Source: a virus. From it: a DNA stretch of 64,000 nucleotides. A program made the translations under genes and the position numbers. Position 1 is the first letter of the stretch. The number at the start of each line of letters is the position of its first letter. Below, piece by piece: positions 1 through 64,000 of this stretch. The stretch lies in IMG/VR virus record IMGVR_UViG_3300044535_002275, positions 95,511 through 159,510 of that record; one strand, written 5' to 3'. The notes beneath the pieces were generated by a model. The model made no database searches. It was not told the origin of the DNA and was given only the letters and a program-made list of their open reading frames with translations.

Positions 1-61
1 ATTCGAACCAGCGACCTCCAGGTTATGAGCCTAGCGGGATGACCAACTTCCCTACCCTGCG
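1..61 (-). tRNA. tRNA-fMet (CAT), 3' end cut by window start
   Basis: Initiator-like tRNA. It begins CGCAGGG, has anticodon loop CTCATAA and an AGGTCG variable region as in bacterial tRNA-fMet. The T-arm runs off the window at base 1, so acceptor pairing cannot be checked. Initiator identity is inferred from similarity to the fMet pattern. Confidence 0.85.
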
Positions 62-139
62 ATTGATTGTTCAATGGCCACTTGCGTCCCCGCTAGCCCC
101 ATTCTGAGTTGTCTACCCTGTCGATCCATTTATTTTTCT

Positions 140-207
140 GGACAGGTTGGCTCCTGCCCTACGGTGTTTTCAAGACGCGGCGGTAATGCCGCCTTGAGGA
201 CTGACCG
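140..207 (-). ncRNA. Structured spacer RNA between tRNA-fMet and tRNA-Asp
   Basis: The 219-nt spacer 62-280 has no convincing ORF. On the minus strand it can form a nested stem: CGGT/ACCG closing TCAAG/CTTGA closing GCGG-CATTA-CCGC. This is followed by hairpin GGGCAGG-AGCCAA-CCTGTCC. It lacks a tRNA T-arm. It may be a stable small RNA in the tRNA operon, as in other T4-like phages, or a processing element. The function is unknown. Confidence 0.35.
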
Positions 208-280
208 TATGTACCCTGCTGGTATGGCTGCAGCAATCGCCCCCTATACTTACGAGTAGGGATCCCGGGATTCTAAAAGT

Positions 281-358
281 TGGCGACTCGGACGGGATTC
301 GAACCCGTGATCTCTTGCGTGACAGGCAAGCGTATTAGGCCAACTATACTACCGAGCC
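281..358 (-). tRNA. tRNA-Asp (GTC)
   Basis: Acceptor GGCTCGG/CCGAGTC with one G-T pair, anticodon loop CTGTCAC with GTC, normal T-loop TTCGAAT, discriminator G and encoded CCA. Confidence 0.95.
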
Positions 359-362
359 AATT

Positions 363-446
363 TGGTGGAGGTGGTAGGGATCGAACCTACCTGGCGTTAG
401 CCCACGAATTTACAGTCCGCTGTCCCACCGTTGGAACATCACCTCC
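363..446 (-). tRNA. tRNA-Tyr (GTA)
   Basis: Acceptor GGAGGTG/CACCTCC, anticodon loop CTGTAAA with GTA, a long variable arm as expected for bacterial Tyr, discriminator A and encoded CCA. Confidence 0.93.
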
Positions 447-458
447 AAAAACTTTTGT

Positions 459-640
459 GTTGCTATTATAGCAACGCCATATTGAAGCACACTGACTTCC
501 ACGGGATGACATCAGACGAATCTGCAACTTCCCCTTCAACGACAGTATCAGAGGGTGGAGTCGAACCACCACAGCGTGCTTCAATATGGCTCCCCAATCT
601 TGTCACAGTTGTGTGCTACTATCAACTGAGCTATTGGAGA
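459..640 (-). ncRNA. Structured RNA with 19-bp closing helix; contains tRNA-like remnant
   Basis: Read on the minus strand, TCTCCAAT (633-640) pairs with ATTGGGGA (591-598) around a D-arm-like segment. An exact 15-base inverted repeat (476-490 and 576-590) then extends by four pairs, one G-U, to a 19-bp helix around about 80 nt. That interior contains a T-arm-like hairpin (GGTGG-TTCGACT-CCACC) and a UUCG-capped hairpin. A palindrome (459-475) containing an extended -10-like TGCTATAAT follows. It looks like a tRNA scaffold (TAGCTCAGTTGATAG is present) but no tRNA cloverleaf closes. It may be a degenerate tRNA or a separate stable RNA. Confidence 0.45.
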
Positions 641-682
641 ATAGTTTGTTTTTAAAGAAAACAAATTACTTACTGTAGTACT

Positions 683-711
683 ATTATAACAAAAGTTGAT
701 TAACGTGTCAA
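683..711 (-). promoter_or_regulatory. sigma70-type promoter
   Basis: TTGACA (711-706), 17-nt spacer, TATAAT (688-683). It points at the structured RNA, tRNA-Tyr, tRNA-Asp and tRNA-fMet. Both boxes match the consensus perfectly. Confidence 0.8.
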
Positions 712-719
712 CTGTGTTG

Positions 720-1142
720 TTACATGATTTCTTTGTACAAAGAACCGTTGTATTTTCTCAACGCCTGATCAACATCTTGCTTCAGTAAAGCAACAACCTC
801 GTCGGCAGATGAATAAATTAACCCTGCTTCTTCCAACGCAGATCGACGTAGCAATTCGCTAGCCTGAGTCCATCCCCAGACCGCACTGTCGGATCCAAAT
901 GCCAACTTAGGCCATCTTGTTTCAATCCAGCTCGACAGATGTTTTAATGCTGTTATAGTATTGGCCGGATGACTGCGAGAAATAGCAGAAAACCAATCGT
1001 TACTTAAAAGAGAAGAAAAAAAAGAACCAGGCTCTAGGCCGTGGATCAAATAACGATACATGGGACTGTAATATTCTGGCTCAACCTCCCACTCACTAGC
1101 ACTTTTTGCCAGCAGTAACTTTGAGTGTATTGTTAGGTTCAT
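720..1142 (-). CDS. Hypothetical protein, 140 aa
   Basis: A 140-aa soluble protein with no recognised domain. It has a W-rich middle (IETRWPKLAF, VWGWTQ) and a hydrophilic C-terminus. It sits between tRNA-Glu and the promoter at 683-711. The ATG at 1142 lies 13 nt from the tRNA 3' end with no clear Shine-Dalgarno, so the start is uncertain. It is probably co-transcribed with the upstream tRNA-Gly and tRNA-Glu from the promoter at 1331-1359. Confidence 0.6.
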   Translation of the reverse strand: MNLTIHSKLLLAKSASEWEVEPEYYSPMYRYLIHGLEPGSFFSSLLSNDWFSAISRSHPANTITALKHLSSWIETRWPKLAFGSDSAVWGWTQASELLRRSALEEAGLIYSSADEVVALLKQDVDQALRKYNGSLYKEIM

Positions 1143-1155
1143 GGTATCAAAAATG

Positions 1156-1230
1156 TGGTACTCCGTAGGGGAGTCGAACCCCTCTTGCAGGAATGAAAAT
1201 CCTGAGTCCTAACCGATAGACGAACGGAGC
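1156..1230 (-). tRNA. tRNA-Glu (TTC)
   Basis: Acceptor GCTCCGT/ACGGAGT, anticodon arm CAGGA-TTTTCAT-TCCTG, T-loop TTCGACT, discriminator A and encoded CCA. Confidence 0.95.
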
Positions 1231-1236
1231 ATTAAG

Positions 1237-1310
1237 TGGAGCAGGGTAAGAGAATCGAACTCTCCGCATCAGCTTGGAAGGCTGAGGTATTACCACTATA
1301 CGAACCCTGC
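1237..1310 (-). tRNA. tRNA-Gly (TCC)
   Basis: Acceptor GCAGGGT/ACCCTGC, anticodon arm TCAGC-CTTCCAA-GCTGA, discriminator T (U73, typical of Gly) and encoded CCA. Confidence 0.95.
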
Positions 1311-1330
1311 TTGTTAATTACTATACTGCT

Positions 1331-1359
1331 ATTATAACAACGGACTATTTAGTTGTCAA
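1331..1359 (-). promoter_or_regulatory. sigma70-type promoter with CTAAATA in spacer
   Basis: TTGACA (1359-1354), 17-nt spacer, TATAAT (1336-1331), directly upstream of tRNA-Gly. The spacer contains CTAAATA, which resembles the T4-type late promoter core TATAAATA. Confidence 0.8.
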
Positions 1360-1401
1360 TGATTTTCGATGCCTGTTGCATTTCTACAACTAAATATTTC
1401 T

Positions 1402-2220
1402 ATGATAATATTATTTGGATGCAGTTGGGCAAGAAATGCCTGGGCACACACCAGTCAAGAATCTACATATGGTTATAAGCACTGGAGACTGCCTGATACC
1501 TGGGCAATAAATTCTCCCAACTGGTTGAATTCTTTTTTTACCAAAGACACAGTGGTAAATTTTGCTAGATACGCTAATACCAATGATTGGATGATTAGAG
1601 ATCTTTATCACGCTACCAACACTGTATCAAACTTTCCTGATCGAGTGGATTTCTTAGTGTTTCAAACAGATCCCTTGCGCATATTCGCTCCCAGACAAGA
1701 CTACAATGATTACAACATTGTTTGGCCTAATTTTGTAGCTTGGGCCGAAAAGAAACAGTTTGATTGGCAAACTCGCTCATTTGATGATATGCTGGAAGTC
1801 ATTTATAGAGATTATTATCAAAACTTAGTAAGTTTTCAAAGTTCCAGTCAGTATATGAATCCCGGAAAAGATATAAATCTTTGGTTAGTAGGCGGTGTCA
1901 GTCGTGTGCATCCGTGTATCAAGGATTTTGATCTTTGTACAATCATCGATAGCTTAACTGGATTTTTTGGATTTGCCAACGACTGTTGCCTTGAGAATCG
2001 TGCTAGTCTTATTAGCCTCACAAAATTTTGGGGAGATAAGCTAACTGATCCGGCAAAAAAACATGCACTTCGGGAAGCATGGAAACACTACGATGACTTA
2101 TTACAACAGAAGGAAGATTTTTGGGTCGAAAATCAGGAACTCTTTGCTGGCCGGCATACAACCGAAAAAGCCATGCAACAAATCGCCAAACACATAGAAT
2201 CTCAAATAGGATTGGGGTGA
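1402..2220 (+). CDS. SGNH/GDSL-like protein (late plus-strand gene)
   Basis: About 272 aa. The N-terminus reads MIILFGCSW, the block-I position of SGNH (GDSL) hydrolases, with Cys where Asp is usual, as in three other proteins of this window (18142-18915, 18922-19629, 62512-63168). An in-frame ATG at 1369 would add 11 residues. The ATG at 1402 is preferred because it puts the GCS motif right after the first strand. CTAAATA lies just upstream. Substrate and role are unknown; an esterase acting on host or virion glycans is a guess. The 3' end overlaps the convergent tRNA-His by 8 nt. Confidence 0.6.
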   Translation: MIILFGCSWARNAWAHTSQESTYGYKHWRLPDTWAINSPNWLNSFFTKDTVVNFARYANTNDWMIRDLYHATNTVSNFPDRVDFLVFQTDPLRIFAPRQDYNDYNIVWPNFVAWAEKKQFDWQTRSFDDMLEVIYRDYYQNLVSFQSSSQYMNPGKDINLWLVGGVSRVHPCIKDFDLCTIIDSLTGFFGFANDCCLENRASLISLTKFWGDKLTDPAKKHALREAWKHYDDLLQQKEDFWVENQELFAGRHTTEKAMQQIAKHIESQIGLG

Positions 2221-2287
2221 CTAACGGGGTTCGAACCCGTGACGACAGATCCACAATCTGTAGTGTTGCCGCTACACTATAGTCACC
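2213..2287 (-). tRNA. tRNA-His (GTG)
   Basis: Anticodon arm ACAGA-TTGTGGA-TCTGT, extra G-1 opposite discriminator C73 (the His identity element), acceptor GTGACTA/TAGTCAC and encoded CCA. Its 3' end overlaps the stop of the convergent plus-strand gene. Confidence 0.95.
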
Positions 2288-2337
2288 ACTATAAAACTAA
2301 CTAACTTTTCTTTAGTTGAAATCTGCAGCTCTAAATC

Positions 2338-2345
2338 CATAAATA
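2338..2345 (+). promoter_or_regulatory. T4-type late promoter (CATAAATA)
   Basis: CATAAATA lies 28 nt upstream of the holin-candidate ATG, with no -35 box. It matches the T4-group late consensus TATAAATA at 7 of 8 positions. It probably drives the lysis cassette. Confidence 0.6.
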
Positions 2346-2373
2346 CGTGACAACTATTTTTACAGGAGCTGTT

Positions 2374-2826
2374 ATGTCGAATAAAGACTACAAAGAAATG
2401 AGTGCAAGCGAAAAGAAAAAAGAAGATTGGATGAATTCAAAATGGCGTCCAATGATGGGTTGGATGTACATGGCAGTGTGTATGGCTGACTTTGTGCTGT
2501 TTCCAGTTCTCTGGAGCCTAGTACAAGCAGCACACGGCGGTAGCGTACAAACACAGTGGAACCCAATTACACTACAAGGCGCAGGCCTGTTCCACATGGC
2601 CATGGGTGCTATTTTGGGTATTGCAGCATTTGGTCGTACACAAGAAAAGATGGCCGGTGCTAACAATGGCGGAATTGCTGCAGCACCTGCAGCCAGTTCG
2701 TTCTCTGCACCACCAGCAACCAGTTTTAGCGCACCTACCCCTACCCCAGCACCTGCCAGTTTCAACAGCGGCGGAATTGCAGCAGGTAAAGCTCGCCCGG
2801 CTGAATTTGAGCATCCGGCAATTTAA
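2374..2826 (+). CDS. Putative holin (3TM-holin-like family)
   Basis: A 150-aa membrane protein. A charged N-terminus leads to KWRPMMGW, a motif seen in small phage/GTA holins. Two clear membrane segments follow (about residues 28-50 and 66-88), then an Ala/Pro/Ser-rich tail (about 95-150). ATG at 2374 is chosen over GTG at 2347 because of the AGGAG site 8 nt upstream. It is the first gene of a plus-strand cassette with endolysin and spanins, which supports pore formation in the inner membrane at lysis. The holin role is inferred from topology, motif and position. Confidence 0.7.
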   Translation: MSNKDYKEMSASEKKKEDWMNSKWRPMMGWMYMAVCMADFVLFPVLWSLVQAAHGGSVQTQWNPITLQGAGLFHMAMGAILGIAAFGRTQEKMAGANNGGIAAAPAASSFSAPPATSFSAPTPTPAPASFNSGGIAAGKARPAEFEHPAI

Positions 2827-2839
2827 TAAGGAAAACAAA

Positions 2840-3067
2840 ATGAAATTAATATACTCAACTATTTTAGCACTGAGCCTTGTTGCCGGTGTTCACGCACAAG
2901 ACACCAAACCTGCTGCGAACAAAGGCGAAAAGAAAGAAGTCTGCACCGACGTCAAAGACAAGGCTGGTGCTGTGGTCAAGAACAAAGACGGCACGGTCAA
3001 ACAAACTTGCAAAACCATCACTGTGCGTAAGAAGTACGAAGGTACTGCAGTTCCCGACAAAAAATAA
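2840..3067 (+). CDS. Small exported protein with two Cys, 75 aa
   Basis: It starts MKLIYSTILALSLVAGVHA, a typical signal peptide with cleavage after VHA. The mature part is about 56 aa, lysine-rich, with two cysteines (EVCTDV and KQTCKT) that could form a disulphide. An AAGGAAA site precedes the ATG. It lies between holin and endolysin and so is likely periplasmic during lysis, perhaps an antiholin-like or envelope factor. Family not recognised. Confidence 0.7.
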   Translation: MKLIYSTILALSLVAGVHAQDTKPAANKGEKKEVCTDVKDKAGAVVKNKDGTVKQTCKTITVRKKYEGTAVPDKK

Positions 3068-3077
3068 GGAGTACTAG

Positions 3078-3932
3078 ATGGCTTTTAATTTTAATTTTAC
3101 TCAACAACAACTAGCGCAGTTAATTCCCGGCAACCCTTACGTAGCACAATGGTATTCTGCACTGAACATGATCTTGCCTGACTACGGAATTGATACTGTG
3201 CCACGTGTAGCAGCGTTTGTTGCTCAATGTGCGCACGAAAGTGCCAACTTCAAGTTCTTGAAAGAAAACTTGAACTACAAGGCCGAAAGCCTGATGCGAG
3301 TCTGGCCCAGTCGTTTCCCTTCGATAGATGTTGCTCGTCAATATGCCATGCAGCCAGAAAAGATTGCCAATAAGGTCTATGGTGGCCGCATGGGCAATGG
3401 CACAGAAGAAACCGGTGACGGATGGCGTTACGCCGGCAAAGGTCTTATTCAGTTGACTGGCAAGGACAACTACACACGCTTTGCTGAAAGTATTGACACC
3501 CCAGTGGAAGAAATTCCTGAATACCTACAGACATTTGAAGGTGCTGTGCAAAGTGCCTGTTGGTTCTGGGAAGTCAACAATTTAAATCAGTGGGCCGATG
3601 CCGGCGATATACTAACCTTGACCAAACGCATCAACGGTGGTGTCATTGGCCTGGAAGATCGCAAAAAGCACTATGCACATGCTTTGCATGTGTTGGGTGG
3701 CGATTCAGCACACCATGTTGCAGAAAGTTCTGCCGCTGTCAACACTGCTCAAGTTCTACGACGCGGCAGTCGTGGGGACACTGTGGCTGCCATGCAGATC
3801 AAACTGGGATTGAGCGGAGACGGTGACTTTGGTCCAGCAACAGAACGTGCTCTAATGGGTTGGCAGCGTGAAAACGGATTAGAACCCGACGGCGTTGCTG
3901 GTCCCGCGACACTAGCCAAATTGTTGGCCTAA
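3078..3932 (+). CDS. Endolysin: GH19 lysozyme/chitinase-type domain plus peptidoglycan-binding domain
   Basis: 284 aa that degrade host cell-wall glycan at lysis. The catalytic domain (residues about 10-200) shows GH19 features: AQCAHESANF with the catalytic Glu, YAGKGLIQLTGKDNY, and W/NQWAD region. The C-terminal 60 residues form a peptidoglycan-binding repeat (LRRGSRGDTVAAMQ...DGDFGPATE...DGVAGPAT). There is no signal peptide, so release depends on the holin. A strong AAGGAG lies before the ATG. Start and family are secure; substrate specificity is inferred. Confidence 0.93.
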   Translation: MAFNFNFTQQQLAQLIPGNPYVAQWYSALNMILPDYGIDTVPRVAAFVAQCAHESANFKFLKENLNYKAESLMRVWPSRFPSIDVARQYAMQPEKIANKVYGGRMGNGTEETGDGWRYAGKGLIQLTGKDNYTRFAESIDTPVEEIPEYLQTFEGAVQSACWFWEVNNLNQWADAGDILTLTKRINGGVIGLEDRKKHYAHALHVLGGDSAHHVAESSAAVNTAQVLRRGSRGDTVAAMQIKLGLSGDGDFGPATERALMGWQRENGLEPDGVAGPATLAKLLA

Positions 3933-3936
3933 CATC

Positions 3937-4377
3937 ATGTGGCAAATCATGTGGATGCTGGGGTTGATACCAGCCTGGCTATGGCACGTATTACTGGGAG
4001 TTTCCCTGGTGACCATAGCTGCCACATATTTTCTACGCATGATTCCATTCTTTGGCACAAACGCAATTCAGTTGCGTTTTGTTGCTACACTGATATTGAT
4101 TTTTACTGTCTGGATGGAAGGCGGCATAGCCAACGAAGCCAAGTGGCAACAACGTATTCAAGACTTGGAAGCCCGAGTAGCTGCTGCTGAAAAGCAGGCT
4201 GCTGAAACCAATACCAAAATTGAAACAGTTTATGTTGATCGAGTTCAAGTGGTCAAAGAAATACAATATGTAGTTCGCAAAGATATTGAACGTGCTGCTA
4301 CCGAACTGGATGCCAACTGTCGTGTTTCGCCTCGTGCTATTGAACTATTAAATCAAGCCACAGGTGTTAAGAAATGA
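3937..4377 (+). CDS. i-spanin (Rz-like), inner-membrane subunit
   Basis: 146 aa with two N-terminal hydrophobic segments (about 5-33 and 42-62), a coiled-coil stretch (WQQRIQDLEARVAAAEKQAAE), and a C-terminal region with a single Cys. This is the layout of T4-like inner-membrane spanins. It lies after the endolysin and overlaps the o-spanin start by 4 nt. It would span the periplasm with the lipoprotein partner and fuse the membranes in the last lysis step. It is assigned by topology and context, not by sequence identity. Confidence 0.78.
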   Translation: MWQIMWMLGLIPAWLWHVLLGVSLVTIAATYFLRMIPFFGTNAIQLRFVATLILIFTVWMEGGIANEAKWQQRIQDLEARVAAAEKQAAETNTKIETVYVDRVQVVKEIQYVVRKDIERAATELDANCRVSPRAIELLNQATGVKK

Positions 4378-4631
4378 AATTTATTGTCATTGCTGTTTTA
4401 CTAGTATTGACTGGTTGTGTTGCTCCGGTCAAACGAGAATTCCCTGTTATTCCACCCAGCTTGGAAAAGCCCTGTGGTAATTTATTAGATGTTCCAACCA
4501 CTACCCGACTCAGTAAAGTTCTTGAAGTAGTTACCGAAAACTATGCATTATATCGAGAGTGTCAGATCAAAAATGAAACTTGGCTAGATTGGTATCAAAA
4601 ACAAAAGAAGATATTTGATAGTGTAAAATAA
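4374..4631 (+). CDS. o-spanin (Rz1-like) outer-membrane lipoprotein
   Basis: 85 aa. It has a lipoprotein signal MKFIVIAVLLVLTGC with lipobox LTGC, so the mature chain starts at Cys15. The chain is Pro-rich early (VIPPSLEKP) and short, as Rz1-like proteins are. ATGA overlap with the i-spanin gives translational coupling. Together they form the spanin complex that disrupts the outer membrane. The second small Cys motif (RECQI) could serve disulphide dimerisation. Confidence 0.82.
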   Translation: MKFIVIAVLLVLTGCVAPVKREFPVIPPSLEKPCGNLLDVPTTTRLSKVLEVVTENYALYRECQIKNETWLDWYQKQKKIFDSVK

Positions 4632-4632
4632 T

Positions 4633-4708
4633 TGGTGCGCAGTGACGGGCTCGAACCGCCGACATTCTGCGTGTAAAGCAGACACTCTACCAACTGAGCT
4701 AACCGCGC
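4633..4708 (-). tRNA. tRNA-Val (TAC)
   Basis: Acceptor GCGCGGT/ACTGCGC, D-arm GCTCAGTTGGTAGAG, anticodon arm TCTGC-TTTACAC-GCAGA, discriminator A and encoded CCA. Confidence 0.95.
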
Positions 4709-4714
4709 CGTATT

Positions 4715-4798
4715 TGGTGCTCCAGGTCGGACTCGAACCGACACGCCTTTCGGCACTAGTTCCTAAGACTAGCGTGGCTACCATTACACCACCGGAGC
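4715..4798 (-). tRNA. tRNA-Leu (TAG)
   Basis: Class II tRNA. Acceptor GCTCCGG/CTGGAGC, anticodon arm CTAGT-CTTAGGA-ACTAG, variable arm TGCCGAAAGGCG, discriminator A and encoded CCA. Confidence 0.95.
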
Positions 4799-4800
4799 TT

Positions 4801-4808
4801 TATAAATA
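4801..4808 (+). promoter_or_regulatory. T4-type late promoter (TATAAATA)
   Basis: An exact TATAAATA 20 nt upstream of the nuclease ATG at 4829, with no -35 box. It gives this last gene of the plus-strand module its own late start. Confidence 0.75.
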
Positions 4809-4828
4809 TAACTCTTAGAGGAATACTT

Positions 4829-5269
4829 ATGAAAAAATTATTACTTGCATTACTATTTGTACCTGCGATTGCTGTATCTCAAACACCAAAAGAACCTGTG
4901 GGCGTCACATACGATGCTCAAATCATCCGCGTCAGCGACGGCGATACCATTGTGATTGCTGCTGCATTTTTGCCACCGCCCTTGAAGCCTGAGCTAGCTG
5001 TGCGTATCTACGGAGTTGACACTCCGGAAAAAGGACACAGAGCACAATGTCCTCAAGAAGCAGCACGAGCCGAACAAGCATCGGCTTGGACCAAACAGCT
5101 GATTGCCAGCAGCACCAAGCGTCAAGTGATCTTATACAAGTGGGACAAGTTCGGCGGTCGTGTGATCGGCGACATCATCGTCAACGGTCAAAGTGTGCGT
5201 CGCGGACTTATTGCTAATGGTTTTGCCAGAGAATACTACGGCGAAGCAAAAACCAGCTGGTGTAACTAA
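4829..5269 (+). CDS. Exported staphylococcal-nuclease-like endonuclease
   Basis: 146 aa. A signal peptide (MKKLLLALLFVPAIAVS) precedes an SNase (TNase) fold. Visible motifs are VSDGDTIVI, RIYGVDTPEKG with the catalytic Arg and Asp, an Arg/Glu stretch (QEAARAEQASAW), and DKFGGRVIGD with the second catalytic Arg. RBS AGAGGA and a perfect late promoter precede it. Probable role: cutting nucleic acid in the periplasm during or after lysis, perhaps host DNA from lysed cells. Known family; role inferred. Confidence 0.88.
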   Translation: MKKLLLALLFVPAIAVSQTPKEPVGVTYDAQIIRVSDGDTIVIAAAFLPPPLKPELAVRIYGVDTPEKGHRAQCPQEAARAEQASAWTKQLIASSTKRQVILYKWDKFGGRVIGDIIVNGQSVRRGLIANGFAREYYGEAKTSWCN

Positions 5270-5493
5270 TCTCTACGCATCTTCCAAGTGTAGTTTTCTC
5301 CGCTTGGAAGACGTCCATCTTTAACACTGTCAACACCCATGGCACCAACTTGGTTGGCATTTTCTCCAACCATAGCAACATAAGCTCGACCTTGAGTGCG
5401 TAGACGATTGGCTTGTGTCAAGGCTTCGACCATTTCTGCATAATCTTCGCTGCATGCTGTTCCGTTAGGATCAGTCCAATAAACTTTGTACAT
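5266..5493 (-). CDS. Conserved phage-type hypothetical protein, 75 aa
   Basis: It starts MYKVYWTDPNG and ends GENYTWKMRRD. A GTG/ATG further up (5544) would extend into tRNA-Phe, so the ATG at 5493 is preferred; AAAGAGAAAG lies upstream. No domain recognised. It converges with the nuclease, with a 4-nt overlap at the stops. Confidence 0.65.
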   Translation of the reverse strand: MYKVYWTDPNGTACSEDYAEMVEALTQANRLRTQGRAYVAMVGENANQVGAMGVDSVKDGRLPSGENYTWKMRRD

Positions 5494-5508
5494 TACTTTC
5501 TCTTTATC

Positions 5509-5584
5509 TGGTGCCGACCCCCGGTTACGATCCGGATTCTCCAATTCTTCAGACTGGCGTGAGGACCACCTTCACCTGATCGGC
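5509..5584 (-). tRNA. tRNA-Phe (GAA) with unusual T-loop
   Basis: Acceptor GCCGATC/GGTCGGC, anticodon arm CCAGT-CTGAAGA-ATTGG, discriminator A and encoded CCA. The T-arm loop reads ATCGTAA instead of TTCRANN: position 54 is A and 58 is T, a swap of the usual T54-A58 pair. Confidence 0.85.
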
Positions 5585-5592
5585 ATTAATAT

Positions 5593-5682
5593 TGGCGGAA
5601 GTGGTAGGATTCGAACCCACGGTGCGTTTCCACACTTCAGTTTTCAAGACTGCTGCCTTAAGCCAGACTCAGCCACACTTCC
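5593..5682 (-). tRNA. tRNA-Ser (TGA)
   Basis: Class II tRNA. Acceptor GGAAGTG/CACTTCC, anticodon loop CTTGAAA, variable arm GTGTGGAAACGCAC, discriminator G and encoded CCA. Confidence 0.95.
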
Positions 5683-5691
5683 TTTAAGGGT

Positions 5692-5803
5692 GAACAAAGA
5701 TATCCTCACTGCCACGACCAGATTTCCTTCGGCAGGGGTACGCCACTAGGCGGTTAGTAAAGATAACCCGTGTGCATTTAACACTGCTCGGATATCTTCG
5801 TTC
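5692..5803 (-). ncRNA. 112-nt structured RNA closed by a 14-bp helix
   Basis: GAACGAAGATATCC pairs with GGATATCTTTGTTC. The single non-Watson-Crick position is G-U on the minus strand but A-C on the plus strand, so the RNA is minus-encoded. The interior holds GGTTA-TCTTTAC-TAACC, an anticodon-arm-like hairpin without U33, and GCC-TAGT-GGC. No T-arm or CCA. It lies between tRNA-CAT (5810-5885) and tRNA-Ser. Function unknown. Confidence 0.45.
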
Positions 5804-5809
5804 ATTGGT

Positions 5810-5885
5810 TGGTGGTGAGAGAGGGACTTGAACCCCCGACCTTGCGAATATGAATCGCCTGCTCTACCAACTAAGCTATATCACC
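5810..5885 (-). tRNA. tRNA with CAT anticodon, probably tRNA-Ile2 (or Met)
   Basis: Acceptor GGTGATA/TCTCACC, anticodon loop TTCATAT, discriminator A and encoded CCA. The sequence AGGCGATTCAT...TCGCAAGGTCG resembles bacterial tRNA-Ile2 (lysidine-modified, reads AUA) more than elongator Met. The choice cannot be settled by eye. Confidence 0.85.
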
Positions 5886-5889
5886 ATAT

Positions 5890-5953
5890 TGAAACGTACT
5901 CTGACAAAATCCGGTAAGATTATGCGTTGATCGATCTACTTGAATACGTTTCA
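5890..5953 (-). repeat. Long hairpin element upstream of tRNA-CAT
   Basis: On the minus strand TGAAACGTATTC (5953-5942) pairs with GAGTACGTTTCA (5901-5890), with one U-G pair. It shares GTCAG...GT...TTTCAATATGG with the element at 459-640 and GTCAG with 8693-8732. The rest of the spacer up to tRNA-Lys (5954-6050) shows no clear gene. Confidence 0.4.
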
Positions 5954-6050
5954 CTATAATGACATTGATGAAATGCTTAATAAGAAAGAAGCATACCTTA
6001 ATCTTGGTTATAAGTTTCATTTACAGCTGGATCATAAATTATTAGAAAAC

Positions 6051-6126
6051 TGGTAGGGGCACTGGGGTACGATCCCAGAAAGCGACATTAAAAGTGTCAT
6101 ATGATATCCATTTTCATCATACCCCC
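6051..6126 (-). tRNA. tRNA-Lys (TTT) with unusual T-loop
   Basis: Acceptor GGGGGTA/TGCCCCT, D-arm ATGA...TCAT, anticodon arm TGACA-CTTTTAA-TGTCG, discriminator A and encoded CCA. The T-loop is ATCGTAC, with the same A54/T58 swap as tRNA-Phe and tRNA-Asn. Its 5' 30 nt overlap the 3' end of a small CDS. Confidence 0.85.
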
Positions 6127-6252
6127 ACTGTCTTTAATCTTTACTTCTCTACGCAAGGCCTTGTTGCTCTTGCGGTGACTTCCTGCCCCTGTCTTTTGTA
6201 GTACCAGGCAAACGAAGGGGTTACGTTTGGGTACGGTCAGTTTAGACTTCAT
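6097..6252 (-). CDS. Small basic conserved phage protein, 51 aa
   Basis: It starts MKSKLTVPKRNPFVCLVLQ and continues with a KTGAGSHRKSNKALRRE core. This KRNPFV...GAHRKS..ALRR pattern is a recurrent small phage protein of unknown function. A strong AAGGAG lies 6 nt before the ATG. The stop lies inside tRNA-Lys (30-nt overlap). It is highly basic and may bind nucleic acid. Confidence 0.75.
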   Translation of the reverse strand: MKSKLTVPKRNPFVCLVLQKTGAGSHRKSNKALRREVKIKDSGGMMKMDII

Positions 6253-6267
6253 AACTACTCCTTAAAA

Positions 6268-6558
6268 TTATGTTACTTTTTGTTTGTTTTTAACGGCACT
6301 AAGCAATGTTGACGCACGTTTGAGGTCAAAGTTTTTGTGGCGGTACATGTAGGTTTTTTTACGTTCCGCTACTACTAGAGCTTGTGCCAACATGTACTTC
6401 TCATTAAAATTTAGAGACCGCATCATGGCGTCTTGCATGTCCACGACATCTAGTGCATACTCCAGCCACTTCTCTGTTGCTTTAATGCTGTCGTAAGTGC
6501 TAAAGCCCGCAGACTTGTTGCTGGTGTTGTATTTGTTAATAAAGTTGCGAGCTTGCAT
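6268..6558 (-). CDS. Hypothetical protein, 96 aa
   Basis: Starts MQARNFINKY at the ATG with an AAGGAG site; an upstream start at 6582 lacks one. The protein is helical and hydrophilic (LEYALDVVDMQDAMMRSL, KKTYMYRHKNFDLKRAS). Family not recognised. It follows its own promoter (6589-6617) and precedes the 51-aa gene with a 15-nt gap. Confidence 0.7.
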   Translation of the reverse strand: MQARNFINKYNTSNKSAGFSTYDSIKATEKWLEYALDVVDMQDAMMRSLNFNEKYMLAQALVVAERKKTYMYRHKNFDLKRASTLLSAVKNKQKVT

Positions 6559-6588
6559 AATAAACTCCTTGTTGATTAACAAGCAAGT

Positions 6589-6617
6589 ATTATAGCACTC
6601 AGCGAGTTAGTGGTCAA
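6589..6617 (-). promoter_or_regulatory. sigma70-type promoter
   Basis: TTGACC (6617-6612), 17-nt spacer, TATAAT (6594-6589), 31 nt before the 96-aa CDS start. Confidence 0.75.
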
Positions 6618-6646
6618 ATCAACCGTTGCGTAATTACAACAAGATG

Positions 6647-6720
6647 TGGCAGGCCCACAAGGGTTCGAACCTTGACTGACAGAATCAAAATCTGTAGTGC
6701 TACCATTACACTATGGACCA
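6647..6720 (-). tRNA. tRNA-Gln (TTG)
   Basis: Anticodon arm ACAGA-TTTTGAT-TCTGT; acceptor TGGTCCA/TGGGCCT with a T1-T72 mismatch (Gln tRNAs usually have a weak U1-A72); discriminator G and encoded CCA. Confidence 0.92.
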
Positions 6721-6726
6721 ACAAAA

Positions 6727-6801
6727 TGGCTCCCCAGGGTGGTTACGATCCACCGACCAAATGATTAACAGTCATCTACTCTACCGCTGAGCTACTGGGG
6801 A
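6727..6801 (-). tRNA. tRNA-Asn (GTT) with unusual T-loop
   Basis: Acceptor TCCCCAG/CTGGGGA, anticodon arm GATGA-CTGTTAA-TCATT, T-arm GGTGG-ATCGTAA-CCACC with A54/T58 swap, discriminator G and encoded CCA. Confidence 0.9.
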
Positions 6802-6822
6802 ATAAAACTTTACTATAACTCT

Positions 6823-6851
6823 ATTATAACTAAAACTGCATTACCGGTCAA
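6823..6851 (-). promoter_or_regulatory. sigma70-type promoter
   Basis: TTGACC (6851-6846), 17-nt spacer, TATAAT (6828-6823). It drives tRNA-Asn and tRNA-Gln. Confidence 0.75.
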
Positions 6852-6852
6852 C

Positions 6853-7320
6853 CTACCGATAGTACTGATTGACATGCTGTTGTATTTTATCGTGGCTGAT
6901 TTTGTAGTGACCATGTCCGGGACTGCGTTGCCCACGCCCAGAAGCATCAAACCAGTTATCGTACGGAATTCCGAATCGATCAAAATTGACATCAACTGAA
7001 TGATAAGCTCCTACAGTTATTGCATACACCGGTTTGACAGTGACCTGCTTTAATACTTGCTTCACTGCAACAGCGCCGGCACTAAAACCATACAGCTCAT
7101 ATGGTTGATTTAACTGTTGAACAAAATCAACTGCCGCAGCAGATTCCTGCCAGTTGTACACCAGTGAACAGGCTGATTTTTGTTCAGCGTACTGATCAAA
7201 TGCTGCTTGATCAAACACACCGCCGGCACCACGGAATCCAACAACATACAGATTGCAGTCTACATCGGGTGTGACAGCCGGAGTAAAAAACCATAAAAAC
7301 ACAGTGAGAAAAATATCCAT
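6853..7320 (-). CDS. Exported alpha/beta-hydrolase-like protein
   Basis: 155 aa with a signal-peptide-like start (MDIFLTVFLWFFTPAVTPDV). It has a nucleophile-elbow motif YGFSAGA (GxSxG) at about residue 97, preceded by a strand, and conserved aromatic/His residues at the C-terminus (RSPGHGHYKIS). This is short for an alpha/beta hydrolase, so only a core fold would be present. It stands among tRNAs as a single gene. Substrate unknown. Confidence 0.6.
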   Translation of the reverse strand: MDIFLTVFLWFFTPAVTPDVDCNLYVVGFRGAGGVFDQAAFDQYAEQKSACSLVYNWQESAAAVDFVQQLNQPYELYGFSAGAVAVKQVLKQVTVKPVYAITVGAYHSVDVNFDRFGIPYDNWFDASGRGQRSPGHGHYKISHDKIQQHVNQYYR

Positions 7321-7333
7321 GTGTTATTTAACT

Positions 7334-7410
7334 TGGCCGGTCCTGAGAGACTCGAACTCCCAACCTCCAGTTTCGAAGACTGGCACTCTATCCAATTGAG
7401 TTAAGGACCG
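7334..7410 (-). tRNA. tRNA-Arg (TCG)
   Basis: Acceptor CGGTCCT/AGGACCG, anticodon arm CCAGT-CTTCGAA-ACTGG, discriminator G and encoded CCA. Confidence 0.95.
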
Positions 7411-7415
7411 TGTTG

Positions 7416-7510
7416 TGGTAGTAGCGTAGAGATTCGAACTCTATCGTTGCAGCCCATCTGACCGCTCTCCCAGGTTTATAAAACCCGGCCGCATACCAAT
7501 GCTCGCTACC
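7416..7510 (-). tRNA. Atypical class II tRNA, apparent anticodon TAT
   Basis: 95 nt with acceptor GGTAGCG/CGCTACT, discriminator A, encoded CCA and a normal T-arm. The anticodon arm CGGGT-TTTATAA-ACCTG gives TAT (Ile, AUA). A long variable arm (GCGGTC-AGATG-GGCTGC) is class II (Leu/Ser/Tyr) architecture, and position 8 is A, not T. The short D-arm contains TTGGTA. It could be a Leu-type tRNA with altered anticodon. Identity unresolved. Confidence 0.7.
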
Positions 7511-7528
7511 GTTAATTAAATTGTGTTA

Positions 7529-7606
7529 TGGAGGACAGGGTCGGATTCAAACCGACGGTTGTAGAGATTTGCAGTCACTTGCCTTGGATCACTCGGCCAC
7601 CTGTCC
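7529..7606 (-). tRNA. tRNA-Cys (GCA)
   Basis: Acceptor GGACAGG/CCTGTCC, anticodon loop CTGCAAA with GCA, discriminator U73 (the Cys identity base) and encoded CCA. Confidence 0.92.
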
Positions 7607-7611
7607 ATATT

Positions 7612-7685
7612 TGGTGCTCCCAACAAGAATTGAACTTGTGATTCAGTCTTACCAAGACTGTGGTATACCACTTACCTATAGGAGC
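7612..7685 (-). tRNA. tRNA-Thr (GGT)
   Basis: Acceptor GCTCCTA/TGGGAGC, anticodon arm CAGTC-TTGGTAA-GACTG, discriminator A and encoded CCA. Confidence 0.93.
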
Positions 7686-7734
7686 AAGAAAACCAAGGCG
7701 TACATTTCTGCAGAGGCCCTGGCCGTGTTTACTG

Positions 7735-8217
7735 CTATGCTGCTTGTTGCTGATTTAAAATTTCTTTTAAACGATCAGCACAGTAGGATGCAGCAAATGC
7801 CTGTGGTTTGACACGGGGAACTACATTACACATGCCACGTATGTAACCAATGGCTTCATTGACCACACAGCTGGATCCGTGCATTTCGTTGGGATTAATA
7901 TCTAGGTGTACTTCTACTAGACGATCTTCTAGTACCTCATTTAATTTTAAATAAAGTTCAGCAATCTTGTACACTTCGTTCATAAGTCGCATGCGTGGCT
8001 TGTCTTTCTTTTGATCCCAGTCACGTTCACGTTGTACTTCTCCAAAAATCTTACATCCGTTATTGCCATTGATATGCACCACAATGGCTAGGGTGTAATC
8101 AGCATACCAAGCACCGTTCAGTTGGAATCGTTCGCTGTCGCCACCGATGTAGATACGGGTAGCAGGACCTTGCGCAAGAACAAATTCCTTTACTTCTTCT
8201 ATATTGATACTGCGCAT
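7735..8217 (-). CDS. YkuK-like RNase H-fold protein
   Basis: 160 aa. The IYIGGDSERF start strand with an acidic residue, the YADYTLAIVVHING strands, and a later VEVHLDINPN strand fit the YkuK/DUF458 RNase H-like family common in T4-like phages. Activity is not proven for this family; a nuclease is possible. ATG preceded by weak AAAGGTG. It is an isolated gene within the tRNA cluster. Confidence 0.75.
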   Translation of the reverse strand: MRSINIEEVKEFVLAQGPATRIYIGGDSERFQLNGAWYADYTLAIVVHINGNNGCKIFGEVQRERDWDQKKDKPRMRLMNEVYKIAELYLKLNEVLEDRLVEVHLDINPNEMHGSSCVVNEAIGYIRGMCNVVPRVKPQAFAASYCADRLKEILNQQQAA

Positions 8218-8243
8218 GTAACACCTTTGTGGTTAAACTAATT

Positions 8244-8319
<76 letters not shown>

Positions 8320-8326
8320 ATAAACT

Positions 8327-8402
8327 TGGAGCGGCTAACCGGGTTCGAACCGATGACGTCTTGCTTGGCAAGCAAGTACTCTACCAACTGAGCTACAGCC
8401 GC
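8327..8402 (-). tRNA. tRNA-Gly (GCC)
   Basis: Acceptor GCGGCTG/TAGCCGC, anticodon arm CTTGC-TTGCCAA-GCAAG, discriminator T and encoded CCA. Confidence 0.95.
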
Positions 8403-8445
8403 ATTAAATTATTTTACTACATAGCTGTGTATATAGTAACAAACT

Positions 8446-8519
8446 TGGTGGACCGTGAGAGAATCGAACTCTCAACTCCGGCTTGCAAAGCCAGTGTTAT
8501 CCCATTTAACTAACAGCCC
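8446..8519 (-). tRNA. tRNA-Ala (TGC)
   Basis: Acceptor GGGCTGT/ACGGTCC includes the G3-U70 pair that defines Ala. Anticodon arm CTGGC-TTTGCAA-GCCGG, discriminator A and encoded CCA. Confidence 0.96.
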
Positions 8520-8525
8520 ATAACT

Positions 8526-8601
8526 TGGTCTGAGTACAAGGATTTGAACCTTGGACGCCTGGTCCCAAACCAGGTATGTTACCAGACTACACTATACTCA
8601 G
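8526..8601 (-). tRNA. tRNA-Pro (TGG)
   Basis: Acceptor CTGAGTA/TACTCAG, anticodon arm CCTGG-TTTGGGA-CCAGG, discriminator A and encoded CCA. Confidence 0.95.
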
Positions 8602-8609
8602 ATACGACT

Positions 8610-8683
8610 TGGTTCTCACGAGAAGAATTGAACTTCTGTCTATCGGTTATCAGCCGATTGCTCTACCATTGAGCTACATGAGA
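8610..8683 (-). tRNA. tRNA-Ile (GAT)
   Basis: Acceptor TCTCATG/CGTGAGA, anticodon arm ATCGG-CTGATAA-CCGAT, discriminator A and encoded CCA. Confidence 0.95.
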
Positions 8684-8692
8684 ATAACTTTC

Positions 8693-8732
8693 AATTTATA
8701 AAGCACACTGACCTCAATGCGCTTTATAAATT
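8693..8732 (-). repeat. 18-bp hairpin directly upstream of tRNA-Ile
   Basis: The minus strand folds as an 18-bp stem (arms 8732-8715 and 8710-8693) around loop AGGT. The two non-Watson-Crick positions are G-U on minus and A-C on plus, so the RNA is minus-encoded. It contains GTCAGTGTGCTT, shared with 459-640. A second hairpin, GCACAGG-GAAGG-CCTGTGC, precedes it at about 8733-8751. Possible processing signal or stable RNA. Confidence 0.5.
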
Positions 8733-8754
8733 GCACAGGCCTTCCCTGTGCTGC

Positions 8755-8847
8755 CTATTTTACTTTCGTTGTTACCGCCAACGATTTCATCCAGGACTCC
8801 GCCCATTCGAACATGTTTAGCGTGGGCTCTGGGTTCTCGTTACCCAT
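8755..8847 (-). CDS. Possible 30-aa peptide gene
   Basis: ATG at 8847 starts MGNENPEPTLNMFEWAESWM and ends TTKVK. It has a plausible acidic/amphipathic composition but only a weak GTGGA site, and it lies just after the terminator at 8866-8893. The same frame stays open upstream to 9000 through the terminator hairpin, which I regard as non-coding. Confidence 0.3.
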   Translation of the reverse strand: MGNENPEPTLNMFEWAESWMKSLAVTTKVK

Positions 8848-8865
8848 TCCACGTACTACAAAAGC

Positions 8866-8893
8866 AAAAACCCCAGGGTTTTTAATCCTGGGG
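8866..8893 (-). terminator. Rho-independent terminator / possible attenuator
   Basis: The minus strand forms CCCCAGG...CCTGGGG followed by TTTTT. Just upstream, an alternative 13-bp stem GGGGTCTTGGTTA/TAACCAAGACCCC (8889-8943), with inner ATATAC/GTATAT, shares the CCCC/GGGG block. The two hairpins are therefore mutually exclusive at their base, as in attenuators. Confidence 0.65.
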
Positions 8894-8927
8894 TCTTGGT
8901 TAAGAATATACGGACTGTGTATATGGT

Positions 8928-9068
8928 CTAACCAAGACCCCCTGATGGCTCGCGATCGCTTGTAATCATCTCGACGGTTGCAAACCCGCAATTTGACCAA
9001 TAGGCTACTGTGCCTAGTTTGGGCTGTTGCGATATCTGCACGAAGTGATTAAGAGTGTTTATTTTCAT
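8928..9068 (-). CDS. Possible 46-aa leaderless small protein
   Basis: ATG at 9068 lies only about 10 nt downstream of the -10 box of a strong promoter and has no Shine-Dalgarno. The product starts MKINTLNHFVQISQQP and stops inside the upstream arm of the attenuator-like hairpin. It may be a leaderless mRNA or a chance ORF in an ncRNA of about 200 nt that ends at 8866. No family recognised. Confidence 0.35.
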   Translation of the reverse strand: MKINTLNHFVQISQQPKLGTVAYWSNCGFATVEMITSDREPSGGLG

Positions 9069-9077
9069 ATTAAAGTA

Positions 9078-9106
9078 ATTGTACGTGTTTATTTATACCT
9101 TGTCAA
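9078..9106 (-). promoter_or_regulatory. sigma70-type promoter with embedded late-promoter core
   Basis: TTGACA (9106-9101), 17-nt spacer, TACAAT (9083-9078). The spacer contains an exact TATAAATA (9097-9090). Transcription would start near 9071 and run to the terminator at 8866. Confidence 0.75.
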
Positions 9107-9115
9107 CCAGTAATC

Positions 9116-9394
9116 CTACTTAGTCTGTTCAAATATTTTGCTGTATTTTCTCAATTTTTCTTCCTTGCGGAGCCAAGCACGTTGCAAACCTTCTTCGGAT
9201 ACTACACCGTCTTCGTGCAACAGTTCGATCATAAACATAACATCACCTATTTCCTGCTCTAAATGATCGCGGTGTAAGCGACCATCTGGGTGGCGGCTGT
9301 CAATACCAAATCTTCGGCACTTGCTGACTTCCTGTATCACTTCAGCACATTCCTCCTGAAGTATGTCTAAAATTTCTTGTATACGTTTATTCAT
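9116..9394 (-). CDS. MazG-like nucleotide pyrophosphohydrolase
   Basis: 92 aa. It shows the all-alpha NTP-PPase pattern: EECAEVIQEVSKCRRFG (ExxE) and HLEQEIGDVMFMIELL (ExxD). MazG-like enzymes hydrolyse (d)NTPs or ppGpp-like nucleotides, and phages use them to adjust nucleotide pools or starvation signals. A second, longer MazG-like gene is at 16366-16734. Substrate not deducible. Confidence 0.85.
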   Translation of the reverse strand: MNKRIQEILDILQEECAEVIQEVSKCRRFGIDSRHPDGRLHRDHLEQEIGDVMFMIELLHEDGVVSEEGLQRAWLRKEEKLRKYSKIFEQTK

Positions 9395-9432
9395 TTTTTA
9401 TAATTTAAAAATTTTTCAATATTGCAGTAGCA

Positions 9433-9990
9433 TTATTTGCACATAAACCATGTGGGTTGCTTGCTGGCCCAATTATCGCCTGGTGCACAGTCGATAACAT
9501 AAATGTCTCGTTGCTTACGTTCGGCAAAGATGTTTAAATTCTCAACCACTAGTGGCCAAGCAGTTTGATTATAATCATCACCGCTGAATATACCACCGGG
9601 TTTTACTTTAGGCCACCAATCGTCAAAAGTCTGACCGTTTTCTTGTCCAGTATGTGCAAAGCCATCAATGTAAATCCAGTCAAAATAATTGTTCTCGAAC
9701 ACATTAACAACTTCGCTAAATTTCATCTTGATTATAGATGATCTATTTCTAAAAGGTATCAAATTTTGCATTGCGGCTTGGTAACGGCCGTCGTCTGGAT
9801 CAAACATGTCTACAGTATAAAGATATTCTAAATCAGAATTTTCTAACACTTGCCGAGAAAAATCTCCCCCTGCTGTGCCCAATTCAATTCCTATACCTTG
9901 AGACTTCACCAGTTTAACAACATCGTGACGAGAACCAAATTTGTGAACAACTCCGTTCAATTCAAATTCTTTTACTGTGTGTATTTTCAT
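9433..9990 (-). CDS. Class I SAM-dependent methyltransferase-like protein
   Basis: 185 aa. It carries a Rossmann-type SAM-binding motif GIELGTAGGDFS (about residues 33-44), an acidic strand TVDMFDPDD, and DWIYIDGFAHTG followed by KVKPGGIFSGDDY. This is typical of the Methyltransf_24 group often found with glycan or polysaccharide genes. Acceptor unknown. It stands alone between the MazG-like gene and tRNA-Leu. Confidence 0.8.
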   Translation of the reverse strand: MKIHTVKEFELNGVVHKFGSRHDVVKLVKSQGIGIELGTAGGDFSRQVLENSDLEYLYTVDMFDPDDGRYQAAMQNLIPFRNRSSIIKMKFSEVVNVFENNYFDWIYIDGFAHTGQENGQTFDDWWPKVKPGGIFSGDDYNQTAWPLVVENLNIFAERKQRDIYVIDCAPGDNWASKQPTWFMCK

Positions 9991-10011
9991 AAGATTCTTA
10001 TTTTAGAAATA

Positions 10012-10096
10012 TGGTGCGACGGGCCGGAATCGAACCGGCATGCTGTTAAGCGAGAGATTTTAAGTCTCTTGTGTCTACCTATTTCACCACCATCGC
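10012..10096 (-). tRNA. tRNA-Leu (TAA)
   Basis: Class II. Acceptor GCGATGG/CCGTCGC, anticodon arm AGAGA-CTTAAAA-TCTCT, discriminator A and encoded CCA. Confidence 0.95.
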
Positions 10097-10107
10097 ATTT
10101 TACTTTC

Positions 10108-10182
10108 TGGCCCGGCGTACAGGAATCGAACCCATATTCAGCGGGTAGAAGCCGCTTGTATTATCCATTATACTAACGCCAG
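10108..10182 (-). tRNA. tRNA-Arg (TCT)
   Basis: Acceptor CTGGCGT/ACGCCGG, anticodon arm AGCGG-CTTCTAC-CCGCT, discriminator G and encoded CCA. Confidence 0.94.
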
Positions 10183-10185
10183 TAT

Positions 10186-10262
10186 TGGTGCCCCCGGAGG
10201 GATTTGAACCCCCGACCAATCGATTATGAGTCGACTGCTACTGACCACTGAGCTACAGGGGC
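10186..10262 (-). tRNA. tRNA-Met (CAT), elongator or Ile2
   Basis: Acceptor GCCCCTG/CGGGGGC, anticodon arm GTCGA-CTCATAA-TCGAT, discriminator A and encoded CCA. It is the third CAT tRNA of the window. Since 5810-5885 looks Ile2-like, this one is more probably elongator Met, but its TTGGTCG variable region is also Ile2-like. Confidence 0.88.
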
Positions 10263-10275
10263 GGAACTCTATTTA

Positions 10276-10455
10276 TTATACCGGAAACACAGAACGGATC
10301 TGCACTTCGGTATTGTCACGCTCAAACATGGCTTTGATTTGCTTTTCAGCATAGTATCGCCCACCATCGCAAGTCACTGCCTGAGATCCTTCTGTTAATA
10401 CTTCACCGCTGTTTTTACGATAAACAACATAATTGACATTAAATGTTTGGGACAC
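10276..10455 (-). CDS. Small conserved-looking protein, 59 aa (GTG start)
   Basis: GTG at 10455 is preceded by AAGGAAAC. The product starts MSQTFNVNYVVYRKNSGEV and continues with QAVTCDGGRYYAEKQIKAMF, ending SVFPV. It has an alpha/beta pattern and no recognised family. It is transcribed from the promoter at 10508-10536 toward tRNA-Met, Arg and Leu, so it would share their transcript. Confidence 0.7.
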   Translation of the reverse strand: MSQTFNVNYVVYRKNSGEVLTEGSQAVTCDGGRYYAEKQIKAMFERDNTEVQIRSVFPV

Positions 10456-10507
10456 GATGTTTCCTTGATGTTTAATTACTGTTGATGTTGTCTACTACTG
10501 AAATACA

Positions 10508-10536
10508 ATTGTAGTGCAATTGGTTTTACTGGTCAA
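10508..10536 (-). promoter_or_regulatory. sigma70-type promoter
   Basis: TTGACC (10536-10531), 17-nt spacer, TACAAT (10513-10508), overlapping the end of the upstream 291-aa gene. Confidence 0.7.
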
Positions 10537-11401
10537 CTGGTTGTTTTAATCCGCGCCACCGATCCACTGCAGAATTACAGTTGATCCACCGTTCACCGTC
10601 CCAGCGTACAAATTCCACAGTGTCGTTGATGCTGCATTCGTACACACCCAAGTGTACCGGGTCACATGTTCCCGGCAACCACTCGGTGCGATCGTCTTGG
10701 TCTATCACACGTTGCGCCCAAGTTTCTTCACCTTCTAACACATCCACTGCGTCGCTGCCCACACGGTAGATTTCGTAGTTGGCAGATTTACCACGTGTGT
10801 CGTAAGCGTCGGCGCCGTCTAGATCTTCCCCGGCATACGAAACACTGTCCACAATGGGCCAACTGTTGTACACACTGTATCTGATCTGCAATTGAGCAGG
10901 ATCCCACGGTTGTGTCAGTTCAAATTCGGCACTGAAAAAGCAGCCTTTATCCACACTCTGTCCCACAAATACACAAGTACCAGACTCGAAATCATCCAAT
11001 TCGATATTTTCGAATTCTTCTAATTTGACGCCGTGGTTTTCCAAGTTCTCATGATCCAGTGTGGTGGAAAACAAAGTTTCCCCAGTCGATTGATCCTCTA
11101 CTGTGATCCAGCACAACCCACTCAACTCTATACCGTTGTTGTGCGCAATATCGTCGCAGTCGTGCCAGGCACCTCGAGCAAACGGTTGGTACTTTTCTGG
11201 CACTGTCTCTGTTTCGTTGTCACTCCAGTCTGTGGCATATTCTTCCAGGTCGTCACAGCGATCTTGCCAGTATTCGTACACTGACTGAGACACACGACCC
11301 ATCACAATTTCACCGCCATAGCCGTGTAAAGTAATACAGATCTGTCTAGGTGTAAACTGCAATACCTTAATCAATTGATCTTGTTCTTGTGCCTTGGACA
11401 T
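10526..11401 (-). CDS. Hypothetical acidic protein, 291 aa
   Basis: Highly acidic and rich in Asp, Glu and Trp. It starts MSKAQEQDQLIKVLQFTPRQ and contains ITLHGYGGEIVMGRVS, a central SGLCWITVEDQ strand region, and a C-terminal FVRWDGERWINC. No enzyme motif recognised. Such acidic proteins in early regions can be DNA mimics or host-factor binders, but nothing here proves that. Start by ATG 3 nt after the next gene's stop. Confidence 0.65.
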   Translation of the reverse strand: MSKAQEQDQLIKVLQFTPRQICITLHGYGGEIVMGRVSQSVYEYWQDRCDDLEEYATDWSDNETETVPEKYQPFARGAWHDCDDIAHNNGIELSGLCWITVEDQSTGETLFSTTLDHENLENHGVKLEEFENIELDDFESGTCVFVGQSVDKGCFFSAEFELTQPWDPAQLQIRYSVYNSWPIVDSVSYAGEDLDGADAYDTRGKSANYEIYRVGSDAVDVLEGEETWAQRVIDQDDRTEWLPGTCDPVHLGVYECSINDTVEFVRWDGERWINCNSAVDRWRGLKQPVDQ

Positions 11402-11403
11402 GC

Positions 11404-11664
11404 CTAGTCCTTTTTAAGGTTGCGCATGATCTGATTCTGTTCCATTTCGTATACAGCACGACTAAAGCGATACCAAGCGATACCAGCATCAACTAAGGAC
11501 ATTGACACCCCGGTAATTAGCACATAAAAAGGCCAAGACCCAGGGCATCCGCTGACTAGCATGATTACAGCTAAGATTACAGTCACAAATCCCCAAAAGC
11601 TCAAGCTCTTGTGACAATCTCGAAACTGCCAACGAATGAAACTCATATTTGTTTGTTTTTCCAT
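11404..11664 (-). CDS. Small membrane protein, 86 aa
   Basis: Two hydrophobic segments (about residues 24-42 and 46-62) separated by GCPGSWP, with a charged C-terminus (SRAVYEMEQNQIMRNLKKD). The ATG at 11664 overlaps the stop of the upstream gene (TAATG), giving coupling. Function unknown; an inner-membrane protein made early in infection. Confidence 0.65.
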   Translation of the reverse strand: MEKQTNMSFIRWQFRDCHKSLSFWGFVTVILAVIMLVSGCPGSWPFYVLITGVSMSLVDAGIAWYRFSRAVYEMEQNQIMRNLKKD

Positions 11665-11852
11665 TATTCAACTCCAAAGTGTTGTTTAAGATATGCTACA
11701 TTGTCGCCCTGCTGTCTGGCAACATCAACGCACTCCTGTACAATGCGCTGTCCAAAACTGGCTAATTGTGCAGTATTAACTTCAGGATAGATACTGCCGC
11801 CGGCTTCTAATGCAATACGATGCAGCACTTCTGTTAAATGACGATCACGCAT
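11664..11852 (-). CDS. Conserved phage hypothetical protein, 62 aa
   Basis: Starts MRDRHLTEVLHRIALEAGG and contains FGQRIVQECVDVARQQGD, a short helical motif seen in many T4-like phage small proteins. First gene after the promoter at 11884-11912. No biochemical role known to me. Confidence 0.7.
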   Translation of the reverse strand: MRDRHLTEVLHRIALEAGGSIYPEVNTAQLASFGQRIVQECVDVARQQGDNVAYLKQHFGVE

Positions 11853-11883
11853 ATTGATCTCCTGATTTCTAATTTACACTACA

Positions 11884-11912
11884 ATTATACTGGATATTTT
11901 CTTATTTGTCAA
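11884..11912 (-). promoter_or_regulatory. sigma70-type promoter
   Basis: TTGACA (11912-11907), 17-nt spacer, TATAAT (11889-11884), 32 nt upstream of the 62-aa gene. It lies between the mini-gene array and the next operon. Confidence 0.8.
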
Positions 11913-11938
11913 GCAATTGCTGTAGCAAAAATGCAACA

Positions 11939-12271
11939 CTAACGCCAAGTTCTGTGACGTTCAGCAATCCATTCGTGTCCGTCGTATTCTTGTATAATCC
12001 AGTCAACATCAGCCGGTATTTCTATTATTTTAAGTTGAGAAAAATTATCTTCAGCACGTTCTCCCCATTCTTCAACTAATCGAACCAAATAAGGATCGTC
12101 ACGGTCGATGTCTTGATCAGTGAATTCGTCGTCGTCAATGCAGGCCATGCGTTTGTATTCTTCCAAGGCAGATTCGCTGAGACCGTACCCGCCAAAACAA
12201 TCATTGATGACTATTTTGCGAATTCCCATAAGCTGCTGAATTAATCGATCTTTTTCTTCGGAGGTTGCCAT
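11939..12271 (-). CDS. Conserved phage hypothetical protein, 110 aa
   Basis: Starts MATSEEKDRLIQQLMG (an ATG two codons up is possible). It contains IVINDCFGGYGLSESALEEY, a recognisable motif of a small phage family of unknown function. The C-terminus IIQEYDGHEWIAERHRTW ends in Trp-Arg. The start lies inside the last array gene (31-nt overlap), so it is translationally coupled to the array. Confidence 0.7.
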   Translation of the reverse strand: MATSEEKDRLIQQLMGIRKIVINDCFGGYGLSESALEEYKRMACIDDDEFTDQDIDRDDPYLVRLVEEWGERAEDNFSQLKIIEIPADVDWIIQEYDGHEWIAERHRTWR

Positions 12272-12435
12272 TGACATGCAAATAAAAAACTATCGCTTTT
12301 ACGTTTAAAAACAAACGTAGTCGAGTCTGTGCTGAATTTAACACTCCATTCGCCAGATCTCAAATTCTGCCGGCACCAATCCATCATGGAGTCAATTTCA
12401 TTATTGCTGTAGAGATCAAATGATATTTCTGTCAT
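12241..12435 (-). CDS. Array mini-gene 10 (extended C-terminus)
   Basis: 64 aa, the last of ten tandem small genes. It starts MTEISFDLYSNNE in an ATGA overlap and contains MDWCRQNLRSGEWSVKF. It ends SFLFACQWQPPKKKID: the usual LRWS-stop has become CQWQ and translation continues for nine residues into the next gene. SD and start of the downstream gene overlap it. Confidence 0.75.
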   Translation of the reverse strand: MTEISFDLYSNNEIDSMMDWCRQNLRSGEWSVKFSTDSTTFVFKRKSDSFLFACQWQPPKKKID

Positions 12436-12653
12436 GACCATTTTAATAAAAAAGCAATGTATTCAGGTTCTAACATGTATACTTCTCCGGCTTGAGTACT
12501 TGCCATTACATATACATTTATGCCGTACCATTCAGCCATCCAAAGTTTAAATTGTTGACTGCCGACAGCAGCACTGGGGTCAATATGATTTTGCATACGA
12601 CTGACTATGTCGTGCCAAAATTTGGGATACTGTTTGAGATTTACTCGTTTCAT
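12432..12653 (-). CDS. Array mini-gene 9
   Basis: 73 aa, starting MKRVNLKQYPKFWHDIV and ending EPEYIAFLLKWS. It overlaps its neighbours on both sides by ATGA. It shares with the other array members a first strand, a helix with Trp/His, and the hydrophobic final strand with LKW. Function unknown. Confidence 0.8.
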   Translation of the reverse strand: MKRVNLKQYPKFWHDIVSRMQNHIDPSAAVGSQQFKLWMAEWYGINVYVMASTQAGEVYMLEPEYIAFLLKWS

Positions 12654-12904
12654 GACCACCGTAAAATAAACATTAGCAGCAATTCTTGATTGTCAAAACC
12701 CACAGTCATGCCCATTTGAACAGCACCGGGATGGTCAGCACACCACGCATCTAACGCATCGGCATGATCTGTCCAGAAATAGATGTCGGTTAGTACTATC
12801 AAATGCGACACTGCATTGTCGTGCGCTATTGCAGATTCTACCACTATAAATCTTTGTTTTTTCCACTCAGAAAAAATGTCTTCTTGATATTGATTAATTG
12901 TCAT
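12650..12904 (-). CDS. Array mini-gene 8
   Basis: 84 aa, starting MTINQYQEDIFSEWKKQRF, with a mid strand HLIVLTDIYFW and the end DNQELLLMFILRWS. The ATG at 12904 overlaps the upstream gene by 11 nt, and a GTG at 12919 is an alternative start. Its final codons, CGG TGG TCA TGA, supply the next start. Confidence 0.75.
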   Translation of the reverse strand: MTINQYQEDIFSEWKKQRFIVVESAIAHDNAVSHLIVLTDIYFWTDHADALDAWCADHPGAVQMGMTVGFDNQELLLMFILRWS

Positions 12905-13175
12905 CCTGTATATATTCACTGTACTTTAACATAAAAAATGTTTTCTTTGCACTGTTGTACCAGTCCAAGTAAACACAACCTCGATAGTAGCCGAGATTGT
13001 CACGATTTTGAATCCAGTGAGCATGACGTCTAACAGTAAAGCCCAGTTCTCGTTGCATGACCGAGCGCATGATGATGTGGCTGGGAGGATAGTCGCGTAC
13101 CAAGCGTTCGCGAAGACGATTCCATTGTCCTGGGGTCAACTCAGTAGACTCTAACTCCAGCGAAGCTGAAACCAT
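12894..13175 (-). CDS. Array mini-gene 7 (extended C-terminus)
   Basis: 93 aa, the largest array member. It contains QWNRLRERLVRDYPPSH, HWIQNRDNLGYYRGCVYLDW and FFMLKYS, then a seven-residue extension EYIQDDN. It starts inside the previous gene (25-nt overlap) rather than at an ATGA, so this junction has drifted. A TTG further down is an alternative start. Confidence 0.7.
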   Translation of the reverse strand: MVSASLELESTELTPGQWNRLRERLVRDYPPSHIIMRSVMQRELGFTVRRHAHWIQNRDNLGYYRGCVYLDWYNSAKKTFFMLKYSEYIQDDN

Positions 13176-13369
13176 TCTGCGTCCTCGACTGTTTTAAATT
13201 CCCACCGCCAACTGCTGTTGCGGTACGCAATGCCAGTAGAATCTAACCATTGATTTATTTCGTTTTGTAATCGCCTGCCGCGCCACCAATGGTCAACATC
13301 AGCCTGAACCACATTGACCACACAAGGCCATTCGTCTGGTGCCTCTAACACTGTCATGACGAATTTCAT
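13151..13369 (-). CDS. Array mini-gene 6
   Basis: 72 aa, starting MKFVMTVLEAPDEWPCVV, with HWWRGRRLQNEINQWL and the end FKTVEDAEWFQLRWS. ATGA overlap with the upstream member; it stops at TAG, unlike the TGA of most members. The DAxxFxLRW ending is the clearest form of the family motif. Confidence 0.8.
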   Translation of the reverse strand: MKFVMTVLEAPDEWPCVVNVVQADVDHWWRGRRLQNEINQWLDSTGIAYRNSSWRWEFKTVEDAEWFQLRWS

Positions 13370-13563
13370 GCCCACCGCAATTGAAACAACAAGGCCTGTT
13401 CGGCGTCTTCAAATTCTAACCAAGGATAAAATGTTTCCCTACGAACAGGAAACACTCCTTGCGTATATAGCCAGTAACTGAATTCGTCGTTGTTGAGGTT
13501 GTGATTTTCTATCCACCATTTGGCAGCATTGACCCAGTAAGGTTCAATAGGTAATTGTATCAT
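13366..13563 (-). CDS. Array mini-gene 5
   Basis: 65 aa, starting MIQLPIEPYWVNAAKWWIEN and ending WLEFEDAEQALLFQLRWA. ATGA overlaps on both sides. The end codons TTG CGG TGG GCA TGA place GCGGTGG seven bases before the next ATG. Confidence 0.8.
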   Translation of the reverse strand: MIQLPIEPYWVNAAKWWIENHNLNNDEFSYWLYTQGVFPVRRETFYPWLEFEDAEQALLFQLRWA

Positions 13564-13736
13564 AACCACTTCAATGTAAAAAATGCCGCATCGCCGGAAT
13601 TTTTAAACTCCCAGATACTATCCCTAATGCGCAGATTCCATTGATCACGGAACTCACCAAAGTGTTGCTCGCACCATTGAAACATAACGGGCATCTTTTT
13701 ATAATCAACACCGGGCACATAAATTCTGACGATCAC
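13560..13736 (-). CDS. Array mini-gene 4
   Basis: 58 aa, the shortest member. GTG start in a GTGA overlap, beginning MIVRIYVPGVDYKKMPVMF. It continues with QWCEQHFGEFRDQW and ends WEFKNSGDAAFFTLKWL. Strand-helix-strand-strand pattern. Function unknown. Confidence 0.8.
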   Translation of the reverse strand: MIVRIYVPGVDYKKMPVMFQWCEQHFGEFRDQWNLRIRDSIWEFKNSGDAAFFTLKWL

Positions 13737-13948
13737 TTCCACCTCAATTGAAATAACACAACATCCTGATCGTCACCAAATTGATATTCACACATCAGAT
13801 CATTTGTAACAGAAAAGTCTGATACATCCTGTACCTCATAGGTAACAAAACTCTCGCAGTTTTCCTCAGCCCAGGCAGCGGCTGCTCGAAAATATTGTGA
13901 TGCCACTCTTAGCGTCATTCCGGTATCGTTTAGTATGACGGTAATCAT
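13733..13948 (-). CDS. Array mini-gene 3
   Basis: 71 aa from the ATG in ATGA at 13948 (an in-frame ATG at 13966 lies inside the upstream gene). It starts MITVILNDTGMTLRVASQ, has an Ala-rich helix YFRAAAAWAEENCES, and ends FGDDQDVVLFQLRWK. It ends TTGAGGTGGAAGTGA, so Lys replaces Ser but the next GTG start is kept. Confidence 0.8.
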   Translation of the reverse strand: MITVILNDTGMTLRVASQYFRAAAAWAEENCESFVTYEVQDVSDFSVTNDLMCEYQFGDDQDVVLFQLRWK

Positions 13949-14178
13949 GACCACCTCAATATCCACGCAGTTGACTCGGGAGAATCGTTAAACTCTAATT
14001 GAAACCGTGGCATAAACGCCTGATCCAACCCCTCTTCCCATACAAATCGATAAGGTCCAGGGCATATCAGTCTAAACTGTTCCTCTATGCGTTCTCGTGT
14101 AATGTAGTCCCAAGGTTCAAACAGATACTGTTCGATGACTTCTGAGGCCATTTCAATATATTGCGGTGCGTCGCTCAC
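13945..14178 (-). CDS. Array mini-gene 2
   Basis: 77 aa from GTG at 14178 in a GTGA overlap. It has a helix-rich start (PQYIEMASEVIEQYLFE), YRFVWEEGLDQAFMPRFQL and the end NDSPESTAWILRWS. The last codons TTGAGGTGGTCATGA hold a GAGGTG Shine-Dalgarno and the next ATG. Confidence 0.8.
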   Translation of the reverse strand: MSDAPQYIEMASEVIEQYLFEPWDYITRERIEEQFRLICPGPYRFVWEEGLDQAFMPRFQLEFNDSPESTAWILRWS

Positions 14179-14402
14179 GACCACCTCAACGCAAACATAA
14201 TGACAGTGTCTGGATCCACTAGATCAGTATCCAATTCAAATCTGACACGATGCTGCATTGGATTAATCTGCTGATAACTCATGCTCCATCCTTGCCCGCG
14301 TACATGATTACCGCCTGCATGCGGCAAGGCTTCGCCCACATTGTCCGTAAGCCATTGTACAATGGCACGAGCACGTTCAGTGTCCTGAGTATCTACAATC
14401 AT
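14175..14402 (-). CDS. Array mini-gene 1
   Basis: 75 aa, first of the ten. The ATG overlaps the stop of the 118-aa membrane gene (ATGA). It starts MIVDTQDTERARAIVQWL and ends VDPDTVIMFALRWS. The final TTGAGGTGGTCGTGA contains the SD and GTG start for member 2. Confidence 0.8.
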   Translation of the reverse strand: MIVDTQDTERARAIVQWLTDNVGEALPHAGGNHVRGQGWSMSYQQINPMQHRVRFELDTDLVDPDTVIMFALRWS

Positions 14403-14755
14403 CTACGTTCAAACTCTATCACTTGTTCCCAGTCAGGTCCCATGATCATTTGGGTCTTGTTGATCACAAAAATATGTTGAGGAAAACGCTGTTCTAGCAC
14501 AGCAACAATTTCGTTGTGATCACGTCCCTGGGCCAAAAAGGTACCGTCGTCGTTGTCAAACCAATATATGATGTCGTTGATAACTTCTTGTTTGACCACA
14601 TGCACACGTTGTTCCAGTTGTGCAATCTCCTGTTGTTCTTGATCGTGTTGATCCTGCAGCGAGGGCAAAATCAACCAGCGCAGTACCATGCGTCCCAAAA
14701 CAACCCCCACAGCAAACCAGCCAATGGTACTTAAAATGCTTACTAAGATATCCAT
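14399..14755 (-). CDS. Membrane-anchored conserved phage protein, 118 aa
   Basis: One N-terminal membrane segment (residues about 5-32), a Gln/Glu-rich coiled coil (QDQHDQEQQEIAQLEQRV), and a C-terminal domain IIYWFDNDDGTFLAQGRDHNEI..LEQRFPQHIFVI that recurs in marine and freshwater myoviruses. Function unknown. It heads the mini-gene array with an ATGA overlap. Confidence 0.75.
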   Translation of the reverse strand: MDILVSILSTIGWFAVGVVLGRMVLRWLILPSLQDQHDQEQQEIAQLEQRVHVVKQEVINDIIYWFDNDDGTFLAQGRDHNEIVAVLEQRFPQHIFVINKTQMIMGPDWEQVIEFERR

Positions 14756-14763
14756 GCTGTTCC

Positions 14764-15000
14764 TTACAGGGATTGAATATGATCAATAATTAATTGCGAC
14801 TCTGACATGTCAACAAGCCCGTTATCGATGTCGGTATCGAATACTTCGAACATGACCATGCGGATCATGGCATGAGCCATAGGCTTGATGCTAGCAGGTA
14901 AAGATTCGAACCACTTGATTAGTTGTTCGGACGTGTTGCATGACCAAATTGCATCACATAATTCTTGTTGTAGAGGCGAAAGATTAGGAATTGATATCAT
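14764..15000 (-). CDS. Conserved phage hypothetical protein, 78 aa
   Basis: All-helical. It contains LCDAIWSCNTSEQLIKWFESLP and HAMIRMVMFEVFD, matching a widespread small phage family (IWS.dt.ee..f..LP). ATGA overlap with the upstream 52-aa gene. No known function. Confidence 0.75.
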   Translation of the reverse strand: MISIPNLSPLQQELCDAIWSCNTSEQLIKWFESLPASIKPMAHAMIRMVMFEVFDTDIDNGLVDMSESQLIIDHIQSL

Positions 15001-15155
15001 ATTTTTTCCAGTCGTTGTTGGCGTCGGTACTCGTGTTTGAGAAAGTATTTAAATCTTTGAAAATATTCTGATCGGCTGAAGCGAGATTCGTGACACTGCT
15101 CGCGTTCGTCGCAGTTGTCAAACCATAGTTGTTCAATCCACACACGGAATTTCAT
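14997..15155 (-). CDS. Small conserved phage protein, 52 aa
   Basis: GGAGACAG lies before the ATG at 15155. Starts MKFRVWIEQLWFDNCDEREQ, then SEYFQRFKYFLKHEYRRQQ. The WIEQLWFDNCDER...YF..FLK..YR pattern is a recurrent small protein of T4-like phages. It is the first gene after the promoter at 15176-15204, so this transcript carries the array. Confidence 0.78.
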   Translation of the reverse strand: MKFRVWIEQLWFDNCDEREQCHESRFSRSEYFQRFKYFLKHEYRRQQRLEKI

Positions 15156-15175
15156 TTCTGTCTCCTGATGCGTTA

Positions 15176-15204
15176 ATTATACTACTAAACTTGTTGCCAG
15201 TCAA
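15176..15204 (-). promoter_or_regulatory. sigma70-type promoter of the mini-gene array operon
   Basis: TTGACT (15204-15199), 17-nt spacer, TATAAT (15181-15176), 21 nt from the first CDS. No terminator is visible before 11890, so one transcript could cover all genes to about 11939. Confidence 0.75.
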
Positions 15205-15245
15205 CAGAGAAAGTGTGGTTTTTTCACAACTGTTGTACATACGCC

Positions 15246-15608
15246 TTAGCGCGGAACACACCCATTTAGCCATGCCGTGAGGTCACCGTACATGGTGGCC
15301 ATCATGGCTTCTCGACTGCTAAAAAATACTATTTTTCGAGCACGGGAATCCAGGTAAAAAGGAAATGCAATCTTACGGTCCATGTCCAGCAACACACGCT
15401 TGGTTATGGTTTTGGGTTCGAACGGCAAATGCCAATGCTGTATTTCCAAGGTCTGACTCAATACTCTAAATCCCTCAGCAGTGAGTCTCAAGCCACCAGT
15501 ATCTCTTATGTTGACATACCAATCAAATAGAGCCTCGTTTAATTCCGGAGCAGCAGCACCGGGCCAGGCACGAATAAGTTCTTGTGTGATGTCACGCTTG
15601 TTTATCAT
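15246..15608 (-). CDS. Conserved phage hypothetical protein, 120 aa
   Basis: Contains FDWYVNIRDTGGLRLTAEGFRVL, a motif of a small T4-like phage family, and a C-terminal REAMMATMYGDLTAWLNGC. Mixed alpha/beta. The start overlaps the next upstream gene by 17 nt. Function unknown. Confidence 0.75.
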   Translation of the reverse strand: MINKRDITQELIRAWPGAAAPELNEALFDWYVNIRDTGGLRLTAEGFRVLSQTLEIQHWHLPFEPKTITKRVLLDMDRKIAFPFYLDSRARKIVFFSSREAMMATMYGDLTAWLNGCVPR

Positions 15609-15894
15609 CAGGATATATCTGTTGACCTTGAGTCAACAACACCACTGAGAATTTGTCAGTTTTGAATTGAGTGTTGAGTTTTTTGGCCAAGTTGACAGCA
15701 TGTCCTTGATTACTGAACGATACTTTTTTATACTTGGGTCCAGGGTATTGAACCAACAGATTAGAAGTCTTGAGATTGATAGGCTTGCTATCAAAGAACA
15801 CAGCCCAGATACCTTGGGCTGCTAATACCTGTTCAGTTTTATAAGTAGATCTGTTGGTGATTTCTACTAGCACATCGGGTTTTGGTCTGCTCAT
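15592..15894 (-). CDS. Conserved phage hypothetical protein, 100 aa
   Basis: Basic protein starting MSRPKPDVLVEITNRSTYK. It contains LLVQYPGPKYKKVSFSNQGH followed by AVNLAKKLN, a pattern shared by T4-like cyanophage-type proteins of unknown role. The lysine-rich fold may bind nucleic acid (inference). 17-nt overlap with the downstream gene. Confidence 0.72.
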   Translation of the reverse strand: MSRPKPDVLVEITNRSTYKTEQVLAAQGIWAVFFDSKPINLKTSNLLVQYPGPKYKKVSFSNQGHAVNLAKKLNTQFKTDKFSVVLLTQGQQIYPDDKQA

Positions 15895-15935
15895 TCATTA
15901 AACTCCTACATTTATTTATCTAAATGTAAGCCGTT

Positions 15936-16148
15936 TTAGAACGAGCCTCCATCTATTTCAATGTTACTGCTGGGTGCAGTAACAGGTGCAATAGTGCGTT
16001 GTTCTTGTAAATTTTGCAGAGCTAGCAACAGTTTGGTAATGTCAGCATGTAGATCTTTGGCATCACTCATGCTCATAGTAAAGTCACGCTGAGATCTTGA
16101 ATCAGCTGCTTTGATACGATCGATAAATCGATTTATATGCAAGCTCAT
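15936..16148 (-). CDS. Conserved phage hypothetical protein, 70 aa
   Basis: Helical protein (FIDRIKAADSRSQRDFTMSM, LHADITKLLLALQNLQEQ) with a disordered tail. It starts one base from the upstream stop. Similar short proteins with RSQRDFTMSM-like helices are common beside phage replication genes. Function unknown. Confidence 0.7.
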   Translation of the reverse strand: MSLHINRFIDRIKAADSRSQRDFTMSMSDAKDLHADITKLLLALQNLQEQRTIAPVTAPSSNIEIDGGSF

Positions 16149-16363
16149 TAGTCATTCCCGCAAATATTTCGAGCCGTTGCAACATGTTTAAATTCCATGT
16201 GCGGAGCAATGTCGTTGTCGAAAATCTGCGCCATAGTGTTCCAAAGATATGTGCGTTCCTCTATAGTCATACCAGAGAAGAAGCTGCCAGTTTCGGATTT
16301 TATTATACCGTAGTCGTGTCTGTAAGTGTAACACATGTTGGTGATGATATTTTCTCGATCCAT
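16148..16363 (-). CDS. Hypothetical protein, 71 aa
   Basis: Starts MDRENIITNMCYTYRHDYG, then YLWNTMAQIFDNDIAPHMEF. No domain recognised. The stop overlaps the next start by one base; it lies 2 nt after the MazG-like gene. Same operon. Confidence 0.65.
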   Translation of the reverse strand: MDRENIITNMCYTYRHDYGIIKSETGSFFSGMTIEERTYLWNTMAQIFDNDIAPHMEFKHVATARNICGND

Positions 16364-16365
16364 GA

Positions 16366-16734
16366 TTATTTTCTCAAATAAGGTGCTAACTTAGGAGACT
16401 GCCAGTTCACAGGTTTTAGAACTTTTCCATCTTCGCGTTTACGAACTTTTCCAGTTAATCGATCAATCTTGGCAAAGTTTGTGCCTATAACTTCTTTCCA
16501 GGCACCTTCGGCATCTGCTCCCATCGAATGAATAGCGCCAATAGCAACAACTAGTATGTCGATTAGTGCATCTAACTGTTCTACCATATCGCCTGCATTT
16601 TCGGCAGCTACTAGCTCTTTGTATTCTTCTTCGATGAGATTTTTATACATTGCAAATTGCTGTTCATTGAACTCATCAACTGATTGATCACAAGCTCGCA
16701 TGAATTTGTATTGATCTTTAAAGGGATTTGTCAC
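16366..16734 (-). CDS. MazG-like / phosphoribosyl-ATP pyrophosphohydrolase-type protein
   Basis: 122 aa. Helix NLIEEEYKELVAAENAGD supplies an EExxE metal site and DALIDILVVAIGAIHS the paired Asp helix, as in all-alpha NTP pyrophosphatases. The C-terminus is basic (KIDRLTGKVRKREDGKV). Probable role in clearing (d)NTPs during DNA synthesis. Distinct from the shorter MazG at 9116-9394. Confidence 0.82.
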   Translation of the reverse strand: MTNPFKDQYKFMRACDQSVDEFNEQQFAMYKNLIEEEYKELVAAENAGDMVEQLDALIDILVVAIGAIHSMGADAEGAWKEVIGTNFAKIDRLTGKVRKREDGKVLKPVNWQSPKLAPYLRK

Positions 16735-17167
16735 GTGACTGTTCCTCGGTATGATATGGGCCGCGATAAGCGTAGCGTTGCAAGGTAATCAGTTTGGGAC
16801 AAAACACAGTTTCCCATTCGCGTCCTTGTTTGATTTGATACCAACCGGCTGCGTACCAGCTTTTGGATTTAGGTTCTTTGGTCCACAGCGGTACTTGGTG
16901 CTTGACGTCGTAGATGGCATTGTAGGCTCTACTGCTGGTACTGTAACCATGAACTGAATTTACCGATGTAGCGGACTTTCTCTTGATCACAGGTTCAAAG
17001 TCGATTTGTACTCGCTGCTTGATTGTGTTGATGGTTTTAAAACGTTCAATCTGATTATTGATTTTTACTGAAAATCCCTGTGGTCCTGCTTCTATGTTTC
17101 CAATCTTGCGATCGTTTTCTTTTAAGATCCAGTATTGATTAGGAACTACTGTTTTTGCTACTATCAT
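16718..17167 (-). CDS. Conserved phage hypothetical protein, 149 aa
   Basis: The C-terminal half NAIYDVKHQVPLWTKEPKSK then SWYAAGWYQIKQGREWETVF and CPKLITLQRY is a strongly conserved signature of a T4-like phage family of unknown function. Overlaps both neighbours (17 nt and 29 nt). It always seems to lie with replication genes, which suggests a role there (inference). Confidence 0.75.
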   Translation of the reverse strand: MIVAKTVVPNQYWILKENDRKIGNIEAGPQGFSVKINNQIERFKTINTIKQRVQIDFEPVIKRKSATSVNSVHGYSTSSRAYNAIYDVKHQVPLWTKEPKSKSWYAAGWYQIKQGREWETVFCPKLITLQRYAYRGPYHTEEQSRDKSL

Positions 17168-18161
17168 CGAGAACTCCTTGATATGTTTGATTCAACCATC
17201 GAGCATATTGCTCAGCTGATTCACTGGCCTTGACCAAGTCATACTTGCCACAAAACTTCATAAATCTGATGCCTACTTGTCCAATATCTTTGTGACTAAC
17301 CATACTTTGAATACTGTCATCGACCATTTGTTTAACTTCTACCGGTTGTGCATTTAAATCGATTAGCAAACGATTGCGCTCGTAATCGTCTAACACACGA
17401 TGCTCTTCGCCATTATGGTCGGTCCAGCGTTGCAGCATGAGATTGTTCCAAGCATAACCCTGCCGGCTGCGATCTTCAAATGCTTCTGTTAGACCCACTT
17501 TGTTTTTAGTACCTTTGACACGCACACCCGGATAGGCCGAAAACACATTGTCACTAGTGTCGCCGCGCATGCACTTTTCAAACAGCAGCCATTCTGGATT
17601 GGGTATGGTCTTGGGTAATTTGGTTTTTTTATCGATCACTGGACGATTTTTTGCGTCAAAAATTCCGCGGACAGTCAGTAATTCATCAGTGATTCCATTG
17701 TACTGATCTACGTTGTCGGCTAACAGTTGAACAAAGTCAGTGTCACTAGAAATAATTACATGATGGTCTTGGGGGTGTAAAGCTATCCAACGTGCTATGA
17801 TATCGTCGGCCTCGGCATTTTCGTTTCTGATTACTGAACAGTTTGTACCTTCAGCCAAGTATTTAGTCAAGTTATCAAAGGTTTCCCAGAACAATTGATC
17901 TTCTTGTTGTTCTTTTTCAGTCTGCGCTGCTCTAGCGTCACTGCGATTACGCTTGTAAGGAGCATAAACATCCTTGCGCCAACTGCGTCCTTCGAGTGCA
18001 AATACCACATGATCTGCACCAAATTTTTGGTAGACCTTGTTAACTGCGCTAAGTGTGATATGCAAAGCATAACCTACTTTTTCCCAGTCATCACTGGCTC
18101 TAAAAGCCACGTGTCTGGCACGGAAAAACAAATTAGCAGTATCAATAAGAATGTATTTCAT
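17139..18161 (-). CDS. rnh: RNase H / 5'-3' exonuclease (T4 Rnh-like)
   Basis: 340 aa of the FEN/PIN exonuclease family that removes RNA primers and flaps at lagging-strand forks. Visible acidic sites: ILIDTANLFFRAR (start), DHVVFALEGRSWRKDVYAPYKRNR, ENAEADDIIARW, IISSDTDFVQLL and a later GDTSDNV. The C-terminus is Ser-rich. It is upstream of conserved phage genes and shares 29 nt with the 149-aa gene. Confidence 0.88.
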   Translation of the reverse strand: MKYILIDTANLFFRARHVAFRASDDWEKVGYALHITLSAVNKVYQKFGADHVVFALEGRSWRKDVYAPYKRNRSDARAAQTEKEQQEDQLFWETFDNLTKYLAEGTNCSVIRNENAEADDIIARWIALHPQDHHVIISSDTDFVQLLADNVDQYNGITDELLTVRGIFDAKNRPVIDKKTKLPKTIPNPEWLLFEKCMRGDTSDNVFSAYPGVRVKGTKNKVGLTEAFEDRSRQGYAWNNLMLQRWTDHNGEEHRVLDDYERNRLLIDLNAQPVEVKQMVDDSIQSMVSHKDIGQVGIRFMKFCGKYDLVKASESAEQYARWLNQTYQGVLDDSSKNSSS

Positions 18162-18915
18162 GTGCTTTTAAGTAGTTAGTTAAACTAGGAATAAGAACCT
18201 GTTGGGTCCATTTTAAGTGACCATCAATGCTGGGATGGAATTGGTCTTCTGAAATTAGGTCGTGTTTAACTGACCAATTGTACAATGTTTCAGCATCTAA
18301 AAACATTTTACTATATTCTGTTCTTAAATGCAATGGTATTAAGTTGTTTATTTCAAAATCACTGTTTATATCATCTCTATTTGCATAGTTTAAAAAACAA
18401 AATCGATAACCTTTAGATTTTAAATAATGCCAGGTTGAATTTACATATAAAAAATTTTCTACAGACCGAGAATTTTTGTCTTTGGAATTTAATACTTTTC
18501 TTGACAAGACAATATCGACATTCCCTGAATCGTTGTGACCGGATAAACCAGTTTGCACTTTGTCATTGTATGCAAAAGAAAATGAATATGGTTTAATCGC
18601 ATCCTTGGAAAATATAAAATCATCTCGATCGTTACCTGACCACATGACAATAACCAATGTATCTACAGGATTTAATTTTTCTAATTCTAAAGACCATTGT
18701 AGAGATTGAGATATATGATAATTTCCAGCTCCGGGCAAACTGCAGTCATACACTTGTTTAAAATTTGCCAAGTCTCTAAGATAGTAAGGCCAAGCACACA
18801 AATCAGATTCTGAATTGTTAAAAGTAAAACTGCAACCACTAACCACAAGATTTTTTATGTCAAAGTCAATGACAGAATCGAATTGTTTATTCAGAGTTCT
18901 TTGTTTAAATGTCAT
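18142..18915 (-). CDS. SGNH/GDSL-like hydrolase
   Basis: 257 aa. Block I is LVVSGCSFTFN, block II has PGAGNYHIS, block III is TLVIVMWSGNDRDDF, and the end DQFHPSIDGHLKW supplies the Asp-x-x-His pair of SGNH hydrolases. Such enzymes (de)acylate sugars or lipids. With the next gene (18922) it forms a tandem pair just before sugar genes. Confidence 0.72.
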   Translation of the reverse strand: MTFKQRTLNKQFDSVIDFDIKNLVVSGCSFTFNNSESDLCAWPYYLRDLANFKQVYDCSLPGAGNYHISQSLQWSLELEKLNPVDTLVIVMWSGNDRDDFIFSKDAIKPYSFSFAYNDKVQTGLSGHNDSGNVDIVLSRKVLNSKDKNSRSVENFLYVNSTWHYLKSKGYRFCFLNYANRDDINSDFEINNLIPLHLRTEYSKMFLDAETLYNWSVKHDLISEDQFHPSIDGHLKWTQQVLIPSLTNYLKAHEIHSY

Positions 18916-18921
18916 CGAGAA

Positions 18922-19629
18922 TCAAATCAATTTGTTAGCAATAATGTATTGTAGCATAAAACGACTCCATGCTGCATGTGCTTCCTTACCGAAATGGTAT
19001 GAATTGGATGCAACTGTTTCGTATCTGTTGCTTAATAACCACTGACTGTAGGTCATTGTAGAATCGTAAGGACTGATATAACTGGTACCCCAGTCTCGCC
19101 GTTGTTTTTTCGAAACGGATCCAAAATGTGTGTTTCCGTTAAAGAATATGTGTTTAACACCCAGTTCAACCAGCTCCAAATGAAAGCTCCATATATCATT
19201 ATGTGCTTGTTCAGTTGTTGTGTTCCAATCAATAGAACTGACAAATTCTTTATACTTTTGTTGATGAGATTCAGGAAGGTGGTCTATACCGGACGCATTA
19301 ACTTGAAACCAAGAATCATCGATTAGCCACTCTTGGCGCTCCCAAGTTGACCATTGTATGATCATTAAAGTATCAGACGTGTCAGAATGATCTTTTAGCC
19401 ATTCTCTGGTGGTTCTAATGATACGTTGATTAGAAGCAGCTGATTCAGCATCGCAGTAAAACGCAGCCTTTAATACTTCAGATAATCGTTTACCCCAGCT
19501 GACTGCCAGATTTTCAGGATGCGGTAGTCTTCCAAGATATCGCAAATCCCAGTCGTCTTCGGCAAATGCGCAGGCATTTACAGCTTCGGCACCAGCGGTG
19601 TGACTATCGCCGTTGACATATAATTTCAT
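18922..19629 (-). CDS. SGNH/GDSL-like hydrolase
   Basis: 235 aa. KLYVNGDSHTAG is block I with the normal Asp-Ser. SAASNQRIIR is block II and TLMIIQWSTWERQEW takes block III. NSYHFGKEAHAAWSRFM carries the final His. Overlaps the cytidylyltransferase start region by 4 nt. Substrate unknown; surface-glycan acyl groups are a guess from context. Confidence 0.72.
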   Translation of the reverse strand: MKLYVNGDSHTAGAEAVNACAFAEDDWDLRYLGRLPHPENLAVSWGKRLSEVLKAAFYCDAESAASNQRIIRTTREWLKDHSDTSDTLMIIQWSTWERQEWLIDDSWFQVNASGIDHLPESHQQKYKEFVSSIDWNTTTEQAHNDIWSFHLELVELGVKHIFFNGNTHFGSVSKKQRRDWGTSYISPYDSTMTYSQWLLSNRYETVASNSYHFGKEAHAAWSRFMLQYIIANKLI

Positions 19630-20099
19630 TTGCGCAGGTCCTTTTCGATTTCGGCCTGTACTACACGTTTACGTAAGCTGCTGCTACTAAATGAATGATC
19701 TCGTTTATTAAAAATCAATTCAATGCCGCGGGCACAACACTCATGCGCTCCTGTAAATTCTTTATCGGCATATTCTACTCCTAAGATTCTAACATCAACT
19801 GGCAAGATCAACAGCAAGTCTACTAGATCCTGTTCAGTTTGATATATCACTATTTCGTCTACAAATCTAGTGGCCGACAACTGTATCTGTCGTTCTACTA
19901 TGCTCTGCACCGGAGGATTTTTTGTGTCGGGTCGATCAATTGTGGGATCAGTTTGCAAGCCGGCAATCAAATAATCACAGTGATTTTTAGCTTCGGCTAA
20001 CATGGCAATGTGTCCGGCATGCAGTAAATCAAATGTGCTGAAAGTGATGCCAATTCTCAGGCCCTGCTGCTTTAGTTCTTTAATTTTGTTGAATATCAT
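19626..20099 (-). CDS. Cytidylyltransferase-like protein (TagD/RfaE2 type)
   Basis: 157 aa. ITFSTFDLLHAGHIAML carries the HxGH nucleotidyl-transfer motif, and FSSSSLRKRV matches the ISSTxxR-like end. The family includes glycerol-3-phosphate cytidylyltransferase and the heptose-1-phosphate adenylyltransferase domain of RfaE; which one cannot be told. The latter would fit with KdsA nearby (26540-27370). Confidence 0.82.
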   Translation of the reverse strand: MIFNKIKELKQQGLRIGITFSTFDLLHAGHIAMLAEAKNHCDYLIAGLQTDPTIDRPDTKNPPVQSIVERQIQLSATRFVDEIVIYQTEQDLVDLLLILPVDVRILGVEYADKEFTGAHECCARGIELIFNKRDHSFSSSSLRKRVVQAEIEKDLRK

Positions 20100-20145
20100 T
20101 TTAGTTTTAACATTAAAAATGGTGCTAACTCAGCATTAGCACTGG

Positions 20146-20538
20146 TTATGATACTTCTGTACGTCCGTTGCCTATGTCTCTGCTGCGTGTAAATCTGGTA
20201 GGGTTCATGGCCTGCTCTTGTTCCCAGGTTTCCATGACCACATGCCGGCACACATTTTGAAACCATTGATCCACAATGTCAGCATCGGTTTTGCCCACGT
20301 ATCCGGCACGTATTAGATTGGCCACAAACTTTTCGTTCCAGTCCAATTCAAAGGCACCTTGGTGGATGTTTTCAGGATCAACGTCCATGCTGAGAATAGC
20401 CACATACGGATCTCCGCGTTCGGTAGCCAAATCTTTGTCGGACTTTTTGACACGTGATTTTTTGCCAGTCTTGGGAGTTTCTGCAGCAGATTGGTCAGCT
20501 GTTGCTTTTACAAATTTCTTTTTAAAATATTCAAACAT
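20146..20538 (-). CDS. Conserved phage hypothetical protein, 130 aa
   Basis: ATG at 20538 with AAGGA upstream (an earlier in-frame start overlaps the next gene). N-terminus lysine-rich; the core ILSMDVDPENIHQGAFELDW then NEKFVANLIRAGYVGK is a conserved T4-like phage signature. The acidic/hydrophobic core suggests a protein-protein adaptor. Function unknown. Confidence 0.75.
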   Translation of the reverse strand: MFEYFKKKFVKATADQSAAETPKTGKKSRVKKSDKDLATERGDPYVAILSMDVDPENIHQGAFELDWNEKFVANLIRAGYVGKTDADIVDQWFQNVCRHVVMETWEQEQAMNPTRFTRSRDIGNGRTEVS

Positions 20539-20540
20539 TA

Positions 20541-21011
20541 TTATTCCTTGATTTCTATCCATGTGTGGTCACCCAACCACTTGACTGCTGTAATATATTG
20601 ATACCATGCAGGTGGACCTGCTGACCAACCATCAGGTCCCATGCCGCATAATATGATTTCGTTGCGTCTGGTATCTTGCACCAGCCAATAGATCTGTCCG
20701 TGAGCAATTTGAAAATCATAACGGGCAGCATGTACCATATCAGTTAAGTCTAATCTGCGCTTTATGTCAGCTGCCTGCTGCTGTAGTACATCTACCAACT
20801 GCATGATTCTGTTGTACTCTTGCTCGGCATGCATGCGAGCAACATTCAGCATGATGTCTTTTTGTCGAGTAACAGGAACTAAATCAAATGCCGGCGCACC
20901 GGCTTCTGTGGGGTAAGGTGTAACGTTCCTATTAAAAAAATCAATCTGCGTGTTGCCAACTTCAACGTCAAAGCTGGTTCTTCCTTTAGCTCGATTAGAT
21001 TTTTTAGACAA
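20541..21011 (-). CDS. DUF2452-like conserved protein
   Basis: 156 aa. Long helix QEYNRIMQLVDVLQQQAADIKRRL, then a small beta region QIYWLVQDTRRNEIILCGMGPDGWSAGP, as in the DUF2452 family of phages and bacteria. No known activity. It follows the QueE gene directly (1-nt spacing). Confidence 0.75.
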   Translation of the reverse strand: MSKKSNRAKGRTSFDVEVGNTQIDFFNRNVTPYPTEAGAPAFDLVPVTRQKDIMLNVARMHAEQEYNRIMQLVDVLQQQAADIKRRLDLTDMVHAARYDFQIAHGQIYWLVQDTRRNEIILCGMGPDGWSAGPPAWYQYITAVKWLGDHTWIEIKE

Positions 21012-21866
21012 TCAAGTGCCCCACTCGTTCTTAAACAAAGGAACTTGCAGTCTATCACTGTAGCGCAAGCCATTTTTCATAGCAAACTCTGCTACACGGC
21101 GATTGTTGAGTACGTACACACTTTCCACTCCACCTACCGGCATCAAGTAGCAAGGTCCACTAAATCCAGCAGCACGATATACAGACAATGTTTCCAGTGC
21201 TTCAGCAGCATCCGCTTCTGTGGCAATCACAAACTTGAGGTAAGTGTAACCGATTTCCTGATACTCGCACACAACCTTGGGAAGAATAGCTTCCGACCGT
21301 TCTTCGCCTGAGCAGCTAAGTTTAGCACTGACACTGAAAGTTAACTTGTTGTAATCTCGACCAAACCGTGTAAATTCTGTAAACAAATAGTCTTTGAATT
21401 CTGTGGAGAGTTGTTGAGTGCCGTTTGTTTCGAATGTAATCTCTTTAAGATCTGCCATCTTGGGATGATTCAACAGATCAGGATAAGCACGTTGCCAGCC
21501 CAACAGAGGTTCACCGCCTGTAATGACCAAATGTTCATCCTGCCATTTGTTAAACGGCAGTATTTCTGTAATACGATCAGCAATGGCATCAGTTGTCAAC
21601 ATAGGACTAAGATGCTTAAACTCTGGAGCCCACGAGGCGTACGAATCACATCCAGTTGATACCAACGGTAGTTCCTCGTAGCTTTTAAAATTTATTGCTT
21701 GTTCAGCCACGCGATGACGTTCTTGTGTTTTTTCTCCCAACGGCATACCAAAACCGTCGCAAGTGAAGTTACAACCGAATGTTCTAAGGAACACACTGGG
21801 GACACCCATGAAACGACCTTCGCCCTGGATGGAATAAAATAGTTCTGCGATTTTAATTTTGCTCAT
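21012..21866 (-). CDS. queE: 7-carboxy-7-deazaguanine synthase (QueE), phage variant
   Basis: Radical SAM enzyme making CDG from 6-carboxytetrahydropterin. The start IAELFYSIQGEGRFMGV and FLRTFGCNFTCDGFGMP are QueE hallmarks. As in other phage QueE, the cluster-binding cysteines are split: the third Cys lies about 50 residues on, in VSTGCDSYASW. HLVITGGEPLL is the SAM motif. 284 aa, a bit longer than bacterial QueE. It works with QueD (27374) and FolE (27984). Its own promoter is not visible; the sigma70 promoter at 21872-21900 lies 6 nt upstream. Confidence 0.9.
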   Translation of the reverse strand: MSKIKIAELFYSIQGEGRFMGVPSVFLRTFGCNFTCDGFGMPLGEKTQERHRVAEQAINFKSYEELPLVSTGCDSYASWAPEFKHLSPMLTTDAIADRITEILPFNKWQDEHLVITGGEPLLGWQRAYPDLLNHPKMADLKEITFETNGTQQLSTEFKDYLFTEFTRFGRDYNKLTFSVSAKLSCSGEERSEAILPKVVCEYQEIGYTYLKFVIATEADAAEALETLSVYRAAGFSGPCYLMPVGGVESVYVLNNRRVAEFAMKNGLRYSDRLQVPLFKNEWGT

Positions 21867-21871
21867 GATTT

Positions 21872-21900
21872 ATTATACACTTATTTAGAAATTTTTTCAA
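21872..21900 (-). promoter_or_regulatory. sigma70-type promoter before queE
   Basis: TTGAAA (21900-21895), 17-nt spacer, TATAAT (21877-21872). The spacer contains CTAAATA. It overlaps the end of the dCMP deaminase gene. Confidence 0.65.
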
Positions 21901-22369
21901 CTATGATGCCGCTCTTTTTCAAGAATTCAACTCCAGCATCGCTACGATAATCTTCGCTGTAAAATACTCGTTTCACACCTGCTTGGAATATCATCTTAGC
22001 ACAATCTATACAAGGACTGTGTGTAATAAACATATCAGCATCCTGAGCACTGACAGTGCTTTTGGCCATTTTACTGACAGCATTGGATTCGGCGTGCAAC
22101 ACTTCCGGGCGTGTCTTTAATCTGTAGCAAGTGCCGTCGGGTTCTTGTAGGGGGAAGTAAAGGTCTGCCCATTCAGAATGTTTATCATACCGGTCTGGAT
22201 ATTCTTTGTACTCGCAATCGTTATCCCACCCGGAAGGCATGCCGTTATAGCCGTAAGTGATAACATCGTCCTTAACAATCACAGCGCCTACTTTTAATCT
22301 ACGAGCATAGCTGAGTTCTGCTACTCTGTGTGCAATATCAATATAAGCTTGTATGTACTTTTCTTTCAT
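21881..22369 (-). CDS. dCMP deaminase
   Basis: 162 aa. Zinc motif HAESNAV (His, Glu) and HSPCIDCAKMIFQAGVKRVF (two Cys). It converts dCMP to dUMP, feeding dTTP synthesis, as T4 gpCd does. It carries an insert with Cys (WDNDCEYKEYPDRYDK) as in phage enzymes that bind extra Zn or allosteric nucleotides. ATGA overlap with the cupin gene. Confidence 0.92.
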   Translation of the reverse strand: MKEKYIQAYIDIAHRVAELSYARRLKVGAVIVKDDVITYGYNGMPSGWDNDCEYKEYPDRYDKHSEWADLYFPLQEPDGTCYRLKTRPEVLHAESNAVSKMAKSTVSAQDADMFITHSPCIDCAKMIFQAGVKRVFYSEDYRSDAGVEFLKKSGIIVEKISK

Positions 22370-22698
22370 TGATGCTCTCTACGACCATCAAACACGCAAA
22401 CAAAATACAAGTCCATTTCGCCGGTGTTGTGTACACGATGAAACACTCCGTTTTGTATAAGGATCATGTCACCGGGACCAACGGAAAACTTTTCGTTGTC
22501 CAGTTCCATTTCACCGAAACCGCGCAAGAAAAAATATACTTCTTCCTGCCCAACATGACAATGGCCGGACGTGCTTTTTTCTCTATGTAAACAAGTTGAA
22601 CTTACTACAAGATTTTTTAAGTCGGTATTATCAATCACAGTATAGCGATCATCTTGTTTGACAATCCGACCGGCAATATCGGCAGTCTTGAGTTTCAT
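22366..22698 (-). CDS. Cupin-domain protein
   Basis: About 110 aa from the ATG at 22698 with GGAG upstream. Motif 1 is SGHCHVGQEEVYFFLRGFGE and motif 2 is VGPGDMILIQNGVFHRVHN, the beta-barrel metal site of small cupins. Such proteins can be sugar-phosphate isomerases/epimerases or sensors. Coupled by ATGA to the phosphoribosyltransferase and the dCMP deaminase. Substrate unknown. Confidence 0.8.
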   Translation of the reverse strand: MKLKTADIAGRIVKQDDRYTVIDNTDLKNLVVSSTCLHREKSTSGHCHVGQEEVYFFLRGFGEMELDNEKFSVGPGDMILIQNGVFHRVHNTGEMDLYFVCVFDGRREHQ

Positions 22699-23228
22699 TG
22701 ATGATTCTCCTTTGGATCCCAGCGACGCCACCATTCTTCCCAAGGGAACACTATCCATTGCGGATCATCTAGTTTGTTGATGGTTTCTGCAGCATAAGTC
22801 GGAGTTAGTTGACTCTCACTGGCTTGGTTATCATACAGCACAGCCACACGCACATTACCGGGCTTGCCCCAGATAAGTCTCCAATTCTCGCTGTTGGGCA
22901 AACACCCTGCGGGCCAGTCTTGTTTGATCCAGTTCAGTGTGGCACCGGAATCGTTGATGTCATCAACAATCAGGATGTTCTTGCCGTTGAACGCATCTTC
23001 GGCCATCCACAAGTTGCTTTCGCAGTCATCTGCAGCACCGTCGCGCAGTCTGACCTTCAGTGTTTCCATGGGGCAATCAAGATACTGACTAATCAAGTTG
23101 GCCGGTGTTAAACCACCGCGGGTAATTCCTACTACGTAATCGGGTGTCCATTTGTCTAGCCACATTTGACGAACCAGTTCTTGAACTTGACGCTGTACAT
23201 CATTCCAGCTTACATATACCTTTTTCAT
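22695..23228 (-). CDS. Phosphoribosyltransferase (xanthine/hypoxanthine-type)
   Basis: 177 aa. PRPP-binding motif NILIVDDINDSGATL (about residue 84) and the N-terminal VVGITRGGLTPANLIS loop, with long C-terminal Trp-rich tail (FPWEEWWRRWD). Such enzymes salvage purine bases into nucleotides. Next to dCMP deaminase, so probably nucleotide supply. Base specificity unknown. Confidence 0.85.
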   Translation of the reverse strand: MKKVYVSWNDVQRQVQELVRQMWLDKWTPDYVVGITRGGLTPANLISQYLDCPMETLKVRLRDGAADDCESNLWMAEDAFNGKNILIVDDINDSGATLNWIKQDWPAGCLPNSENWRLIWGKPGNVRVAVLYDNQASESQLTPTYAAETINKLDDPQWIVFPWEEWWRRWDPKENHQ

Positions 23229-23947
23229 AATTCTATACCCAGTTGTTTAGCTAAGTCTGTCATTACCTGAACACGTATATCTGCGTCACGACTTCCGTGA
23301 AAATGTAATATCTTAGCTTGACTGATATCACAGTTGTTCCAATGATTTCCTAGCTGTTGATTAAGACTAAAAGCCTGCCACGCCATAGCAGGATCTAACA
23401 CATCTTCTAATTTTATGTTCTGACTCCAGAATTGATAGTTATGCACCAGTTGTCCCCAAGCCCAATTGCCTTCGCTGTGAGTGAACCAACCCTCCATGTG
23501 TCTCTCCCCTACAGCCCATACTTCGGGATGCATTTTAGCAGGATAATAACGTATGTCGTCATTGAAATAGTTAGGGAACTCTGAATGAGATTTTGGATCA
23601 GTGTAGTTGAACATCATCATGTTGTCATAACAACCAAACAGTTCAGTTGGCTTGATAAACAACGTATCAGCACCCATGGCCAAAATATTGCAAGGTTCTC
23701 GATGCCAAAGTTCTTTGATCACATACCATTGTGCAATTTGGTACATACGAGCATCGCGTACTGGCGCAGTGAACTTAATTTCTTCCCAGTCTCCTTGCAG
23801 AAATTTTCTTGCACTAGCTCGACTGATACGATACATGTCTTCGTATTTTTTATGTCCAGCAAGTGCTTGAGTTTCTTCCTCTTGAGTTTTCCAATAACCC
23901 CAAGTGGTGCTGACTGGTCTTACTGCTCCTACTAGGTAATTTTTCAT
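23225..23947 (-). CDS. Glycosyltransferase-like protein (GT-A type), 240 aa
   Basis: Contains NILAMGADTLFIKPTELF, resembling the acidic nucleotide-sugar site of GT8-like enzymes, with Asp in MGADT. WKTQEEETQALAG and SEGNWAWGQLVHNYQFW are Trp-rich stretches. It overlaps Glf by 4 nt. Family placement is tentative. Confidence 0.6.
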   Translation of the reverse strand: MKNYLVGAVRPVSTTWGYWKTQEEETQALAGHKKYEDMYRISRASARKFLQGDWEEIKFTAPVRDARMYQIAQWYVIKELWHREPCNILAMGADTLFIKPTELFGCYDNMMMFNYTDPKSHSEFPNYFNDDIRYYPAKMHPEVWAVGERHMEGWFTHSEGNWAWGQLVHNYQFWSQNIKLEDVLDPAMAWQAFSLNQQLGNHWNNCDISQAKILHFHGSRDADIRVQVMTDLAKQLGIEL

Positions 23948-25038
23948 GTTTTTAACAAGTCTCTTACAGTTTTCATGGCACTACCAATTACTTGATGCAT
24001 GTCGTAATATCTATATTCTCCTAGCCTTCCACCTATTATAACATTGTTTAAGGTTTCTGCGCGATCTTGATATTGCCTAAATTTACTGGTATTTGCTTCA
24101 TCATTTACGGGGTAGTATGGAACCAAATTTCTATTCCATTCAACAGGTCTTTCCCAAGTAACAACTGTTTTTGAACTTTGTGTTTGAGCAAAATGTCGAT
24201 GTTCGATAATTCTGGTATAATCTTGGTCAGGATCACAATTGTTAATCACTGCACATCCTTGGTAATTGTCGGTGTCCAGTACTTTTGTTTCAAAAGACAA
24301 TGTGCGATATTCCAACTCACCGTATTCATAGTCGAAAAATTGATCAATTTTTCCAGTGTAAACAACACATTTGCCCTGTTGATCCCAGTAAGATTTATTT
24401 TCAAAATAATCCACGTTGGTTTTTACTTCGATACCTTTTAACATGTGTTGGAACAATGCGGTATATCCCGATTCTGGAATGCCTTGATATCGGTCATTGA
24501 AATATCGATTGTCGTAAGTGTATCTAATAGGCAACCGTTTGATTATCCAAGGCGGCAACAGAGTTGGATCTCTTTGCCATTGTTTTTTAGTATAGTCCTT
24601 GATCAACAAATCGTAGACATCTTGTCCTACTAGACTTATTGCTTGCTCTTCAAGATTAGTTATTTCTTTTTTAGTTCTTTGCTGTTGTATTTTGCTACGC
24701 ACAATACTGGGATCAGTTTCTCCCCAGATCTCGTAGAATGTATTCATATTAAATGGCAAGCTATAAAGACGCTGGCCTCTAACAGCCTTGGGCATGTGAA
24801 TATAGTTGTTGAAATCGGCAAACTTGTTTACAAATTCCCAAATTTCTCTGTTGTCAGTATGAAAAATGTGAGGACCGTACACATGTACATCAATGCCCTC
24901 AATCTTGTCTGTGTAGGCATTGCCACCTATGTGTTGCCTGGACTCTAATACAAGGCAGCGTCGACCAGCATCGGTCATTAGTCTAGCAAAAGTTGCACCG
25001 TAAAAGCCTGCGCCAACAATAACGTAATCATACTTCAT
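23944..25038 (-). CDS. glf: UDP-galactopyranose mutase
   Basis: 364 aa flavoenzyme that interconverts UDP-galactopyranose and UDP-galactofuranose. FAD-binding YDYVIVGAGFYGATFARLM at the N-terminus, then RQHIGGNAYTDKIEGIDVHV, YGPHIFHTDNREIWEFVN, and the C-terminal IIGGRLGEYRYYDMHQVI. Length and motifs match bacterial Glf. It precedes glycosyltransferases, so galactofuranose-containing glycans are likely products. Confidence 0.95.
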   Translation of the reverse strand: MKYDYVIVGAGFYGATFARLMTDAGRRCLVLESRQHIGGNAYTDKIEGIDVHVYGPHIFHTDNREIWEFVNKFADFNNYIHMPKAVRGQRLYSLPFNMNTFYEIWGETDPSIVRSKIQQQRTKKEITNLEEQAISLVGQDVYDLLIKDYTKKQWQRDPTLLPPWIIKRLPIRYTYDNRYFNDRYQGIPESGYTALFQHMLKGIEVKTNVDYFENKSYWDQQGKCVVYTGKIDQFFDYEYGELEYRTLSFETKVLDTDNYQGCAVINNCDPDQDYTRIIEHRHFAQTQSSKTVVTWERPVEWNRNLVPYYPVNDEANTSKFRQYQDRAETLNNVIIGGRLGEYRYYDMHQVIGSAMKTVRDLLKT

Positions 25039-25736
25039 CGATTGTCTACAAGTCCTATGCCCATGACACTGCCACGAATACGTAACAGCACATCATCGTA
25101 TTGATCAGTCCACTCATGCAGTTTTTCTTGAGGATATTGTTTCTGTAAATCTTGCCAAATTTGTTGAGTGCCTGGACAAAAGATATTTTTAATATCGTGA
25201 AAAGCCATCATTTTGGCATTGGAACAGACTGCTGCATAATCGCGTTTGACACCGCTGTAACTGTGATCTCCATCAATCAAGATCAGATCCCATTTCTTTG
25301 ATTTAATCAAACTCACAAAAGACTCGTCGTGACTAGAGTCAGTGAGATAAGTGACGTTTGTGTTGAGTTTTGCATAGTCGTGCATAATGTCTCTGGGCCA
25401 ATTATCAACGGCCAAACAACTTTCCATCTCGTTAAATCTGGCCAGGTATTCGCAAGTGATGATAAATGTACCACCTTTGTGGCATCCAATTTCTACATAA
25501 TTTTGAATTTTGCAACGGGACAAATAACACAAATATTTGCTGAACTGGTTAGGATATTGCCAGCTGTCGACACCAATGCCGCAGTAGCGGTGAAGATGCT
25601 CGGGATATTGATGCATGTGACGATCGTTTAGACCCAATTCAGGTAATAAACGATATTCCAGGTAAGCAGGATCGGATAGTTTTTCAATTGATTCGTTACG
25701 AATGCGCTCAACAACATCTAATAATTTTTTATTCAT
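25035..25736 (-). CDS. Class I methyltransferase-like protein (Methyltransf_24 type)
   Basis: 233 aa. NYVEIGCHKGGTFIITCEYL is the SAM loop; DLILIDGDHSYSGVKRDY and KMMAFHDIKN are the family's later motifs. These proteins often modify sugar moieties, e.g. in surface polysaccharide loci. Four-nt overlap with glf and 4-nt gap to the GT2 gene. Confidence 0.78.
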   Translation of the reverse strand: MNKKLLDVVERIRNESIEKLSDPAYLEYRLLPELGLNDRHMHQYPEHLHRYCGIGVDSWQYPNQFSKYLCYLSRCKIQNYVEIGCHKGGTFIITCEYLARFNEMESCLAVDNWPRDIMHDYAKLNTNVTYLTDSSHDESFVSLIKSKKWDLILIDGDHSYSGVKRDYAAVCSNAKMMAFHDIKNIFCPGTQQIWQDLQKQYPQEKLHEWTDQYDDVLLRIRGSVMGIGLVDNR

Positions 25737-25740
25737 AATT

Positions 25741-26559
25741 TTAAGCTTTATCTATTCTAGATACTTGATTATTAACGTCCGCTGCTAGCATTTTGTCCCA
25801 AGGATCAACTTTTTTAGACAGTACATCGTCCCATCGAGACATGTCTACTCCCTTTGATTTTAAATACTCAGCAATCACAGTAGCATCTTTAAACCTGGCT
25901 ACTCTGTTAGAGACATGATTAAAATCTCTGGGATCGTTGATGTTGCCTTCGAAAATCTTACGTCTTTGATAAGTCGAATCGTTGTTGTTACCTGTTAAAT
26001 CAAAACGGTCGTGTTTGACCCGAACATCAATGCGTTGCATAATATCCAAGATCCAAGCAATTTGACTCAGCCAAGCATCATTCAATTGATGCAGACTCAG
26101 ATGCCCAACCACTTCAAACCATTCACGCGGCACAATAGGAAAAATACTGTAAGGATGTAAGTTATGCGTATCAAACGCCTGTAAGCAAAATCGACCAGTG
26201 TAGCTGTTGATTACTGAGTCCCATCCTGGCGTCTCCATCACAGCATCGTCGTTCCAAAAAACAAACCAATTGCCCTCGGCTGCCGCAGCCAATGCATTAA
26301 CATATTGATTTAGTCTTTCGTAGCCTAGTGGTGCAAATTGTAAACAGGTATATGTTCCACCTGATTCAATAATTTCGGGTATGACGTTAGTTTCAAACCA
26401 ACGATACGACAACTGATCATCGGAGTCAAATCCAAATAACCATTCAATGGAAGTTGGATTGTCAGCAGTTGTAATTAAACTTTTAACACTGTGAGCCAAT
26501 TGCTCGGTCCTACCGCGTGTGGGTAATAAAATACTAATTTTAGTTGAATTGTTGGACAT
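25741..26559 (-). CDS. Family 2-like glycosyltransferase
   Basis: 272 aa. ISILLPTRGRTEQLAHSVKSL begins a GT-A fold; LFGFDSDDQLSYRWF and VFWNDDAVMETPGWDSV supply the DxD-like acidic sites. Acceptor and sugar unknown. It lies between the methyltransferase and kdsA, with a 20-nt overlap with the latter. Confidence 0.8.
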   Translation of the reverse strand: MSNNSTKISILLPTRGRTEQLAHSVKSLITTADNPTSIEWLFGFDSDDQLSYRWFETNVIPEIIESGGTYTCLQFAPLGYERLNQYVNALAAAAEGNWFVFWNDDAVMETPGWDSVINSYTGRFCLQAFDTHNLHPYSIFPIVPREWFEVVGHLSLHQLNDAWLSQIAWILDIMQRIDVRVKHDRFDLTGNNNDSTYQRRKIFEGNINDPRDFNHVSNRVARFKDATVIAEYLKSKGVDMSRWDDVLSKKVDPWDKMLAADVNNQVSRIDKA

Positions 26560-27370
26560 GTTGATGTAGAGAATTTAATTGAGTCACTAACTTTTCTAAT
26601 TGATTAAGCGGTATCATGTTAGGACCGTCACTGGGTGCCGATTCAGGATCTTGGTGTGTTTCAACAAACACTGCCGATACTGATCCAGTTGCTACAGCCG
26701 CCTGGGCCAATGGTGCGACCATCCGACGGTCGCCGCCTGAGCTTGAGCCAAGTGCTCCAGGCTGCTGAACGCTATGTGTTGCATCATAAACCACGGGATA
26801 ACCAGTATGTGCCATAGTAGGTAAACTGCGCATATCGACCACAAGATTATTGTATCCATGTGTGTATCCTCTTTCGCAAAGCATAATTCTTTGATTACCT
26901 GTGGAGGCAATCTTGGCTGCAACATTGGCCATATCTTGTGGAGCAAGAAACTGACCTTTTTTTACATTTACAACACAACCAGTAGCACCAGCAGCTAGCA
27001 GTAAGTCAGTTTGCCGACACAAGAATGCCGGAATTTGTAGGACATCGATGCCAGCATCGGCACAGATCTGTGCTTGATAGCTTTCGTGTATGTCTGTCAA
27101 TACCGGCACACCATACCTGTGTTTGATGCCGTTAAGAATTTTTAAACCCTCATCTATACCAACACCGCGAGGTGTGCCAGCACTGCTTCTATTGGCTTTG
27201 TCGAAGCTGCTTTTGTAGATAAAAGGAATGCTTAAAGGACGAACAATATCTAAAATTGAACCCACTATATGTTGAGCATGCATTTCACTCTCAATTTGAC
27301 AAGGTCCAGCAATCAGCACCAACGGGTTGTTACCACCAATGATCATGCGATTGATTTGGATTGTTTTCAT
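26540..27370 (-). CDS. kdsA: 3-deoxy-D-manno-octulosonate 8-phosphate (KDO-8-P) synthase
   Basis: 276 aa, the size of bacterial KdsA, which condenses PEP with arabinose-5-phosphate for LPS inner core. Motifs: LVLIAGPCQIES, IYKSSFDKANRSS, VLTDIHESYQAQ, VLQIPAFLCRQTDLL, VNVKKGQFLAPQDM, CERGYTHGYNNLVVD and VYDATHSVQQPG. Unusual in a phage. With the cytidylyltransferase at 19626 it suggests alteration of host LPS or of a KDO-like glycan. Confidence 0.93.
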   Translation of the reverse strand: MKTIQINRMIIGGNNPLVLIAGPCQIESEMHAQHIVGSILDIVRPLSIPFIYKSSFDKANRSSAGTPRGVGIDEGLKILNGIKHRYGVPVLTDIHESYQAQICADAGIDVLQIPAFLCRQTDLLLAAGATGCVVNVKKGQFLAPQDMANVAAKIASTGNQRIMLCERGYTHGYNNLVVDMRSLPTMAHTGYPVVYDATHSVQQPGALGSSSGGDRRMVAPLAQAAVATGSVSAVFVETHQDPESAPSDGPNMIPLNQLEKLVTQLNSLHQHVQQFN

Positions 27371-27373
27371 ATA

Positions 27374-27901
27374 TTACCCTTCGTATGTGGCAGAATTTCC
27401 AGCATGTTCAAAAACTTCTACGCTCTTGATACGCACTGATGGATTTAATGGATACCGATGATTTCCATTCTTTAGCAACCAATCCATTTTTTCGTAGCAC
27501 ATTTTGGCAAACAATTCGCAGCCCACTCCTTCTACAATGCGTAGATCACACACACCGCTGCGGCGATATGGTTCAGTTTGCACTCTATTCGGATTTCCGT
27601 CATGCTCTGGATTACTACTCCATCCGGCCATTTCTTTAAATCTATCTAGTAGAGGATCATCGTGTGCAATCACAGTAGTATGATCAAACATATTGTCGGC
27701 CCATGCTTTGAAGTCTTTTAAACCTCCAAAATCCATGCCCCAGTTTTTTTCGTCAAGAGTATCACATTCAAATACCAATTTAATACCAATCGAGTAACCG
27801 TGGAGCAGCGAGCAATGACTGTGTGTGGCACGCCACTGTCTAAAACAGCATGACAGACCTCTATCGTTGCCGTATGTTTTTGTTGAAAGATATTTTGCCA
27901 T
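27374..27901 (-). CDS. queD: 6-carboxy-5,6,7,8-tetrahydropterin synthase (QueD)
   Basis: 175 aa T-fold enzyme converting the FolE product to 6-carboxytetrahydropterin for QueE. The motif CCFRQWRATHSHCSLLHGYS supplies the catalytic Cys and the two Zn-binding His. FDHTTVIAHDDPLL has the second His region. GIKLVFECDTLDEKNWG and MDFGGLKDFK are typical. Longer than bacterial QueD, as in phage forms. Confidence 0.88.
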   Translation of the reverse strand: MAKYLSTKTYGNDRGLSCCFRQWRATHSHCSLLHGYSIGIKLVFECDTLDEKNWGMDFGGLKDFKAWADNMFDHTTVIAHDDPLLDRFKEMAGWSSNPEHDGNPNRVQTEPYRRSGVCDLRIVEGVGCELFAKMCYEKMDWLLKNGNHRYPLNPSVRIKSVEVFEHAGNSATYEG

Positions 27902-27904
27902 TAT

Positions 27905-27983
27905 GTTTTCCTATGTTATAGTATAGCATAGGCAGCAGAGTTTGTATAGCGGGATGAATGCCGGAAGGCCGCTGTAACATTAA
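27905..27983 (-). promoter_or_regulatory. Gap between folE and queD with a small hairpin
   Basis: The 82-nt gap holds the inverted repeat CCTATG/CATAGG around CTATACTATAA, with a TATACT -10-like box but no TTGACA. It may be a weak promoter for queD or a folded leader. Confidence 0.3.
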
Positions 27984-28679
27984 TTATCTAGGCGCAAAGT
28001 CTTGCTGTAATTTAATATTATCAAAAAACTCTTTTTTGACCCCAGGATCGGTACCAAACACACCTTTAAGCACTGTGGTCTGTGTCAAACTTGAGTGTGC
28101 CATAATACCGCGATTCTCGCAGCAACCGTGTGTAGCTTGAATGTAAACGCCGACATTCTCGCTATCAGTGGCTCGCATTATTTCTCTTGCAATATCGTTG
28201 CAGAGTTCTTCTTGCAAAGTACCACGGCGAGCACACCACTGAGCAATCCTAGTATACTTAGATAGCCCGATAAGTTTATTTGCGGCAATAATTCCAATGT
28301 AGGCAACACCGCTAACAGGCTGATGATGGTGACTACACATACTGCGCAACTCACTGCGCACAACCAACATACCTTCATATCTATCCTCGCTATCATTGGG
28401 AAACGCTGTGGCATCAGGAGCAGGTTCATATCGACCAGACATGATTTCGTACACATACATCTTGGCCAATCTACGTGCTGTGCCTTGACTGTTGGGATCT
28501 GTGACTGTATCAATGACCAGGCTTTGTAGCACATCTTCGAACTTGAGTGTGAGTTCGTCTACTAGTTGAGTTTTTTCTTCTTTTGTGATGTGTGCTGAAA
28601 TGTTGTCTCCCGCCCAGTATCTGACCTTACCTGCTTCTAAGCGTTGGCGAATCACTTGTGATAAATGTTTTTCTTGCAT
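27984..28679 (-). CDS. folE: GTP cyclohydrolase I (FolE)
   Basis: About 231 aa from the ATG at 28679 with GGAG upstream. It makes dihydroneopterin triphosphate from GTP. Zn and catalytic motifs: SMCSHHHQPVSGVAYIGII, NKLIGLSKYTRI, and QATHGCCENRGIMAHSSL with the second Cys. First step of the 7-deazaguanine path completed by QueD and QueE. The promoter at 28725-28753 drives it. Confidence 0.93.
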   Translation of the reverse strand: MQEKHLSQVIRQRLEAGKVRYWAGDNISAHITKEEKTQLVDELTLKFEDVLQSLVIDTVTDPNSQGTARRLAKMYVYEIMSGRYEPAPDATAFPNDSEDRYEGMLVVRSELRSMCSHHHQPVSGVAYIGIIAANKLIGLSKYTRIAQWCARRGTLQEELCNDIAREIMRATDSENVGVYIQATHGCCENRGIMAHSSLTQTTVLKGVFGTDPGVKKEFFDNIKLQQDFAPR

Positions 28680-28724
28680 TGTATTTCTCCGAGTTATAGG
28701 GTCGAGGATGACCAATCATACTGT

Positions 28725-28753
28725 AGTATACAGTTTATTTAGACCTAAGTCAA
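28725..28753 (-). promoter_or_regulatory. sigma70-type promoter before folE
   Basis: TTGACT (28753-28748), 17-nt spacer, TATACT (28730-28725). CTAAATAAA lies in the spacer. Confidence 0.65.
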
Positions 28754-29338
28754 TTAGATAAAGTAAAATTTTCGTAAATCAGGATAGACTTGTTGTGTAA
28801 CGGTTTTGGTTATTTTGTCTAAGCTCTCTAGTCCCTTAGCACAATCTTCTAGCGTGGGACAATAGTGATAGCCGGCGGCAAAATACTCTTGTTGGGTCCA
28901 TGGAGAAACACGCAAATCACGCCCATCGCTGCGTTGTTGGCTCATGGTATTGTATGCAACAATATCATCTAATAACACAGCACCTACTCGTCCCAACTGC
29001 AAGGGTTTGCCGTTGCCGAAACTGACACACTGCATCTGTCCAGGCCGATACATGCCCGGCGTTAAGCGTCTGGCACTGTCCCAAATCCTAGTGCCGTGAA
29101 ATTGGTATTCACCTTGTTCCGACCATACATCGTCGTTGAGCATGTATTTGATACCCAATTGCCGCATCAATTGCGGAACACTGAGATAAGTGAACGCTGA
29201 GAATTCTGTAGCTGTGACACGATCGTATCGCATACACAGTTCGATTGCATGTGTGCAACAATCGGTTAAGACCACATAAGGTGCTCCGGTGTACACAGAT
29301 AACCGGCGTTCAAACTCAAACAGCGTATCAAATGTCAT
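28754..29338 (-). CDS. Short DegT/DnrJ-type PLP aminotransferase-like protein
   Basis: About 194 aa from the ATG in ATGA overlap with galE. MTFDTLFEFERRLSVYTGAP then YVVLTDCCTHAIELCM resembles the start of sugar aminotransferases, and VSFGNGKPLQLGRVGAVLL looks like the PLP-lysine region. At half the normal length (about 370 aa) it lacks large parts, so activity is doubtful; it may be a degenerate or specialised form. Confidence 0.6.
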   Translation of the reverse strand: MTFDTLFEFERRLSVYTGAPYVVLTDCCTHAIELCMRYDRVTATEFSAFTYLSVPQLMRQLGIKYMLNDDVWSEQGEYQFHGTRIWDSARRLTPGMYRPGQMQCVSFGNGKPLQLGRVGAVLLDDIVAYNTMSQQRSDGRDLRVSPWTQQEYFAAGYHYCPTLEDCAKGLESLDKITKTVTQQVYPDLRKFYFI

Positions 29339-30285
29339 CGACTGTACCAGGCCCATGCATGAGTTAACATGTCGTTGAGCGTGTACTGAGGCTGCCATCC
29401 TGTGGCCGATTTAAATCGATCGGCACTGGCAGTAAGTTCTGCCGGATCACCGGGTCTAGCAGCACCAGTGCTGATTGCAGGATGAACACCTGTTATTTCT
29501 TCAACTGCTGCAATAACTTCTTTGTTGCTGATGCCTTGCAAGTTACCGAGATTATAGATTCCTGTCGCACTTTTTTCAACTGCCAATAAGTGTGCTTCGG
29601 CAAGATCCTCAACATGGATATAGTCTCTGACACAGGTGCCATCGTTTGTGGGATAGTCAGTACCATATAGAACAAATTCAGAACCTGTTCTAACACTTTC
29701 TAACAAGCGACTCATAATGTGAGTGCCACCTGCAGCATTGCCGTGACGTCCCTGAGGATCGGCGCCAGCTACGTTAAAATATCTAAATGCAGTAAACTGT
29801 TGATGATAAGCATGGTAATATGATTTCAGCAAGAACTCTACCATAAGTTTACTTTCGCCGTAAGGGCTAATAGGAAAGGTAGGATCTTCTTCACTAACTG
29901 GAACCATGACAGGTTCGCCATACACTGCTGCGCTACTACTAAAAATAACTTGTATATCGGTCAATCGATTGGCTTTAAGGTAATCCAATAACTGTTTGGT
30001 CTTGACAAAATTATTTTCGTAGTAGATATCAGGATCTGTAACACTGGGTCCAACCAAACTGGTTCCAGCACAGTGTACTATAGCCACAGGCTCGGATCTA
30101 GCAATCATATGCAGACAATTGGTATCTACAAAATCAGTTTGCCAGTTTTCATCGGCAATTCCTTCCAAGTGAGTTGGAATAGTTCTGCGATCAATGCCAA
30201 TGACTCGATAGCCTGCTGCCTTAAATCTCAATACTGTTTGACCGCCAATGAATCCAGCAGCTCCGGTTACTATCACTGTTTTCAT
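29335..30285 (-). CDS. galE: UDP-glucose 4-epimerase (GalE-like)
   Basis: 316 aa NAD-dependent short-chain epimerase. VIVTGAAGFIGGQTVLRF is the NAD site, IVHCAGTSLVGPSV and VIFSSSAAVYGEP lead to SPYGESKLMVEFLL with the Tyr-x3-Lys pair. TCVRDYIHVEDLAEAHL is the GalE signature. It supplies UDP-galactose to Glf (23944). Confidence 0.93.
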   Translation of the reverse strand: MKTVIVTGAAGFIGGQTVLRFKAAGYRVIGIDRRTIPTHLEGIADENWQTDFVDTNCLHMIARSEPVAIVHCAGTSLVGPSVTDPDIYYENNFVKTKQLLDYLKANRLTDIQVIFSSSAAVYGEPVMVPVSEEDPTFPISPYGESKLMVEFLLKSYYHAYHQQFTAFRYFNVAGADPQGRHGNAAGGTHIMSRLLESVRTGSEFVLYGTDYPTNDGTCVRDYIHVEDLAEAHLLAVEKSATGIYNLGNLQGISNKEVIAAVEEITGVHPAISTGAARPGDPAELTASADRFKSATGWQPQYTLNDMLTHAWAWYSR

Positions 30286-31493
30286 TGATGTTCCTTGTCT
30301 TTTCTTGCATGATACTTGGGCTGGCTTACATGGTCTCTATAACGATTACCGGCGCGATTCCACTGTTCACCTTTGCCTTGTAAAATATCAACGATCCGAT
30401 CAACAGTGCTGTTAGTCCAGTCACTGATTAAACCCATGTTGTGATGCGGCTGCGACAACAACATCTGCATCTTGTGATAAGCATCATCTATGGACCAAGG
30501 AATATACAATCTTTGAGGATCGTCTGCAAAAGTTTCAGGAAAACTGCGATATGCAGGATATAAAACATTACAACCAAGAGTGTCAGCTTCGCTGACTGTG
30601 TTAGAAACCCAATCCTGTAATGCACAATTGAATAACACACGGCTGTCATTGAGCAAATTGTAGTAATCGTTTTTCTTGAGATTTTCGTAAATTGTTAGAC
30701 GCCCTTCGCTTTGCATTCTACGAGCACGGTCAACGTACTCAGGATTATTACTACGAAGTGGACCACCGGACAATACAGCAAACTCACATGGTTCAGAAGT
30801 CAATTGACTGTACATGTCAATGAGATCCATAAAGAAACCCGGTTGTTTTTCTTGGTCAAATCTAGCAGCAAATACAACTCGACGTTTACGTTCTGCCCAA
30901 GGACGGATATTTCCGATACCGCCGATGCGTTCTAACACTTCCTCTTTTCCAAATGCAAGACCTGAGATGTTGTAGATAGGAGCTGTCCACCCTGCAATAC
31001 GCATGTGAGCGACCATTTCTTCATTGGTGGCCAGCACATGAACATTAGGAATCTGATTTACCATGCGTTCATAAGTTGACATCCAGCCAGCCATGCCCCA
31101 TACATGTACAAAATCATCAGGATCAATTGCTTGAGCCAAACAACGTACATAGATCTGCGGGCGAAGATTTTCTGGAACCTGATCCATGATGTAAGGCAAG
31201 CTTTCAATGCCGGGTTGAAACATATCCTCAAAGTAAACAACATCTTGGCTGGTTACTTCGCCGTTGCGCATCATTTGAACCAGATTCATCATCTGACTCA
31301 TTGAAAAATAGCTGCGGCCGTGTGCGTCTAAAACTTGCCCCACTGAAATGCTTTGACTGTCGTCAATGGTCGAACCCGGCACATATACAACATCAAGTCC
31401 CTGTCGATCAAAAACACGACGGTTCCATTCTGTTAGTTGCAGAGTGTATCGAGCTTCGTACGACTCTAGTCCCATGTAAAATAGTTTACGCAT
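30282..31493 (-). CDS. GT-B type glycosyltransferase (GT4-like)
   Basis: About 403 aa from the ATG of MRKLFYMGLESYE (an upstream start at 31526 overlaps the next gene). RRVVFAARFDQEKQPGFF opens the C-terminal Rossmann domain, and DWVSNTVSEADTLGCNVLY resembles the ExxxxGxP nucleotide-sugar region. Similar to phage glycosyltransferases that modify DNA or surface glycans; target unknown. Confidence 0.72.
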   Translation of the reverse strand: MRKLFYMGLESYEARYTLQLTEWNRRVFDRQGLDVVYVPGSTIDDSQSISVGQVLDAHGRSYFSMSQMMNLVQMMRNGEVTSQDVVYFEDMFQPGIESLPYIMDQVPENLRPQIYVRCLAQAIDPDDFVHVWGMAGWMSTYERMVNQIPNVHVLATNEEMVAHMRIAGWTAPIYNISGLAFGKEEVLERIGGIGNIRPWAERKRRVVFAARFDQEKQPGFFMDLIDMYSQLTSEPCEFAVLSGGPLRSNNPEYVDRARRMQSEGRLTIYENLKKNDYYNLLNDSRVLFNCALQDWVSNTVSEADTLGCNVLYPAYRSFPETFADDPQRLYIPWSIDDAYHKMQMLLSQPHHNMGLISDWTNSTVDRIVDILQGKGEQWNRAGNRYRDHVSQPKYHARKDKEHQ

Positions 31494-31495
31494 AA

Positions 31496-31708
31496 TTAGC
31501 GAACCCTGGGTGCGTCTTGCATCCACATGTCTTTGACATGTTTACCCTGCAGTCTTTTATTAAACTGTTGGAAAGCATAGCTTTTCCAGTTGTAAAGATC
31601 TGCTTCGTTATAGCGATATCCGTAGTCCCGACAAAATTCAAGATACAGTTCAAGGTCATCAAAAATTTGTTGAACTTTAGGATTGGACTTAATAGTTAGC
31701 TTAGCCAT
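31496..31708 (-). CDS. Conserved phage hypothetical protein, 70 aa
   Basis: DDLELYLEFCRDYGYRYNEA then DLYNWKSYAFQQF is a signature of a small T4-like phage family with no known role. Basic C-terminus. It sits directly upstream of the GT gene. Confidence 0.75.
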   Translation of the reverse strand: MAKLTIKSNPKVQQIFDDLELYLEFCRDYGYRYNEADLYNWKSYAFQQFNKRLQGKHVKDMWMQDAPRVR

Positions 31709-32354
31709 ATATTTTCCTTGCGTGATTACAATTGTAGTGAGGTAAATTAAAATTGCTCTCCCACCATAAGGTATGGTAGTGTTGAGCTCGTGTTATATCT
31801 ATGTTGATATTTAGATAATTGTTCCAGGTATCAATTAATTTTGATTCTGTTAAGTTTGGGTGCCATGCACATTGTATGCTTGTAGTTAGCACATCATTGC
31901 TGATAAAGTAAGTATTGTACAAAGGAGGTTGGTAAAGATACGGTTGTTCTTCGTCGAGATAGTATGGATGCCCGCTGGTTCCTCCCAGCCGTTCTTGTCT
32001 TTCAAAAAGAAGTTTACGGTCTACATCGGTGTCTATAGTAATAATAATATATTTTTTGTTTTTGATCAAGTTTAATTCGTTGCGAAACGGGGCAAGTTCT
32101 CCAAAATGCCCGTGTATGATCCAATTTTTTTCAGGCTCTGCAGAAATATTTTCAAATAGATATTTGTGTACATTTCTACCGCCGGTGCTATGCACAGTTC
32201 CAACTGGCTGAGAATCCGAAACCGGAGCATGCGCATGTTCGTATACTTCAGAATTAAGATCTCCGCTGTTGGCAAAGGATTGATCCAGACACAGTAAATT
32301 TTTAAAATGATTGCCACCGGCCATTGGTGGATACGATATAATTACAGCTGGCAT
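31701..32354 (-). CDS. Hypothetical protein, sulfotransferase-like N-terminus
   Basis: 217 aa. VIISYPPMAGGNHFKNLLCL resembles the P-loop-like PAPS site of sulfotransferases. NWIIHGHFGE and IIITIDTDVDRKLLF follow. The C-terminus is aromatic (HYHTLWWESNFNLPHYN). The assignment is weak; a sugar sulfotransferase would fit nearby glycan genes. Confidence 0.45.
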   Translation of the reverse strand: MPAVIISYPPMAGGNHFKNLLCLDQSFANSGDLNSEVYEHAHAPVSDSQPVGTVHSTGGRNVHKYLFENISAEPEKNWIIHGHFGELAPFRNELNLIKNKKYIIITIDTDVDRKLLFERQERLGGTSGHPYYLDEEQPYLYQPPLYNTYFISNDVLTTSIQCAWHPNLTESKLIDTWNNYLNINIDITRAQHYHTLWWESNFNLPHYNCNHARKIYG

Positions 32355-32815
32355 TATACTGAAACTTTCTGAGATTGATGAGTTTCATATTTAATCAAGC
32401 AACCGTTTTCACCATCTTCGGCTACTTCTATCCAGACACTACGTCCAGGATATCTGTTGGCAATCTGCAGGTACAGATCGTCGGCAATCATTTCGCATGA
32501 TTTGAAATCTAAACTTAAAACGGAACTTGTATTATTGGAACCGGTGGCACGGAAAAGGTTCTCCAGCCAGCGTTTGAATTGGATGAATTCGATATCTCGG
32601 TCATTGTGGAATACATCGATCCACACCCGGAAATGAAAGATGTGACGATGAGGATAACCCAAAAACGATACATCATATTCATCTCCTGTGGCTAACATGG
32701 GGTCTGTCAAGGCCGCAGGATATTTATGGATACCTTCGCGATGAAAAGTTATCCAAATTTTTCGTTCGGCTCGAGACATAATACGATCGACTTGTTCACG
32801 TTCTTGTTGATTCAT
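32354..32815 (-). CDS. Conserved T4-like phage hypothetical protein, 153 aa
   Basis: WITFHREGIHKYPAALTDP, VSFLGYPHRHIFHFRVWI, NDRDIEFIQFKRWL, LDFKSCEMIADDL and WIEVAEDGENG are conserved blocks of a phage family common in marine T4-like genomes. The HRHxFHF strand and the helix with ESCE-like Lys-Ser-Cys-Glu recall T-fold pterin enzymes (QueD/QueF), but this is only a resemblance. It lies close to DpdA. Confidence 0.65.
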   Translation of the reverse strand: MNQQEREQVDRIMSRAERKIWITFHREGIHKYPAALTDPMLATGDEYDVSFLGYPHRHIFHFRVWIDVFHNDRDIEFIQFKRWLENLFRATGSNNTSSVLSLDFKSCEMIADDLYLQIANRYPGRSVWIEVAEDGENGCLIKYETHQSQKVSV

Positions 32816-32824
32816 GTAATTTCC

Positions 32825-33400
32825 TTAATTGAATAATTGTTTAAATGTATCTCTTGATCCCGAAATGTTATGAATCTTTTTCATGGCAGAGTTAGTAATT
32901 CGCATACGATACGAGTTGGGATGACCGTATCCGTCAAATATTACCCATCCGTTGACAGATTTAATTTCTTTGTCTCGAACATTGTTTAACAGTTGGTTGC
33001 GACAATCGTTGTAGCCCTCGGAAAGTTTTTGTTGAATTATATCAATGTCCATATCAATCAACTGAACACTTGATACTTCTAAAAAGTCCGGATCGTATGT
33101 CACTTGATTTTGATTTTGAACTTTGTGTCGATAACGAGTATCGTTAAAGTTGGGAGTGTCGATGATATCAACAATGGTCATCGAACCAACAGTGTGATGT
33201 GCGTGACTGCCTTTCTTCCTGCTTTTATTGTCGACACCATAATCTGGCATGTCCACAAGACCAGTTTTGTCAACTTTATGACCCTTTTGCTGCATTAGAT
33301 AATCAACGAAGTTCCCGACATCGCTATCATTTGACGCCATTGGAACTGATGTTCCTACAGTTATATTATTTTTAATAGTTTTAACTCGTGGTTTTTTCAT
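32825..33400 (-). CDS. Conserved phage hypothetical protein, 191 aa
   Basis: ATG at 33400 in an ATGA overlap with the next gene. Contains DVGNFVDYLMQQKGHKVDKT, SMTIVDIIDTPNFNDTRYRH and IKSVNGWVIFDGYGHPNSYR. Basic, mixed alpha/beta. Family unassigned. Its operon position next to DpdA suggests a role with DNA modification (inference). Confidence 0.6.
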   Translation of the reverse strand: MKKPRVKTIKNNITVGTSVPMASNDSDVGNFVDYLMQQKGHKVDKTGLVDMPDYGVDNKSRKKGSHAHHTVGSMTIVDIIDTPNFNDTRYRHKVQNQNQVTYDPDFLEVSSVQLIDMDIDIIQQKLSEGYNDCRNQLLNNVRDKEIKSVNGWVIFDGYGHPNSYRMRITNSAMKKIHNISGSRDTFKQLFN

Positions 33401-33918
33401 TTGATTACTATGTCCTGTTTGTATTGAGACCAATCTGTAAATTTATTTCTATCCAATAAGTCATGTAGATGATGACACCATACTCCGGGATTAGATTTAG
33501 AAAAATCTACATCATCTAATTTAATTGTAGCATTATACCCCAATTGTTGTAAATAGGGCAGCTTGACTGAAATCATTGGGATGAACATCGGATGTTCAGT
33601 CAAGCCGGACTCTAGCAGCCCTTCAACTTGGTCAACATCGACATCTAATGTGCACCAGTATCCTTGATTAAGGCAAGCAAAAATCATACCAGACCACAGA
33701 TCCCAAATTTGAGCATTGTTGGCTATACCTTTAGGAAAGCTTTGGTTAGCGCCAAAATACACATGCTGGATACCGTCGGGGTTAAGTCGCAAGTGATATT
33801 CAATATCGTCAATGGGCTGCACATCTACCACAAACAAAGTATTCATGTTATAAGCAGGTGTGTGTTCTACTTCGATTCCGGTAAAGAATCGCACATTTTG
33901 GTGGTCTTGTCTATTCAT
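33397..33918 (-). CDS. Conserved T4-like phage protein near DpdA, 173 aa
   Basis: RFFTGIEVEHTPAYNMNTLF then VVDVQP and HVYFGANQSFPKGIANNA are conserved blocks. ANQSFPKG resembles loops of radical-SAM-like or QueE-related proteins but no Cys cluster is visible. The gene lies 8 nt from the DpdA-like gene, coupling it to 7-deazaguanine DNA insertion. Confidence 0.65.
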   Translation of the reverse strand: MNRQDHQNVRFFTGIEVEHTPAYNMNTLFVVDVQPIDDIEYHLRLNPDGIQHVYFGANQSFPKGIANNAQIWDLWSGMIFACLNQGYWCTLDVDVDQVEGLLESGLTEHPMFIPMISVKLPYLQQLGYNATIKLDDVDFSKSNPGVWCHHLHDLLDRNKFTDWSQYKQDIVIK

Positions 33919-33925
33919 CAGTATT

Positions 33926-35626
33926 TTAATCGTTGACAGTGTTTTCTAATTGGTCTAGTAATTCTTCATCGAACTCAGCGGTTTCGATTTCTTCGTCTTC
34001 TGTATCAAATAAGTTATTGAACATGACCCGGGAATTTACAGCTCTGGGTCCAGTAAAACCTCTAGTTCCAATTACTCTTTCCCATACTTTAGCATGATCT
34101 TTAATAATTTGCAAGCTGGTCTGGCGATCTTTAGCAGAAAAAACCTTATCAATAATTCGTACAATATCTAGATCCGAATCAAGCGGATGTACCATCATGT
34201 CCGGACATTGCCCTGAATCAAAAACACGATTTGCACGTTGTACAGCTTCGATATGCATCCAAACATTATGTCCCATCAGTAGTGCATAGCTAAAGCTATC
34301 CCAAGAAGTTTTTCCTTCTTTTCCTACCTTATTCAGCATGCCAGGAGCATAGTGACAAATGTCTGAAATTTTCAATCGGCTGCTAATCGGACTGTCTTCA
34401 AATCCGGGATGTATAACTGTATTAGCTTTGCTGTTTGCTTTATCTTGTCTAACAACATCACCAAACAAACGATTGTCAGTGGCGTACTTTTTGTTATCAG
34501 CTGTGGGACTCATTTGATAACTCCACTTTGATCGATTCTCTGTAGTGATGTTATGATACAATTGTCCGTTGGCTGTGGCCAAGAATGGACTGGCACAATC
34601 AAAGCTAATAGTAAATGTAGGATTGTGATAACGCCTAACGCTGCGTTGAATAGCAGTCAATAGCACAGCCCATTCAAGTTTACTTGTGCCCAAGAAATGC
34701 ATCCAATCCTGTACACCGGACTCTAATAATCCATCATGTATTAAATGTACCAAGCGTTTTAATATCAATTCAACATCGCACATGTTCTGACCTCCCATGC
34801 CCCAGCCGTTGAAGTGTTTTTCGTATTTTTTCGGATCGCAATAATCCTTCATTGTTTGATACCAACGCTCTGCTTCGTCGTGATCACCGCCCTGCAATAC
34901 ATTTAAAATTTTAGTATCGCCATATCTGTTGGCAATCCAATATTCGTTGTTGTATTTGGTTGCATTGACAGCATCGTCGTAGCTGGTAATACCAGAAGCT
35001 GCAGATGCTTTGGGATCACGGAAAGTCCAAGTTGGAATATCCATTGTCATGCCATACGTAGCTATGCCCATTTGCCATTTGAGCACAGTCTCTCTCATTT
35101 TTTTTGCAGCATCTAATTTGGCTTGATATTCTTTGACATGATCGATTTTAATAAATTTTGGCTTGCCATTCTTGTCAAATTTTTGATTGCCAGCATCGTC
35201 TAGTAACGGTTTTAATTCAATACCCTTGGCCACAGCTTCTGCCATTAGTGCAGCAACTTCAGGACTGCTGGGATCCTTCCATTCTCCGGGCCATACTCCT
35301 TTGGCAATCTGGAACCCTCCTGAGTCAGCTAACATAATAGTATTGGGATCTCTATTACGAATCATATCCTCGCGAGGATCCGGCTTTGCTAAATCCAAGT
35401 TAGCATGCCCTGCTGAGTACAGACTCCAACGATATGGGAATAGTCCTTCTTGGGAATTCAACCAGTTAAGTTGCTCCATGTTAGGAATTCCAGCAGGCAT
35501 ACGAGACTGTTCTACATACTCACTGGTTCGTTGACGTCCTACATAATTGGCATAAAAACTACTGAGTGCCGGTAAGAAAATAGCATAGTCTTGTTGCTTG
35601 TCTGTTAAGTTATCTTGTTCGTTCAT
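33926..35626 (-). CDS. dpdA: DpdA-like 7-deazaguanine DNA transglycosylase (TGT family)
   Basis: 566 aa from the ATG at 35626 with AAGGAAA before it. Related to tRNA-guanine transglycosylase: IMLADSGGFQIAKG has the catalytic-site Asp and DSGGFQ; KILNVLQGGD matches the VQGG loop; GWGMGGQ and TISFDCASPF follow. DpdA inserts 7-deazaguanine bases into DNA in phages. The QueE, QueD and FolE genes of this window would supply the base. No C-terminal Zn cluster seen, as in DpdA forms. Confidence 0.85.
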   Translation of the reverse strand: MNEQDNLTDKQQDYAIFLPALSSFYANYVGRQRTSEYVEQSRMPAGIPNMEQLNWLNSQEGLFPYRWSLYSAGHANLDLAKPDPREDMIRNRDPNTIMLADSGGFQIAKGVWPGEWKDPSSPEVAALMAEAVAKGIELKPLLDDAGNQKFDKNGKPKFIKIDHVKEYQAKLDAAKKMRETVLKWQMGIATYGMTMDIPTWTFRDPKASAASGITSYDDAVNATKYNNEYWIANRYGDTKILNVLQGGDHDEAERWYQTMKDYCDPKKYEKHFNGWGMGGQNMCDVELILKRLVHLIHDGLLESGVQDWMHFLGTSKLEWAVLLTAIQRSVRRYHNPTFTISFDCASPFLATANGQLYHNITTENRSKWSYQMSPTADNKKYATDNRLFGDVVRQDKANSKANTVIHPGFEDSPISSRLKISDICHYAPGMLNKVGKEGKTSWDSFSYALLMGHNVWMHIEAVQRANRVFDSGQCPDMMVHPLDSDLDIVRIIDKVFSAKDRQTSLQIIKDHAKVWERVIGTRGFTGPRAVNSRVMFNNLFDTEDEEIETAEFDEELLDQLENTVND

Positions 35627-35695
35627 TCGGTTTCCTTTTCCTGCGGGCACAATTTCTTTATAATTTCCAACTGTTCCTAAACTGCTCCAGAGATT

Positions 35696-36430
35696 TCACG
35701 GTCTAGTACTTGCTGTAGATTCAAACAGCACATCATAAAAAAATGTCAGCGAATCTGATTTTTCTACTGTGCGATAAGCATCGATAACTGCTTTATCGAT
35801 GTACTTAGGATTTGCCCACCAGTCTTCGAAATAAATTTCAAACTCGGGATTAAATCTGCGATGCACCGGTAGGGCAATGTCGCCGGCAATCATAACGTAA
35901 CCAGCTTTTTCTAATAATTCTCTACCGATATTTCTTGCATCCTGGCTTTCGCCGTTGTTGTCCCAAGCATCATGTTCGTAAGTGATTAATCCAAACTCTT
36001 GAGTCTTTAAAACAGATGTCAATACCGAAAGATTAGCACTGGGCGGCGCAATATCAATTTGCAAATAATCAAAGTAATCAGGAAGTATAGAATAATCATA
36101 TTCTGTAGCATTGGCAGTGATTAATTGAGAGTTAGGTCTGTGCATACCCCACATTTTAGCATATTCAGCACCGCCTGGTAAATCCATGCTAACGCCAGAC
36201 CAACCTAGCAATTTTTCCAAAAGCCAGGTATTGTTCTCTCTATAATCGTCATTACAGCCGATTTCTAAAAAAGTTCCTTCTCGCTTGCCTTGAGTGAGTG
36301 CTATTACAAATAAATCTTGACCTGCTTCGCTTTGTCTACCACACAGCATCTCGGGATGAAAATTGTTAATAAGATATTTAAATTTTGATCCGCTCACTGT
36401 TTCAGTCGCTCCATGGTCAAGATACGACAA
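35696..36430 (-). CDS. FkbM-like methyltransferase
   Basis: 244 aa. GQDLFVIALTQGKREGTFLE then IGCNDDYRENNTWLLEK is the SAM site; DYLQIDIAPPSANLSVL and NPEFEIYFED follow. FkbM-type enzymes O-methylate sugars or small molecules. Located between DpdA and clamp genes; a 37-nt overlap with the next gene. Confidence 0.75.
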   Translation of the reverse strand: MSYLDHGATETVSGSKFKYLINNFHPEMLCGRQSEAGQDLFVIALTQGKREGTFLEIGCNDDYRENNTWLLEKLLGWSGVSMDLPGGAEYAKMWGMHRPNSQLITANATEYDYSILPDYFDYLQIDIAPPSANLSVLTSVLKTQEFGLITYEHDAWDNNGESQDARNIGRELLEKAGYVMIAGDIALPVHRRFNPEFEIYFEDWWANPKYIDKAVIDAYRTVEKSDSLTFFYDVLFESTASTRP

Positions 36431-36744
36431 AGTTCTTGATCAAAGTCCTGTTCATCGGCTACAAGATAACTGGTTACCTGTGGTTCTTCGTAGTTGGTTG
36501 CACTTTCCTTGCTGGGATGTCGAATTGTTACAACATATCCACCCATGACTGATTTGATGTCAATTCTCAAACCGGTTTCAAGCCTATGTGTGTCAACGGC
36601 TGAAGGAAATGGTACTTCATTACCCCCATCTCGATAAAGACGATCTACGGCATCTTGTTCAACCTTCCATTCCGGATGTAGAATGTTGGCACGATGCCAA
36701 CACCAACGAGCTTTATTATAGAACCAACGATCGAACCATCTCAT
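36394..36744 (-). CDS. Hypothetical protein, 116 aa
   Basis: Starts MRWFDRWFYNKARWCWHRAN, then a central beta region VMGGYVVTIRHPSKESAT and an acidic C-terminus (DEQDFDQELCRILTMERL). Trp/Arg-rich N-terminus could be amphipathic. Start lies 2 nt after the clamp stop. No recognised family. Confidence 0.65.
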   Translation of the reverse strand: MRWFDRWFYNKARWCWHRANILHPEWKVEQDAVDRLYRDGGNEVPFPSAVDTHRLETGLRIDIKSVMGGYVVTIRHPSKESATNYEEPQVTSYLVADEQDFDQELCRILTMERLKQ

Positions 36745-36745
36745 G

Positions 36746-37477
36746 TCATTTGCTCTGTGCAGGCAAGATATAATTGTACTCAGCAATACCAGAATTAACT
36801 GTGATCATTGCAGCACCGTCGTCGCTGATACGTACAATCTTGTCACCGGTGAGATCCATAATGCTGATAAATTGTTTGACTGGCCAACTCCACGTGCGTT
36901 TTAATGCTCCGGAAACACCGGGCTGAAATACAAATTCACCAGCATGAGTTGAATGATCACCAAAAGAAAATTTCAAATCGCCTTTGTCAGTTTTGGCTTG
37001 AAATGTATTTTCTTCAGCATTGGCAGATGCTTGCATTTTAAGTCTTTGAATACCAGCCACAGTAGGTTCAAATTCCACGTGCCATGTAACGCCTTTGAAC
37101 TTGGCTGTTTTTAATTTTTCGTTTGCAATTTCGGCAGTCATAAATCTATAGTCGTTTTCGAAATCTCCAGTTGAGTTTTCGAAATGCAGTCCCGACAGCA
37201 TATCTATGCCGTTGCGATTTTGCTTTAGTACGTTGATACGAGCATTTTCTCGATACTCACCGAGATTAAGCAGAATTTTAAGTTTGTTGAGATTCGGCAT
37301 TCCAAAAACACCAATAAACTCAGCAACTGGCACTAAAAATTTACCTTCAACTACTACCGAAAGATCTTCGGCAACAGAGTTAATCAAAGTTTCATTCTGG
37401 TCACCAGTAATTTTAACTATATCGATGCAACCTAAGTCGTATGTGTGTTCTACTAAGTCTAATAAGTAATCTTTCAT
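36746..37477 (-). CDS. 45: Sliding clamp (T4 gp45-like)
   Basis: 243 aa, near T4 gp45 length (228). It tethers DNA polymerase and, in T4-like phages, activates late transcription. Features: alternating strands and paired acidic loops (LLDLVEHTYDLGCIDIVKIT, VVVEGKFLVPVAEF, LGEYRENARINVL) and C-terminal YNYILPAQSK. Gene order clamp-polymerase region is typical. The CTAAATA at about 37503-37510 and the sigma70 promoter at 37522-37550 give early and late starts. Confidence 0.85.
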   Translation of the reverse strand: MKDYLLDLVEHTYDLGCIDIVKITGDQNETLINSVAEDLSVVVEGKFLVPVAEFIGVFGMPNLNKLKILLNLGEYRENARINVLKQNRNGIDMLSGLHFENSTGDFENDYRFMTAEIANEKLKTAKFKGVTWHVEFEPTVAGIQRLKMQASANAEENTFQAKTDKGDLKFSFGDHSTHAGEFVFQPGVSGALKRTWSWPVKQFISIMDLTGDKIVRISDDGAAMITVNSGIAEYNYILPAQSK

Positions 37478-37502
37478 GAGTTCTCCAAGGAATAATTTGA
37501 TG

Positions 37503-37550
37503 TTATTTAGATCAATAATATATTTTACATTTTTTATTAAGCAGTGTCAA
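37503..37550 (-). promoter_or_regulatory. Dual promoter of the clamp gene
   Basis: TTGACA (37550-37545), 17-nt spacer, TAAAAT (37527-37522). Farther downstream lies CTAAATAA (37510-37503), 26 nt from the ATG, a late-type core. The gene would be made early and late. Confidence 0.6.
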
Positions 37551-37561
37551 CAGTTACATGC

Positions 37562-38500
37562 TCATTTAGGCATGACTGTGGCCAATGTCTGTCCGCCACG
37601 AATGCTGGTTAATTCACCAGGCTTGCGCAATTCTAACCAGGTATTAGCCGAGTCTATTTTAAAACGCTGCTGCAATTCGAATCCGGCTGACTGTGCGGCT
37701 GTTAATACAGCATGCCCTGGTGTGTAGCACATAAAACTTCTTTCGGCTAAGTCTACTCCGCCGGCTCGATCGCAGTCATTGAATGACATGGCCAACGTAC
37801 CACCGGGTTTGAGCCTGCTGAAAATTTCCACTATGTAGGCTTGAATAATTTCAATAGGTTTAAAATTGAAAAAATAGTAGGCCAGACAAAAAGCAAATTG
37901 ACCAGTTGGTAAATCTGTCAGTATAGGAGCATCAACTGATTCAGTTACTGCATAAGTTCTCAGCCTTCTTTGGTATTGATCGTTGAATCTCAACACAGCA
38001 GGATCTAGTAATTTAAGATCAGTATCAACTAGATACAACGGATCGCATCCTACCAACAGATTAATCCATTCTTCGTGTCCAGGTCGAATAATCATTCCAG
38101 CATGGTGCCAGTCACCGTGTGCTTGTATACGTGCTGTAAGAAATTCTCTAGTTTCTTTGTCAATTTGGTATCGACGGCTCAATGTGTGTTCTATAGAATC
38201 GTACGCAGTCATTTCCTGATATAGTTCAGAGCTTTTGATATAGTAAGACGGTTCGTGCTGACGAATCATTGTTGTAATATTTTCTTTAACTTCGTCTAAT
38301 GTTTGATCAATGTCAACTAAACAGTCAAGTACTCGGTTGTACTGTTGTTGTAGACGTTCAGTTAAATTAGAGAACTGTAAATCATTGGTCTTGACTGTAT
38401 GCAATACCGGAGCCAAAGTTTCATGAGCAATAGGCGCAGTATCTAACGGTGTCATGTCGTCAAGAATGGCTTTATAAGCAAGAAGAGAACTTAGTTTCAT
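37562..38500 (-). CDS. SAM-dependent methyltransferase-like protein, 312 aa
   Basis: The second half has a methyltransferase core: NLLVGCDPLYLVDTDLKLL (an acidic strand), FCLAYYFFNFKPIEIIQAYI, SRLKPGGTLAMSFNDCDRAG. The first 130 residues are helical coiled-coil (TERLQQQYNRVLDCLVDIDQTLDEV). Substrate unknown; it overlaps the polymerase stop by one base. Confidence 0.7.
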   Translation of the reverse strand: MKLSSLLAYKAILDDMTPLDTAPIAHETLAPVLHTVKTNDLQFSNLTERLQQQYNRVLDCLVDIDQTLDEVKENITTMIRQHEPSYYIKSSELYQEMTAYDSIEHTLSRRYQIDKETREFLTARIQAHGDWHHAGMIIRPGHEEWINLLVGCDPLYLVDTDLKLLDPAVLRFNDQYQRRLRTYAVTESVDAPILTDLPTGQFAFCLAYYFFNFKPIEIIQAYIVEIFSRLKPGGTLAMSFNDCDRAGGVDLAERSFMCYTPGHAVLTAAQSAGFELQQRFKIDSANTWLELRKPGELTSIRGGQTLATVMPK

Positions 38501-41157
38501 TAGAACTCAAACAATGATTGAAATGTATTGTCGGTATTGGTAGCAGAACCTAAATCCCAGTCTAGCACTCCTAGTAAGTTATCTACCTTACCGTCAATTA
38601 CAGTGGCTTCCATTTCGGCGTCGTTAAACGGCAGTTCACAAAACCATTTGGGTAAATGTTTTTCATCAGTGGGATAAGCGATACTTGTCCATCCCAATGG
38701 ATTAGATTTTAATTTACAGACAATAACTTTCATGCCATCAACAATGGACATAGAATAATTGTCGCTGTTCATCCGGCGTAGATTGTTCCAGTTTAGTGCT
38801 GCTCGCACATGTCCTGGCATGTTAGCTTTGCCTTCTTTTGCTTCTTTATTGCCGTACATGGTCAAGTTATTGACTCTCTTAGGAGAGCCTTTTTCCCACC
38901 CCGGTCTTTCTTTGAACAGAATTTTAAAATCTCGAATTTTTTCAATAATATCCTGTTTGTCAACACCAACTAGAGTGTCTGTCAAAATACCGCTTAAGAA
39001 TTCTTGTATGACTTTCGGAGTGTCACTACGCTTGAGATCCAACCCCATGGCCTTAACTTTACCGGGCTTACCGTTACCGTCTAATCTCTTGCCTTCTTTG
39101 TCGACGATCATAACAGCATAGCGTTTCTTAGTAATGAACAAACCTTTACTGGCCACAATTTCTCGTCCGCCGCGAATTACAGCACCCATGTCTCTGGGAC
39201 AATGAAAGGCCTGTTCCATAAAACCCGGAAAACTTTGATTAACTTGTTCGGCAATTGAATCATACAAAGAAATAGCAGTTTCTTTCGACCATTCCATGCG
39301 ACCTTGCACGATATCGTCTTTGAGTACGGGCCAAGCACTAAAGTAGCAGGAGTCAGTGTCGCCATAAATGATAGCATCACCCACATGATCGTATTTGCCA
39401 GTGATACATTCGTTGACATGTGCGTCCATATGCTTGGCAATACTACGACCAGTCAACGTAGTTGATTGACCGATTCTTTTGTCAAAGAATCTACACCCTG
39501 GATTAAGAATAGCACCATACAAACTGTTTAGATTAATTTTCTTAACTAACTGTCTTTTATCCCAGTATTCCTCATCTTCTTTAGTTTCACAAGACTTGAG
39601 CTTGGCCTGCATCTCCTTACGTTCGGCATACCAGCGTTTGAGTAGTCCGGGAATAATACCTTCTTTTTCGTAAGTGAAGATCGTGCCATTGGCACTGAGA
39701 ATCCAAGGCTTGTTGCTGTCAAAAATCATAGGCCAGACTTCAGCCGCTGAATGAATTGTTTCAGCGCCATCACTCCAATCTACAGTGATCTCGGTTCCAC
39801 GCTGCATTTCCATGACAGCATTATACTCGAGTGTAGCAAACAGGCCTTCCCAGGCGGCCGCAAAACTCATACCTCGTCTGATGCGCTCGTTGATATATTG
39901 ATCAGTCAGCACTGGTCGTAACTGCCCTACAATAGTTTCAGGACCCATGTTTAGTGCTCTAATAGCAGACGGATACAAACTGTTGATGTCGATGGATCCG
40001 ATGTATTGATGTATACCTTTTTTTGGATAAGCAACGTAAGCACCTGCAGCTTGTGTATCTTCGGAATCACTATACTGCCTTCGATTAGGTACCACCATGC
40101 CACGAGCATGAGCTTCGTTAATGATAGCTTGTTCAGTTACGGCTACAGCACCCATTGTGGTTGGCAACAACACTGTATTTTCGTGTGCCAGTGTGTTGGC
40201 AAGATCCATGAATCTCAGTTTCTTGTCAATCTTGTTTACCAGTGCAACGTCTTGTCTGTTATACTCAATAAACTTTTTAAAGTCGTTGTTGTAGAGTTGA
40301 TCCAGTGTGCCTTCGTATGCAGTTTTTGATCCTAATTCTTCATATTCACCAATGGCATCTAAACTGTAGCTGTGTCTCTCTTCGTATGTGTACTTGCGAT
40401 ACAGTTGCATATAGTCCATGTGTACTCGGCCTACGATGTCAAATGTAAGACTTTCTTTACCGTAGCGTTCAAAAGTTCTAGGTTTGGGCAACTGACCCCA
40501 CAAGCAGAATCTTCTTGTGTCGTCTTTGCTTAGTACCCTGGTGATTCGATTAACAGTATAAGGGATGTCATAACCTTCGCTATTCCAGCCAGTTAAGATA
40601 TCAGCATCGTCGATCAGGTTTAGGAAAGTATCCAGCATTTCTGCTTCATTATTGAACATGAAAGTGTTACTAAATTCCGCAGCAATCTCATTGGCAGTTT
40701 CCATGCTCATGCTGCGAGGTGGAATAGCCAACGTGATCATTTGATCCAACCAATCTAAGTAAACTGAGATTGCAGTGATGGGATTAAACGCTTCTTCGGT
40801 GCTGCTGAACCCTCTCTCGGCATCGAAATCAGTTTCAATGTCAAAAAACGCTGTGTGCAGCTTCGGCGCATCGCTGCCTTGATAATTTTCTTCAAGGCAG
40901 CGAAAAACCGGATTAATATCACTTTCATAGATATTTTTACCGGAGTGCATGCGTAGTTCTTTTCGAAACTCTTTGTTGTTGCGACTGGAAAAACGTGACA
41001 CAGGTGTTCCATAAATGCTGCGAAACTTGCCACGAGGATCGTCGTGATAAAAAATATAAGTAGCTGGAAATTCTTGATAGTAACGTTCGCCGTTACGTCG
41101 GCCTACAACATGAATTCGATCTTTGTCTCGATCGAAAAGTGCGTCAATATAACTCAA
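38500..41157 (-). CDS. 43: DNA polymerase, family B (T4 gp43-like)
   Basis: 885 aa, close to T4 gp43 (898). Replicative polymerase with 3'-5' exonuclease. Exonuclease motifs: FDIETDFD (about residue 105) and GWNSEGYDIPY; polymerase motifs: DINSLYPSAIRALN, KINLNSLYGAILNPG and IYGDTDSCYFS. Large insertion-like N-terminal region is normal for the group. Upstream: CTAAATG region; no promoter assigned. Confidence 0.97.
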   Translation of the reverse strand: MSYIDALFDRDKDRIHVVGRRNGERYYQEFPATYIFYHDDPRGKFRSIYGTPVSRFSSRNNKEFRKELRMHSGKNIYESDINPVFRCLEENYQGSDAPKLHTAFFDIETDFDAERGFSSTEEAFNPITAISVYLDWLDQMITLAIPPRSMSMETANEIAAEFSNTFMFNNEAEMLDTFLNLIDDADILTGWNSEGYDIPYTVNRITRVLSKDDTRRFCLWGQLPKPRTFERYGKESLTFDIVGRVHMDYMQLYRKYTYEERHSYSLDAIGEYEELGSKTAYEGTLDQLYNNDFKKFIEYNRQDVALVNKIDKKLRFMDLANTLAHENTVLLPTTMGAVAVTEQAIINEAHARGMVVPNRRQYSDSEDTQAAGAYVAYPKKGIHQYIGSIDINSLYPSAIRALNMGPETIVGQLRPVLTDQYINERIRRGMSFAAAWEGLFATLEYNAVMEMQRGTEITVDWSDGAETIHSAAEVWPMIFDSNKPWILSANGTIFTYEKEGIIPGLLKRWYAERKEMQAKLKSCETKEDEEYWDKRQLVKKINLNSLYGAILNPGCRFFDKRIGQSTTLTGRSIAKHMDAHVNECITGKYDHVGDAIIYGDTDSCYFSAWPVLKDDIVQGRMEWSKETAISLYDSIAEQVNQSFPGFMEQAFHCPRDMGAVIRGGREIVASKGLFITKKRYAVMIVDKEGKRLDGNGKPGKVKAMGLDLKRSDTPKVIQEFLSGILTDTLVGVDKQDIIEKIRDFKILFKERPGWEKGSPKRVNNLTMYGNKEAKEGKANMPGHVRAALNWNNLRRMNSDNYSMSIVDGMKVIVCKLKSNPLGWTSIAYPTDEKHLPKWFCELPFNDAEMEATVIDGKVDNLLGVLDWDLGSATNTDNTFQSLFEF

Positions 41158-41219
41158 AAATTTCTCCTAAATGGATTATGGCCCATTAACCTTCTGCATG
41201 TCCTTGAGGCGGACGATTC

Positions 41220-41522
41220 CTATAACGTGATTAATCTGATCAGTGCTGCTATGTCGATACTTATTAGCAAAATATAATTGCCTAACATTCCAAGACTTTG
41301 TCGTGTCCAAGCTGCCCACGCAAATATTCCGCATTGTACAATAAACATAGGATACAGCAACAAAAATGGTGGATGTGGCAATGTAAAAGCCATTATCAAA
41401 CTACAGGCAATGCTAGTAGCCCAAGCAACAACTTCTAATATAAATCTCAAAGGCCATACTCGAAAGTCTTTTTCAGCCCAGTTTAATATATCATGTGCAA
41501 AATTGCGTAACCAAACTGTCAC
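41220..41522 (-). CDS. Small membrane protein, 100 aa
   Basis: At least three hydrophobic segments (about 23-45, 49-65, 72-95), starting MTVWLRNFAHDILNWAEKD. Ends DIAALIRLITL. No family recognised. Overlaps the DsbA-like gene by 4 nt, so co-translated. Confidence 0.65.
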   Translation of the reverse strand: MTVWLRNFAHDILNWAEKDFRVWPLRFILEVVAWATSIACSLIMAFTLPHPPFLLLYPMFIVQCGIFAWAAWTRQSLGMLGNYILLISIDIAALIRLITL

Positions 41523-41776
41523 AGAGTTTTGCCCACTGTGGTTAGAATAGTTTCTAGCAATTCGTGATCCTGTTGCTCTTTGCCAAACTCAGCCTTGTGT
41601 GCCAATCTAATGGCTTTTTTAAGAATGTTGGGTTTGATTTCTAATTCCTCAGCTACAGCTTTGATAGTGTCACTGAGCCCGGAGTTGAGAGTTTCAACTT
41701 CGTGCATGACTTGCATGCCTTCATTGATCATCTGAGTAAGCTTGGCTTTTTGTTCGCTGCTGAAAGTACGGTCCAT
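41519..41776 (-). CDS. DsbA-like DNA-binding protein (T4 late-transcription family)
   Basis: 85 aa, helical, starting MDRTFSSEQKAKLTQMINEG. It includes LEIKPNILKKAIRLAHKAEFG, a helix pair like T4 DsbA, a dsDNA-binding protein near late promoters. Charged and no Cys. Assignment by similarity of length and helical pattern; moderate certainty. ATGA-type overlap with the 100-aa membrane protein. Confidence 0.65.
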   Translation of the reverse strand: MDRTFSSEQKAKLTQMINEGMQVMHEVETLNSGLSDTIKAVAEELEIKPNILKKAIRLAHKAEFGKEQQDHELLETILTTVGKTL

Positions 41777-41821
41777 TATTATTTCCTTAAAAGTTAAATT
41801 ATAGAGTGTTTTTTAATAAAT

Positions 41822-42727
41822 TTAAATCTTTTTGAGTAAGTCTGTATCAAAATTCACAGACAGTTGGTCTGTGTACTTCTTAATTATACCGCCAATTACT
41901 AATTGTCTATTTTGTCTTAATCGGTCTGACATTTGATGTCTTAGATCAGAAACATATAGCAAGTCTGTTAGTAATCGTCGATTTGCATCCAGTGCCTGTT
42001 GTATACGTGTTATTGGATCCGACAGATGTTGATAGCTGTGGTCAACTATGTCGTCAAAAGTATCAAAGCCTATATTCTTCCAGAGGTCAGCTTGTTTCCG
42101 ACCTCCTAGCCAAATTGGAAAATTTAAACTTAACATAGCCCAAAGAGTTTTTTCTGTAAACGTCATGTTATCATGCCATTCTGGCTCGATAGTCTCGGTT
42201 ATCAATGCCACTGCGGATCTGTCAAAAACGTTATCTCTTAAAAAACTATTATAGTCAGCTACATTATTATACACTAATTGTCTTGCTGGACCAAAGTATT
42301 TTGGCTTAACACCATCACTAAAGTCGTTGGTTCCGGAATAGATATAACTGCTAGTAGTTAAACCTTTGTCTAGCAGTTCTGCTGCTATCATTTGACGCAG
42401 CAATCTAGGTTTATAAATCATAAAATTGAAACAATCTATAGTGCTTACGTTGTTGTTTAATATCGGATGGCCGTAGTTGAAATCACAAAATACACTAAGC
42501 CAGACTGGGGCAAATACTGTTTCTCTATGACTACCCACTGGCAACCAAAAAAAATCTTGAAATATCTTGGTGTGTTGACAACCGCGCTGATCAAGTAATA
42601 GGTCAAGATCGACTGGATTGTAATGGTCTGAGACTCTGACCCAGTCTGTGTTACTTGATAGTTCTTGCTTGGCAGTTAATGTGGGTCCGTGTATATTAAC
42701 AACTGATAGAGTTTTGTGGTCGGCCAT
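41822..42727 (-). CDS. GT10/exostosin-like glycosyltransferase-like protein
   Basis: 301 aa, last gene of a four-gene cassette. NMTFTEKTLWAMLSLNFPIW then LGGRKQADLWKNIGFDTFDD matches the TEKTxxA...P hallmark of GT10/exostosin-type transferases. N-terminal HGPTLTAKQELS. Overlaps the amidinotransferase by 32 nt. It shares the TEKTL motif with 44707-45780. Confidence 0.62.
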   Translation of the reverse strand: MADHKTLSVVNIHGPTLTAKQELSSNTDWVRVSDHYNPVDLDLLLDQRGCQHTKIFQDFFWLPVGSHRETVFAPVWLSVFCDFNYGHPILNNNVSTIDCFNFMIYKPRLLRQMIAAELLDKGLTTSSYIYSGTNDFSDGVKPKYFGPARQLVYNNVADYNSFLRDNVFDRSAVALITETIEPEWHDNMTFTEKTLWAMLSLNFPIWLGGRKQADLWKNIGFDTFDDIVDHSYQHLSDPITRIQQALDANRRLLTDLLYVSDLRHQMSDRLRQNRQLVIGGIIKKYTDQLSVNFDTDLLKKI

Positions 42728-43856
42728 TTCTATGCAAGTCGTTGGTTACGCAATGAATACCACAGTCCCAGAAATACTTGTGCCTAAACGGAACCACGTG
42801 TACTTCGATACCTCGTTTAGCACAAGCTGCTTCAACTTGATCGTTGTGAGTAGACACTACAATATTTTTTGGATTTACTATTAAAATGTTAACATCAAAA
42901 ACAGTTTCCGAAACTTGGCCGACCCACTCATCAAAATAGTGATCTACCATGTTGATCATGTTGGTATCTTTTTCAAATCCCGGAACAAACCAGCGACCTT
43001 TGTTGTGACGCATACTGGATTCAAATTTTCGCATGTGACTGTAATTACTAGGCGGCAAATAAACAACCTCCCAATCTGGAAATGTGTCAGCATAAGTAGG
43101 CACATCATTGAGACTAACAATCAAGCCCGGTGTTATAGGACAATAAACAGCATCGCCGTGGCCGCCGGCGTTGACAACATGATTCCGAGTATTGGGGAAT
43201 AATTCGTTGACCTGATTTAAAATTTCCTGTTTATTGTCGTAGTAGGTTTGTGTTGCAAAAAATAAATCATTGCCGATCCTGCTAACAAAACAACCGTTGA
43301 TAAAATCTAGTTCTGTTTTTATAATTTCTGTGCCGCTGTTGTTAATTTTGTCAAACACATGATTGTAAAAATTTAATTTAGCATCAAGATGCAGTTGATC
43401 CATTTGCTTGAATTTTTCAAATTTCTCACTGATTTCCTGCTGAAACTCCGGATAGTGATTATAAAAATCCACAGGCCTTACAAAGTCCGGCCACCAGTCC
43501 TGTTTGTTCTGACGATAAAATACACTCCAGGCATGGCTGGCATTAGGTACAGAAGGAATCCAGAATTTGTCTTGAATCATAATAAAATAATCACGCGGAG
43601 CCGTTGGTGGCTGCACCCATTTTCCATTGATGTACAGTTCGTTGAGATCGTCTGGAAACTCCGGTCTCGTGACTTCTACATCAAACTTGTTTAATAATTT
43701 TATCAGTGTTTGATAGTCTTCTTCAGTTTCTTCAGCAAGTTTTTCAAATTTTTTGCGAGTCTTGGAATTCTCTATCCAAGAATAGAATTCAGGAGGGTAT
43801 GTTTTTCCAACAAGACAAACTTGTAAAGGATCCCAGTGTTGATATACATTATACAT
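42696..43856 (-). CDS. Amidinotransferase (GATM/StrB family)
   Basis: 386 aa. Glycine/inosamine amidinotransferases move an amidino group from arginine to an amine. Motifs: HGDAVYCPITPGLIVSLNDV (catalytic His region) and WDCGIHCVTNDLHR with the nucleophilic Cys near the end. The early YQHWDPLQVCLVGKTYPP is the usual N-terminal strand. Overlaps both neighbours. A phage amidinotransferase is uncommon; the acceptor may be a sugar or peptide made by neighbours. Confidence 0.88.
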   Translation of the reverse strand: MYNVYQHWDPLQVCLVGKTYPPEFYSWIENSKTRKKFEKLAEETEEDYQTLIKLLNKFDVEVTRPEFPDDLNELYINGKWVQPPTAPRDYFIMIQDKFWIPSVPNASHAWSVFYRQNKQDWWPDFVRPVDFYNHYPEFQQEISEKFEKFKQMDQLHLDAKLNFYNHVFDKINNSGTEIIKTELDFINGCFVSRIGNDLFFATQTYYDNKQEILNQVNELFPNTRNHVVNAGGHGDAVYCPITPGLIVSLNDVPTYADTFPDWEVVYLPPSNYSHMRKFESSMRHNKGRWFVPGFEKDTNMINMVDHYFDEWVGQVSETVFDVNILIVNPKNIVVSTHNDQVEAACAKRGIEVHVVPFRHKYFWDCGIHCVTNDLHRNGRPQNSISC

Positions 43857-44706
43857 TTTTTATCTTTTTAAAAGTTACAGTAGTTTGATGGTCAACAATG
43901 CTTGAGTGATCTTGATTGGTAGGACACTGGCGACACAGTTGATGTGGTTTTCCGAAATTATTAATAAATTTATTCAAATCTTGCTCAGAACAATTGTTGT
44001 CGAGTCCGGCATCGATATAAGGGTTCCATAGGTCATAATTTGGATAATCGTATCTTTGCAGCAGCTCCGGCGTAAGACCGACAGTTCCACATTTGTAGAT
44101 ACGACCATTATATAGCAACGGGCAACGCTGTTGTACACAAAAATCAAAAGCTTCTGCTGGATTATTATTGTGCGGCTGCATATTATGGTACTCGCCTTGA
44201 AACGTTTTTAAAAATTGTGTAGGTTTTGCAATTTGAAATCTTAGATTATGTTTGCGTCCCCACCGCTTAATTCCAAATTCTTCAACCGGTTCCCAATCCC
44301 AGGCTGAAAATATCTTCTCTACAACTGAATTGATTCGATCGTCGTTGACATGCTGACTGATTTTTAATACTGTGTTGCCAAGATCTTGAAGTAGTTCTAC
44401 AATGTGCCAGTTGCGTTCTAGAAGTAGACCATTGGTGACAAAGCGTATCTGTGCCGATGGTAATATTTGACGCATACCAATCAACCAATCTGTAATTTGT
44501 GGATTAATCAACGGTTCTCCGCCCATTACCCCAATTGCTTGAATTTCTAATCTCTTAGTCCAAGGTTCAAGCCAATTCTTGCCCTGGTCCCAGGTTGTAT
44601 ACCCGGAATATTTTAAATCTGAAAATGTAGTACATCCCTGGCAACTCAGATTGCAGGTTCTAATTATCAATATTTCTAAGAAGGGTAGTATAGGAAGTTG
44701 ATTCAT
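43849..44706 (-). CDS. Radical SAM protein with C-terminal Cys-rich (SPASM-like) region
   Basis: 285 aa. LIIRTCNLSCQGCTTFSDLK carries CxxxCxxC; AIGVMGGEPLINP is the SAM-binding GGEP; RFVTNGLLL and KISQHVND follow. C-terminal Cys pairs: FCVQQRCPLLYNGRIYKCG and LCRQCPTNQ could bind a second FeS cluster. Reaction unknown. It overlaps the amidinotransferase by 8 nt and abuts the GT10-like gene. Confidence 0.88.
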   Translation of the reverse strand: MNQLPILPFLEILIIRTCNLSCQGCTTFSDLKYSGYTTWDQGKNWLEPWTKRLEIQAIGVMGGEPLINPQITDWLIGMRQILPSAQIRFVTNGLLLERNWHIVELLQDLGNTVLKISQHVNDDRINSVVEKIFSAWDWEPVEEFGIKRWGRKHNLRFQIAKPTQFLKTFQGEYHNMQPHNNNPAEAFDFCVQQRCPLLYNGRIYKCGTVGLTPELLQRYDYPNYDLWNPYIDAGLDNNCSEQDLNKFINNFGKPHQLCRQCPTNQDHSSIVDHQTTVTFKKIKNV

Positions 44707-45780
44707 TTATTCTAATACATTTATCATGATTTCCAGGCTGTTTTTATTAAATTCTTCAGCGCAGCGATAAAAACCTCCTGAAACAATCCAGTGTTTATTG
44801 TGCAAACAAGAATCCCTGGTTTGTTGATAAAGATCGTTGGTAGTAATATTATTCAAAGATTTTATAGTGTTAGTCAACTTGACAAGACGGTCTAAGTCAC
44901 CCACTATCAGATCAAAAGAAAGGTCAAGACTGTAGTTAAATTTAAATCCAAATTTCTCAAGAGTCTGATATGTATTCGACTGTCCATTGGCCAAAAACGC
45001 AGTTTCCCCTAACAAACATTTAAGAGTTTTTTCTGTTATAAAAGGTCCCGGTAACTGACGATCTACAAGTAACGAATAGTTCCAACTTTCGTTGGTAATG
45101 TTTATTGCAGCACTTTGATAGGCTAAATGATGATAATCGTACAACAAGGTTATATTATTTTTTTCAACAACAAACTTGTTGTCCAGTGTTTTTTGATAAA
45201 CTTCGAATTTTTCTAAAAAAAGATTTTTGTAAAAATTAACAATTTCATTGTCAGTATCTTGCCAATTATGAACATTTTTATTTTCAATCCAGTTGTGTAA
45301 ACTGTAGTAAACATCGTTGTAATCGATGTGTTCGAGCACAGCAGACAATGCAACTGATTTGCTATAAGTTACTCGGTTAGTAAGAACACTGACTTTTTTG
45401 TCAACGGATTTTACAACATCGGATCCAAACTGTTTTAACATTCGATTCAGCTGGTAATGCCATTCCACACAGGGTAGAAAATGTATGTTAGTGTAAGATT
45501 CAAAATAGTTGTAGCTGTTGGGCAAACAACAAACAAAAATTAAACCATCTACTAGATTGGCTTGACGTTCTATCCAACCGACATTGGGTCCTTCAGTTTT
45601 AATTAAGTAATAAGAATACCCATCGGGTAGATCCTTATGTTGAGTGTACCAATTGATGCTGGCCCAAAAAACATTCTTACCGATCAATGGTCTTAGAAAA
45701 TTCCAGTCGTGAAAATCAGTAGAGTCAGTTATTTCTTCCCAAATTTCTGGAAGAAAGAAATGATTTGAATTTTTGATCAA
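44707..45780 (-). CDS. GT10/exostosin-like glycosyltransferase-like protein
   Basis: About 357 aa. LPGPFITEKTLKCLLGETAF then LANGQSNTYQTLEKFGF is the GT10-type hallmark also seen in 41822-42727. The open frame extends to a TTG at 45804, but a TGTTATAAT extended -10 overlaps it, so a TTG at 45780 with AACAGGA upstream is preferred. First gene of the cassette. Confidence 0.6.
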   Translation of the reverse strand: MIKNSNHFFLPEIWEEITDSTDFHDWNFLRPLIGKNVFWASINWYTQHKDLPDGYSYYLIKTEGPNVGWIERQANLVDGLIFVCCLPNSYNYFESYTNIHFLPCVEWHYQLNRMLKQFGSDVVKSVDKKVSVLTNRVTYSKSVALSAVLEHIDYNDVYYSLHNWIENKNVHNWQDTDNEIVNFYKNLFLEKFEVYQKTLDNKFVVEKNNITLLYDYHHLAYQSAAINITNESWNYSLLVDRQLPGPFITEKTLKCLLGETAFLANGQSNTYQTLEKFGFKFNYSLDLSFDLIVGDLDRLVKLTNTIKSLNNITTNDLYQQTRDSCLHNKHWIVSGGFYRCAEEFNKNSLEIMINVLE

Positions 45781-45819
45781 TTTAAATCCTGTTGTATGTA
45801 ACAATTATAACAGATAAAA

Positions 45820-45854
45820 AAGAAAAATAAAACCCCCTGTTTTCAAAACAAGGG
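45820..45854 (-). terminator. Rho-independent terminator after the desaturase operon
   Basis: Minus-strand CCCTTGTTTT-GA-AAACAGGGGG followed by TTTTATTTTTC. Just upstream, a hairpin CCTTAGG...CTGC-GTTA-GCAG-CCTAAGG (about 45890-45921) lies in the 3' untranslated part. Confidence 0.8.
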
Positions 45855-45916
45855 TAGCGAATCCTGTTTCGATGGCCGGGGGTGCCAGACGCCTTAGGCT
45901 GCTAACGCAGACGGTC

Positions 45917-46627
45917 CTAAGGGGATGTTCTGATTTTAGCTAACTTCAGCCAAGACAAAGTTTTAATCCAAAACCAACCGATGTCAAATTCCCACCACAT
46001 GCGACTCAGCTTGGGATTGGCTGCATCCAAATGATGGTTATTATGTAATTCCTCACCGCCAATGACAATACCCCAGGGTATTAAATTGGTACTGCAATCC
46101 TTAGAGTCGCCGTTTCTGTATCCCCACCAATGTCCTAATCCGTTGACTACACCTGCTGCCCAAAACGGAATCCAAGCCATTTGCATCAGCCACATAACAA
46201 TACCCCATCCATTAAACAAGGCAGTTTCGATGATCAGCAACAACAAGACACCTACTACGCTGTAGCGACTGTAAACGTTGCGTTCCATCCAGTCGTTGGG
46301 TGTGGCATAGCCCAGTCGATCAACCATTTCTTGATCTTTAGAAGCTGAATTATACAACCAAGCACCGCCTAGCAACACACGCCAGATGCCGTGTATATGT
46401 GGACTATGAGGATCTCCAACTCGTTCACATTTTTGATGGTGTAATCTATGTACCGCTACCCACTCTTTAGTGACCATGCCTGTGGTCAACCATAGCCAAA
46501 AACGCATCACATGTGATACTGTAGGATGCAGTTCGACTGATCTGTGTGCTTGACTACGGTGTAGGAATATAGTCACTGACAATATAGTCAAGTGAGTCAT
46601 TATTAAAACCAAAATTAATTCTGTCAT
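45917..46627 (-). CDS. Membrane fatty-acid desaturase (delta-9 type)
   Basis: 236 aa with four hydrophobic stretches and three His boxes: HRSQAH, HRLHH and HNNHH, plus WWEFDIGWFW near the end. This is the SCD/delta-9 acyl desaturase type, which introduces a double bond using a di-iron centre. Length matches cyanobacterial-type enzymes minus an N-terminal extension. It overlaps the next gene by 4 nt. A lipid-modifying gene in a phage is unusual; it could alter host membrane fluidity. Confidence 0.92.
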   Translation of the reverse strand: MTELILVLIMTHLTILSVTIFLHRSQAHRSVELHPTVSHVMRFWLWLTTGMVTKEWVAVHRLHHQKCERVGDPHSPHIHGIWRVLLGGAWLYNSASKDQEMVDRLGYATPNDWMERNVYSRYSVVGVLLLLIIETALFNGWGIVMWLMQMAWIPFWAAGVVNGLGHWWGYRNGDSKDCSTNLIPWGIVIGGEELHNNHHLDAANPKLSRMWWEFDIGWFWIKTLSWLKLAKIRTSP

Positions 46628-46965
46628 TTTCCGTCCTTGGCTAATCGAGCACCTTTGTTGAAACTGGGGCTATAGGGACTGTTGCCTTCTACACCGCCAC
46701 GGGCCTTGCTCCAAGCATAGCCAGCACGATGCCCCGAACAGTCTTTGGTACACTGACTGCCCAAGAATTTTAGTTCGTCCAATTGAGCCCGGGTCCACTC
46801 GTCGGGAATTGTTCCATGTTTTTCCACAAACAAATCGTGCAATTTTTTAGCAGTAATACCATGCTCACGAGCAATGGTCTGCATCATGTGATCTATTGCA
46901 TCATAACCGGTTGGATTTTTTAGATCTTTTTCCAATGCGCCCACTGCAAATTCTGCAGCTCTCAT
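46624..46965 (-). CDS. Probable head-packaged basic protein with MRAAEF propeptide
   Basis: 113 aa. Starts MRAAEFAVGALEKD, a T4-type capsid-targeting-like leader with possible cleavage after ALE. The C-terminus CSGHRAGYAWSKARGG then SPSFNKGARLAK is a phage virion motif. Four-nt overlap with the desaturase. Function unknown; perhaps a DNA-associated internal protein. Confidence 0.7.
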   Translation of the reverse strand: MRAAEFAVGALEKDLKNPTGYDAIDHMMQTIAREHGITAKKLHDLFVEKHGTIPDEWTRAQLDELKFLGSQCTKDCSGHRAGYAWSKARGGVEGNSPYSPSFNKGARLAKDGK

Positions 46966-47189
46966 CTAGCGCCTTTAAACCATAACTTGAACCATTCTTC
47001 AGTTCCAGGTTTAATGTTATGCTGGCGTTGTATTACACCGCAGTTGGTGTCTTTAATATTAGGTAGGCTCATACGTTTAGCTTCTCGTGCTGCTAAATTG
47101 TTGTATATAGGATCATCAGGCGGCATCACACAATCGGGCTCTGTGGAATAACTCAAATCAGTAGTTGAAAAACAAATTCGATCAATCAT
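46962..47189 (-). CDS. Hypothetical protein, 75 aa
   Basis: ATG at 47189, one base after the upstream stop; an earlier in-frame start lies inside the upstream gene. MIDRICFSTTDLSYSTEPDC, then CVMPPDDPIYNNLAAREAKR and HNIKPGTEEWFKLWF. No family recognised. Four-nt overlap with 46624-46965. Confidence 0.65.
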   Translation of the reverse strand: MIDRICFSTTDLSYSTEPDCVMPPDDPIYNNLAAREAKRMSLPNIKDTNCGVIQRQHNIKPGTEEWFKLWFKGAR

Positions 47190-47190
47190 G

Positions 47191-47598
47191 TTAATCCTCA
47201 ATAGGGCCACCTTCAACCCAAGCTGAACAAGTGCGCTTGGCAGCACATTTAAATTTTAAAAACTTGCAGTAGCCCAAGGTACCAGCGTCGATTGTGTCAG
47301 CAGGGTCGCTACTGGGCTCGCTGCCAATACCCTTGGCAATACAGTCCTGCATTTTCTGCGTGATATCAAATGCTGCACAGTTGCCGCAACGAGCTGACTT
47401 AGCTGATTCGGCATCATCCATGTTCCATTCTGCTGCAATTCGACTCCAGTATTCTTTGTTGGGTTCATTGGGATCAAGAGGGCCATACATATATTCATCT
47501 ATGGCCTTTTTTCTATTGCGCAGATTCAAATCGATACTCTGAGTTGCCGATGGACAACCCTGCTCAACAGCTTCTAACAAATTTAATAAATCTCTCAT
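47191..47598 (-). CDS. Conserved phage protein with MRDLLNLLE leader and Cys motif
   Basis: 135 aa from the ATG at 47598 (ATGA overlap). Leader MRDLLNLLEAVEQG gives a possible LLE cut site. SAKSARCGNCAAF, LGYCKFLKFKCAAKRTCSAW contain at least five Cys, a metal-binding look found in several phage virion proteins. Function unknown. Confidence 0.68.
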   Translation of the reverse strand: MRDLLNLLEAVEQGCPSATQSIDLNLRNRKKAIDEYMYGPLDPNEPNKEYWSRIAAEWNMDDAESAKSARCGNCAAFDITQKMQDCIAKGIGSEPSSDPADTIDAGTLGYCKFLKFKCAAKRTCSAWVEGGPIED

Positions 47599-47735
47599 TC
47601 GGCTCTCACTTGTTTGACGGCATCTGACATCATTTTTCTTGCCTGTGTCCAACTTGCAGCAAGAAATGTAAATTCAACAGATTCCGTTACACCCGTCGAA
47701 TTGGCTACTGGTAACCAAAATTTAAACTGTTTCAT
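47595..47735 (-). CDS. Small phage protein, 46 aa
   Basis: AAAAGGAG 8 nt before the ATG. MKQFKFWLPVANSTGVTESV then FTFLAASWTQARKMMSDAVK. Stop overlaps the next start by ATGA. No family recognised; conserved operon position. Confidence 0.7.
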   Translation of the reverse strand: MKQFKFWLPVANSTGVTESVEFTFLAASWTQARKMMSDAVKQVRAE

Positions 47736-47759
47736 AACCTGCTCCTTTTATTATTTTTA

Positions 47760-47831
47760 TTACACAGGGCTATAAGGATTTCTTTTTTGATCTGAATCAA
47801 TTGGTACTTCCGGATACACTGGATAATCCAT
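47760..47831 (-). CDS. Possible 23-aa peptide gene
   Basis: TAATG junction with the upstream lipoprotein gene, AAGGA 12 nt before. Product starts MDYPVYPEVPIDSDQKRNPY and ends SPV. Short enough to be chance, but start, spacing and Pro/Asp composition fit a real gene. Confidence 0.4.
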   Translation of the reverse strand: MDYPVYPEVPIDSDQKRNPYSPV

Positions 47832-48067
47832 TATCGACAAATCCTTACATTACGGTAAGTGCGATAATAAGAGTCCCAACGCTGTGTCCAATAGCATGTG
47901 GGCTGACGATAGTAAATAGGCGGCGCAGGTCTATAGTACACAGGTGGTGCTACATACACCGGGCGAGGTTGTACATAAACCGGTGCAGATGGCACATAAT
48001 AAGGTGTGTAAGCTACACAACCCGAAAGGCCAATTGCGGCAACTGCTGCTATCAGGATTCTTTTCAT
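47831..48067 (-). CDS. Pro/Tyr-rich lipoprotein, 78 aa
   Basis: Signal MKRILIAAVAAIGLSGC with lipobox LSGC, then a low-complexity YYVPSAPVYVQPRPVYVAPP stretch and an RWDSYYRTYRNVRICR end. Likely outer-membrane or periplasmic lipoprotein; role unknown. ATGA overlap upstream. Confidence 0.72.
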   Translation of the reverse strand: MKRILIAAVAAIGLSGCVAYTPYYVPSAPVYVQPRPVYVAPPVYYRPAPPIYYRQPTCYWTQRWDSYYRTYRNVRICR

Positions 48068-48231
48068 TTGATATTTCGACTCTTTGATCGTTTGGGTGCT
48101 GCACTTTCTTTAGGCACACAGTTGGGCACAGTACGGCCACCTTTCTTTTTGGTGCCTGCTCTTCGATAGCCAATCCAACAGGAATCTGCGGCAACTTCAT
48201 TCAATGCAGAAAATAGTTGATTTAGTCTCAT
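48064..48231 (-). CDS. Small basic conserved protein with MRLNQLFSALNE leader, 55 aa
   Basis: Start MRLNQLFSALNEVAADSC. The rest reads CWIGYRRAGTKKKGGRTVPN then CVPKES, a short Cys/Lys-rich phage motif of unknown role. Possible LNE cut site after the leader. ATGA overlap with the lipoprotein gene. Confidence 0.75.
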   Translation of the reverse strand: MRLNQLFSALNEVAADSCWIGYRRAGTKKKGGRTVPNCVPKESAAPKRSKSRNIK

Positions 48232-48249
48232 AATAGTTTATTATACCAA

Positions 48250-48654
48250 TTATTTTGTTTTGCTTGCAACATTTCGTGCAGCACCCTGGCGATCGGGATT
48301 CTTGTCTTTGACACGTTTGCGTCGTACTGCTGCTGCTATAGCACTCTTACCACCAGACGCACGTAGGCTGGCAGCACGACTCTTGCTTAGACACTTGGGT
48401 TTGCCTTCGCCGGGTTTACGATCTCCGCATTTGCCAATTCTTTCGCCTTTGGTGTTGTATCTATCCCAACCACCGCCTCCAGCACCACCACCTTTGCCTG
48501 TACCAAACCAGTCGCGTAGATTTTCTGCTAGGTCTTCGTTTTTGTTGCGACCGGCACAATGCGCTTTTTGGCTAAAGCCCTTGGGATTGGAGCAGTTGAT
48601 GCTGCTCTTGTATTTTTTACTCCACGCCTCGGCTACGAATTCATCGGCTCTCAT
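48250..48654 (-). CDS. Basic Cys-containing virion-type protein with MRADEFVAE leader
   Basis: 134 aa from the ATGA overlap at 48654. Leader MRADEFVAEAWSKKY, then NCSNPKGFSQKAHCAGRNKN (conserved phage Zn-like motif), a Gly-rich region and a basic C-terminus AAAVRRKRVKDKNPDRQG. DNA binding in the head is plausible. Start at 48735 would add a Cys-rich stretch inside the upstream gene and is rejected. Confidence 0.72.
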   Translation of the reverse strand: MRADEFVAEAWSKKYKSSINCSNPKGFSQKAHCAGRNKNEDLAENLRDWFGTGKGGGAGGGGWDRYNTKGERIGKCGDRKPGEGKPKCLSKSRAASLRASGGKSAIAAAVRRKRVKDKNPDRQGAARNVASKTK

Positions 48655-49760
48655 TTTTTGCTCTTGTTGCCCCAGTTGGCAGCACCCACCTTTCGGCATT
48701 TTACCAAAGCTCCGGATGCATAAGCACTGGGCCAAATCTTGTAGCGACTTTTTACTTTGTTATAGCAGGCGTCTTTGCCGGCTTCGTCGAGGTAGTCGGC
48801 CGATTCTGTCTGAGTACGACGTCGTGCGCAGTACATTTCACAGGCCATGACAGCTTCGTCCAAGTTGTTAAACTTGCTGTTGGCTGTTTTGTTTTTGATC
48901 GACACACGGAACCCGTCGTCTTCGTTGCCGTGGATCTGTATTTCATGTCCGTCATCTGTGGTCACAGTTTTGACTGGTGGACCCATTTGATCACCAGGTG
49001 CCTTAGCTGCCAACTTGTCTATCAGATCAGGATCTTTTTTAATCTCTTTGCCGATGTCGCTCAAGTAGTCTCCTAATCGAGCTTTTAGTTTAGTGATGAT
49101 ATCTTCTTTGGTGATATCTTCTTTGAATATCCAGCCGGGTGGTGGAGTTTTTGTTACATAGTGACTAGCTATATTATCACCTTGTATAACAACCACCTTG
49201 TACTCGCCTTTGGCATTGGGACCTGTTACGCTTTGAATACGTTTTTGGAAATCATGTGAGTCTTTGCTGGGATCTGATCCCATAGTTGTAGTTAAAGTCC
49301 GATCACTTTTTATAGAAGTATCATATCCAGATGTTCCCCAGCTGGGATCAAACTTGTCAGTGGTTTGAGCTTGGGCGCCGCCGCCGAACGCAGCAGCACC
49401 AGCAAGAACGGCACCTGCTACTTTCTGCTTTATACCTTCTTCAACGCTTTCATCATAGTGCCCGGGCTGTGCTTGGGCTTCTTCGTAACCGGCCATCCAC
49501 TGTGCATGCTCAGCTGTGCCGGGCTTGTACGGACATGCAGTTTCGTCTTGCCCGGCTCGATGACCAGCACGCCAGCCTTGATCATAAGGATCTTTGCTGC
49601 TGATACTTTCGTTGGCGCCCACAGCATAACCAGTCATAGGATGACGAGGATCTGTGGGGCTGTTTAATACGCTTATTTTTTTCGGACGGAACATAGCAGG
49701 CAGCTGCGGAACCGAACGTTGTTGTTGATTAAGAGACTCTAAAAGTTGATTTATTCTCAT
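48651..49760 (-). CDS. Virion-type protein with RMF-like motif, 369 aa
   Basis: Leader MRINQLLESLNQQQ with a possible LLE cut. Residues about 60-100 (GWRAGHRAGQDETACPYKPG then EHAQWMAGYEEAQ) closely resemble ribosome modulation factor RMF. An Ala/Gly-rich linker follows. The C-terminus ACYNKVKSRYKIWPSAYASG then ALVKCRKVGAANWG is a widespread phage structural motif. Delivery of an RMF-like domain with the DNA is speculative. Confidence 0.75.
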   Translation of the reverse strand: MRINQLLESLNQQQRSVPQLPAMFRPKKISVLNSPTDPRHPMTGYAVGANESISSKDPYDQGWRAGHRAGQDETACPYKPGTAEHAQWMAGYEEAQAQPGHYDESVEEGIKQKVAGAVLAGAAAFGGGAQAQTTDKFDPSWGTSGYDTSIKSDRTLTTTMGSDPSKDSHDFQKRIQSVTGPNAKGEYKVVVIQGDNIASHYVTKTPPPGWIFKEDITKEDIITKLKARLGDYLSDIGKEIKKDPDLIDKLAAKAPGDQMGPPVKTVTTDDGHEIQIHGNEDDGFRVSIKNKTANSKFNNLDEAVMACEMYCARRRTQTESADYLDEAGKDACYNKVKSRYKIWPSAYASGALVKCRKVGAANWGNKSKK

Positions 49761-50197
49761 GCTCGATCTTCTTTCAAAAATGATTTCAGCATCCAGCCGT
49801 GCTTGCCTTGTGCATCAATGCGTCCAGCTATAAAATCTGCAATGCCCTGTTGGTTTTCTTGTTCGGCACTGGCAAAACACTGGTTCAACAGGTCAATTAA
49901 CACCAGATTGTCTTCTAGCAGTTCCTGCAGCATAAGTCTGGCTCGCGGCACTTTGATTTGCCCCGAAATTAAACTGAGTTCTTGAAAACGTTCAAAAGAT
50001 CCTGGTGTATATTCTTCTAATATACGAATGTATTCGGCAGTGGCATCAATTGCTTCGTTTACTTCTTCGTAGATTTTGCCAAAGAACTTGTGAAGCTGGC
50101 CAAAGTACATTCCTTCTACATTCCAATGAAAGAATTGAGCTTTGATTACAAATGCGTATTGTGTGGCCAATAATGTCTTTAGATCATCTGCGAGCAT
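49757..50197 (-). CDS. Dps-like DNA-binding ferritin-like protein
   Basis: 146 aa from the ATG at 50197. Four-helix ferritin-like: YAFVIKAQFFHWNVEGMYFG (ferroxidase His and Trp), FFGKIYEEVNEAIDATAEYI and later helices with FIAGRIDAQGKHGWM. Dps proteins bind DNA and detoxify iron/peroxide. Starts inside the MRAREF gene (14-nt overlap). Confidence 0.82.
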   Translation of the reverse strand: MLADDLKTLLATQYAFVIKAQFFHWNVEGMYFGQLHKFFGKIYEEVNEAIDATAEYIRILEEYTPGSFERFQELSLISGQIKVPRARLMLQELLEDNLVLIDLLNQCFASAEQENQQGIADFIAGRIDAQGKHGWMLKSFLKEDRA

Positions 50198-50354
50198 CAG
50201 GATTACTTCCTTTATAGGTATTACGATATTTAGCTGGTCTAACACTTTGTGTTCTTGTTATTAAACCGCCCAGAGGAACAGCAACAGCAGCAACACTACC
50301 ACTAGAAGTTGCGCCAGCAGAAGCTGTCTCTCGAATGAATTCACGTGCTCGCAT
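50184..50354 (-). CDS. Small head-leader protein MRAREFIRE, 56 aa
   Basis: ATG overlaps the upstream gene (14 nt) and its stop overlaps the Dps start. MRAREFIRETASAGATSSG, a V/A/G-rich middle, then KYRNTYKGSNPDARR. Leader resembles the T4 capsid-targeting sequence with cut after FIRE. Not listed as a known family. Confidence 0.65.
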   Translation of the reverse strand: MRAREFIRETASAGATSSGSVAAVAVPLGGLITRTQSVRPAKYRNTYKGSNPDARR

Positions 50355-50637
50355 TTGTTATCTCCACTGTTTCATTGTCGATCCAACGGCCTGGACCGTG
50401 ATCAATAGTGCGATTTTCGACACGAATTTTTCCGGTCTTTTTATGTAGAGGTTTAAGCTGTATCTTGTATTGACCAGGCGGTGCAGATATCTGCAGCATT
50501 TCAGAAAGATATTCGTCTCGCCAAATATAAGTTCGTTCAACAAACAATTCGTCGTTGACAAAAATCCTGTACACCGGCGGAGTATCACGCCAACTACAGT
50601 AAACATCAAATTTAATTTGTACGAATTCTGTTTGCAT
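50341..50637 (-). CDS. Hypothetical beta-rich protein, 98 aa
   Basis: Starts MQTEFVQIKFDVYCSWRDTP and ends IDNETVEITNAST. Alternating strands suggest a small beta-sandwich. GATAAATA lies just upstream but too close to the ATG to be a normal late promoter. No recognised family; possible virion protein. Confidence 0.65.
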   Translation of the reverse strand: MQTEFVQIKFDVYCSWRDTPPVYRIFVNDELFVERTYIWRDEYLSEMLQISAPPGQYKIQLKPLHKKTGKIRVENRTIDHGPGRWIDNETVEITNAST

Positions 50638-50683
50638 AGTGATATTTATCAAAAAGTACGTCTATTAATATCACTGCAACCAA

Positions 50684-50893
50684 TTACTTGATTTTGACTT
50701 CGCGCGGTTGTCCGATTATTATACCAGGTACGTTGTATTGAACTTGTACTATCTTGCGAGCCATTTGCGGATTTACAGCCATGACAGTAGTAAAGGTATT
50801 GGTATTACTGCCTCCTAGCACCGGGATACGAATACGTATCTCATAAGTCTTGAGCTTGGATTTCTTAGGCTGTGCTATTTCTTGTAGTCGCAT
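50684..50893 (-). CDS. Small protein with MRLQEIAQ leader, 69 aa
   Basis: ATG at 50893, 12 nt after the upstream stop. MRLQEIAQPKKSKLKTYEIR, then AVNPQMARKIVQVQYNVPG. Possible LQE cut. A compact alpha/beta protein with a Lys-rich N-terminus. Function unknown. Confidence 0.65.
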   Translation of the reverse strand: MRLQEIAQPKKSKLKTYEIRIRIPVLGGSNTNTFTTVMAVNPQMARKIVQVQYNVPGIIIGQPREVKIK

Positions 50894-50904
50894 GATGTAT
50901 TTAG

Positions 50905-51498
50905 TTATATTACCCAAGGATCCACAATGACTGGAGTTTTGCCACGTCGCATGATATTACCAGAATGTAGATCAAAGGACCAACCGTTTCTTTCGCCGGT
51001 TAGGTATACTTGTCGAATAGTAGCAAACAATATTTTCATTGCATCTGCTCCTAATTGTTCTTTCAGTTTTTGATAATAAAAATAACCCTCGAGCTGTTTA
51101 TCTAATTGTTTGAAGTTTCGAATACCATTATGTTCCACGGAATCTGCTATTTCTGACAAGGTATCGCCCATGTAGCCAGCTGGTTTCAGGGCTTCCTGTC
51201 TGATTTGTAAATAACGATCACCGTCTAACACAAAGCTCTCGTATCCGCTGAACTTTGGCAAGAATGGATTTGTGCTGTTTTTTATGCAGTACTTGGCCCA
51301 AGCAAAGAACATCTTATGATCACGACTGAATGATTCACCTCCTTGTGTGCCAAACACCTTGAGCACAAGGCCAGTACTGGGTTCTAAATAAGCAGTTTGA
51401 TCAACACCGGCACCTAGACGTTTGTAACCCTTGTCTTTTAAGATACGGTCGATCTTTTTATCAGTTGTACTGAATTCTGTTAGTTCACTTGCTCTCAT
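50905..51498 (-). CDS. Protein-kinase-like protein with MRASELTE leader
   Basis: 197 aa. Leader MRASELTEFST. Nucleotide-binding-like GAGVDQTAYLEPSTGLVLKVF has a possible VLK lysine; the catalytic loop WSFDLHSGNIMRR with FDLHxGN and TPVIVDPWV (DPW for DFG) fit kinase/aminoglycoside-phosphotransferase folds. The small size suggests a minimal kinase. A head-packaged kinase acting at infection onset is a hypothesis. Confidence 0.72.
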   Translation of the reverse strand: MRASELTEFSTTDKKIDRILKDKGYKRLGAGVDQTAYLEPSTGLVLKVFGTQGGESFSRDHKMFFAWAKYCIKNSTNPFLPKFSGYESFVLDGDRYLQIRQEALKPAGYMGDTLSEIADSVEHNGIRNFKQLDKQLEGYFYYQKLKEQLGADAMKILFATIRQVYLTGERNGWSFDLHSGNIMRRGKTPVIVDPWVI

Positions 51499-52058
51499 TT
51501 CTTTTTACCTGACTTCATATTAGCACACCAATGATACATTCGGGCACGTTCACCGCTTGCTGCTTTGGCTCGTTTGCGTAAGCTGGTAACTGATCCGTTG
51601 CAACTGGCACCGGCACGTTTCACACGCCCAGGGCGACTTCGACCTTTGACCTTGCCATCGGCAAAGTTTTCATTCAAAGATGTGTTTAAGAACTGTTCGC
51701 CTTTGCCTGTGACATACCAATAACCATCGTCATCTACAATATAACCATTGCTGCTTAAACTATCAAGCACATGGTCGTAAGCAGCAGTACGCGATTCGTC
51801 TTCCTGAAAATCCATACCCAGTTGTGCAGCAGTGTAGATGGCATGTAGCACTAGAATTTTACCCAGTCCTTGACTTTGAAATTCGGGAATAATCTCGGCA
51901 ATGCTACGTCCCGTGTCGGCATTGTATTGATATACACCAGCTGGTTTATTGTTGACAGTTAAAGTAGTGGCAAATTTATTTTTACCTTTTTGTACTTTGA
52001 AACTAATCTTGTCTTGACCATCGGCAAAGTTTTCAGTTATAAATTCACTAGCTCTCAT
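51495..52058 (-). CDS. GNAT-like acetyltransferase fused to basic C-terminal peptide
   Basis: 187 aa. Leader MRASEFITENFADGQ. Residues about 20-110 look GNAT-like (SIAEIIPEFQSQGLGKILVL with the Q/RxxGxG/A acetyl-CoA loop). At about 128 the sequence SLNENFADGKVKGRSRPGRV repeats ENFADG of the leader and starts a basic tail KRAGASCNGSVTSLRKRAKA ending MYHWCANMKSGKKK. Looks like two head proteins fused. Confidence 0.7.
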   Translation of the reverse strand: MRASEFITENFADGQDKISFKVQKGKNKFATTLTVNNKPAGVYQYNADTGRSIAEIIPEFQSQGLGKILVLHAIYTAAQLGMDFQEDESRTAAYDHVLDSLSSNGYIVDDDGYWYVTGKGEQFLNTSLNENFADGKVKGRSRPGRVKRAGASCNGSVTSLRKRAKAASGERARMYHWCANMKSGKKK

Positions 52059-55000
52059 CGTTGTCCCATCTCCGGATATACTTCTACAGTATCATCAAAC
52101 CTGGTTCGTTGGGCCCAATCACGTGCCACACGATTGGCAGCAGCTTGATCAGTGCTACGTAACACAAACGTATGTAACACTTCTCCTGTGGCTCCGCTGA
52201 CAATTTTCCATCGTCCAGTGAACTCGCCGCCAGTTTGTGTAAAGTTCTGTGCTACCTGGGGTTCAAGTTCTTCTGGATTTCTAGCAGCTGGAAAATTCTG
52301 AGGTTCTGTCTCAATTGGCGGTGTTGCACGTAATTCTTCAGGAGATAACGACTCTATACTGTCCAAATAAACTGATCTGCGTTCCATACCACGTGCCTCG
52401 GTCCAACGACGTGCTGCATTGATTGCGTCTCCGGTGGTTCCGGCACTGAATCTATACAGTATAGGACCCACACCTTCGTTGCCTTCTCTACGTCTTAACA
52501 CAAAATTGCCACGAGGATCGTCTGGTACCGGTGCATTGAGTTGATCAGTTGCCGGAGTCTGTGTAGCAGGCGCAACTGGTTCTGCACGATAAGCATCATC
52601 GGGATTCATAGTATCGTTGTATTCTTGCTTGGCCAGTTTGATAGCTTCTTCTGCTGTTGTGGCCATGAGTGTAATCGTGGCACGTCTATTGGGGTGCGTT
52701 ACTTTCCACTGAATCTTTTCCGTCGGTGGATTTTTAGCAACTTCGCGACCGTACTGTAGCTGCTTGAGAAAGCCTTTGAGTTCTGACTTGGGCAGGGCAC
52801 CAGCCACATAACGACTGAAGATACTGATGGCATCATTGTCATTTTTGCCTTTTACCTCAGTGCGTTTGCGTCCAGTTTTGGGATCCGTTACTTGTTCAGT
52901 TTCCGTACGGGTCAACAGCTTGTACAACTTCTTAGCATACTCAGCCTTTTCTGCAGCAGGATCCATGGCAATGTCAGTGGCTCTAGCATAGCGCATGAGT
53001 GTGTTCTGTATCTTGTCCATGTCCGCAAAATAGTCACTGCCACCAGCTGAACGGAATTCAATGTAGTTGCTTTTGGGATTGATACTGGTATACTTGCCGA
53101 AACCGCCAGGCTGTGCGATGGCTCTGGAAGCAAATTGATTTAAATGGTTGCGCATAGCCGACAACACAGCGTCGGCTCGAGTTTCAGTGGCTTCAGTCAA
53201 GGACTTGCCCATGCTATCGCGAATCTTGCTGATGGCACTCTTGGCGTAGGTGTTGGCTTCACGACCAAACTGTTTCAACACATATTCATCACCTAGGAAC
53301 AGGGCCAACTTGGTATAATCCAGCACATTCTCGCCATGATCCGGCATGCTGACACTCATGTGGAAACCAGTTGAGTCATTGGCATAGGCACCGTTGTCTT
53401 TGGCCCAGGCAAAGAATCGAGGCAAGATTTCTAAGGCTTCGCCCAAGGGCATAGGTGGACTCACAATCTCCACTGGCATGTTGGCATCATCATCGGCTTC
53501 TAAACTGCCATCGGGTTCGAAGATCCAAGTACTGGTGTCACGTCGAGCACCGTGATAACCCGTGCTGACAGTGGTTGTAACATCTAACTTATCTGCCAAG
53601 TCATCAGCTAACTGTTGTGCTGCATCTTCGTTAAATCCACCTTCAGAGCTGCCACCTGACATGGTCATGTGTGGCCATGTGAAATCAAAGTTATAAGATA
53701 AATCGCTCATGTTGCGCCAACCGCGATCACGCAACCAGTCGCTTTCATCCTTGTCCCAGTTTTCTCTAAATTCGTCTAAAGCACTTTCGTAATCGCTGTT
53801 GTGTTCTTCTATGGCCAGTTCTACACGTTCATCCAGTTGTCGCTCAACTTCTCGTTCGGCACTGACATATTCTTCTACCAATTCAAGATCGGCAGCAGTA
53901 CCAGTACCCCTGACCCGTCGTTCCATGGCTGCTAATATTTCTTTCACACGGTCTTCGCTGTATTCATCATCTAACGCACGTTCAATAAGGTCCTCTTCGT
54001 CCCAGTCGTTTTCTTGAATCCATTCACGTACAGCAACAGGTGCATCAAACTCATCATACAGAGTCTGGTCATACCATTCCATCCAGTCTTCTTCTAATTC
54101 GTTTCGTTGACGCCGAGACAAACCCTCGGCAAAATCACCTGAGCCGAAAAATTCTTCGATGTCGTTGATGCTGTTGGCACGTGGATCATAGCTGTAGTCA
54201 GACTCCCATTCGCCTTCTTCCTCGTTGGCTCCAAGTCCAGTAAATATCAACTCAGCTTCAAATCCAGCCATCATGCTCTGCCCAATATCGCTGGCGGCAA
54301 AGGCCTTCAAGGATCCTGGGCTCATGGCCACTTCTTCTAGATCTTGTTCGCTGACCAAGGGAAAGCCCAAGCCTTCTTTGACTGCTTGTAGTTTTCGAGT
54401 AAGTGCTTCAACAAGTCCATTTGTCTTGGCAGTGGGGGGTGTGCCAGCAGGATTGGTCTTCCATCCCATCTTGGCTGCTTGACGTTGATTCTCACCTGGC
54501 TTGATATCTACAGTGAGTGCCATGCTATAGCGTGGGTCTCGTGCTTCTCGATTGTTCACAGGAATGTATCCCGACGCTTCGTTGATCTGTTTACCGAAGT
54601 ATTCGGGATGCAGTTCTGCAAAATCACGCATGATTACGCCAGCTAAGGCATTGGCTTCATTTTCGTATTCGCTGCCGGTTTCTCCGGCATTAACTGGCAT
54701 TGTGGCCTTTTCGGCTTGACGGTGATGTGTTAGTTCATGCGCAGCCGTACGCAAGATATCTAAGGGATGTCGTCCGGCTACGCTCAATATGAGTGTATCT
54801 TCGTCGGGCATGTATCGACCGAATGTGGCATTACGTTCGCTCCAAGCCGGATCCTGCTTGAGTCGAATTTTAGGAATTGCTTGTAATTGTAATTTTTCAG
54901 CGCAAAACAATACAAAATCTTGTACGGTTTGATCGATTGACAGTTCGGCGGATTCCCTGACACTTTCGCCACCACCACCGCCATCACCACCGTCGGTGGC

Positions 55001-55801
55001 AGCATCAGTTTGACCGTAGTAGTGATAGCCGGGAAAGAATACTCCACCAAATGAGCCGTAACGCATTTTCTTCTTGCGTTTCTTTTTCTTTTCGGTCAGG
55101 CTCAAGGCTTGATTTTTGGCTGCTAATCTAGCTGCACGTAAACGATCCAAGGTGCCGTTACTGCGCAGCACTTTGAATGCCAGGTTCTCCGGTCCAAATT
55201 CTCCTGATGCATCTAGACCTGCTTGTCGAAATGATCGCAACTTCTTACTTACTGCATCCATCTGTTCGAGGTCGCCCGACTCGATGGCAGCATCAATTCT
55301 CTGACCTATATCTTCGTACTTGCTGCGCACACTGATGTCATTGATGTCAGGTTTACGACGTTTCGGAACACTTATCCATTCATTGTTAATCACACTGTAA
55401 ATGCCTTGGCTTTTGGGTTGTTCGTTGGCATTTTGAACATATAGTTCTACATCATATCCACCAATCTTGAAATTGTGTTGATCGTTGTATTGATATTTTT
55501 TAGCATCGAACAGTTCGCGATATACATCACTAACATCAGCTCTGGGTATATCAGCTACCAAGTGTAGGTCAATATCACTGTGACCCGTGTAGGTGTAAGC
55601 AGCATTGCTGCCGCTGATAGTGATGTCTTTGACTTCAAGATCCAGGCCTAGGAATTCTTTAAAGTCTTCGGCAATAGCTAGGAGTTTTTCGCGCACTTCG
55701 GGCAGCAGATGTTCATCCTGCCCCCAGAGTCTGGGATTCAGTGTTCGGTGGAATTTCACGGCGTCGCTGAGACGATAGTTTTGTAATTCTTTGATGTCCA
55801 T
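52055..55801 (-). CDS. Giant multidomain protein: nucleotidyltransferase + zincin + amidoligase-like
   Basis: 1248 aa. Domain 1 (about 1-160): NTase fold with TISGSNAAYTYTGHSDIDLH, giving GSxAA and DxD. Domain 2 (about 290-400): metalloprotease HELTHH at 355-360 with downstream Glu. Domain 3 (about 505-900): amidoligase-like, GFEAELIFTG, STWIFEPDGSLEAD, PVEIVSPPMPL and GFHMSVSM. Long acidic helices separate these. C-terminal 300 residues include two FVLR-containing repeats. Likely virion-delivered. Overlaps the acetyltransferase by 4 nt. Confidence 0.75.
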   Translation of the reverse strand: MDIKELQNYRLSDAVKFHRTLNPRLWGQDEHLLPEVREKLLAIAEDFKEFLGLDLEVKDITISGSNAAYTYTGHSDIDLHLVADIPRADVSDVYRELFDAKKYQYNDQHNFKIGGYDVELYVQNANEQPKSQGIYSVINNEWISVPKRRKPDINDISVRSKYEDIGQRIDAAIESGDLEQMDAVSKKLRSFRQAGLDASGEFGPENLAFKVLRSNGTLDRLRAARLAAKNQALSLTEKKKKRKKKMRYGSFGGVFFPGYHYYGQTDAATDGGDGGGGGESVRESAELSIDQTVQDFVLFCAEKLQLQAIPKIRLKQDPAWSERNATFGRYMPDEDTLILSVAGRHPLDILRTAAHELTHHRQAEKATMPVNAGETGSEYENEANALAGVIMRDFAELHPEYFGKQINEASGYIPVNNREARDPRYSMALTVDIKPGENQRQAAKMGWKTNPAGTPPTAKTNGLVEALTRKLQAVKEGLGFPLVSEQDLEEVAMSPGSLKAFAASDIGQSMMAGFEAELIFTGLGANEEEGEWESDYSYDPRANSINDIEEFFGSGDFAEGLSRRQRNELEEDWMEWYDQTLYDEFDAPVAVREWIQENDWDEEDLIERALDDEYSEDRVKEILAAMERRVRGTGTAADLELVEEYVSAEREVERQLDERVELAIEEHNSDYESALDEFRENWDKDESDWLRDRGWRNMSDLSYNFDFTWPHMTMSGGSSEGGFNEDAAQQLADDLADKLDVTTTVSTGYHGARRDTSTWIFEPDGSLEADDDANMPVEIVSPPMPLGEALEILPRFFAWAKDNGAYANDSTGFHMSVSMPDHGENVLDYTKLALFLGDEYVLKQFGREANTYAKSAISKIRDSMGKSLTEATETRADAVLSAMRNHLNQFASRAIAQPGGFGKYTSINPKSNYIEFRSAGGSDYFADMDKIQNTLMRYARATDIAMDPAAEKAEYAKKLYKLLTRTETEQVTDPKTGRKRTEVKGKNDNDAISIFSRYVAGALPKSELKGFLKQLQYGREVAKNPPTEKIQWKVTHPNRRATITLMATTAEEAIKLAKQEYNDTMNPDDAYRAEPVAPATQTPATDQLNAPVPDDPRGNFVLRRREGNEGVGPILYRFSAGTTGDAINAARRWTEARGMERRSVYLDSIESLSPEELRATPPIETEPQNFPAARNPEELEPQVAQNFTQTGGEFTGRWKIVSGATGEVLHTFVLRSTDQAAANRVARDWAQRTRFDDTVEVYPEMGQR

Positions 55802-55821
55802 CTTGTATTTACCGGAAAAAA

Positions 55822-55848
55822 CAAAAGCCCTATAATAGGGCTTTTTGT
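55822..55848 (-). terminator. Rho-independent terminator
   Basis: AAGCCCTATTATAGGGCTT with T-runs on both sides; on minus it follows the glycosyltransferase gene 55864-56709 and ends in TTTGTTTTTT. It could work on both strands. Confidence 0.85.
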
Positions 55849-55863
55849 TGTAGTTCTAATAAT

Positions 55864-56709
55864 TTAAGACTTTTTGTTGCGTGTTTTTTTGTCTGCTGTC
55901 TTATTACTAGACAACACAACTGGCTCGGCAGCAGTAACTGGTTCTGCTGTAGGTGCCGCTGCTTGCGATGCAGCATTTTGTAATGCCATTTCGTGCAAGG
56001 CCTTGTACAAGGGTTCCTGCGCTGCATAATCAAAAGTGTAAGTTCCGGTGTGACGCAAAAGCACACGCTTGTCGACCCAGATTTTACCACCTAGATCACG
56101 CCAGTTTTCGCAAAATGTCCAGTCTTCACTATAGTAGCGATTTTCACGAACAGCGGTATCATAGTAAGTTTTCAAATGCTTGTCTAGTTCCTTGGGCAGG
56201 CCAATGTCGTTGGCAAAGGGTTTGACAGCAGGATGTTCGTTGAGTTTTTCAAACACATGACGTTTAACCAACATAAATCCTGTGCCGGTTTTGCTGACTT
56301 CTTGCAAACCGTCAGGTCCTGTTTCTGCACCTTCGAACCCGTTGACTACCCATTTTACAGGCAATGTCTTCATGGGATACAAACCACCGATCACGTCTAC
56401 ATCGCGATTTAGCAAGGACAACAAGTGCCATGGCTCCCATCCGATATCAGCATCAATAAACATCAAGTGTGTGGAATCAGGGTTATTGAGGAATTTAGCT
56501 ACTAATGTATTTCTTGCTCGGCTGATCAAACTTTCGTTGGTCATAGTTTCCATAGTCCAATCAATGCCTAGTTGTCGGCAAGTATTAGCCCATTTAATAT
56601 AACTCATAAAAGTTTGTTCAGTTAACATGCCTCCGTAACAGGGCATACAAATGTGAACTCGGGTAGTGCGCAAGTAGTCTACGTTTACTGTAATTTGCTG
56701 TTCAGCCAT
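55864..56709 (-). CDS. Glycosyltransferase (GT-A, phage type)
   Basis: 281 aa. MPCYGGMLTEQTFMSYIKWA and THLMFIDADIGWEPWHLLSL supply the DxD-like site of a phage GT family; DVIGGLYPMKTLPVKWVVNG and GTGFMLVKRHVFEKL follow. The C-terminal tail is Ala/Pro/Lys-rich. Acts on an unknown acceptor. Own terminator at 55822. Confidence 0.8.
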   Translation of the reverse strand: MAEQQITVNVDYLRTTRVHICMPCYGGMLTEQTFMSYIKWANTCRQLGIDWTMETMTNESLISRARNTLVAKFLNNPDSTHLMFIDADIGWEPWHLLSLLNRDVDVIGGLYPMKTLPVKWVVNGFEGAETGPDGLQEVSKTGTGFMLVKRHVFEKLNEHPAVKPFANDIGLPKELDKHLKTYYDTAVRENRYYSEDWTFCENWRDLGGKIWVDKRVLLRHTGTYTFDYAAQEPLYKALHEMALQNAASQAAAPTAEPVTAAEPVVLSSNKTADKKTRNKKS

Positions 56710-56746
56710 AACATCCTCTTAAATTATATGAGTATTTAATGGAGTA

Positions 56747-57586
56747 TTATAGGCCGACAGATTTTTCTTCGATATAGTCTGAGTCAATAATTACAGAATC
56801 TACAGAAGTTGTTGTAGTATTGCCAGCCAAACGATCTACAACATCACGTATTTCGCCAACAACCAAAGATTGTGCTTGTGCAAAGTCCTTGTTCTTGATA
56901 CAATCAACTAAAGTTGATAAATGCTTGCTGAGATCAGCTACCATAGAACGTTCCGAGTCGTTGCTGAACATGCTGCCAGTTTCAACTTCTTCTACAGTTT
57001 CTTTGATTTCTAAAACACTGTTAAAAATTTCAATCAGTTTATTGGTGGCTGCTGCATTATTGGCAGCACTAGGATAAATGGTTTTGATTAAACCGGCCTT
57101 TTGTTCCGGTGTCATTTCCGGCCACTTGGCACGTATTTCTGTAGCCGACGTCATACCTGGTCCGAACTGCGACACTGGCAAGTAAGCCATATAACCGTGT
57201 TGGCTCATTGGTGCCAATCCAGTTCTCTTGTAAGGTTGTAGATACGCAGGTTCGCCGTTTTTCTTAATGCCACCAGGTTTGGGATTTTGATCTTGATCCT
57301 TTTCGCTGCGAACAAAAATTAATTGTGTGTCGGCAGGATCGTAGATCTGAGTAATTTCTTCGGCACTAAAAGGACTTTTAACCTGGATGAATCTATTGGC
57401 AGGGACACCAGCTGCTTGTGCCAGCATCTTTTTAAGATTGAACGGAAAAGGTCTTGTGGCTGTGTCGGCAGTGGCTGCAACAAATACATCAGCTGAAGGA
57501 AATGCTGCTTGAGCAGCATGATACAATGCAGTGTGTCCTGCATGCCAGGGATGAAATCCGCCGGGCATAATAACTAATTTTTTCAT
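56747..57586 (-). CDS. Nucleotidylyltransferase of the NMN/phosphopantetheine adenylyltransferase type
   Basis: 279 aa. LVIMPGGFHPWHAGHTALYH carries HxGH; PFNLKKMLAQAAG and TSATEIRAKWPEM match the ISSTxIR-like end. The C-terminal 80 residues are acidic and Ser/Thr-rich. NAD salvage (NadM-like) or another transfer is possible. A late-type AATAAATA (57618-57611) lies 25 nt upstream. Confidence 0.8.
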   Translation of the reverse strand: MKKLVIMPGGFHPWHAGHTALYHAAQAAFPSADVFVAATADTATRPFPFNLKKMLAQAAGVPANRFIQVKSPFSAEEITQIYDPADTQLIFVRSEKDQDQNPKPGGIKKNGEPAYLQPYKRTGLAPMSQHGYMAYLPVSQFGPGMTSATEIRAKWPEMTPEQKAGLIKTIYPSAANNAAATNKLIEIFNSVLEIKETVEEVETGSMFSNDSERSMVADLSKHLSTLVDCIKNKDFAQAQSLVVGEIRDVVDRLAGNTTTTSVDSVIIDSDYIEEKSVGL

Positions 57587-57610
57587 TGGGTTTGACCTGT
57601 TTATTTGATG

Positions 57611-57618
57611 TATTTATT
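57611..57618 (-). promoter_or_regulatory. Putative late promoter (AATAAATA)
   Basis: Late-type core 25 nt upstream of the nucleotidylyltransferase ATG at 57586; no sigma70 -35. Based on similarity to TATAAATA. Confidence 0.5.
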
Positions 57619-57663
57619 AGCACTACATATTTTCCAATATCCGTATAAACAGGAAAGTCAGTA

Positions 57664-58032
57664 TCAATAACTTAGTGCAAGTTTGGTAATGGTACCAGCA
57701 GAAAAATCTTCTACTCTGGCACGAATCCATACAAAGTTGCCGGTGATGTTGCGAGAAAAATTTATTGTTCTAGCAGTAGCAACTGCATCAAACGACTCAA
57801 CTTCAAACCAGCTGGCGTCGTTGATTGGATTTTGGTCCAGTGTAGCTTGTATGCGTATCAACCCTTGAAAATTCAATAGATAAAATGCCACGGTTTGAAG
57901 ATCACCAAAACCGCCGTAATAGTTGGCTGCCTGTTGTTGATCTCCTGCCCAGTCTACGCTGCTGCCGTCATAATTGCCGGACGGAGTTCCGTATGTAGTA
58001 GTGGGTAACAGTTGTAGAGTTGTAGTTTTCAT
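57664..58032 (-). CDS. Hypothetical beta-rich protein, 122 aa
   Basis: MKTTTLQLLPTTTYGTPSGN and then strand-rich segments (GNFVWIRARVEDFSAGTITK). FYLLNFQGLIRIQATLDQNP and NDASWFEVESFD recall phage structural beta domains. Overlaps the 55-aa upstream gene by 4 nt. Likely structural; family not recognised. Confidence 0.7.
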   Translation of the reverse strand: MKTTTLQLLPTTTYGTPSGNYDGSSVDWAGDQQQAANYYGGFGDLQTVAFYLLNFQGLIRIQATLDQNPINDASWFEVESFDAVATARTINFSRNITGNFVWIRARVEDFSAGTITKLALSY

Positions 58033-58196
58033 TGTGCAGATTCGACTTCAACAACAATACCAGAGCCGGCCAGCTCTTCGGCTACTGAAGCTAATGCTGC
58101 CACAATGTCAACGGTGGCGATGGTAGCAGCATGATCAGAATCTTTGACCAATTTGCTGAACGTGATTACAACAGATTCTGTGTGTATTTTTGCCAT
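58029..58196 (-). CDS. Small conserved phage protein, 55 aa
   Basis: CAGGAAAT precedes the ATG. MAKIHTESVVITFSKLVKDS then ATVDIVAALASVAEELAGSG and end VEVESAQ. Alpha/beta. ATGA overlap with the downstream structural-type gene; similar short proteins sit beside such genes in T4-like phages. Confidence 0.72.
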   Translation of the reverse strand: MAKIHTESVVITFSKLVKDSDHAATIATVDIVAALASVAEELAGSGIVVEVESAQ

Positions 58197-58197
58197 T

Positions 58198-58965
58198 TTA
58201 ATTTCCTGAGGAATAGTTAGTTGAATTATTTACCTCTACTATCGGCATAGTTTTACGTATGATACCCGACTTGATCAATTCCAGCATTACAATCTCAGTA
58301 GCGTTATTATGATCAATAAAATGACTTCTCTGCAGCCACGGCAAAGAACTCAGGCACCATCTTTGTAACGCAGGACTTAATCGCCAGTCAGACTGGGAAA
58401 ACAAATACTCACTGAGTGAACGATGTTCACTGTCTGTTATGCGACTGTCATTGAGATATGTTCGATAGCGATGCGAGCTTTTTCGTAGAGATATTGTATT
58501 TTTTTGGCGTACAACGTTTGCTTGAAAAATATAATTGGTATTAAGATAAGGTTTTTTTATTAAGGAATTCAATAAATCAATGTCGTTGCTGTATATATAT
58601 CCGCTATCTCCTGATACAATTAGCTTGACTTGACGTTTGTATAAAAATAACAGTTCTGCTAAATCAGCTAAATTTTTAGTGCAGTCATTTATAAAATCAT
58701 CACAATCAATATCGTTGTCTTTTGGAATCTGCAATGACTGATGAGCAAACCATTGTCGCCAACGCATTCTGCGTCCGTAGCGTTTTTTTACTTCGTTGAG
58801 AGTTTGAGATAGAGTTAAATTCTCTTTTACTATTGTTCTAAGACACCAAAAATGCAACATTCCGAAACTAACGCCGTAAGAATACTGATCATAAAATAAT
58901 CGATCAGTATTCTTTTGTTTTATTTTAACTTCTGGGTTTAAAGCGATCAATGACGATAAATCCAT
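58198..58965 (-). CDS. Conserved phage hypothetical protein, about 255 aa
   Basis: ATG at 58965 starts MDLSSLIALNPEVKIKQKNT, inside the clpA gene (41-nt overlap); a TTG-led extension to 59010 is possible. SGDSGYIYSNDIDLL, KRYGRRMRWRQWFAHQSLQI and a C-terminal Trp-rich segment are visible. Basic and helical; no recognised family. Confidence 0.65.
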   Translation of the reverse strand: MDLSSLIALNPEVKIKQKNTDRLFYDQYSYGVSFGMLHFWCLRTIVKENLTLSQTLNEVKKRYGRRMRWRQWFAHQSLQIPKDNDIDCDDFINDCTKNLADLAELLFLYKRQVKLIVSGDSGYIYSNDIDLLNSLIKKPYLNTNYIFQANVVRQKNTISLRKSSHRYRTYLNDSRITDSEHRSLSEYLFSQSDWRLSPALQRWCLSSLPWLQRSHFIDHNNATEIVMLELIKSGIIRKTMPIVEVNNSTNYSSGN

Positions 58966-61228
58966 TATTATCCACTGTTGGTAAATTAACAGAAGGAGCT
59001 GTAGCAACATCGCTGATCAAGCTCAATTCTCCATCAACTACATCTGCTGAAATACTGCAGTCGTGCAGTTGATTGAACAGAATTTTTTTACTGAGTGGAA
59101 CTCTAATTAATTGGTCGATTTTACGTCCTAGAGGTCTAGCACCCATCTTGCTGTCATATCCTTGTTCCGCCAATAGTTCAACGGCTGCTTCTGTAAGATT
59201 TAATTTGATATTCTTTGCGTTTAAACTCTGACGCAATTCATCTACAAACTTTACAACTACCTTCTTGATACTCAGCATGTCAAGTTTGTTAAACTTACAG
59301 ACCAAATCAATTCGGTTACGTAATTCTGGTTTAAAGAATTCTTTCATAGCACGATCTTCGCTGCCTACACGCTCGAGCTCTTGTCCGAAACCAATGTTGT
59401 TGTTTTCGTTGTCTCTGGCACCCAGGTTAGAAGTCATGATCACAATGGTATTTTTGCAGTCTACAGTTTTGCCGTTACTGCTGGTAATACGTGCTTCGTC
59501 TAACAACTGTAATAAAATGTTTGTAACGTCTGGATGAGCCTTTTCGATTTCGTCAAACAACAAGATGCTGAAAGGATTTTTGCTGATATCGCTGATAAGT
59601 TTGCCGCCGCCGAGATTACCGTCTTCGAATCCAACATAACCCGGGGGAGCCCCAATAAGACTGGAAACTGTGTGACGTTCTTGATATTCGCTCATGTCGT
59701 ACTTTAACAAAGTCATGTCTAGATTCTGACTCAGTAATTTGGCCATCTCGGTTTTACCTGTACCAGTAGGGCCAAGAAACAAGAAACTGGCCATGGGACG
59801 TTTTTCATTACCGATACCAGCAAAACTGATGTAAACACGTTCTAGAACCTGGTCGACTACGGCATCTTGTCCGTAAAGTTTTTGTTTGATATTGGTTTCT
59901 AGGTCAGCAATTCTATGACTATCATTGCTGTTGCTGGTATTGTTTAAACGATCCATAGGAACACCAGTGACTCTACTGACTTGCTGCATAATAAGATCTG
60001 CTGTGACAGTAATAGTACCAGCATCTTTCACACGTTCTCTAGCACAAGCAGCGTCAATCAAGTCAATTGACTTGTCGGGATTCTTTTTGTCAGTTAAAAA
60101 TCTTGTACCAAGTGATACAGCAGTTTCGATTGCATCAGTATCGATCATAACGTTATGGAACTTCTCTAGCCGCGGACTTAGACCGATTAAGATTTTTTCT
60201 GTGGTTTCTGCATCCGGTTCATCTACTGCCAAACGATAAAATCTGCGCATCAGCGCACGATCCTTTTCAAAACTTTCGTAGTATTCTTCCCAGGTAGTGC
60301 TGGCAATGACCTTGAGATAGCCTTTGGTAATAGCCGGCTTCAACATGTTAGCAAAGTCTAGGGTAGATGATCCAGAAGCTCCGGCACCGCGCATGGTATG
60401 TGCTTCGTCAATGAACAACACACAATTTTTCTTAGCTTCTAATGCAGCTAGTACTTGTTTAATTTTTTCTTCGAATTCGCCGCGATATTTTGAACCAGCC
60501 AACAAACTGCCAATTTCTAAACTCCAAACTTCATTGCCTTTAAGGAATTCTGGAATTTGGCCAGTGCTAATGCGTTGTGCTAGTCCGTCAATGATGGCAG
60601 TTTTACCAACACCGGGTTCACCTACCATCAGCACATTGGCCTTGAATCTACGAGCCAAAACTGTAACCATTTCTTCAATTTCTGTTTCTCTGCCAATCAC
60701 TGGTTCTAATCGATCTTCGGCTGCTAAACGGGTAATGTTGGTGCAGTATTCCTCCAATACTTCATTGGCTTGCTGCGTGTCAAGAGTGTAGCTGTTGGCG
60801 CTGTAATTTTTCTCCCAGAAATGTACAAATTCTGCTTTGGTCACTCCATATTTTAACAAAAAGTATTGAGCATGGCTGTTGCTTTCACCCATAATAGCCA
60901 GGTATAGATCAGCAGTAGTTACAATTCTGCGGCCAGTAAACAAGACCTGTGTTAGAGCACGATTAAACACCCGTTCCAAGGCATTGGTTTTTCTAGGTGT
61001 TATATCTTTGTTGGTTTTAGTGAGATGGTCCAAAGAATCTAAATACCTCGAAACATCTACTTGCATGTGGGTTATATCAGTACCAAACTTTTCCAGCACA
61101 GCTCGAAATGGTGCATGAGTGATCATGGCCATTAACAGATGTTCAGTTAACACATATTCATGCCGACGTTCTTTGGCAATCCTAACTGCGTCTTCGATAA
61201 TTTTTTCAATCTCAGGGTTGTTCTGCAT
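58925..61228 (-). CDS. clpA: ClpA-like AAA+ unfoldase
   Basis: 767 aa, matching ClpA (758). Clp N-domain, then D1 Walker A GEPGVGKT (203-210), Walker B LFIDEAHTM, D2 Walker A GPTGTGKT (486-493). No ClpB middle domain. NNIGFGQELER at 611-621 has an IGF tripeptide like ClpP-binding loops. Might feed substrates to host ClpP or work alone. It shares the operon with deformylase (17-nt overlap). Confidence 0.92.
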   Translation of the reverse strand: MQNNPEIEKIIEDAVRIAKERRHEYVLTEHLLMAMITHAPFRAVLEKFGTDITHMQVDVSRYLDSLDHLTKTNKDITPRKTNALERVFNRALTQVLFTGRRIVTTADLYLAIMGESNSHAQYFLLKYGVTKAEFVHFWEKNYSANSYTLDTQQANEVLEEYCTNITRLAAEDRLEPVIGRETEIEEMVTVLARRFKANVLMVGEPGVGKTAIIDGLAQRISTGQIPEFLKGNEVWSLEIGSLLAGSKYRGEFEEKIKQVLAALEAKKNCVLFIDEAHTMRGAGASGSSTLDFANMLKPAITKGYLKVIASTTWEEYYESFEKDRALMRRFYRLAVDEPDAETTEKILIGLSPRLEKFHNVMIDTDAIETAVSLGTRFLTDKKNPDKSIDLIDAACARERVKDAGTITVTADLIMQQVSRVTGVPMDRLNNTSNSNDSHRIADLETNIKQKLYGQDAVVDQVLERVYISFAGIGNEKRPMASFLFLGPTGTGKTEMAKLLSQNLDMTLLKYDMSEYQERHTVSSLIGAPPGYVGFEDGNLGGGKLISDISKNPFSILLFDEIEKAHPDVTNILLQLLDEARITSSNGKTVDCKNTIVIMTSNLGARDNENNNIGFGQELERVGSEDRAMKEFFKPELRNRIDLVCKFNKLDMLSIKKVVVKFVDELRQSLNAKNIKLNLTEAAVELLAEQGYDSKMGARPLGRKIDQLIRVPLSKKILFNQLHDCSISADVVDGELSLISDVATAPSVNLPTVDNNGFIVIDRFKPRS

Positions 61229-61658
61229 TTTGTTCCTTGTATCGGTCCCACATTGTAATACCGTTTAAATGATCTAATTCATGTTGAAAACAACGACTAG
61301 CTAATCCTGTTAACTGTTCGACATGCTCACAGTTAACAGCATCCCTGTAACGTACTGTTATCAAATCAGGTCGTTTTATTATACACGATTCTCCTTTAAA
61401 ACTCAAGCAACCTTCTTCGAAATCCACTAGGTCTTGACTCGATTCGATAATTTCGGGATTGAAACACGACCATTTGCTTTGATCAATTTTCATGACAAAA
61501 CAACGGTCTCTGAGGCCTACCTGATTCGCAGCCAAACCAATGGCATTTTCGGTCTGCATCAATCGATGCAGTCTTTCTGCCAAATCTTCATTGTACCAGC
61601 AATTGCTGAGATTCATGAGCTTGAGCTTGAGCATGAGTGTTCTGCGAGTTAAATGCAT
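61212..61658 (-). CDS. def: Peptide deformylase
   Basis: 148 aa. Motif I AIGLAANQVG, motif II EEGCLSF with the metal Cys84, motif III QHELDH (126-130). Removes N-formyl from nascent proteins. Many marine phages carry one. Start ATG at 61658 or 61634; AATAAATA just upstream. Overlaps clpA by 17 nt, so produced with it. Confidence 0.93.
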   Translation of the reverse strand: MHLTRRTLMLKLKLMNLSNCWYNEDLAERLHRLMQTENAIGLAANQVGLRDRCFVMKIDQSKWSCFNPEIIESSQDLVDFEEGCLSFKGESCIIKRPDLITVRYRDAVNCEHVEQLTGLASRCFQHELDHLNGITMWDRYKEQNAEQP

Positions 61659-61669
61659 ATACTGCCTAT

Positions 61670-62452
61670 TTATTTTGATTTAAATTTGCGTATGGCTTCT
61701 ATAAGTTCTGCATCAACAGGACGTTGTATTCTTGCGTGTAATCTTACCAAGAGATCTCCTGGAGGACGATTTATACGATTTCCGGGTAATGCTCGTTCAG
61801 GAAATCCTCGACCTTTGGCTCGCAGTATAGCATTAGGTTGAGTCTGCGGAGGAACTGTCAGTATCAACTCATTGCCCTGCAAGTCGCGAACAGTCAACTC
61901 TGTACCAAGTACCAGGTCCCAAATATCAATCGTTCGTTCAGTAACAAGATTTAGTCCATCTCTATACCATCCAGATTCTGGTCTGATTCGAAAGTTAATT
62001 ATGAGATCTTGGCCGTCGGGCGCAAGTTTATTATAGCGCAGAGTATCGTTGTCTTGTATGCCAGCCGGAATAGAAATTTCTATATTAGAAACGCTGGGCC
62101 CAACTTGTATAGCTACTGTTCTATTGCCGCCAGTTAGGGCATCGTTTAAAGAAATCCACAAAGAAATGCGTGGTGTTGACCGTCTTGCGCCTCGGAGATC
62201 GGCACCAAACATGTCAAATATAGCATCGAAGTCAAATCCACCACTGCTCGAAAATTGCGATCTAGGATTATCGTACTGTTGACGTTTGGCTTCGTCTGAT
62301 AAAACAGCATAAGCTTCTTGTATCTCTTGAAACTTACCAACATCTCCGCCGCGATCAGGATGATGTTTCATGGCCAAAGATCTATATGCCTGCTTGATGT
62401 CGGCGGCAGTAGATGTTTTAGGTACTCCAAGTGTTTGATAGTAATCTTTCAC
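61670..62452 (-). CDS. DnaJ-like co-chaperone (CbpA type, J domain)
   Basis: 260 aa. J domain [20 protein letters not shown] with HHPDRGGD (HPD), then a G/F-poor linker and a C-terminal domain ([29 protein letters not shown]). Lacks the Cys-rich zinc centre, so type II/CbpA-like. Stimulates Hsp70 (DnaK). Follows a TTGTAC-17-TATAAT promoter (62459-62487). Confidence 0.92.
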
Positions 62453-62458
62453 ACGTTA

Positions 62459-62487
62459 ATTATAACACAGAATTGTTAATAGTACAA
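62459..62487 (-). promoter_or_regulatory. sigma70-type promoter before dnaJ-like gene
   Basis: TTGTAC (62487-62482), 17-nt spacer, TATAAT (62464-62459), 7 nt before the ATG at 62452. Confidence 0.55.
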
Positions 62488-62511
62488 CTGTTGCACTTAT
62501 CCGTATAATTA

Positions 62512-63168
62512 TTAATCTTTTAATTTTTCACGAACCATTGGCAATAATAAATCAGCTGCTGCTCGATGTGCAGGCTCCAATGGATGCTTATTGGAACTGA
62601 TTTCAAAATCATTGTCATAACTCCATTCTAAGAATGTTTGTCCATTGAATGTATTCATATAAGGCAGTATTTGATCTTGTAAATCCGTTACTGCAGGAGT
62701 AGTATGCCATTCTTTTTCAAACAGCAAAGGGTCCATGTAAGTCATTACAAACGGTATTTGCTTATCAGACAAAACGTCAATGGCTGTTTTTATATAAACA
62801 AGCGAAGTTAGTTTGTCTTTGAATTGAGAATGAAAATCTCGATAATAACTACGAGACTGATCTGTATTATTTCCCGGCAACACAGTTTCCCATGTGTCTG
62901 AATGGTCAGTATAATCAAATCGATCTATGTAGGACCATCCGATTATAAAAAGATCTTTTTCATTGCAAGCAGCTTGAGTTAGTACTCGTTCCAGTATTCT
63001 TAAATTACCAGATCCAGGACGAGCATAACACGAATACTTTAATTCTAATTTGCGAGACAGCACAGCCGGCCAGGAATACAGACTATAAGTAGCATGTCCT
63101 CCGTATCTTCCGTCGTCAGATAAATCGCTTCCAAAAATAAAACTGCACCCAAAGCTTTTGAGAATCAT
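62512..63168 (-). CDS. SGNH/GDSL-like hydrolase
   Basis: 218 aa. Block I SFGCSFIFGSDLS with Cys in place of Asp, block II ARPGSGNLRILERV, block III LFIIGWSYIDRFDY, and a late EISSNKHPLEPAH with the His region. Fourth SGNH-like gene of the window. No visible signal peptide. Confidence 0.7.
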   Translation of the reverse strand: MILKSFGCSFIFGSDLSDDGRYGGHATYSLYSWPAVLSRKLELKYSCYARPGSGNLRILERVLTQAACNEKDLFIIGWSYIDRFDYTDHSDTWETVLPGNNTDQSRSYYRDFHSQFKDKLTSLVYIKTAIDVLSDKQIPFVMTYMDPLLFEKEWHTTPAVTDLQDQILPYMNTFNGQTFLEWSYDNDFEISSNKHPLEPAHRAAADLLLPMVREKLKD

Positions 63169-63196
63169 TGAATTTTAAAATAAAAGTTAGTTGTGT

Positions 63197-63739
63197 TTAT
63201 ATACCGGCTGCAGCCTGAAGTTGTAAAATATCTTTTTCTCGATCGTGAATTTGAACTGTATCAAGTCCTGCAGCAGCACGCATTTCGTTGAGACCTTTTT
63301 CGGTCAGCTGTCGGTAATCTGCTGGGCTTAAAGGTACTGTTTTTTCAAACTCTTCAACTGAAAAAGGATGTTGTTTTTTGCGGTGTACTAAGGTCCAGTC
63401 CTTGGGCGAGTATTCAGTTAATGTTGATAAATCGTCGATTGCTTCTGATAATTTCCGACCTGCACTGCTACGTCTACGTAATTCGATATACACAAGATAT
63501 CTTCCAGGTTTGATTTCTCCGGGACTTGTAGCAGCATCCAGCACCCAATCGTAACCTTTCTCAAACCAATTTTCAAGATCTCGAGCTGCTTGCAGGCTAC
63601 GAACATAAAAACTGGCCACAATAATATCGTCATCTTCACCCATCTTGCTGGCAAATTCATCGATGTGAATAGTTGGCTTCATCATACCAACCAGATCTTT
63701 ATAATCAAGACCTTCACTGAGCTGTTGTTTCTGTGTCAT
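63197..63739 (-). CDS. Conserved phage structural-region protein, 180 aa
   Basis: SEGLDYKDLVGMMKPTIHID, NWFEKGYDWVLDAATSPGEI and RYLVYIELRRR are conserved in T4-like marine phages beside structural genes. C-terminal helical. Function unknown. Overlaps the upstream gene by 26 nt. Confidence 0.75.
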   Translation of the reverse strand: MTQKQQLSEGLDYKDLVGMMKPTIHIDEFASKMGEDDDIIVASFYVRSLQAARDLENWFEKGYDWVLDAATSPGEIKPGRYLVYIELRRRSSAGRKLSEAIDDLSTLTEYSPKDWTLVHRKKQHPFSVEEFEKTVPLSPADYRQLTEKGLNEMRAAAGLDTVQIHDREKDILQLQAAAGI

Positions 63740-64000
63740 CTTGTTTGAATTCCTGTTGATCTAAATCTTCTTCGTAAGCTGCATCTAAGTCTTCTAGATC
63801 AATTGTTTGATCTTCTAGTTCGATACTGCCTGTGCGTATGTCAGCCATTAGAGATTTAGGAATAGTAATTTCCACTAACCACACTATTTTATCAACTAGT
63901 CGTGCTTTGTGTGTTCCCGGACGAAAGTCATCGGGTTCAGTAATTTTGATAGGTATTTTGATTGTGGTTTTTTTGTATTTTACTTTACAATCAAACGGCA
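63714..64000 (-). CDS. Partial acidic protein at window end
   Basis: Open frame from the window edge: FDCKVKYKKTTIKIPIKITE, then acidic IELEDQTIDLEDLDAAYEED and stop at 63714. The first two visible bases (TG) could end an ATG at 64001, but the gene may extend further. Possible structural or head-associated acidic protein. Confidence 0.6.
   Translation of the reverse strand, partial: PFDCKVKYKKTTIKIPIKITEPDDFRPGTHKARLVDKIVWLVEITIPKSLMADIRTGSIELEDQTIDLEDLDAAYEEDLDQQEFKQDDTETTAQ

What the first reader, a model, noticed from the sequence alone, without database searches (positions are those of the whole stretch)
12241..14402. Tandem array of ten mini-genes whose C-terminal LRWS codons also form the next gene's ribosome site and start
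Ten consecutive ORFs of 58-93 aa. Eight end in a (F/I/L)xL(R/K)W + one residue motif; the other two (12241, 12894) carry variants with extensions. Seven of nine internal junctions are 4-nt ATGA/GTGA overlaps, and several read TTG AGG TGG TCA TGA, where GAGGTG can act as Shine-Dalgarno and ATG lies inside TCATGA. The coding motif and the translation signal are therefore the same bases. The proteins share only this ending and a strand-helix-strand outline. This suggests repeated duplication with diversification under the constraint of coupled translation. I know of no described system of this form; function is open (decoys, anti-defence, or toxin/antitoxin-like).
Basis: partly seen in the sequence, partly recalled or inferred. 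Interest (0 to 1): 0.85.

Follow-up and report, generated by a model that had tools for sequence, protein, structure and literature searches.

The report
Shuffled phage mini-gene array, dual-use junctions
Large environmental phages carry rows of up to 20 tiny related genes in which the last few letters of each gene also serve as the "start reading here" signal of the next gene and as the seam where whole genes are swapped in and out, an arrangement that appears undescribed and probably supplies a fast-changing set of small accessory proteins made early in infection.

Summary
Ten tandem ORFs (58-93 aa) lie on the minus strand at 12241-14402; eight end in (F/W)xL(R/K)W plus one residue, and seven of nine junctions are 4-nt overlaps. 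The proteins share more than an ending. All ten match one 59-column profile, and AlphaFold2 gives a confident beta-alpha-beta-beta-alpha domain whose C-terminal helix carries the motif. The family is absent from Pfam, PHROGs, NCBIfam and PDB. It recurs in at least 112 fetched viral loci, in arrays of up to 20 genes, and in the isolates Sinorhizobium phage Phosso (35 copies) and Agrobacterium phage Atu_ph07 (6). Dual use of the junction is supported statistically: in an unbiased set the motif Arg is AGG in 17/22 coupled genes against 11/154 internal Arg (p=2e-12). The bias weakens where no gene follows, although the amino-acid motif stays. Close relatives differ by whole cassettes cut at the junction, so growth is mostly by cassette exchange, not recent duplication. 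Orthologs are under purifying selection (omega about 0.24). Near-consensus sigma-70 promoters are enriched tenfold upstream. Best reading: a modular array of early, host-interacting accessory proteins; architecture well supported, targets inferred.

The parts
14175..14402 (-). array gene 1 (75 aa, ends FALRWS); tail TTTGCGTTGAGGTGGTCGTGA carries the SD-like site and GTG start of gene 2
   Evidence: family profile E 1e-8
13945..14178 (-). array gene 2 (77 aa from GTG 14178, ends WILRWS); GTGA overlap upstream; tail TTGAGGTGGTCATGA
   Evidence: family profile E 2e-4; hhalign 75% probability on the last 21 columns; ortholog in L002
13733..13948 (-). array gene 3 (71 aa, ends FQLRWK); tail TTGAGGTGGAAGTGA
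   Evidence: family profile E 4e-10
13560..13736 (-). array gene 4 (58 aa, GTG start, ends FTLKWL); AlphaFold2 model beta-alpha-beta-beta-alpha
   Evidence: family profile E 5.5e-13
13366..13563 (-). array gene 5 (65 aa, ends FQLRWA); orthologs at 72-75% identity in four IMG/VR contigs
   Evidence: family profile E 6e-9
13151..13369 (-). array gene 6 (72 aa, ends FQLRWS); motif coded CTT CGC TGG AGT, no SD codons, no 4-nt overlap with the next gene
   Evidence: family profile E 3e-11
12894..13175 (-). array gene 7 (93 aa, variant motif FFMLKYS plus extension); same fold topology with an extra helix
   Evidence: family profile E 2e-5
12650..12904 (-). array gene 8 (84 aa, ends FILRWS); 11-nt overlap with gene 7; tail TTACGGTGGTCATGA
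   Evidence: family profile E 2e-10
12432..12653 (-). array gene 9 (73 aa, ends FLLKWS)
   Evidence: family profile E 4e-6; similar genes in L002 and L004
12241..12435 (-). array gene 10 (64 aa; LFACQW plus lysine-rich extension); last member
   Evidence: family profile E 3e-9
15176..15204 (-). near-consensus sigma-70 promoter (TTGACT-17-TATAAT, 11/12) upstream of the unit 14764-15000, 14399-14755 and the array
   Evidence: expected 0.8 such sites per strand of the window by shuffling
14399..14755 (-). 118-aa ORF directly upstream, overlapping gene 1 by 4 nt; no match to a named family that explains it

Best explanation
This is a modular array of small accessory phage genes of one divergent, so far unnamed protein family (a single beta-alpha-beta-beta-alpha domain, rich in Trp). 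Translation: ribosomes finishing one gene reinitiate on the next. The codons for the conserved C-terminal helix end (F-x-L-R-W-S, written TTG AGG TGG TCA TGA) contain a Shine-Dalgarno-like GAGGTG and the overlapping ATG. Gene exchange: because the junctions resemble each other, they are also short homologies at which whole genes can be lost, gained or reordered, with frame, C-terminus and ribosome site kept. A phage can therefore change its set of proteins gene by gene. Role (inferred): proteins made early from host-type promoters, each using the variable surface of a shared scaffold to bind a different host target (host takeover or counter-defence). Shown: homology, arrays in many phages, codon bias, cassette differences at junctions, purifying selection, promoter enrichment. 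Predicted: the fold. Inferred: coupled translation itself, early expression, targets.
For: One family: 580/636 array proteins connect by BLASTP at E<1e-4; all ten window proteins match the profile; AF2 pLDDT 91.8 and 78.8 give the same topology; BFVD matches at probability about 1.0 are nearly all uncharacterised uncultured-phage proteins. Recurrence. Dual signal: AGG 17/22 vs 11/154 internal (p=2e-12) and TTG 27/43 vs 38/151 (p=8e-6) in protein-fetched loci only; in the large set AGG 244/346 and TTG 300/442 with a coupled ATG, 4/12 and 5/23 without; GAGGT precedes 220 of 350 4-nt-overlap starts. Cassette exchange: L074/L078 differ by two genes between near-identical junction copies, L088/L123 and L004/L005 by one; 46 indel or reorder differences against 72 conserved adjacencies. 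Real proteins: omega median 0.24, none above 1, 182 pairs. Early-type context: promoters of at least 11/12, 29 seen vs 2.8 expected upstream of 78 arrays; array downstream of 5'-3' exonuclease and nucleotide-metabolism genes. Reinitiation at ATGA overlaps with intragenic SD is experimentally known (PMC6728339).
Against: No expression, binding or phenotype data. Codon identity could be kept by recombination between junctions as well as by ribosome binding; the two cannot be separated fully. 78 of 350 4-nt-overlap junctions lack an obvious SD core. In Phosso most motif codons are not SD-like, so dual use is a property of some lineages. hhalign support for gene 7 against the family is weak (4.5% probability, last 21 columns only). 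Several members have C-terminal extensions. No member matches a known counter-defence or takeover protein. The rearrangement count includes several comparisons of related contigs, so the 46 events are not all independent.
Confidence: 0.6

Rival explanations
1. The array encodes subunits of one heteromeric assembly (for example a virion decoration). Coupled translation sets their ratio.
For: [quoted passage not shown] coli and H. volcanii (PMC10666635). All members share a scaffold with a conserved hydrophobic core.
Against: Number and identity of members differ between close relatives by whole genes, while neighbours are 91-100% identical. Phosso has 35 and Atu_ph07 6 scattered copies. The arrays lie downstream of host-type promoters.
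Confidence: 0.15
2. An immunity or antitoxin bank: each protein neutralises a different toxin (host abortive-infection or toxin-antitoxin toxins, or toxins of competing phages), as in bacterial polyimmunity loci.
For: Same organisation as homogeneous polyimmunity loci: tandem, distantly related paralogs whose number varies between strains, without linked toxins (PMC3482391). Small single-domain proteins with a variable surface.
Against: No similarity to known immunity or defence families. Found in phages, not in bacterial genomes.
Confidence: 0.2
3. The shared ending is only a by-product of selection for a Shine-Dalgarno site upstream of overlapping starts; the proteins are otherwise unrelated.
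For: Motif codons resemble an SD and sit at the right distance.
Against: The motif is kept where no gene follows, with other codons, at 13151 in the window, and in Phosso as FKLRW or FKLTW. Profile and structure extend over the whole domain.
Confidence: 0.02
4. Decoy or non-functional ORFs kept only as spacers or translation-coupling leaders.
For: Very divergent proteins without database matches.
Against: dN/dS median 0.24 over 182 ortholog pairs, none above 1; high-confidence folded domain.
Confidence: 0.03

Closest known systems
Translational coupling by termination-reinitiation at overlapping genes (Huber et al. 2019, PMC6728339; 2023, PMC10666635)
   Same: 4-nt ATGA/GTGA overlaps with an intragenic SD in the 3' end of the upstream gene
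   Different: The cases read about are gene pairs with unrelated 3' ends. Here one conserved protein motif encodes the signal, repeated along arrays of up to 20 homologous genes.
Polyimmunity loci (Zhang et al. 2012, PMC3482391)
   Same: Tandem arrays of distantly related paralogs of one small fold, number and type varying between close relatives, no linked toxin
   Different: Those are bacterial, of other folds, with no such coding/translation/recombination junction described in the passages read; neutralising function is not shown here.
Phage T4 Arn family and early gene clusters (from general knowledge, not tested by a dedicated search)
   Same: Tandem small paralogous early proteins in a T4-related phage, some of them counter-defence
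   Different: T4 has no match to this profile; members here are not uniformly acidic (pI quartiles 5.1 and 8.5).
Bacillus phage G expansion of about 35 zinc-ribbon proteins (Iyer et al. 2021, PMC7824862)
   Same: Lineage-specific expansion of a small protein family in a jumbo phage
   Different: Different fold; no coupled tandem organisation described in the passage read.

Membership tests
Termination-reinitiation coupled gene array | Stop and start codons overlap by 4 or 1 nt | tested here: met
   7 of 9 window junctions; 350 at -4 and 41 at -1 among 636 distinct members
Termination-reinitiation coupled gene array | SD-like site inside the upstream gene before the downstream start | tested here: met
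   GAGGT before 220 of 350 4-nt-overlap starts; codon bias
Termination-reinitiation coupled gene array | Downstream translation depends on upstream translation | not testable with these tools
   needs reporter assay or ribosome profiling
Polyimmunity locus | Tandem distantly related paralogs of one fold, variable between strains | tested here: met
Polyimmunity locus | Members belong to a known immunity family (SUKH, Imm families) | tested here: not met
   no Pfam, NCBIfam or PADLOC match
Polyimmunity locus | Members neutralise toxins | not testable with these tools
   needs expression of members against toxins
T4 Arn-type DNA-mimic family | Strongly acidic DNA-mimic proteins | tested here: not met
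   net charge median -1, 5-95% range -7 to +6
Ferredoxin-like (beta-alpha-beta-beta-alpha-beta) fold, e.g. HMA domain | Fourth strand after helix 2 and significant structural match | tested here: not met
   chain ends in helix 2; best PDB E-value 0.46

The most novel reading that the evidence does not exclude
A self-organising phage gene-cassette system: one repeated junction sequence is at once the conserved C-terminus of every protein, the ribosome-binding and start site of the next, and the homologous seam for recombination. Phages thereby gain, lose and reorder small effector genes without a dedicated recombinase while keeping every gene in frame and translated.
Probability: 0.45. Interest if true: 0.85.

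Novelty: new variant of a known kind. Interest (0 to 1): 0.73.

Why it matters
It defines a phage-specific protein family, missing from the libraries searched here, with up to 35 copies per genome. It offers a concrete mechanism by which phages could diversify small accessory proteins: a junction with three simultaneous roles. If the members are counter-defence or takeover proteins, the arrays are a ready catalogue of hundreds of candidates, and isolate Phosso on Sinorhizobium meliloti makes them testable.

Tried and rejected
Family libraries (Pfam, PHROGs, NCBIfam, PADLOC) and PDB sequence and fold searches gave nothing significant for the family. tblastn of members against 50,697 phage records found only a weak Phosso hit. 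The profile gave no match in T4, S-PM2, P-SSM2, phiM9, phiM12, HTVC008M and KVP40, nor in Asteriusvirus PBECO4, Eneladusvirus BF and Vibrio phage 2.275.O. Scan of bacterial genomes with the junction pattern: 61 hits, about the number I expect by chance for that pattern length (own estimate, about 60), of which one (L194) is a real array in a MAG contig. Searching with the whole alignment as query failed for lack of a conserved block; a scan with gene 4 alone found no relative. T4-type late promoter TATAAATA was not enriched and says nothing. Rejected: motif by codon bias or SD alone, decoy ORFs, recent local duplication, Arn-like acidic mimics as a class. The gene-level -4 overlap by itself is ordinary: 27 of 156 other same-strand neighbours in this genome have it (crude gene calls).

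Full report
What is there. On the minus strand of window 12241-14402 lie ten consecutive small genes. The string TTGAGGTGGTCATGA itself occurs once and its core TTGAGGTGG three times. The window is the last 64 kb of a 159,510-base IMG/VR contig. Its DNA polymerase is nearest (50% identity) to that of the jumbo phage Sinorhizobium phage Phosso, then Agrobacterium phage Atu_ph07.

It is not chance. No other ORF of at least 50 aa in the window has the ending. A pattern for the junction hits at least 120 IMG/VR contigs, where the scan stopped; the letter-reversed control hits six, each once. Of 124 viral loci fetched through the protein or the junction, 112 contain at least one and 98 at least three members by profile. 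Regex-defined arrays run to 20 genes.

One protein family. Among 636 distinct array proteins, 580 join one BLASTP component. A 59-column profile (consensus W.Ei..WC.enFG.rW....F.F.dEkDatwFlLRWS) matches all ten window proteins. Conserved positions are mainly hydrophobic or aromatic (W, W, F, F, L, W) plus the R/K; most other columns are nearly free. AlphaFold2 on gene 4 with 95 relatives gives beta-alpha-beta-beta-alpha, pLDDT 91.8, with the motif inside the last helix. The most deviant testable member, gene 7, gives the same order with one extra helix, pLDDT 78.8, although profile-profile support for it is weak. Foldseek finds many uncharacterised proteins of uncultured phages and nothing significant in PDB. 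No library names the family.

The dual signal. In loci fetched by protein similarity only, so not selected for the junction, the motif Arg is AGG in 17 of 22 coupled genes, against 11 of 154 Arg elsewhere in the same genes; Leu is TTG in 27 of 43 against 38 of 151. In the larger set, after removing one pattern-matching member per contig, the bias is present when an ATG-started ORF is coupled (AGG 244/346, TTG 300/442) and much weaker when none follows (4/12, 5/23). Members without a coupled neighbour keep the amino acids, as does window gene 6 with CTT CGC TGG, and in Phosso the ending is FKLRW or FKLTW with mostly ordinary codons. So the protein motif appears to be selected for itself, with the ribosome site laid over it. 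Reinitiation helped by such intragenic SD sites is experimentally established elsewhere (PMC6728339); here it is inferred.

How arrays change. Within arrays almost no pair is recently duplicated (31 of 2634 detectable, two above 50% identity). Between related contigs, neighbours that are 91-100% identical flank whole-gene differences. In L074 against L078 two genes are missing between near-identical copies of TTTATATTGAGGTGGTCATGAACA; L088 against L123 and L004 against L005 differ by one gene with breakpoints in the junction. In all, 46 indel or reorder differences were seen against 72 conserved adjacencies, not all independent. Orthologs show omega 0.24 (median; none above 1). The junction therefore behaves as a recombination seam that preserves frame, C-terminus and start signal. 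This third role follows from the comparisons but rests on three alignments read base by base.

Context and role. Near-consensus sigma-70 promoters are ten times more frequent upstream of arrays than in shuffles (29 vs 2.8 for 78 arrays). In the window one stands at 15204-15176 ahead of the unit. Upstream lie nucleotide-metabolism and 5'-3' exonuclease genes. Host-type promoters, small size, free surface, rapid turnover and purifying selection together suit early host-interaction or counter-defence proteins. No target is known and none was testable. Coupled translation could also serve a heteromeric assembly (PMC10666635), but variable gene content argues against it. The closest organisational parallel is the polyimmunity locus of bacteria (PMC3482391).

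Distribution. Isolates: Phosso 35 members and Atu_ph07 six, often between tRNA genes in Phosso. None was found in ten other well-known large phages tested. Bacterial genomes gave one array, in a 6.4-kb contig of a Bacteroidetes MAG, probably a phage contig. The papers on Atu_ph07 and a related Sinorhizobium jumbo phage, and a survey of jumbo phages, do not mention it in the passages searched.

Verdict. A real, recurrent and apparently undescribed gene array; architecture well supported, function inferred.

Noticed in passing
window 21012-21866, 27374-27901, 27984-28715, 33926-35650: QueE-like, QueD-like and GTP cyclohydrolase I genes point to a 7-deazaguanine pathway (DNA or tRNA modification). 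The 574-aa ORF at 33926 reads like a transglycosylase by eye, but no library matched it.
   Followed up: partly
window 11912-11884 (-), also 1359 and 711 (-): Perfect 12/12 sigma-70 promoters; strong promoters of the genome concentrate on the minus strand of contig positions 57-117 kb, the accessory and tRNA region.
   Followed up: partly
G000:C1 about 71634 (-), locus L129: A single 95-aa ORF outside the array ends SDPRDATLFGLKYSL, probably a lone family member; another at 67700 ends FFKLKFK.
   Followed up: no
L194 (DLXM01000070.1): A 6.4-kb contig binned as Bacteroidetes bacterium UBA11400 carries a 16-gene array; probably a misbinned phage contig.
   Followed up: no
L131, L144, L145 (Phosso PV764938.1): Phosso carries 35 divergent copies in several clusters between tRNA genes, with other small ORFs of similar size that may be further relatives.
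   Followed up: partly
window junctions reading AGGTGGTCATGA: The GTG inside AGGTGG is in frame with the ATG (GTG GTC ATG, peptide MVM), so automatic annotation will often call starts two codons early.
   Followed up: no
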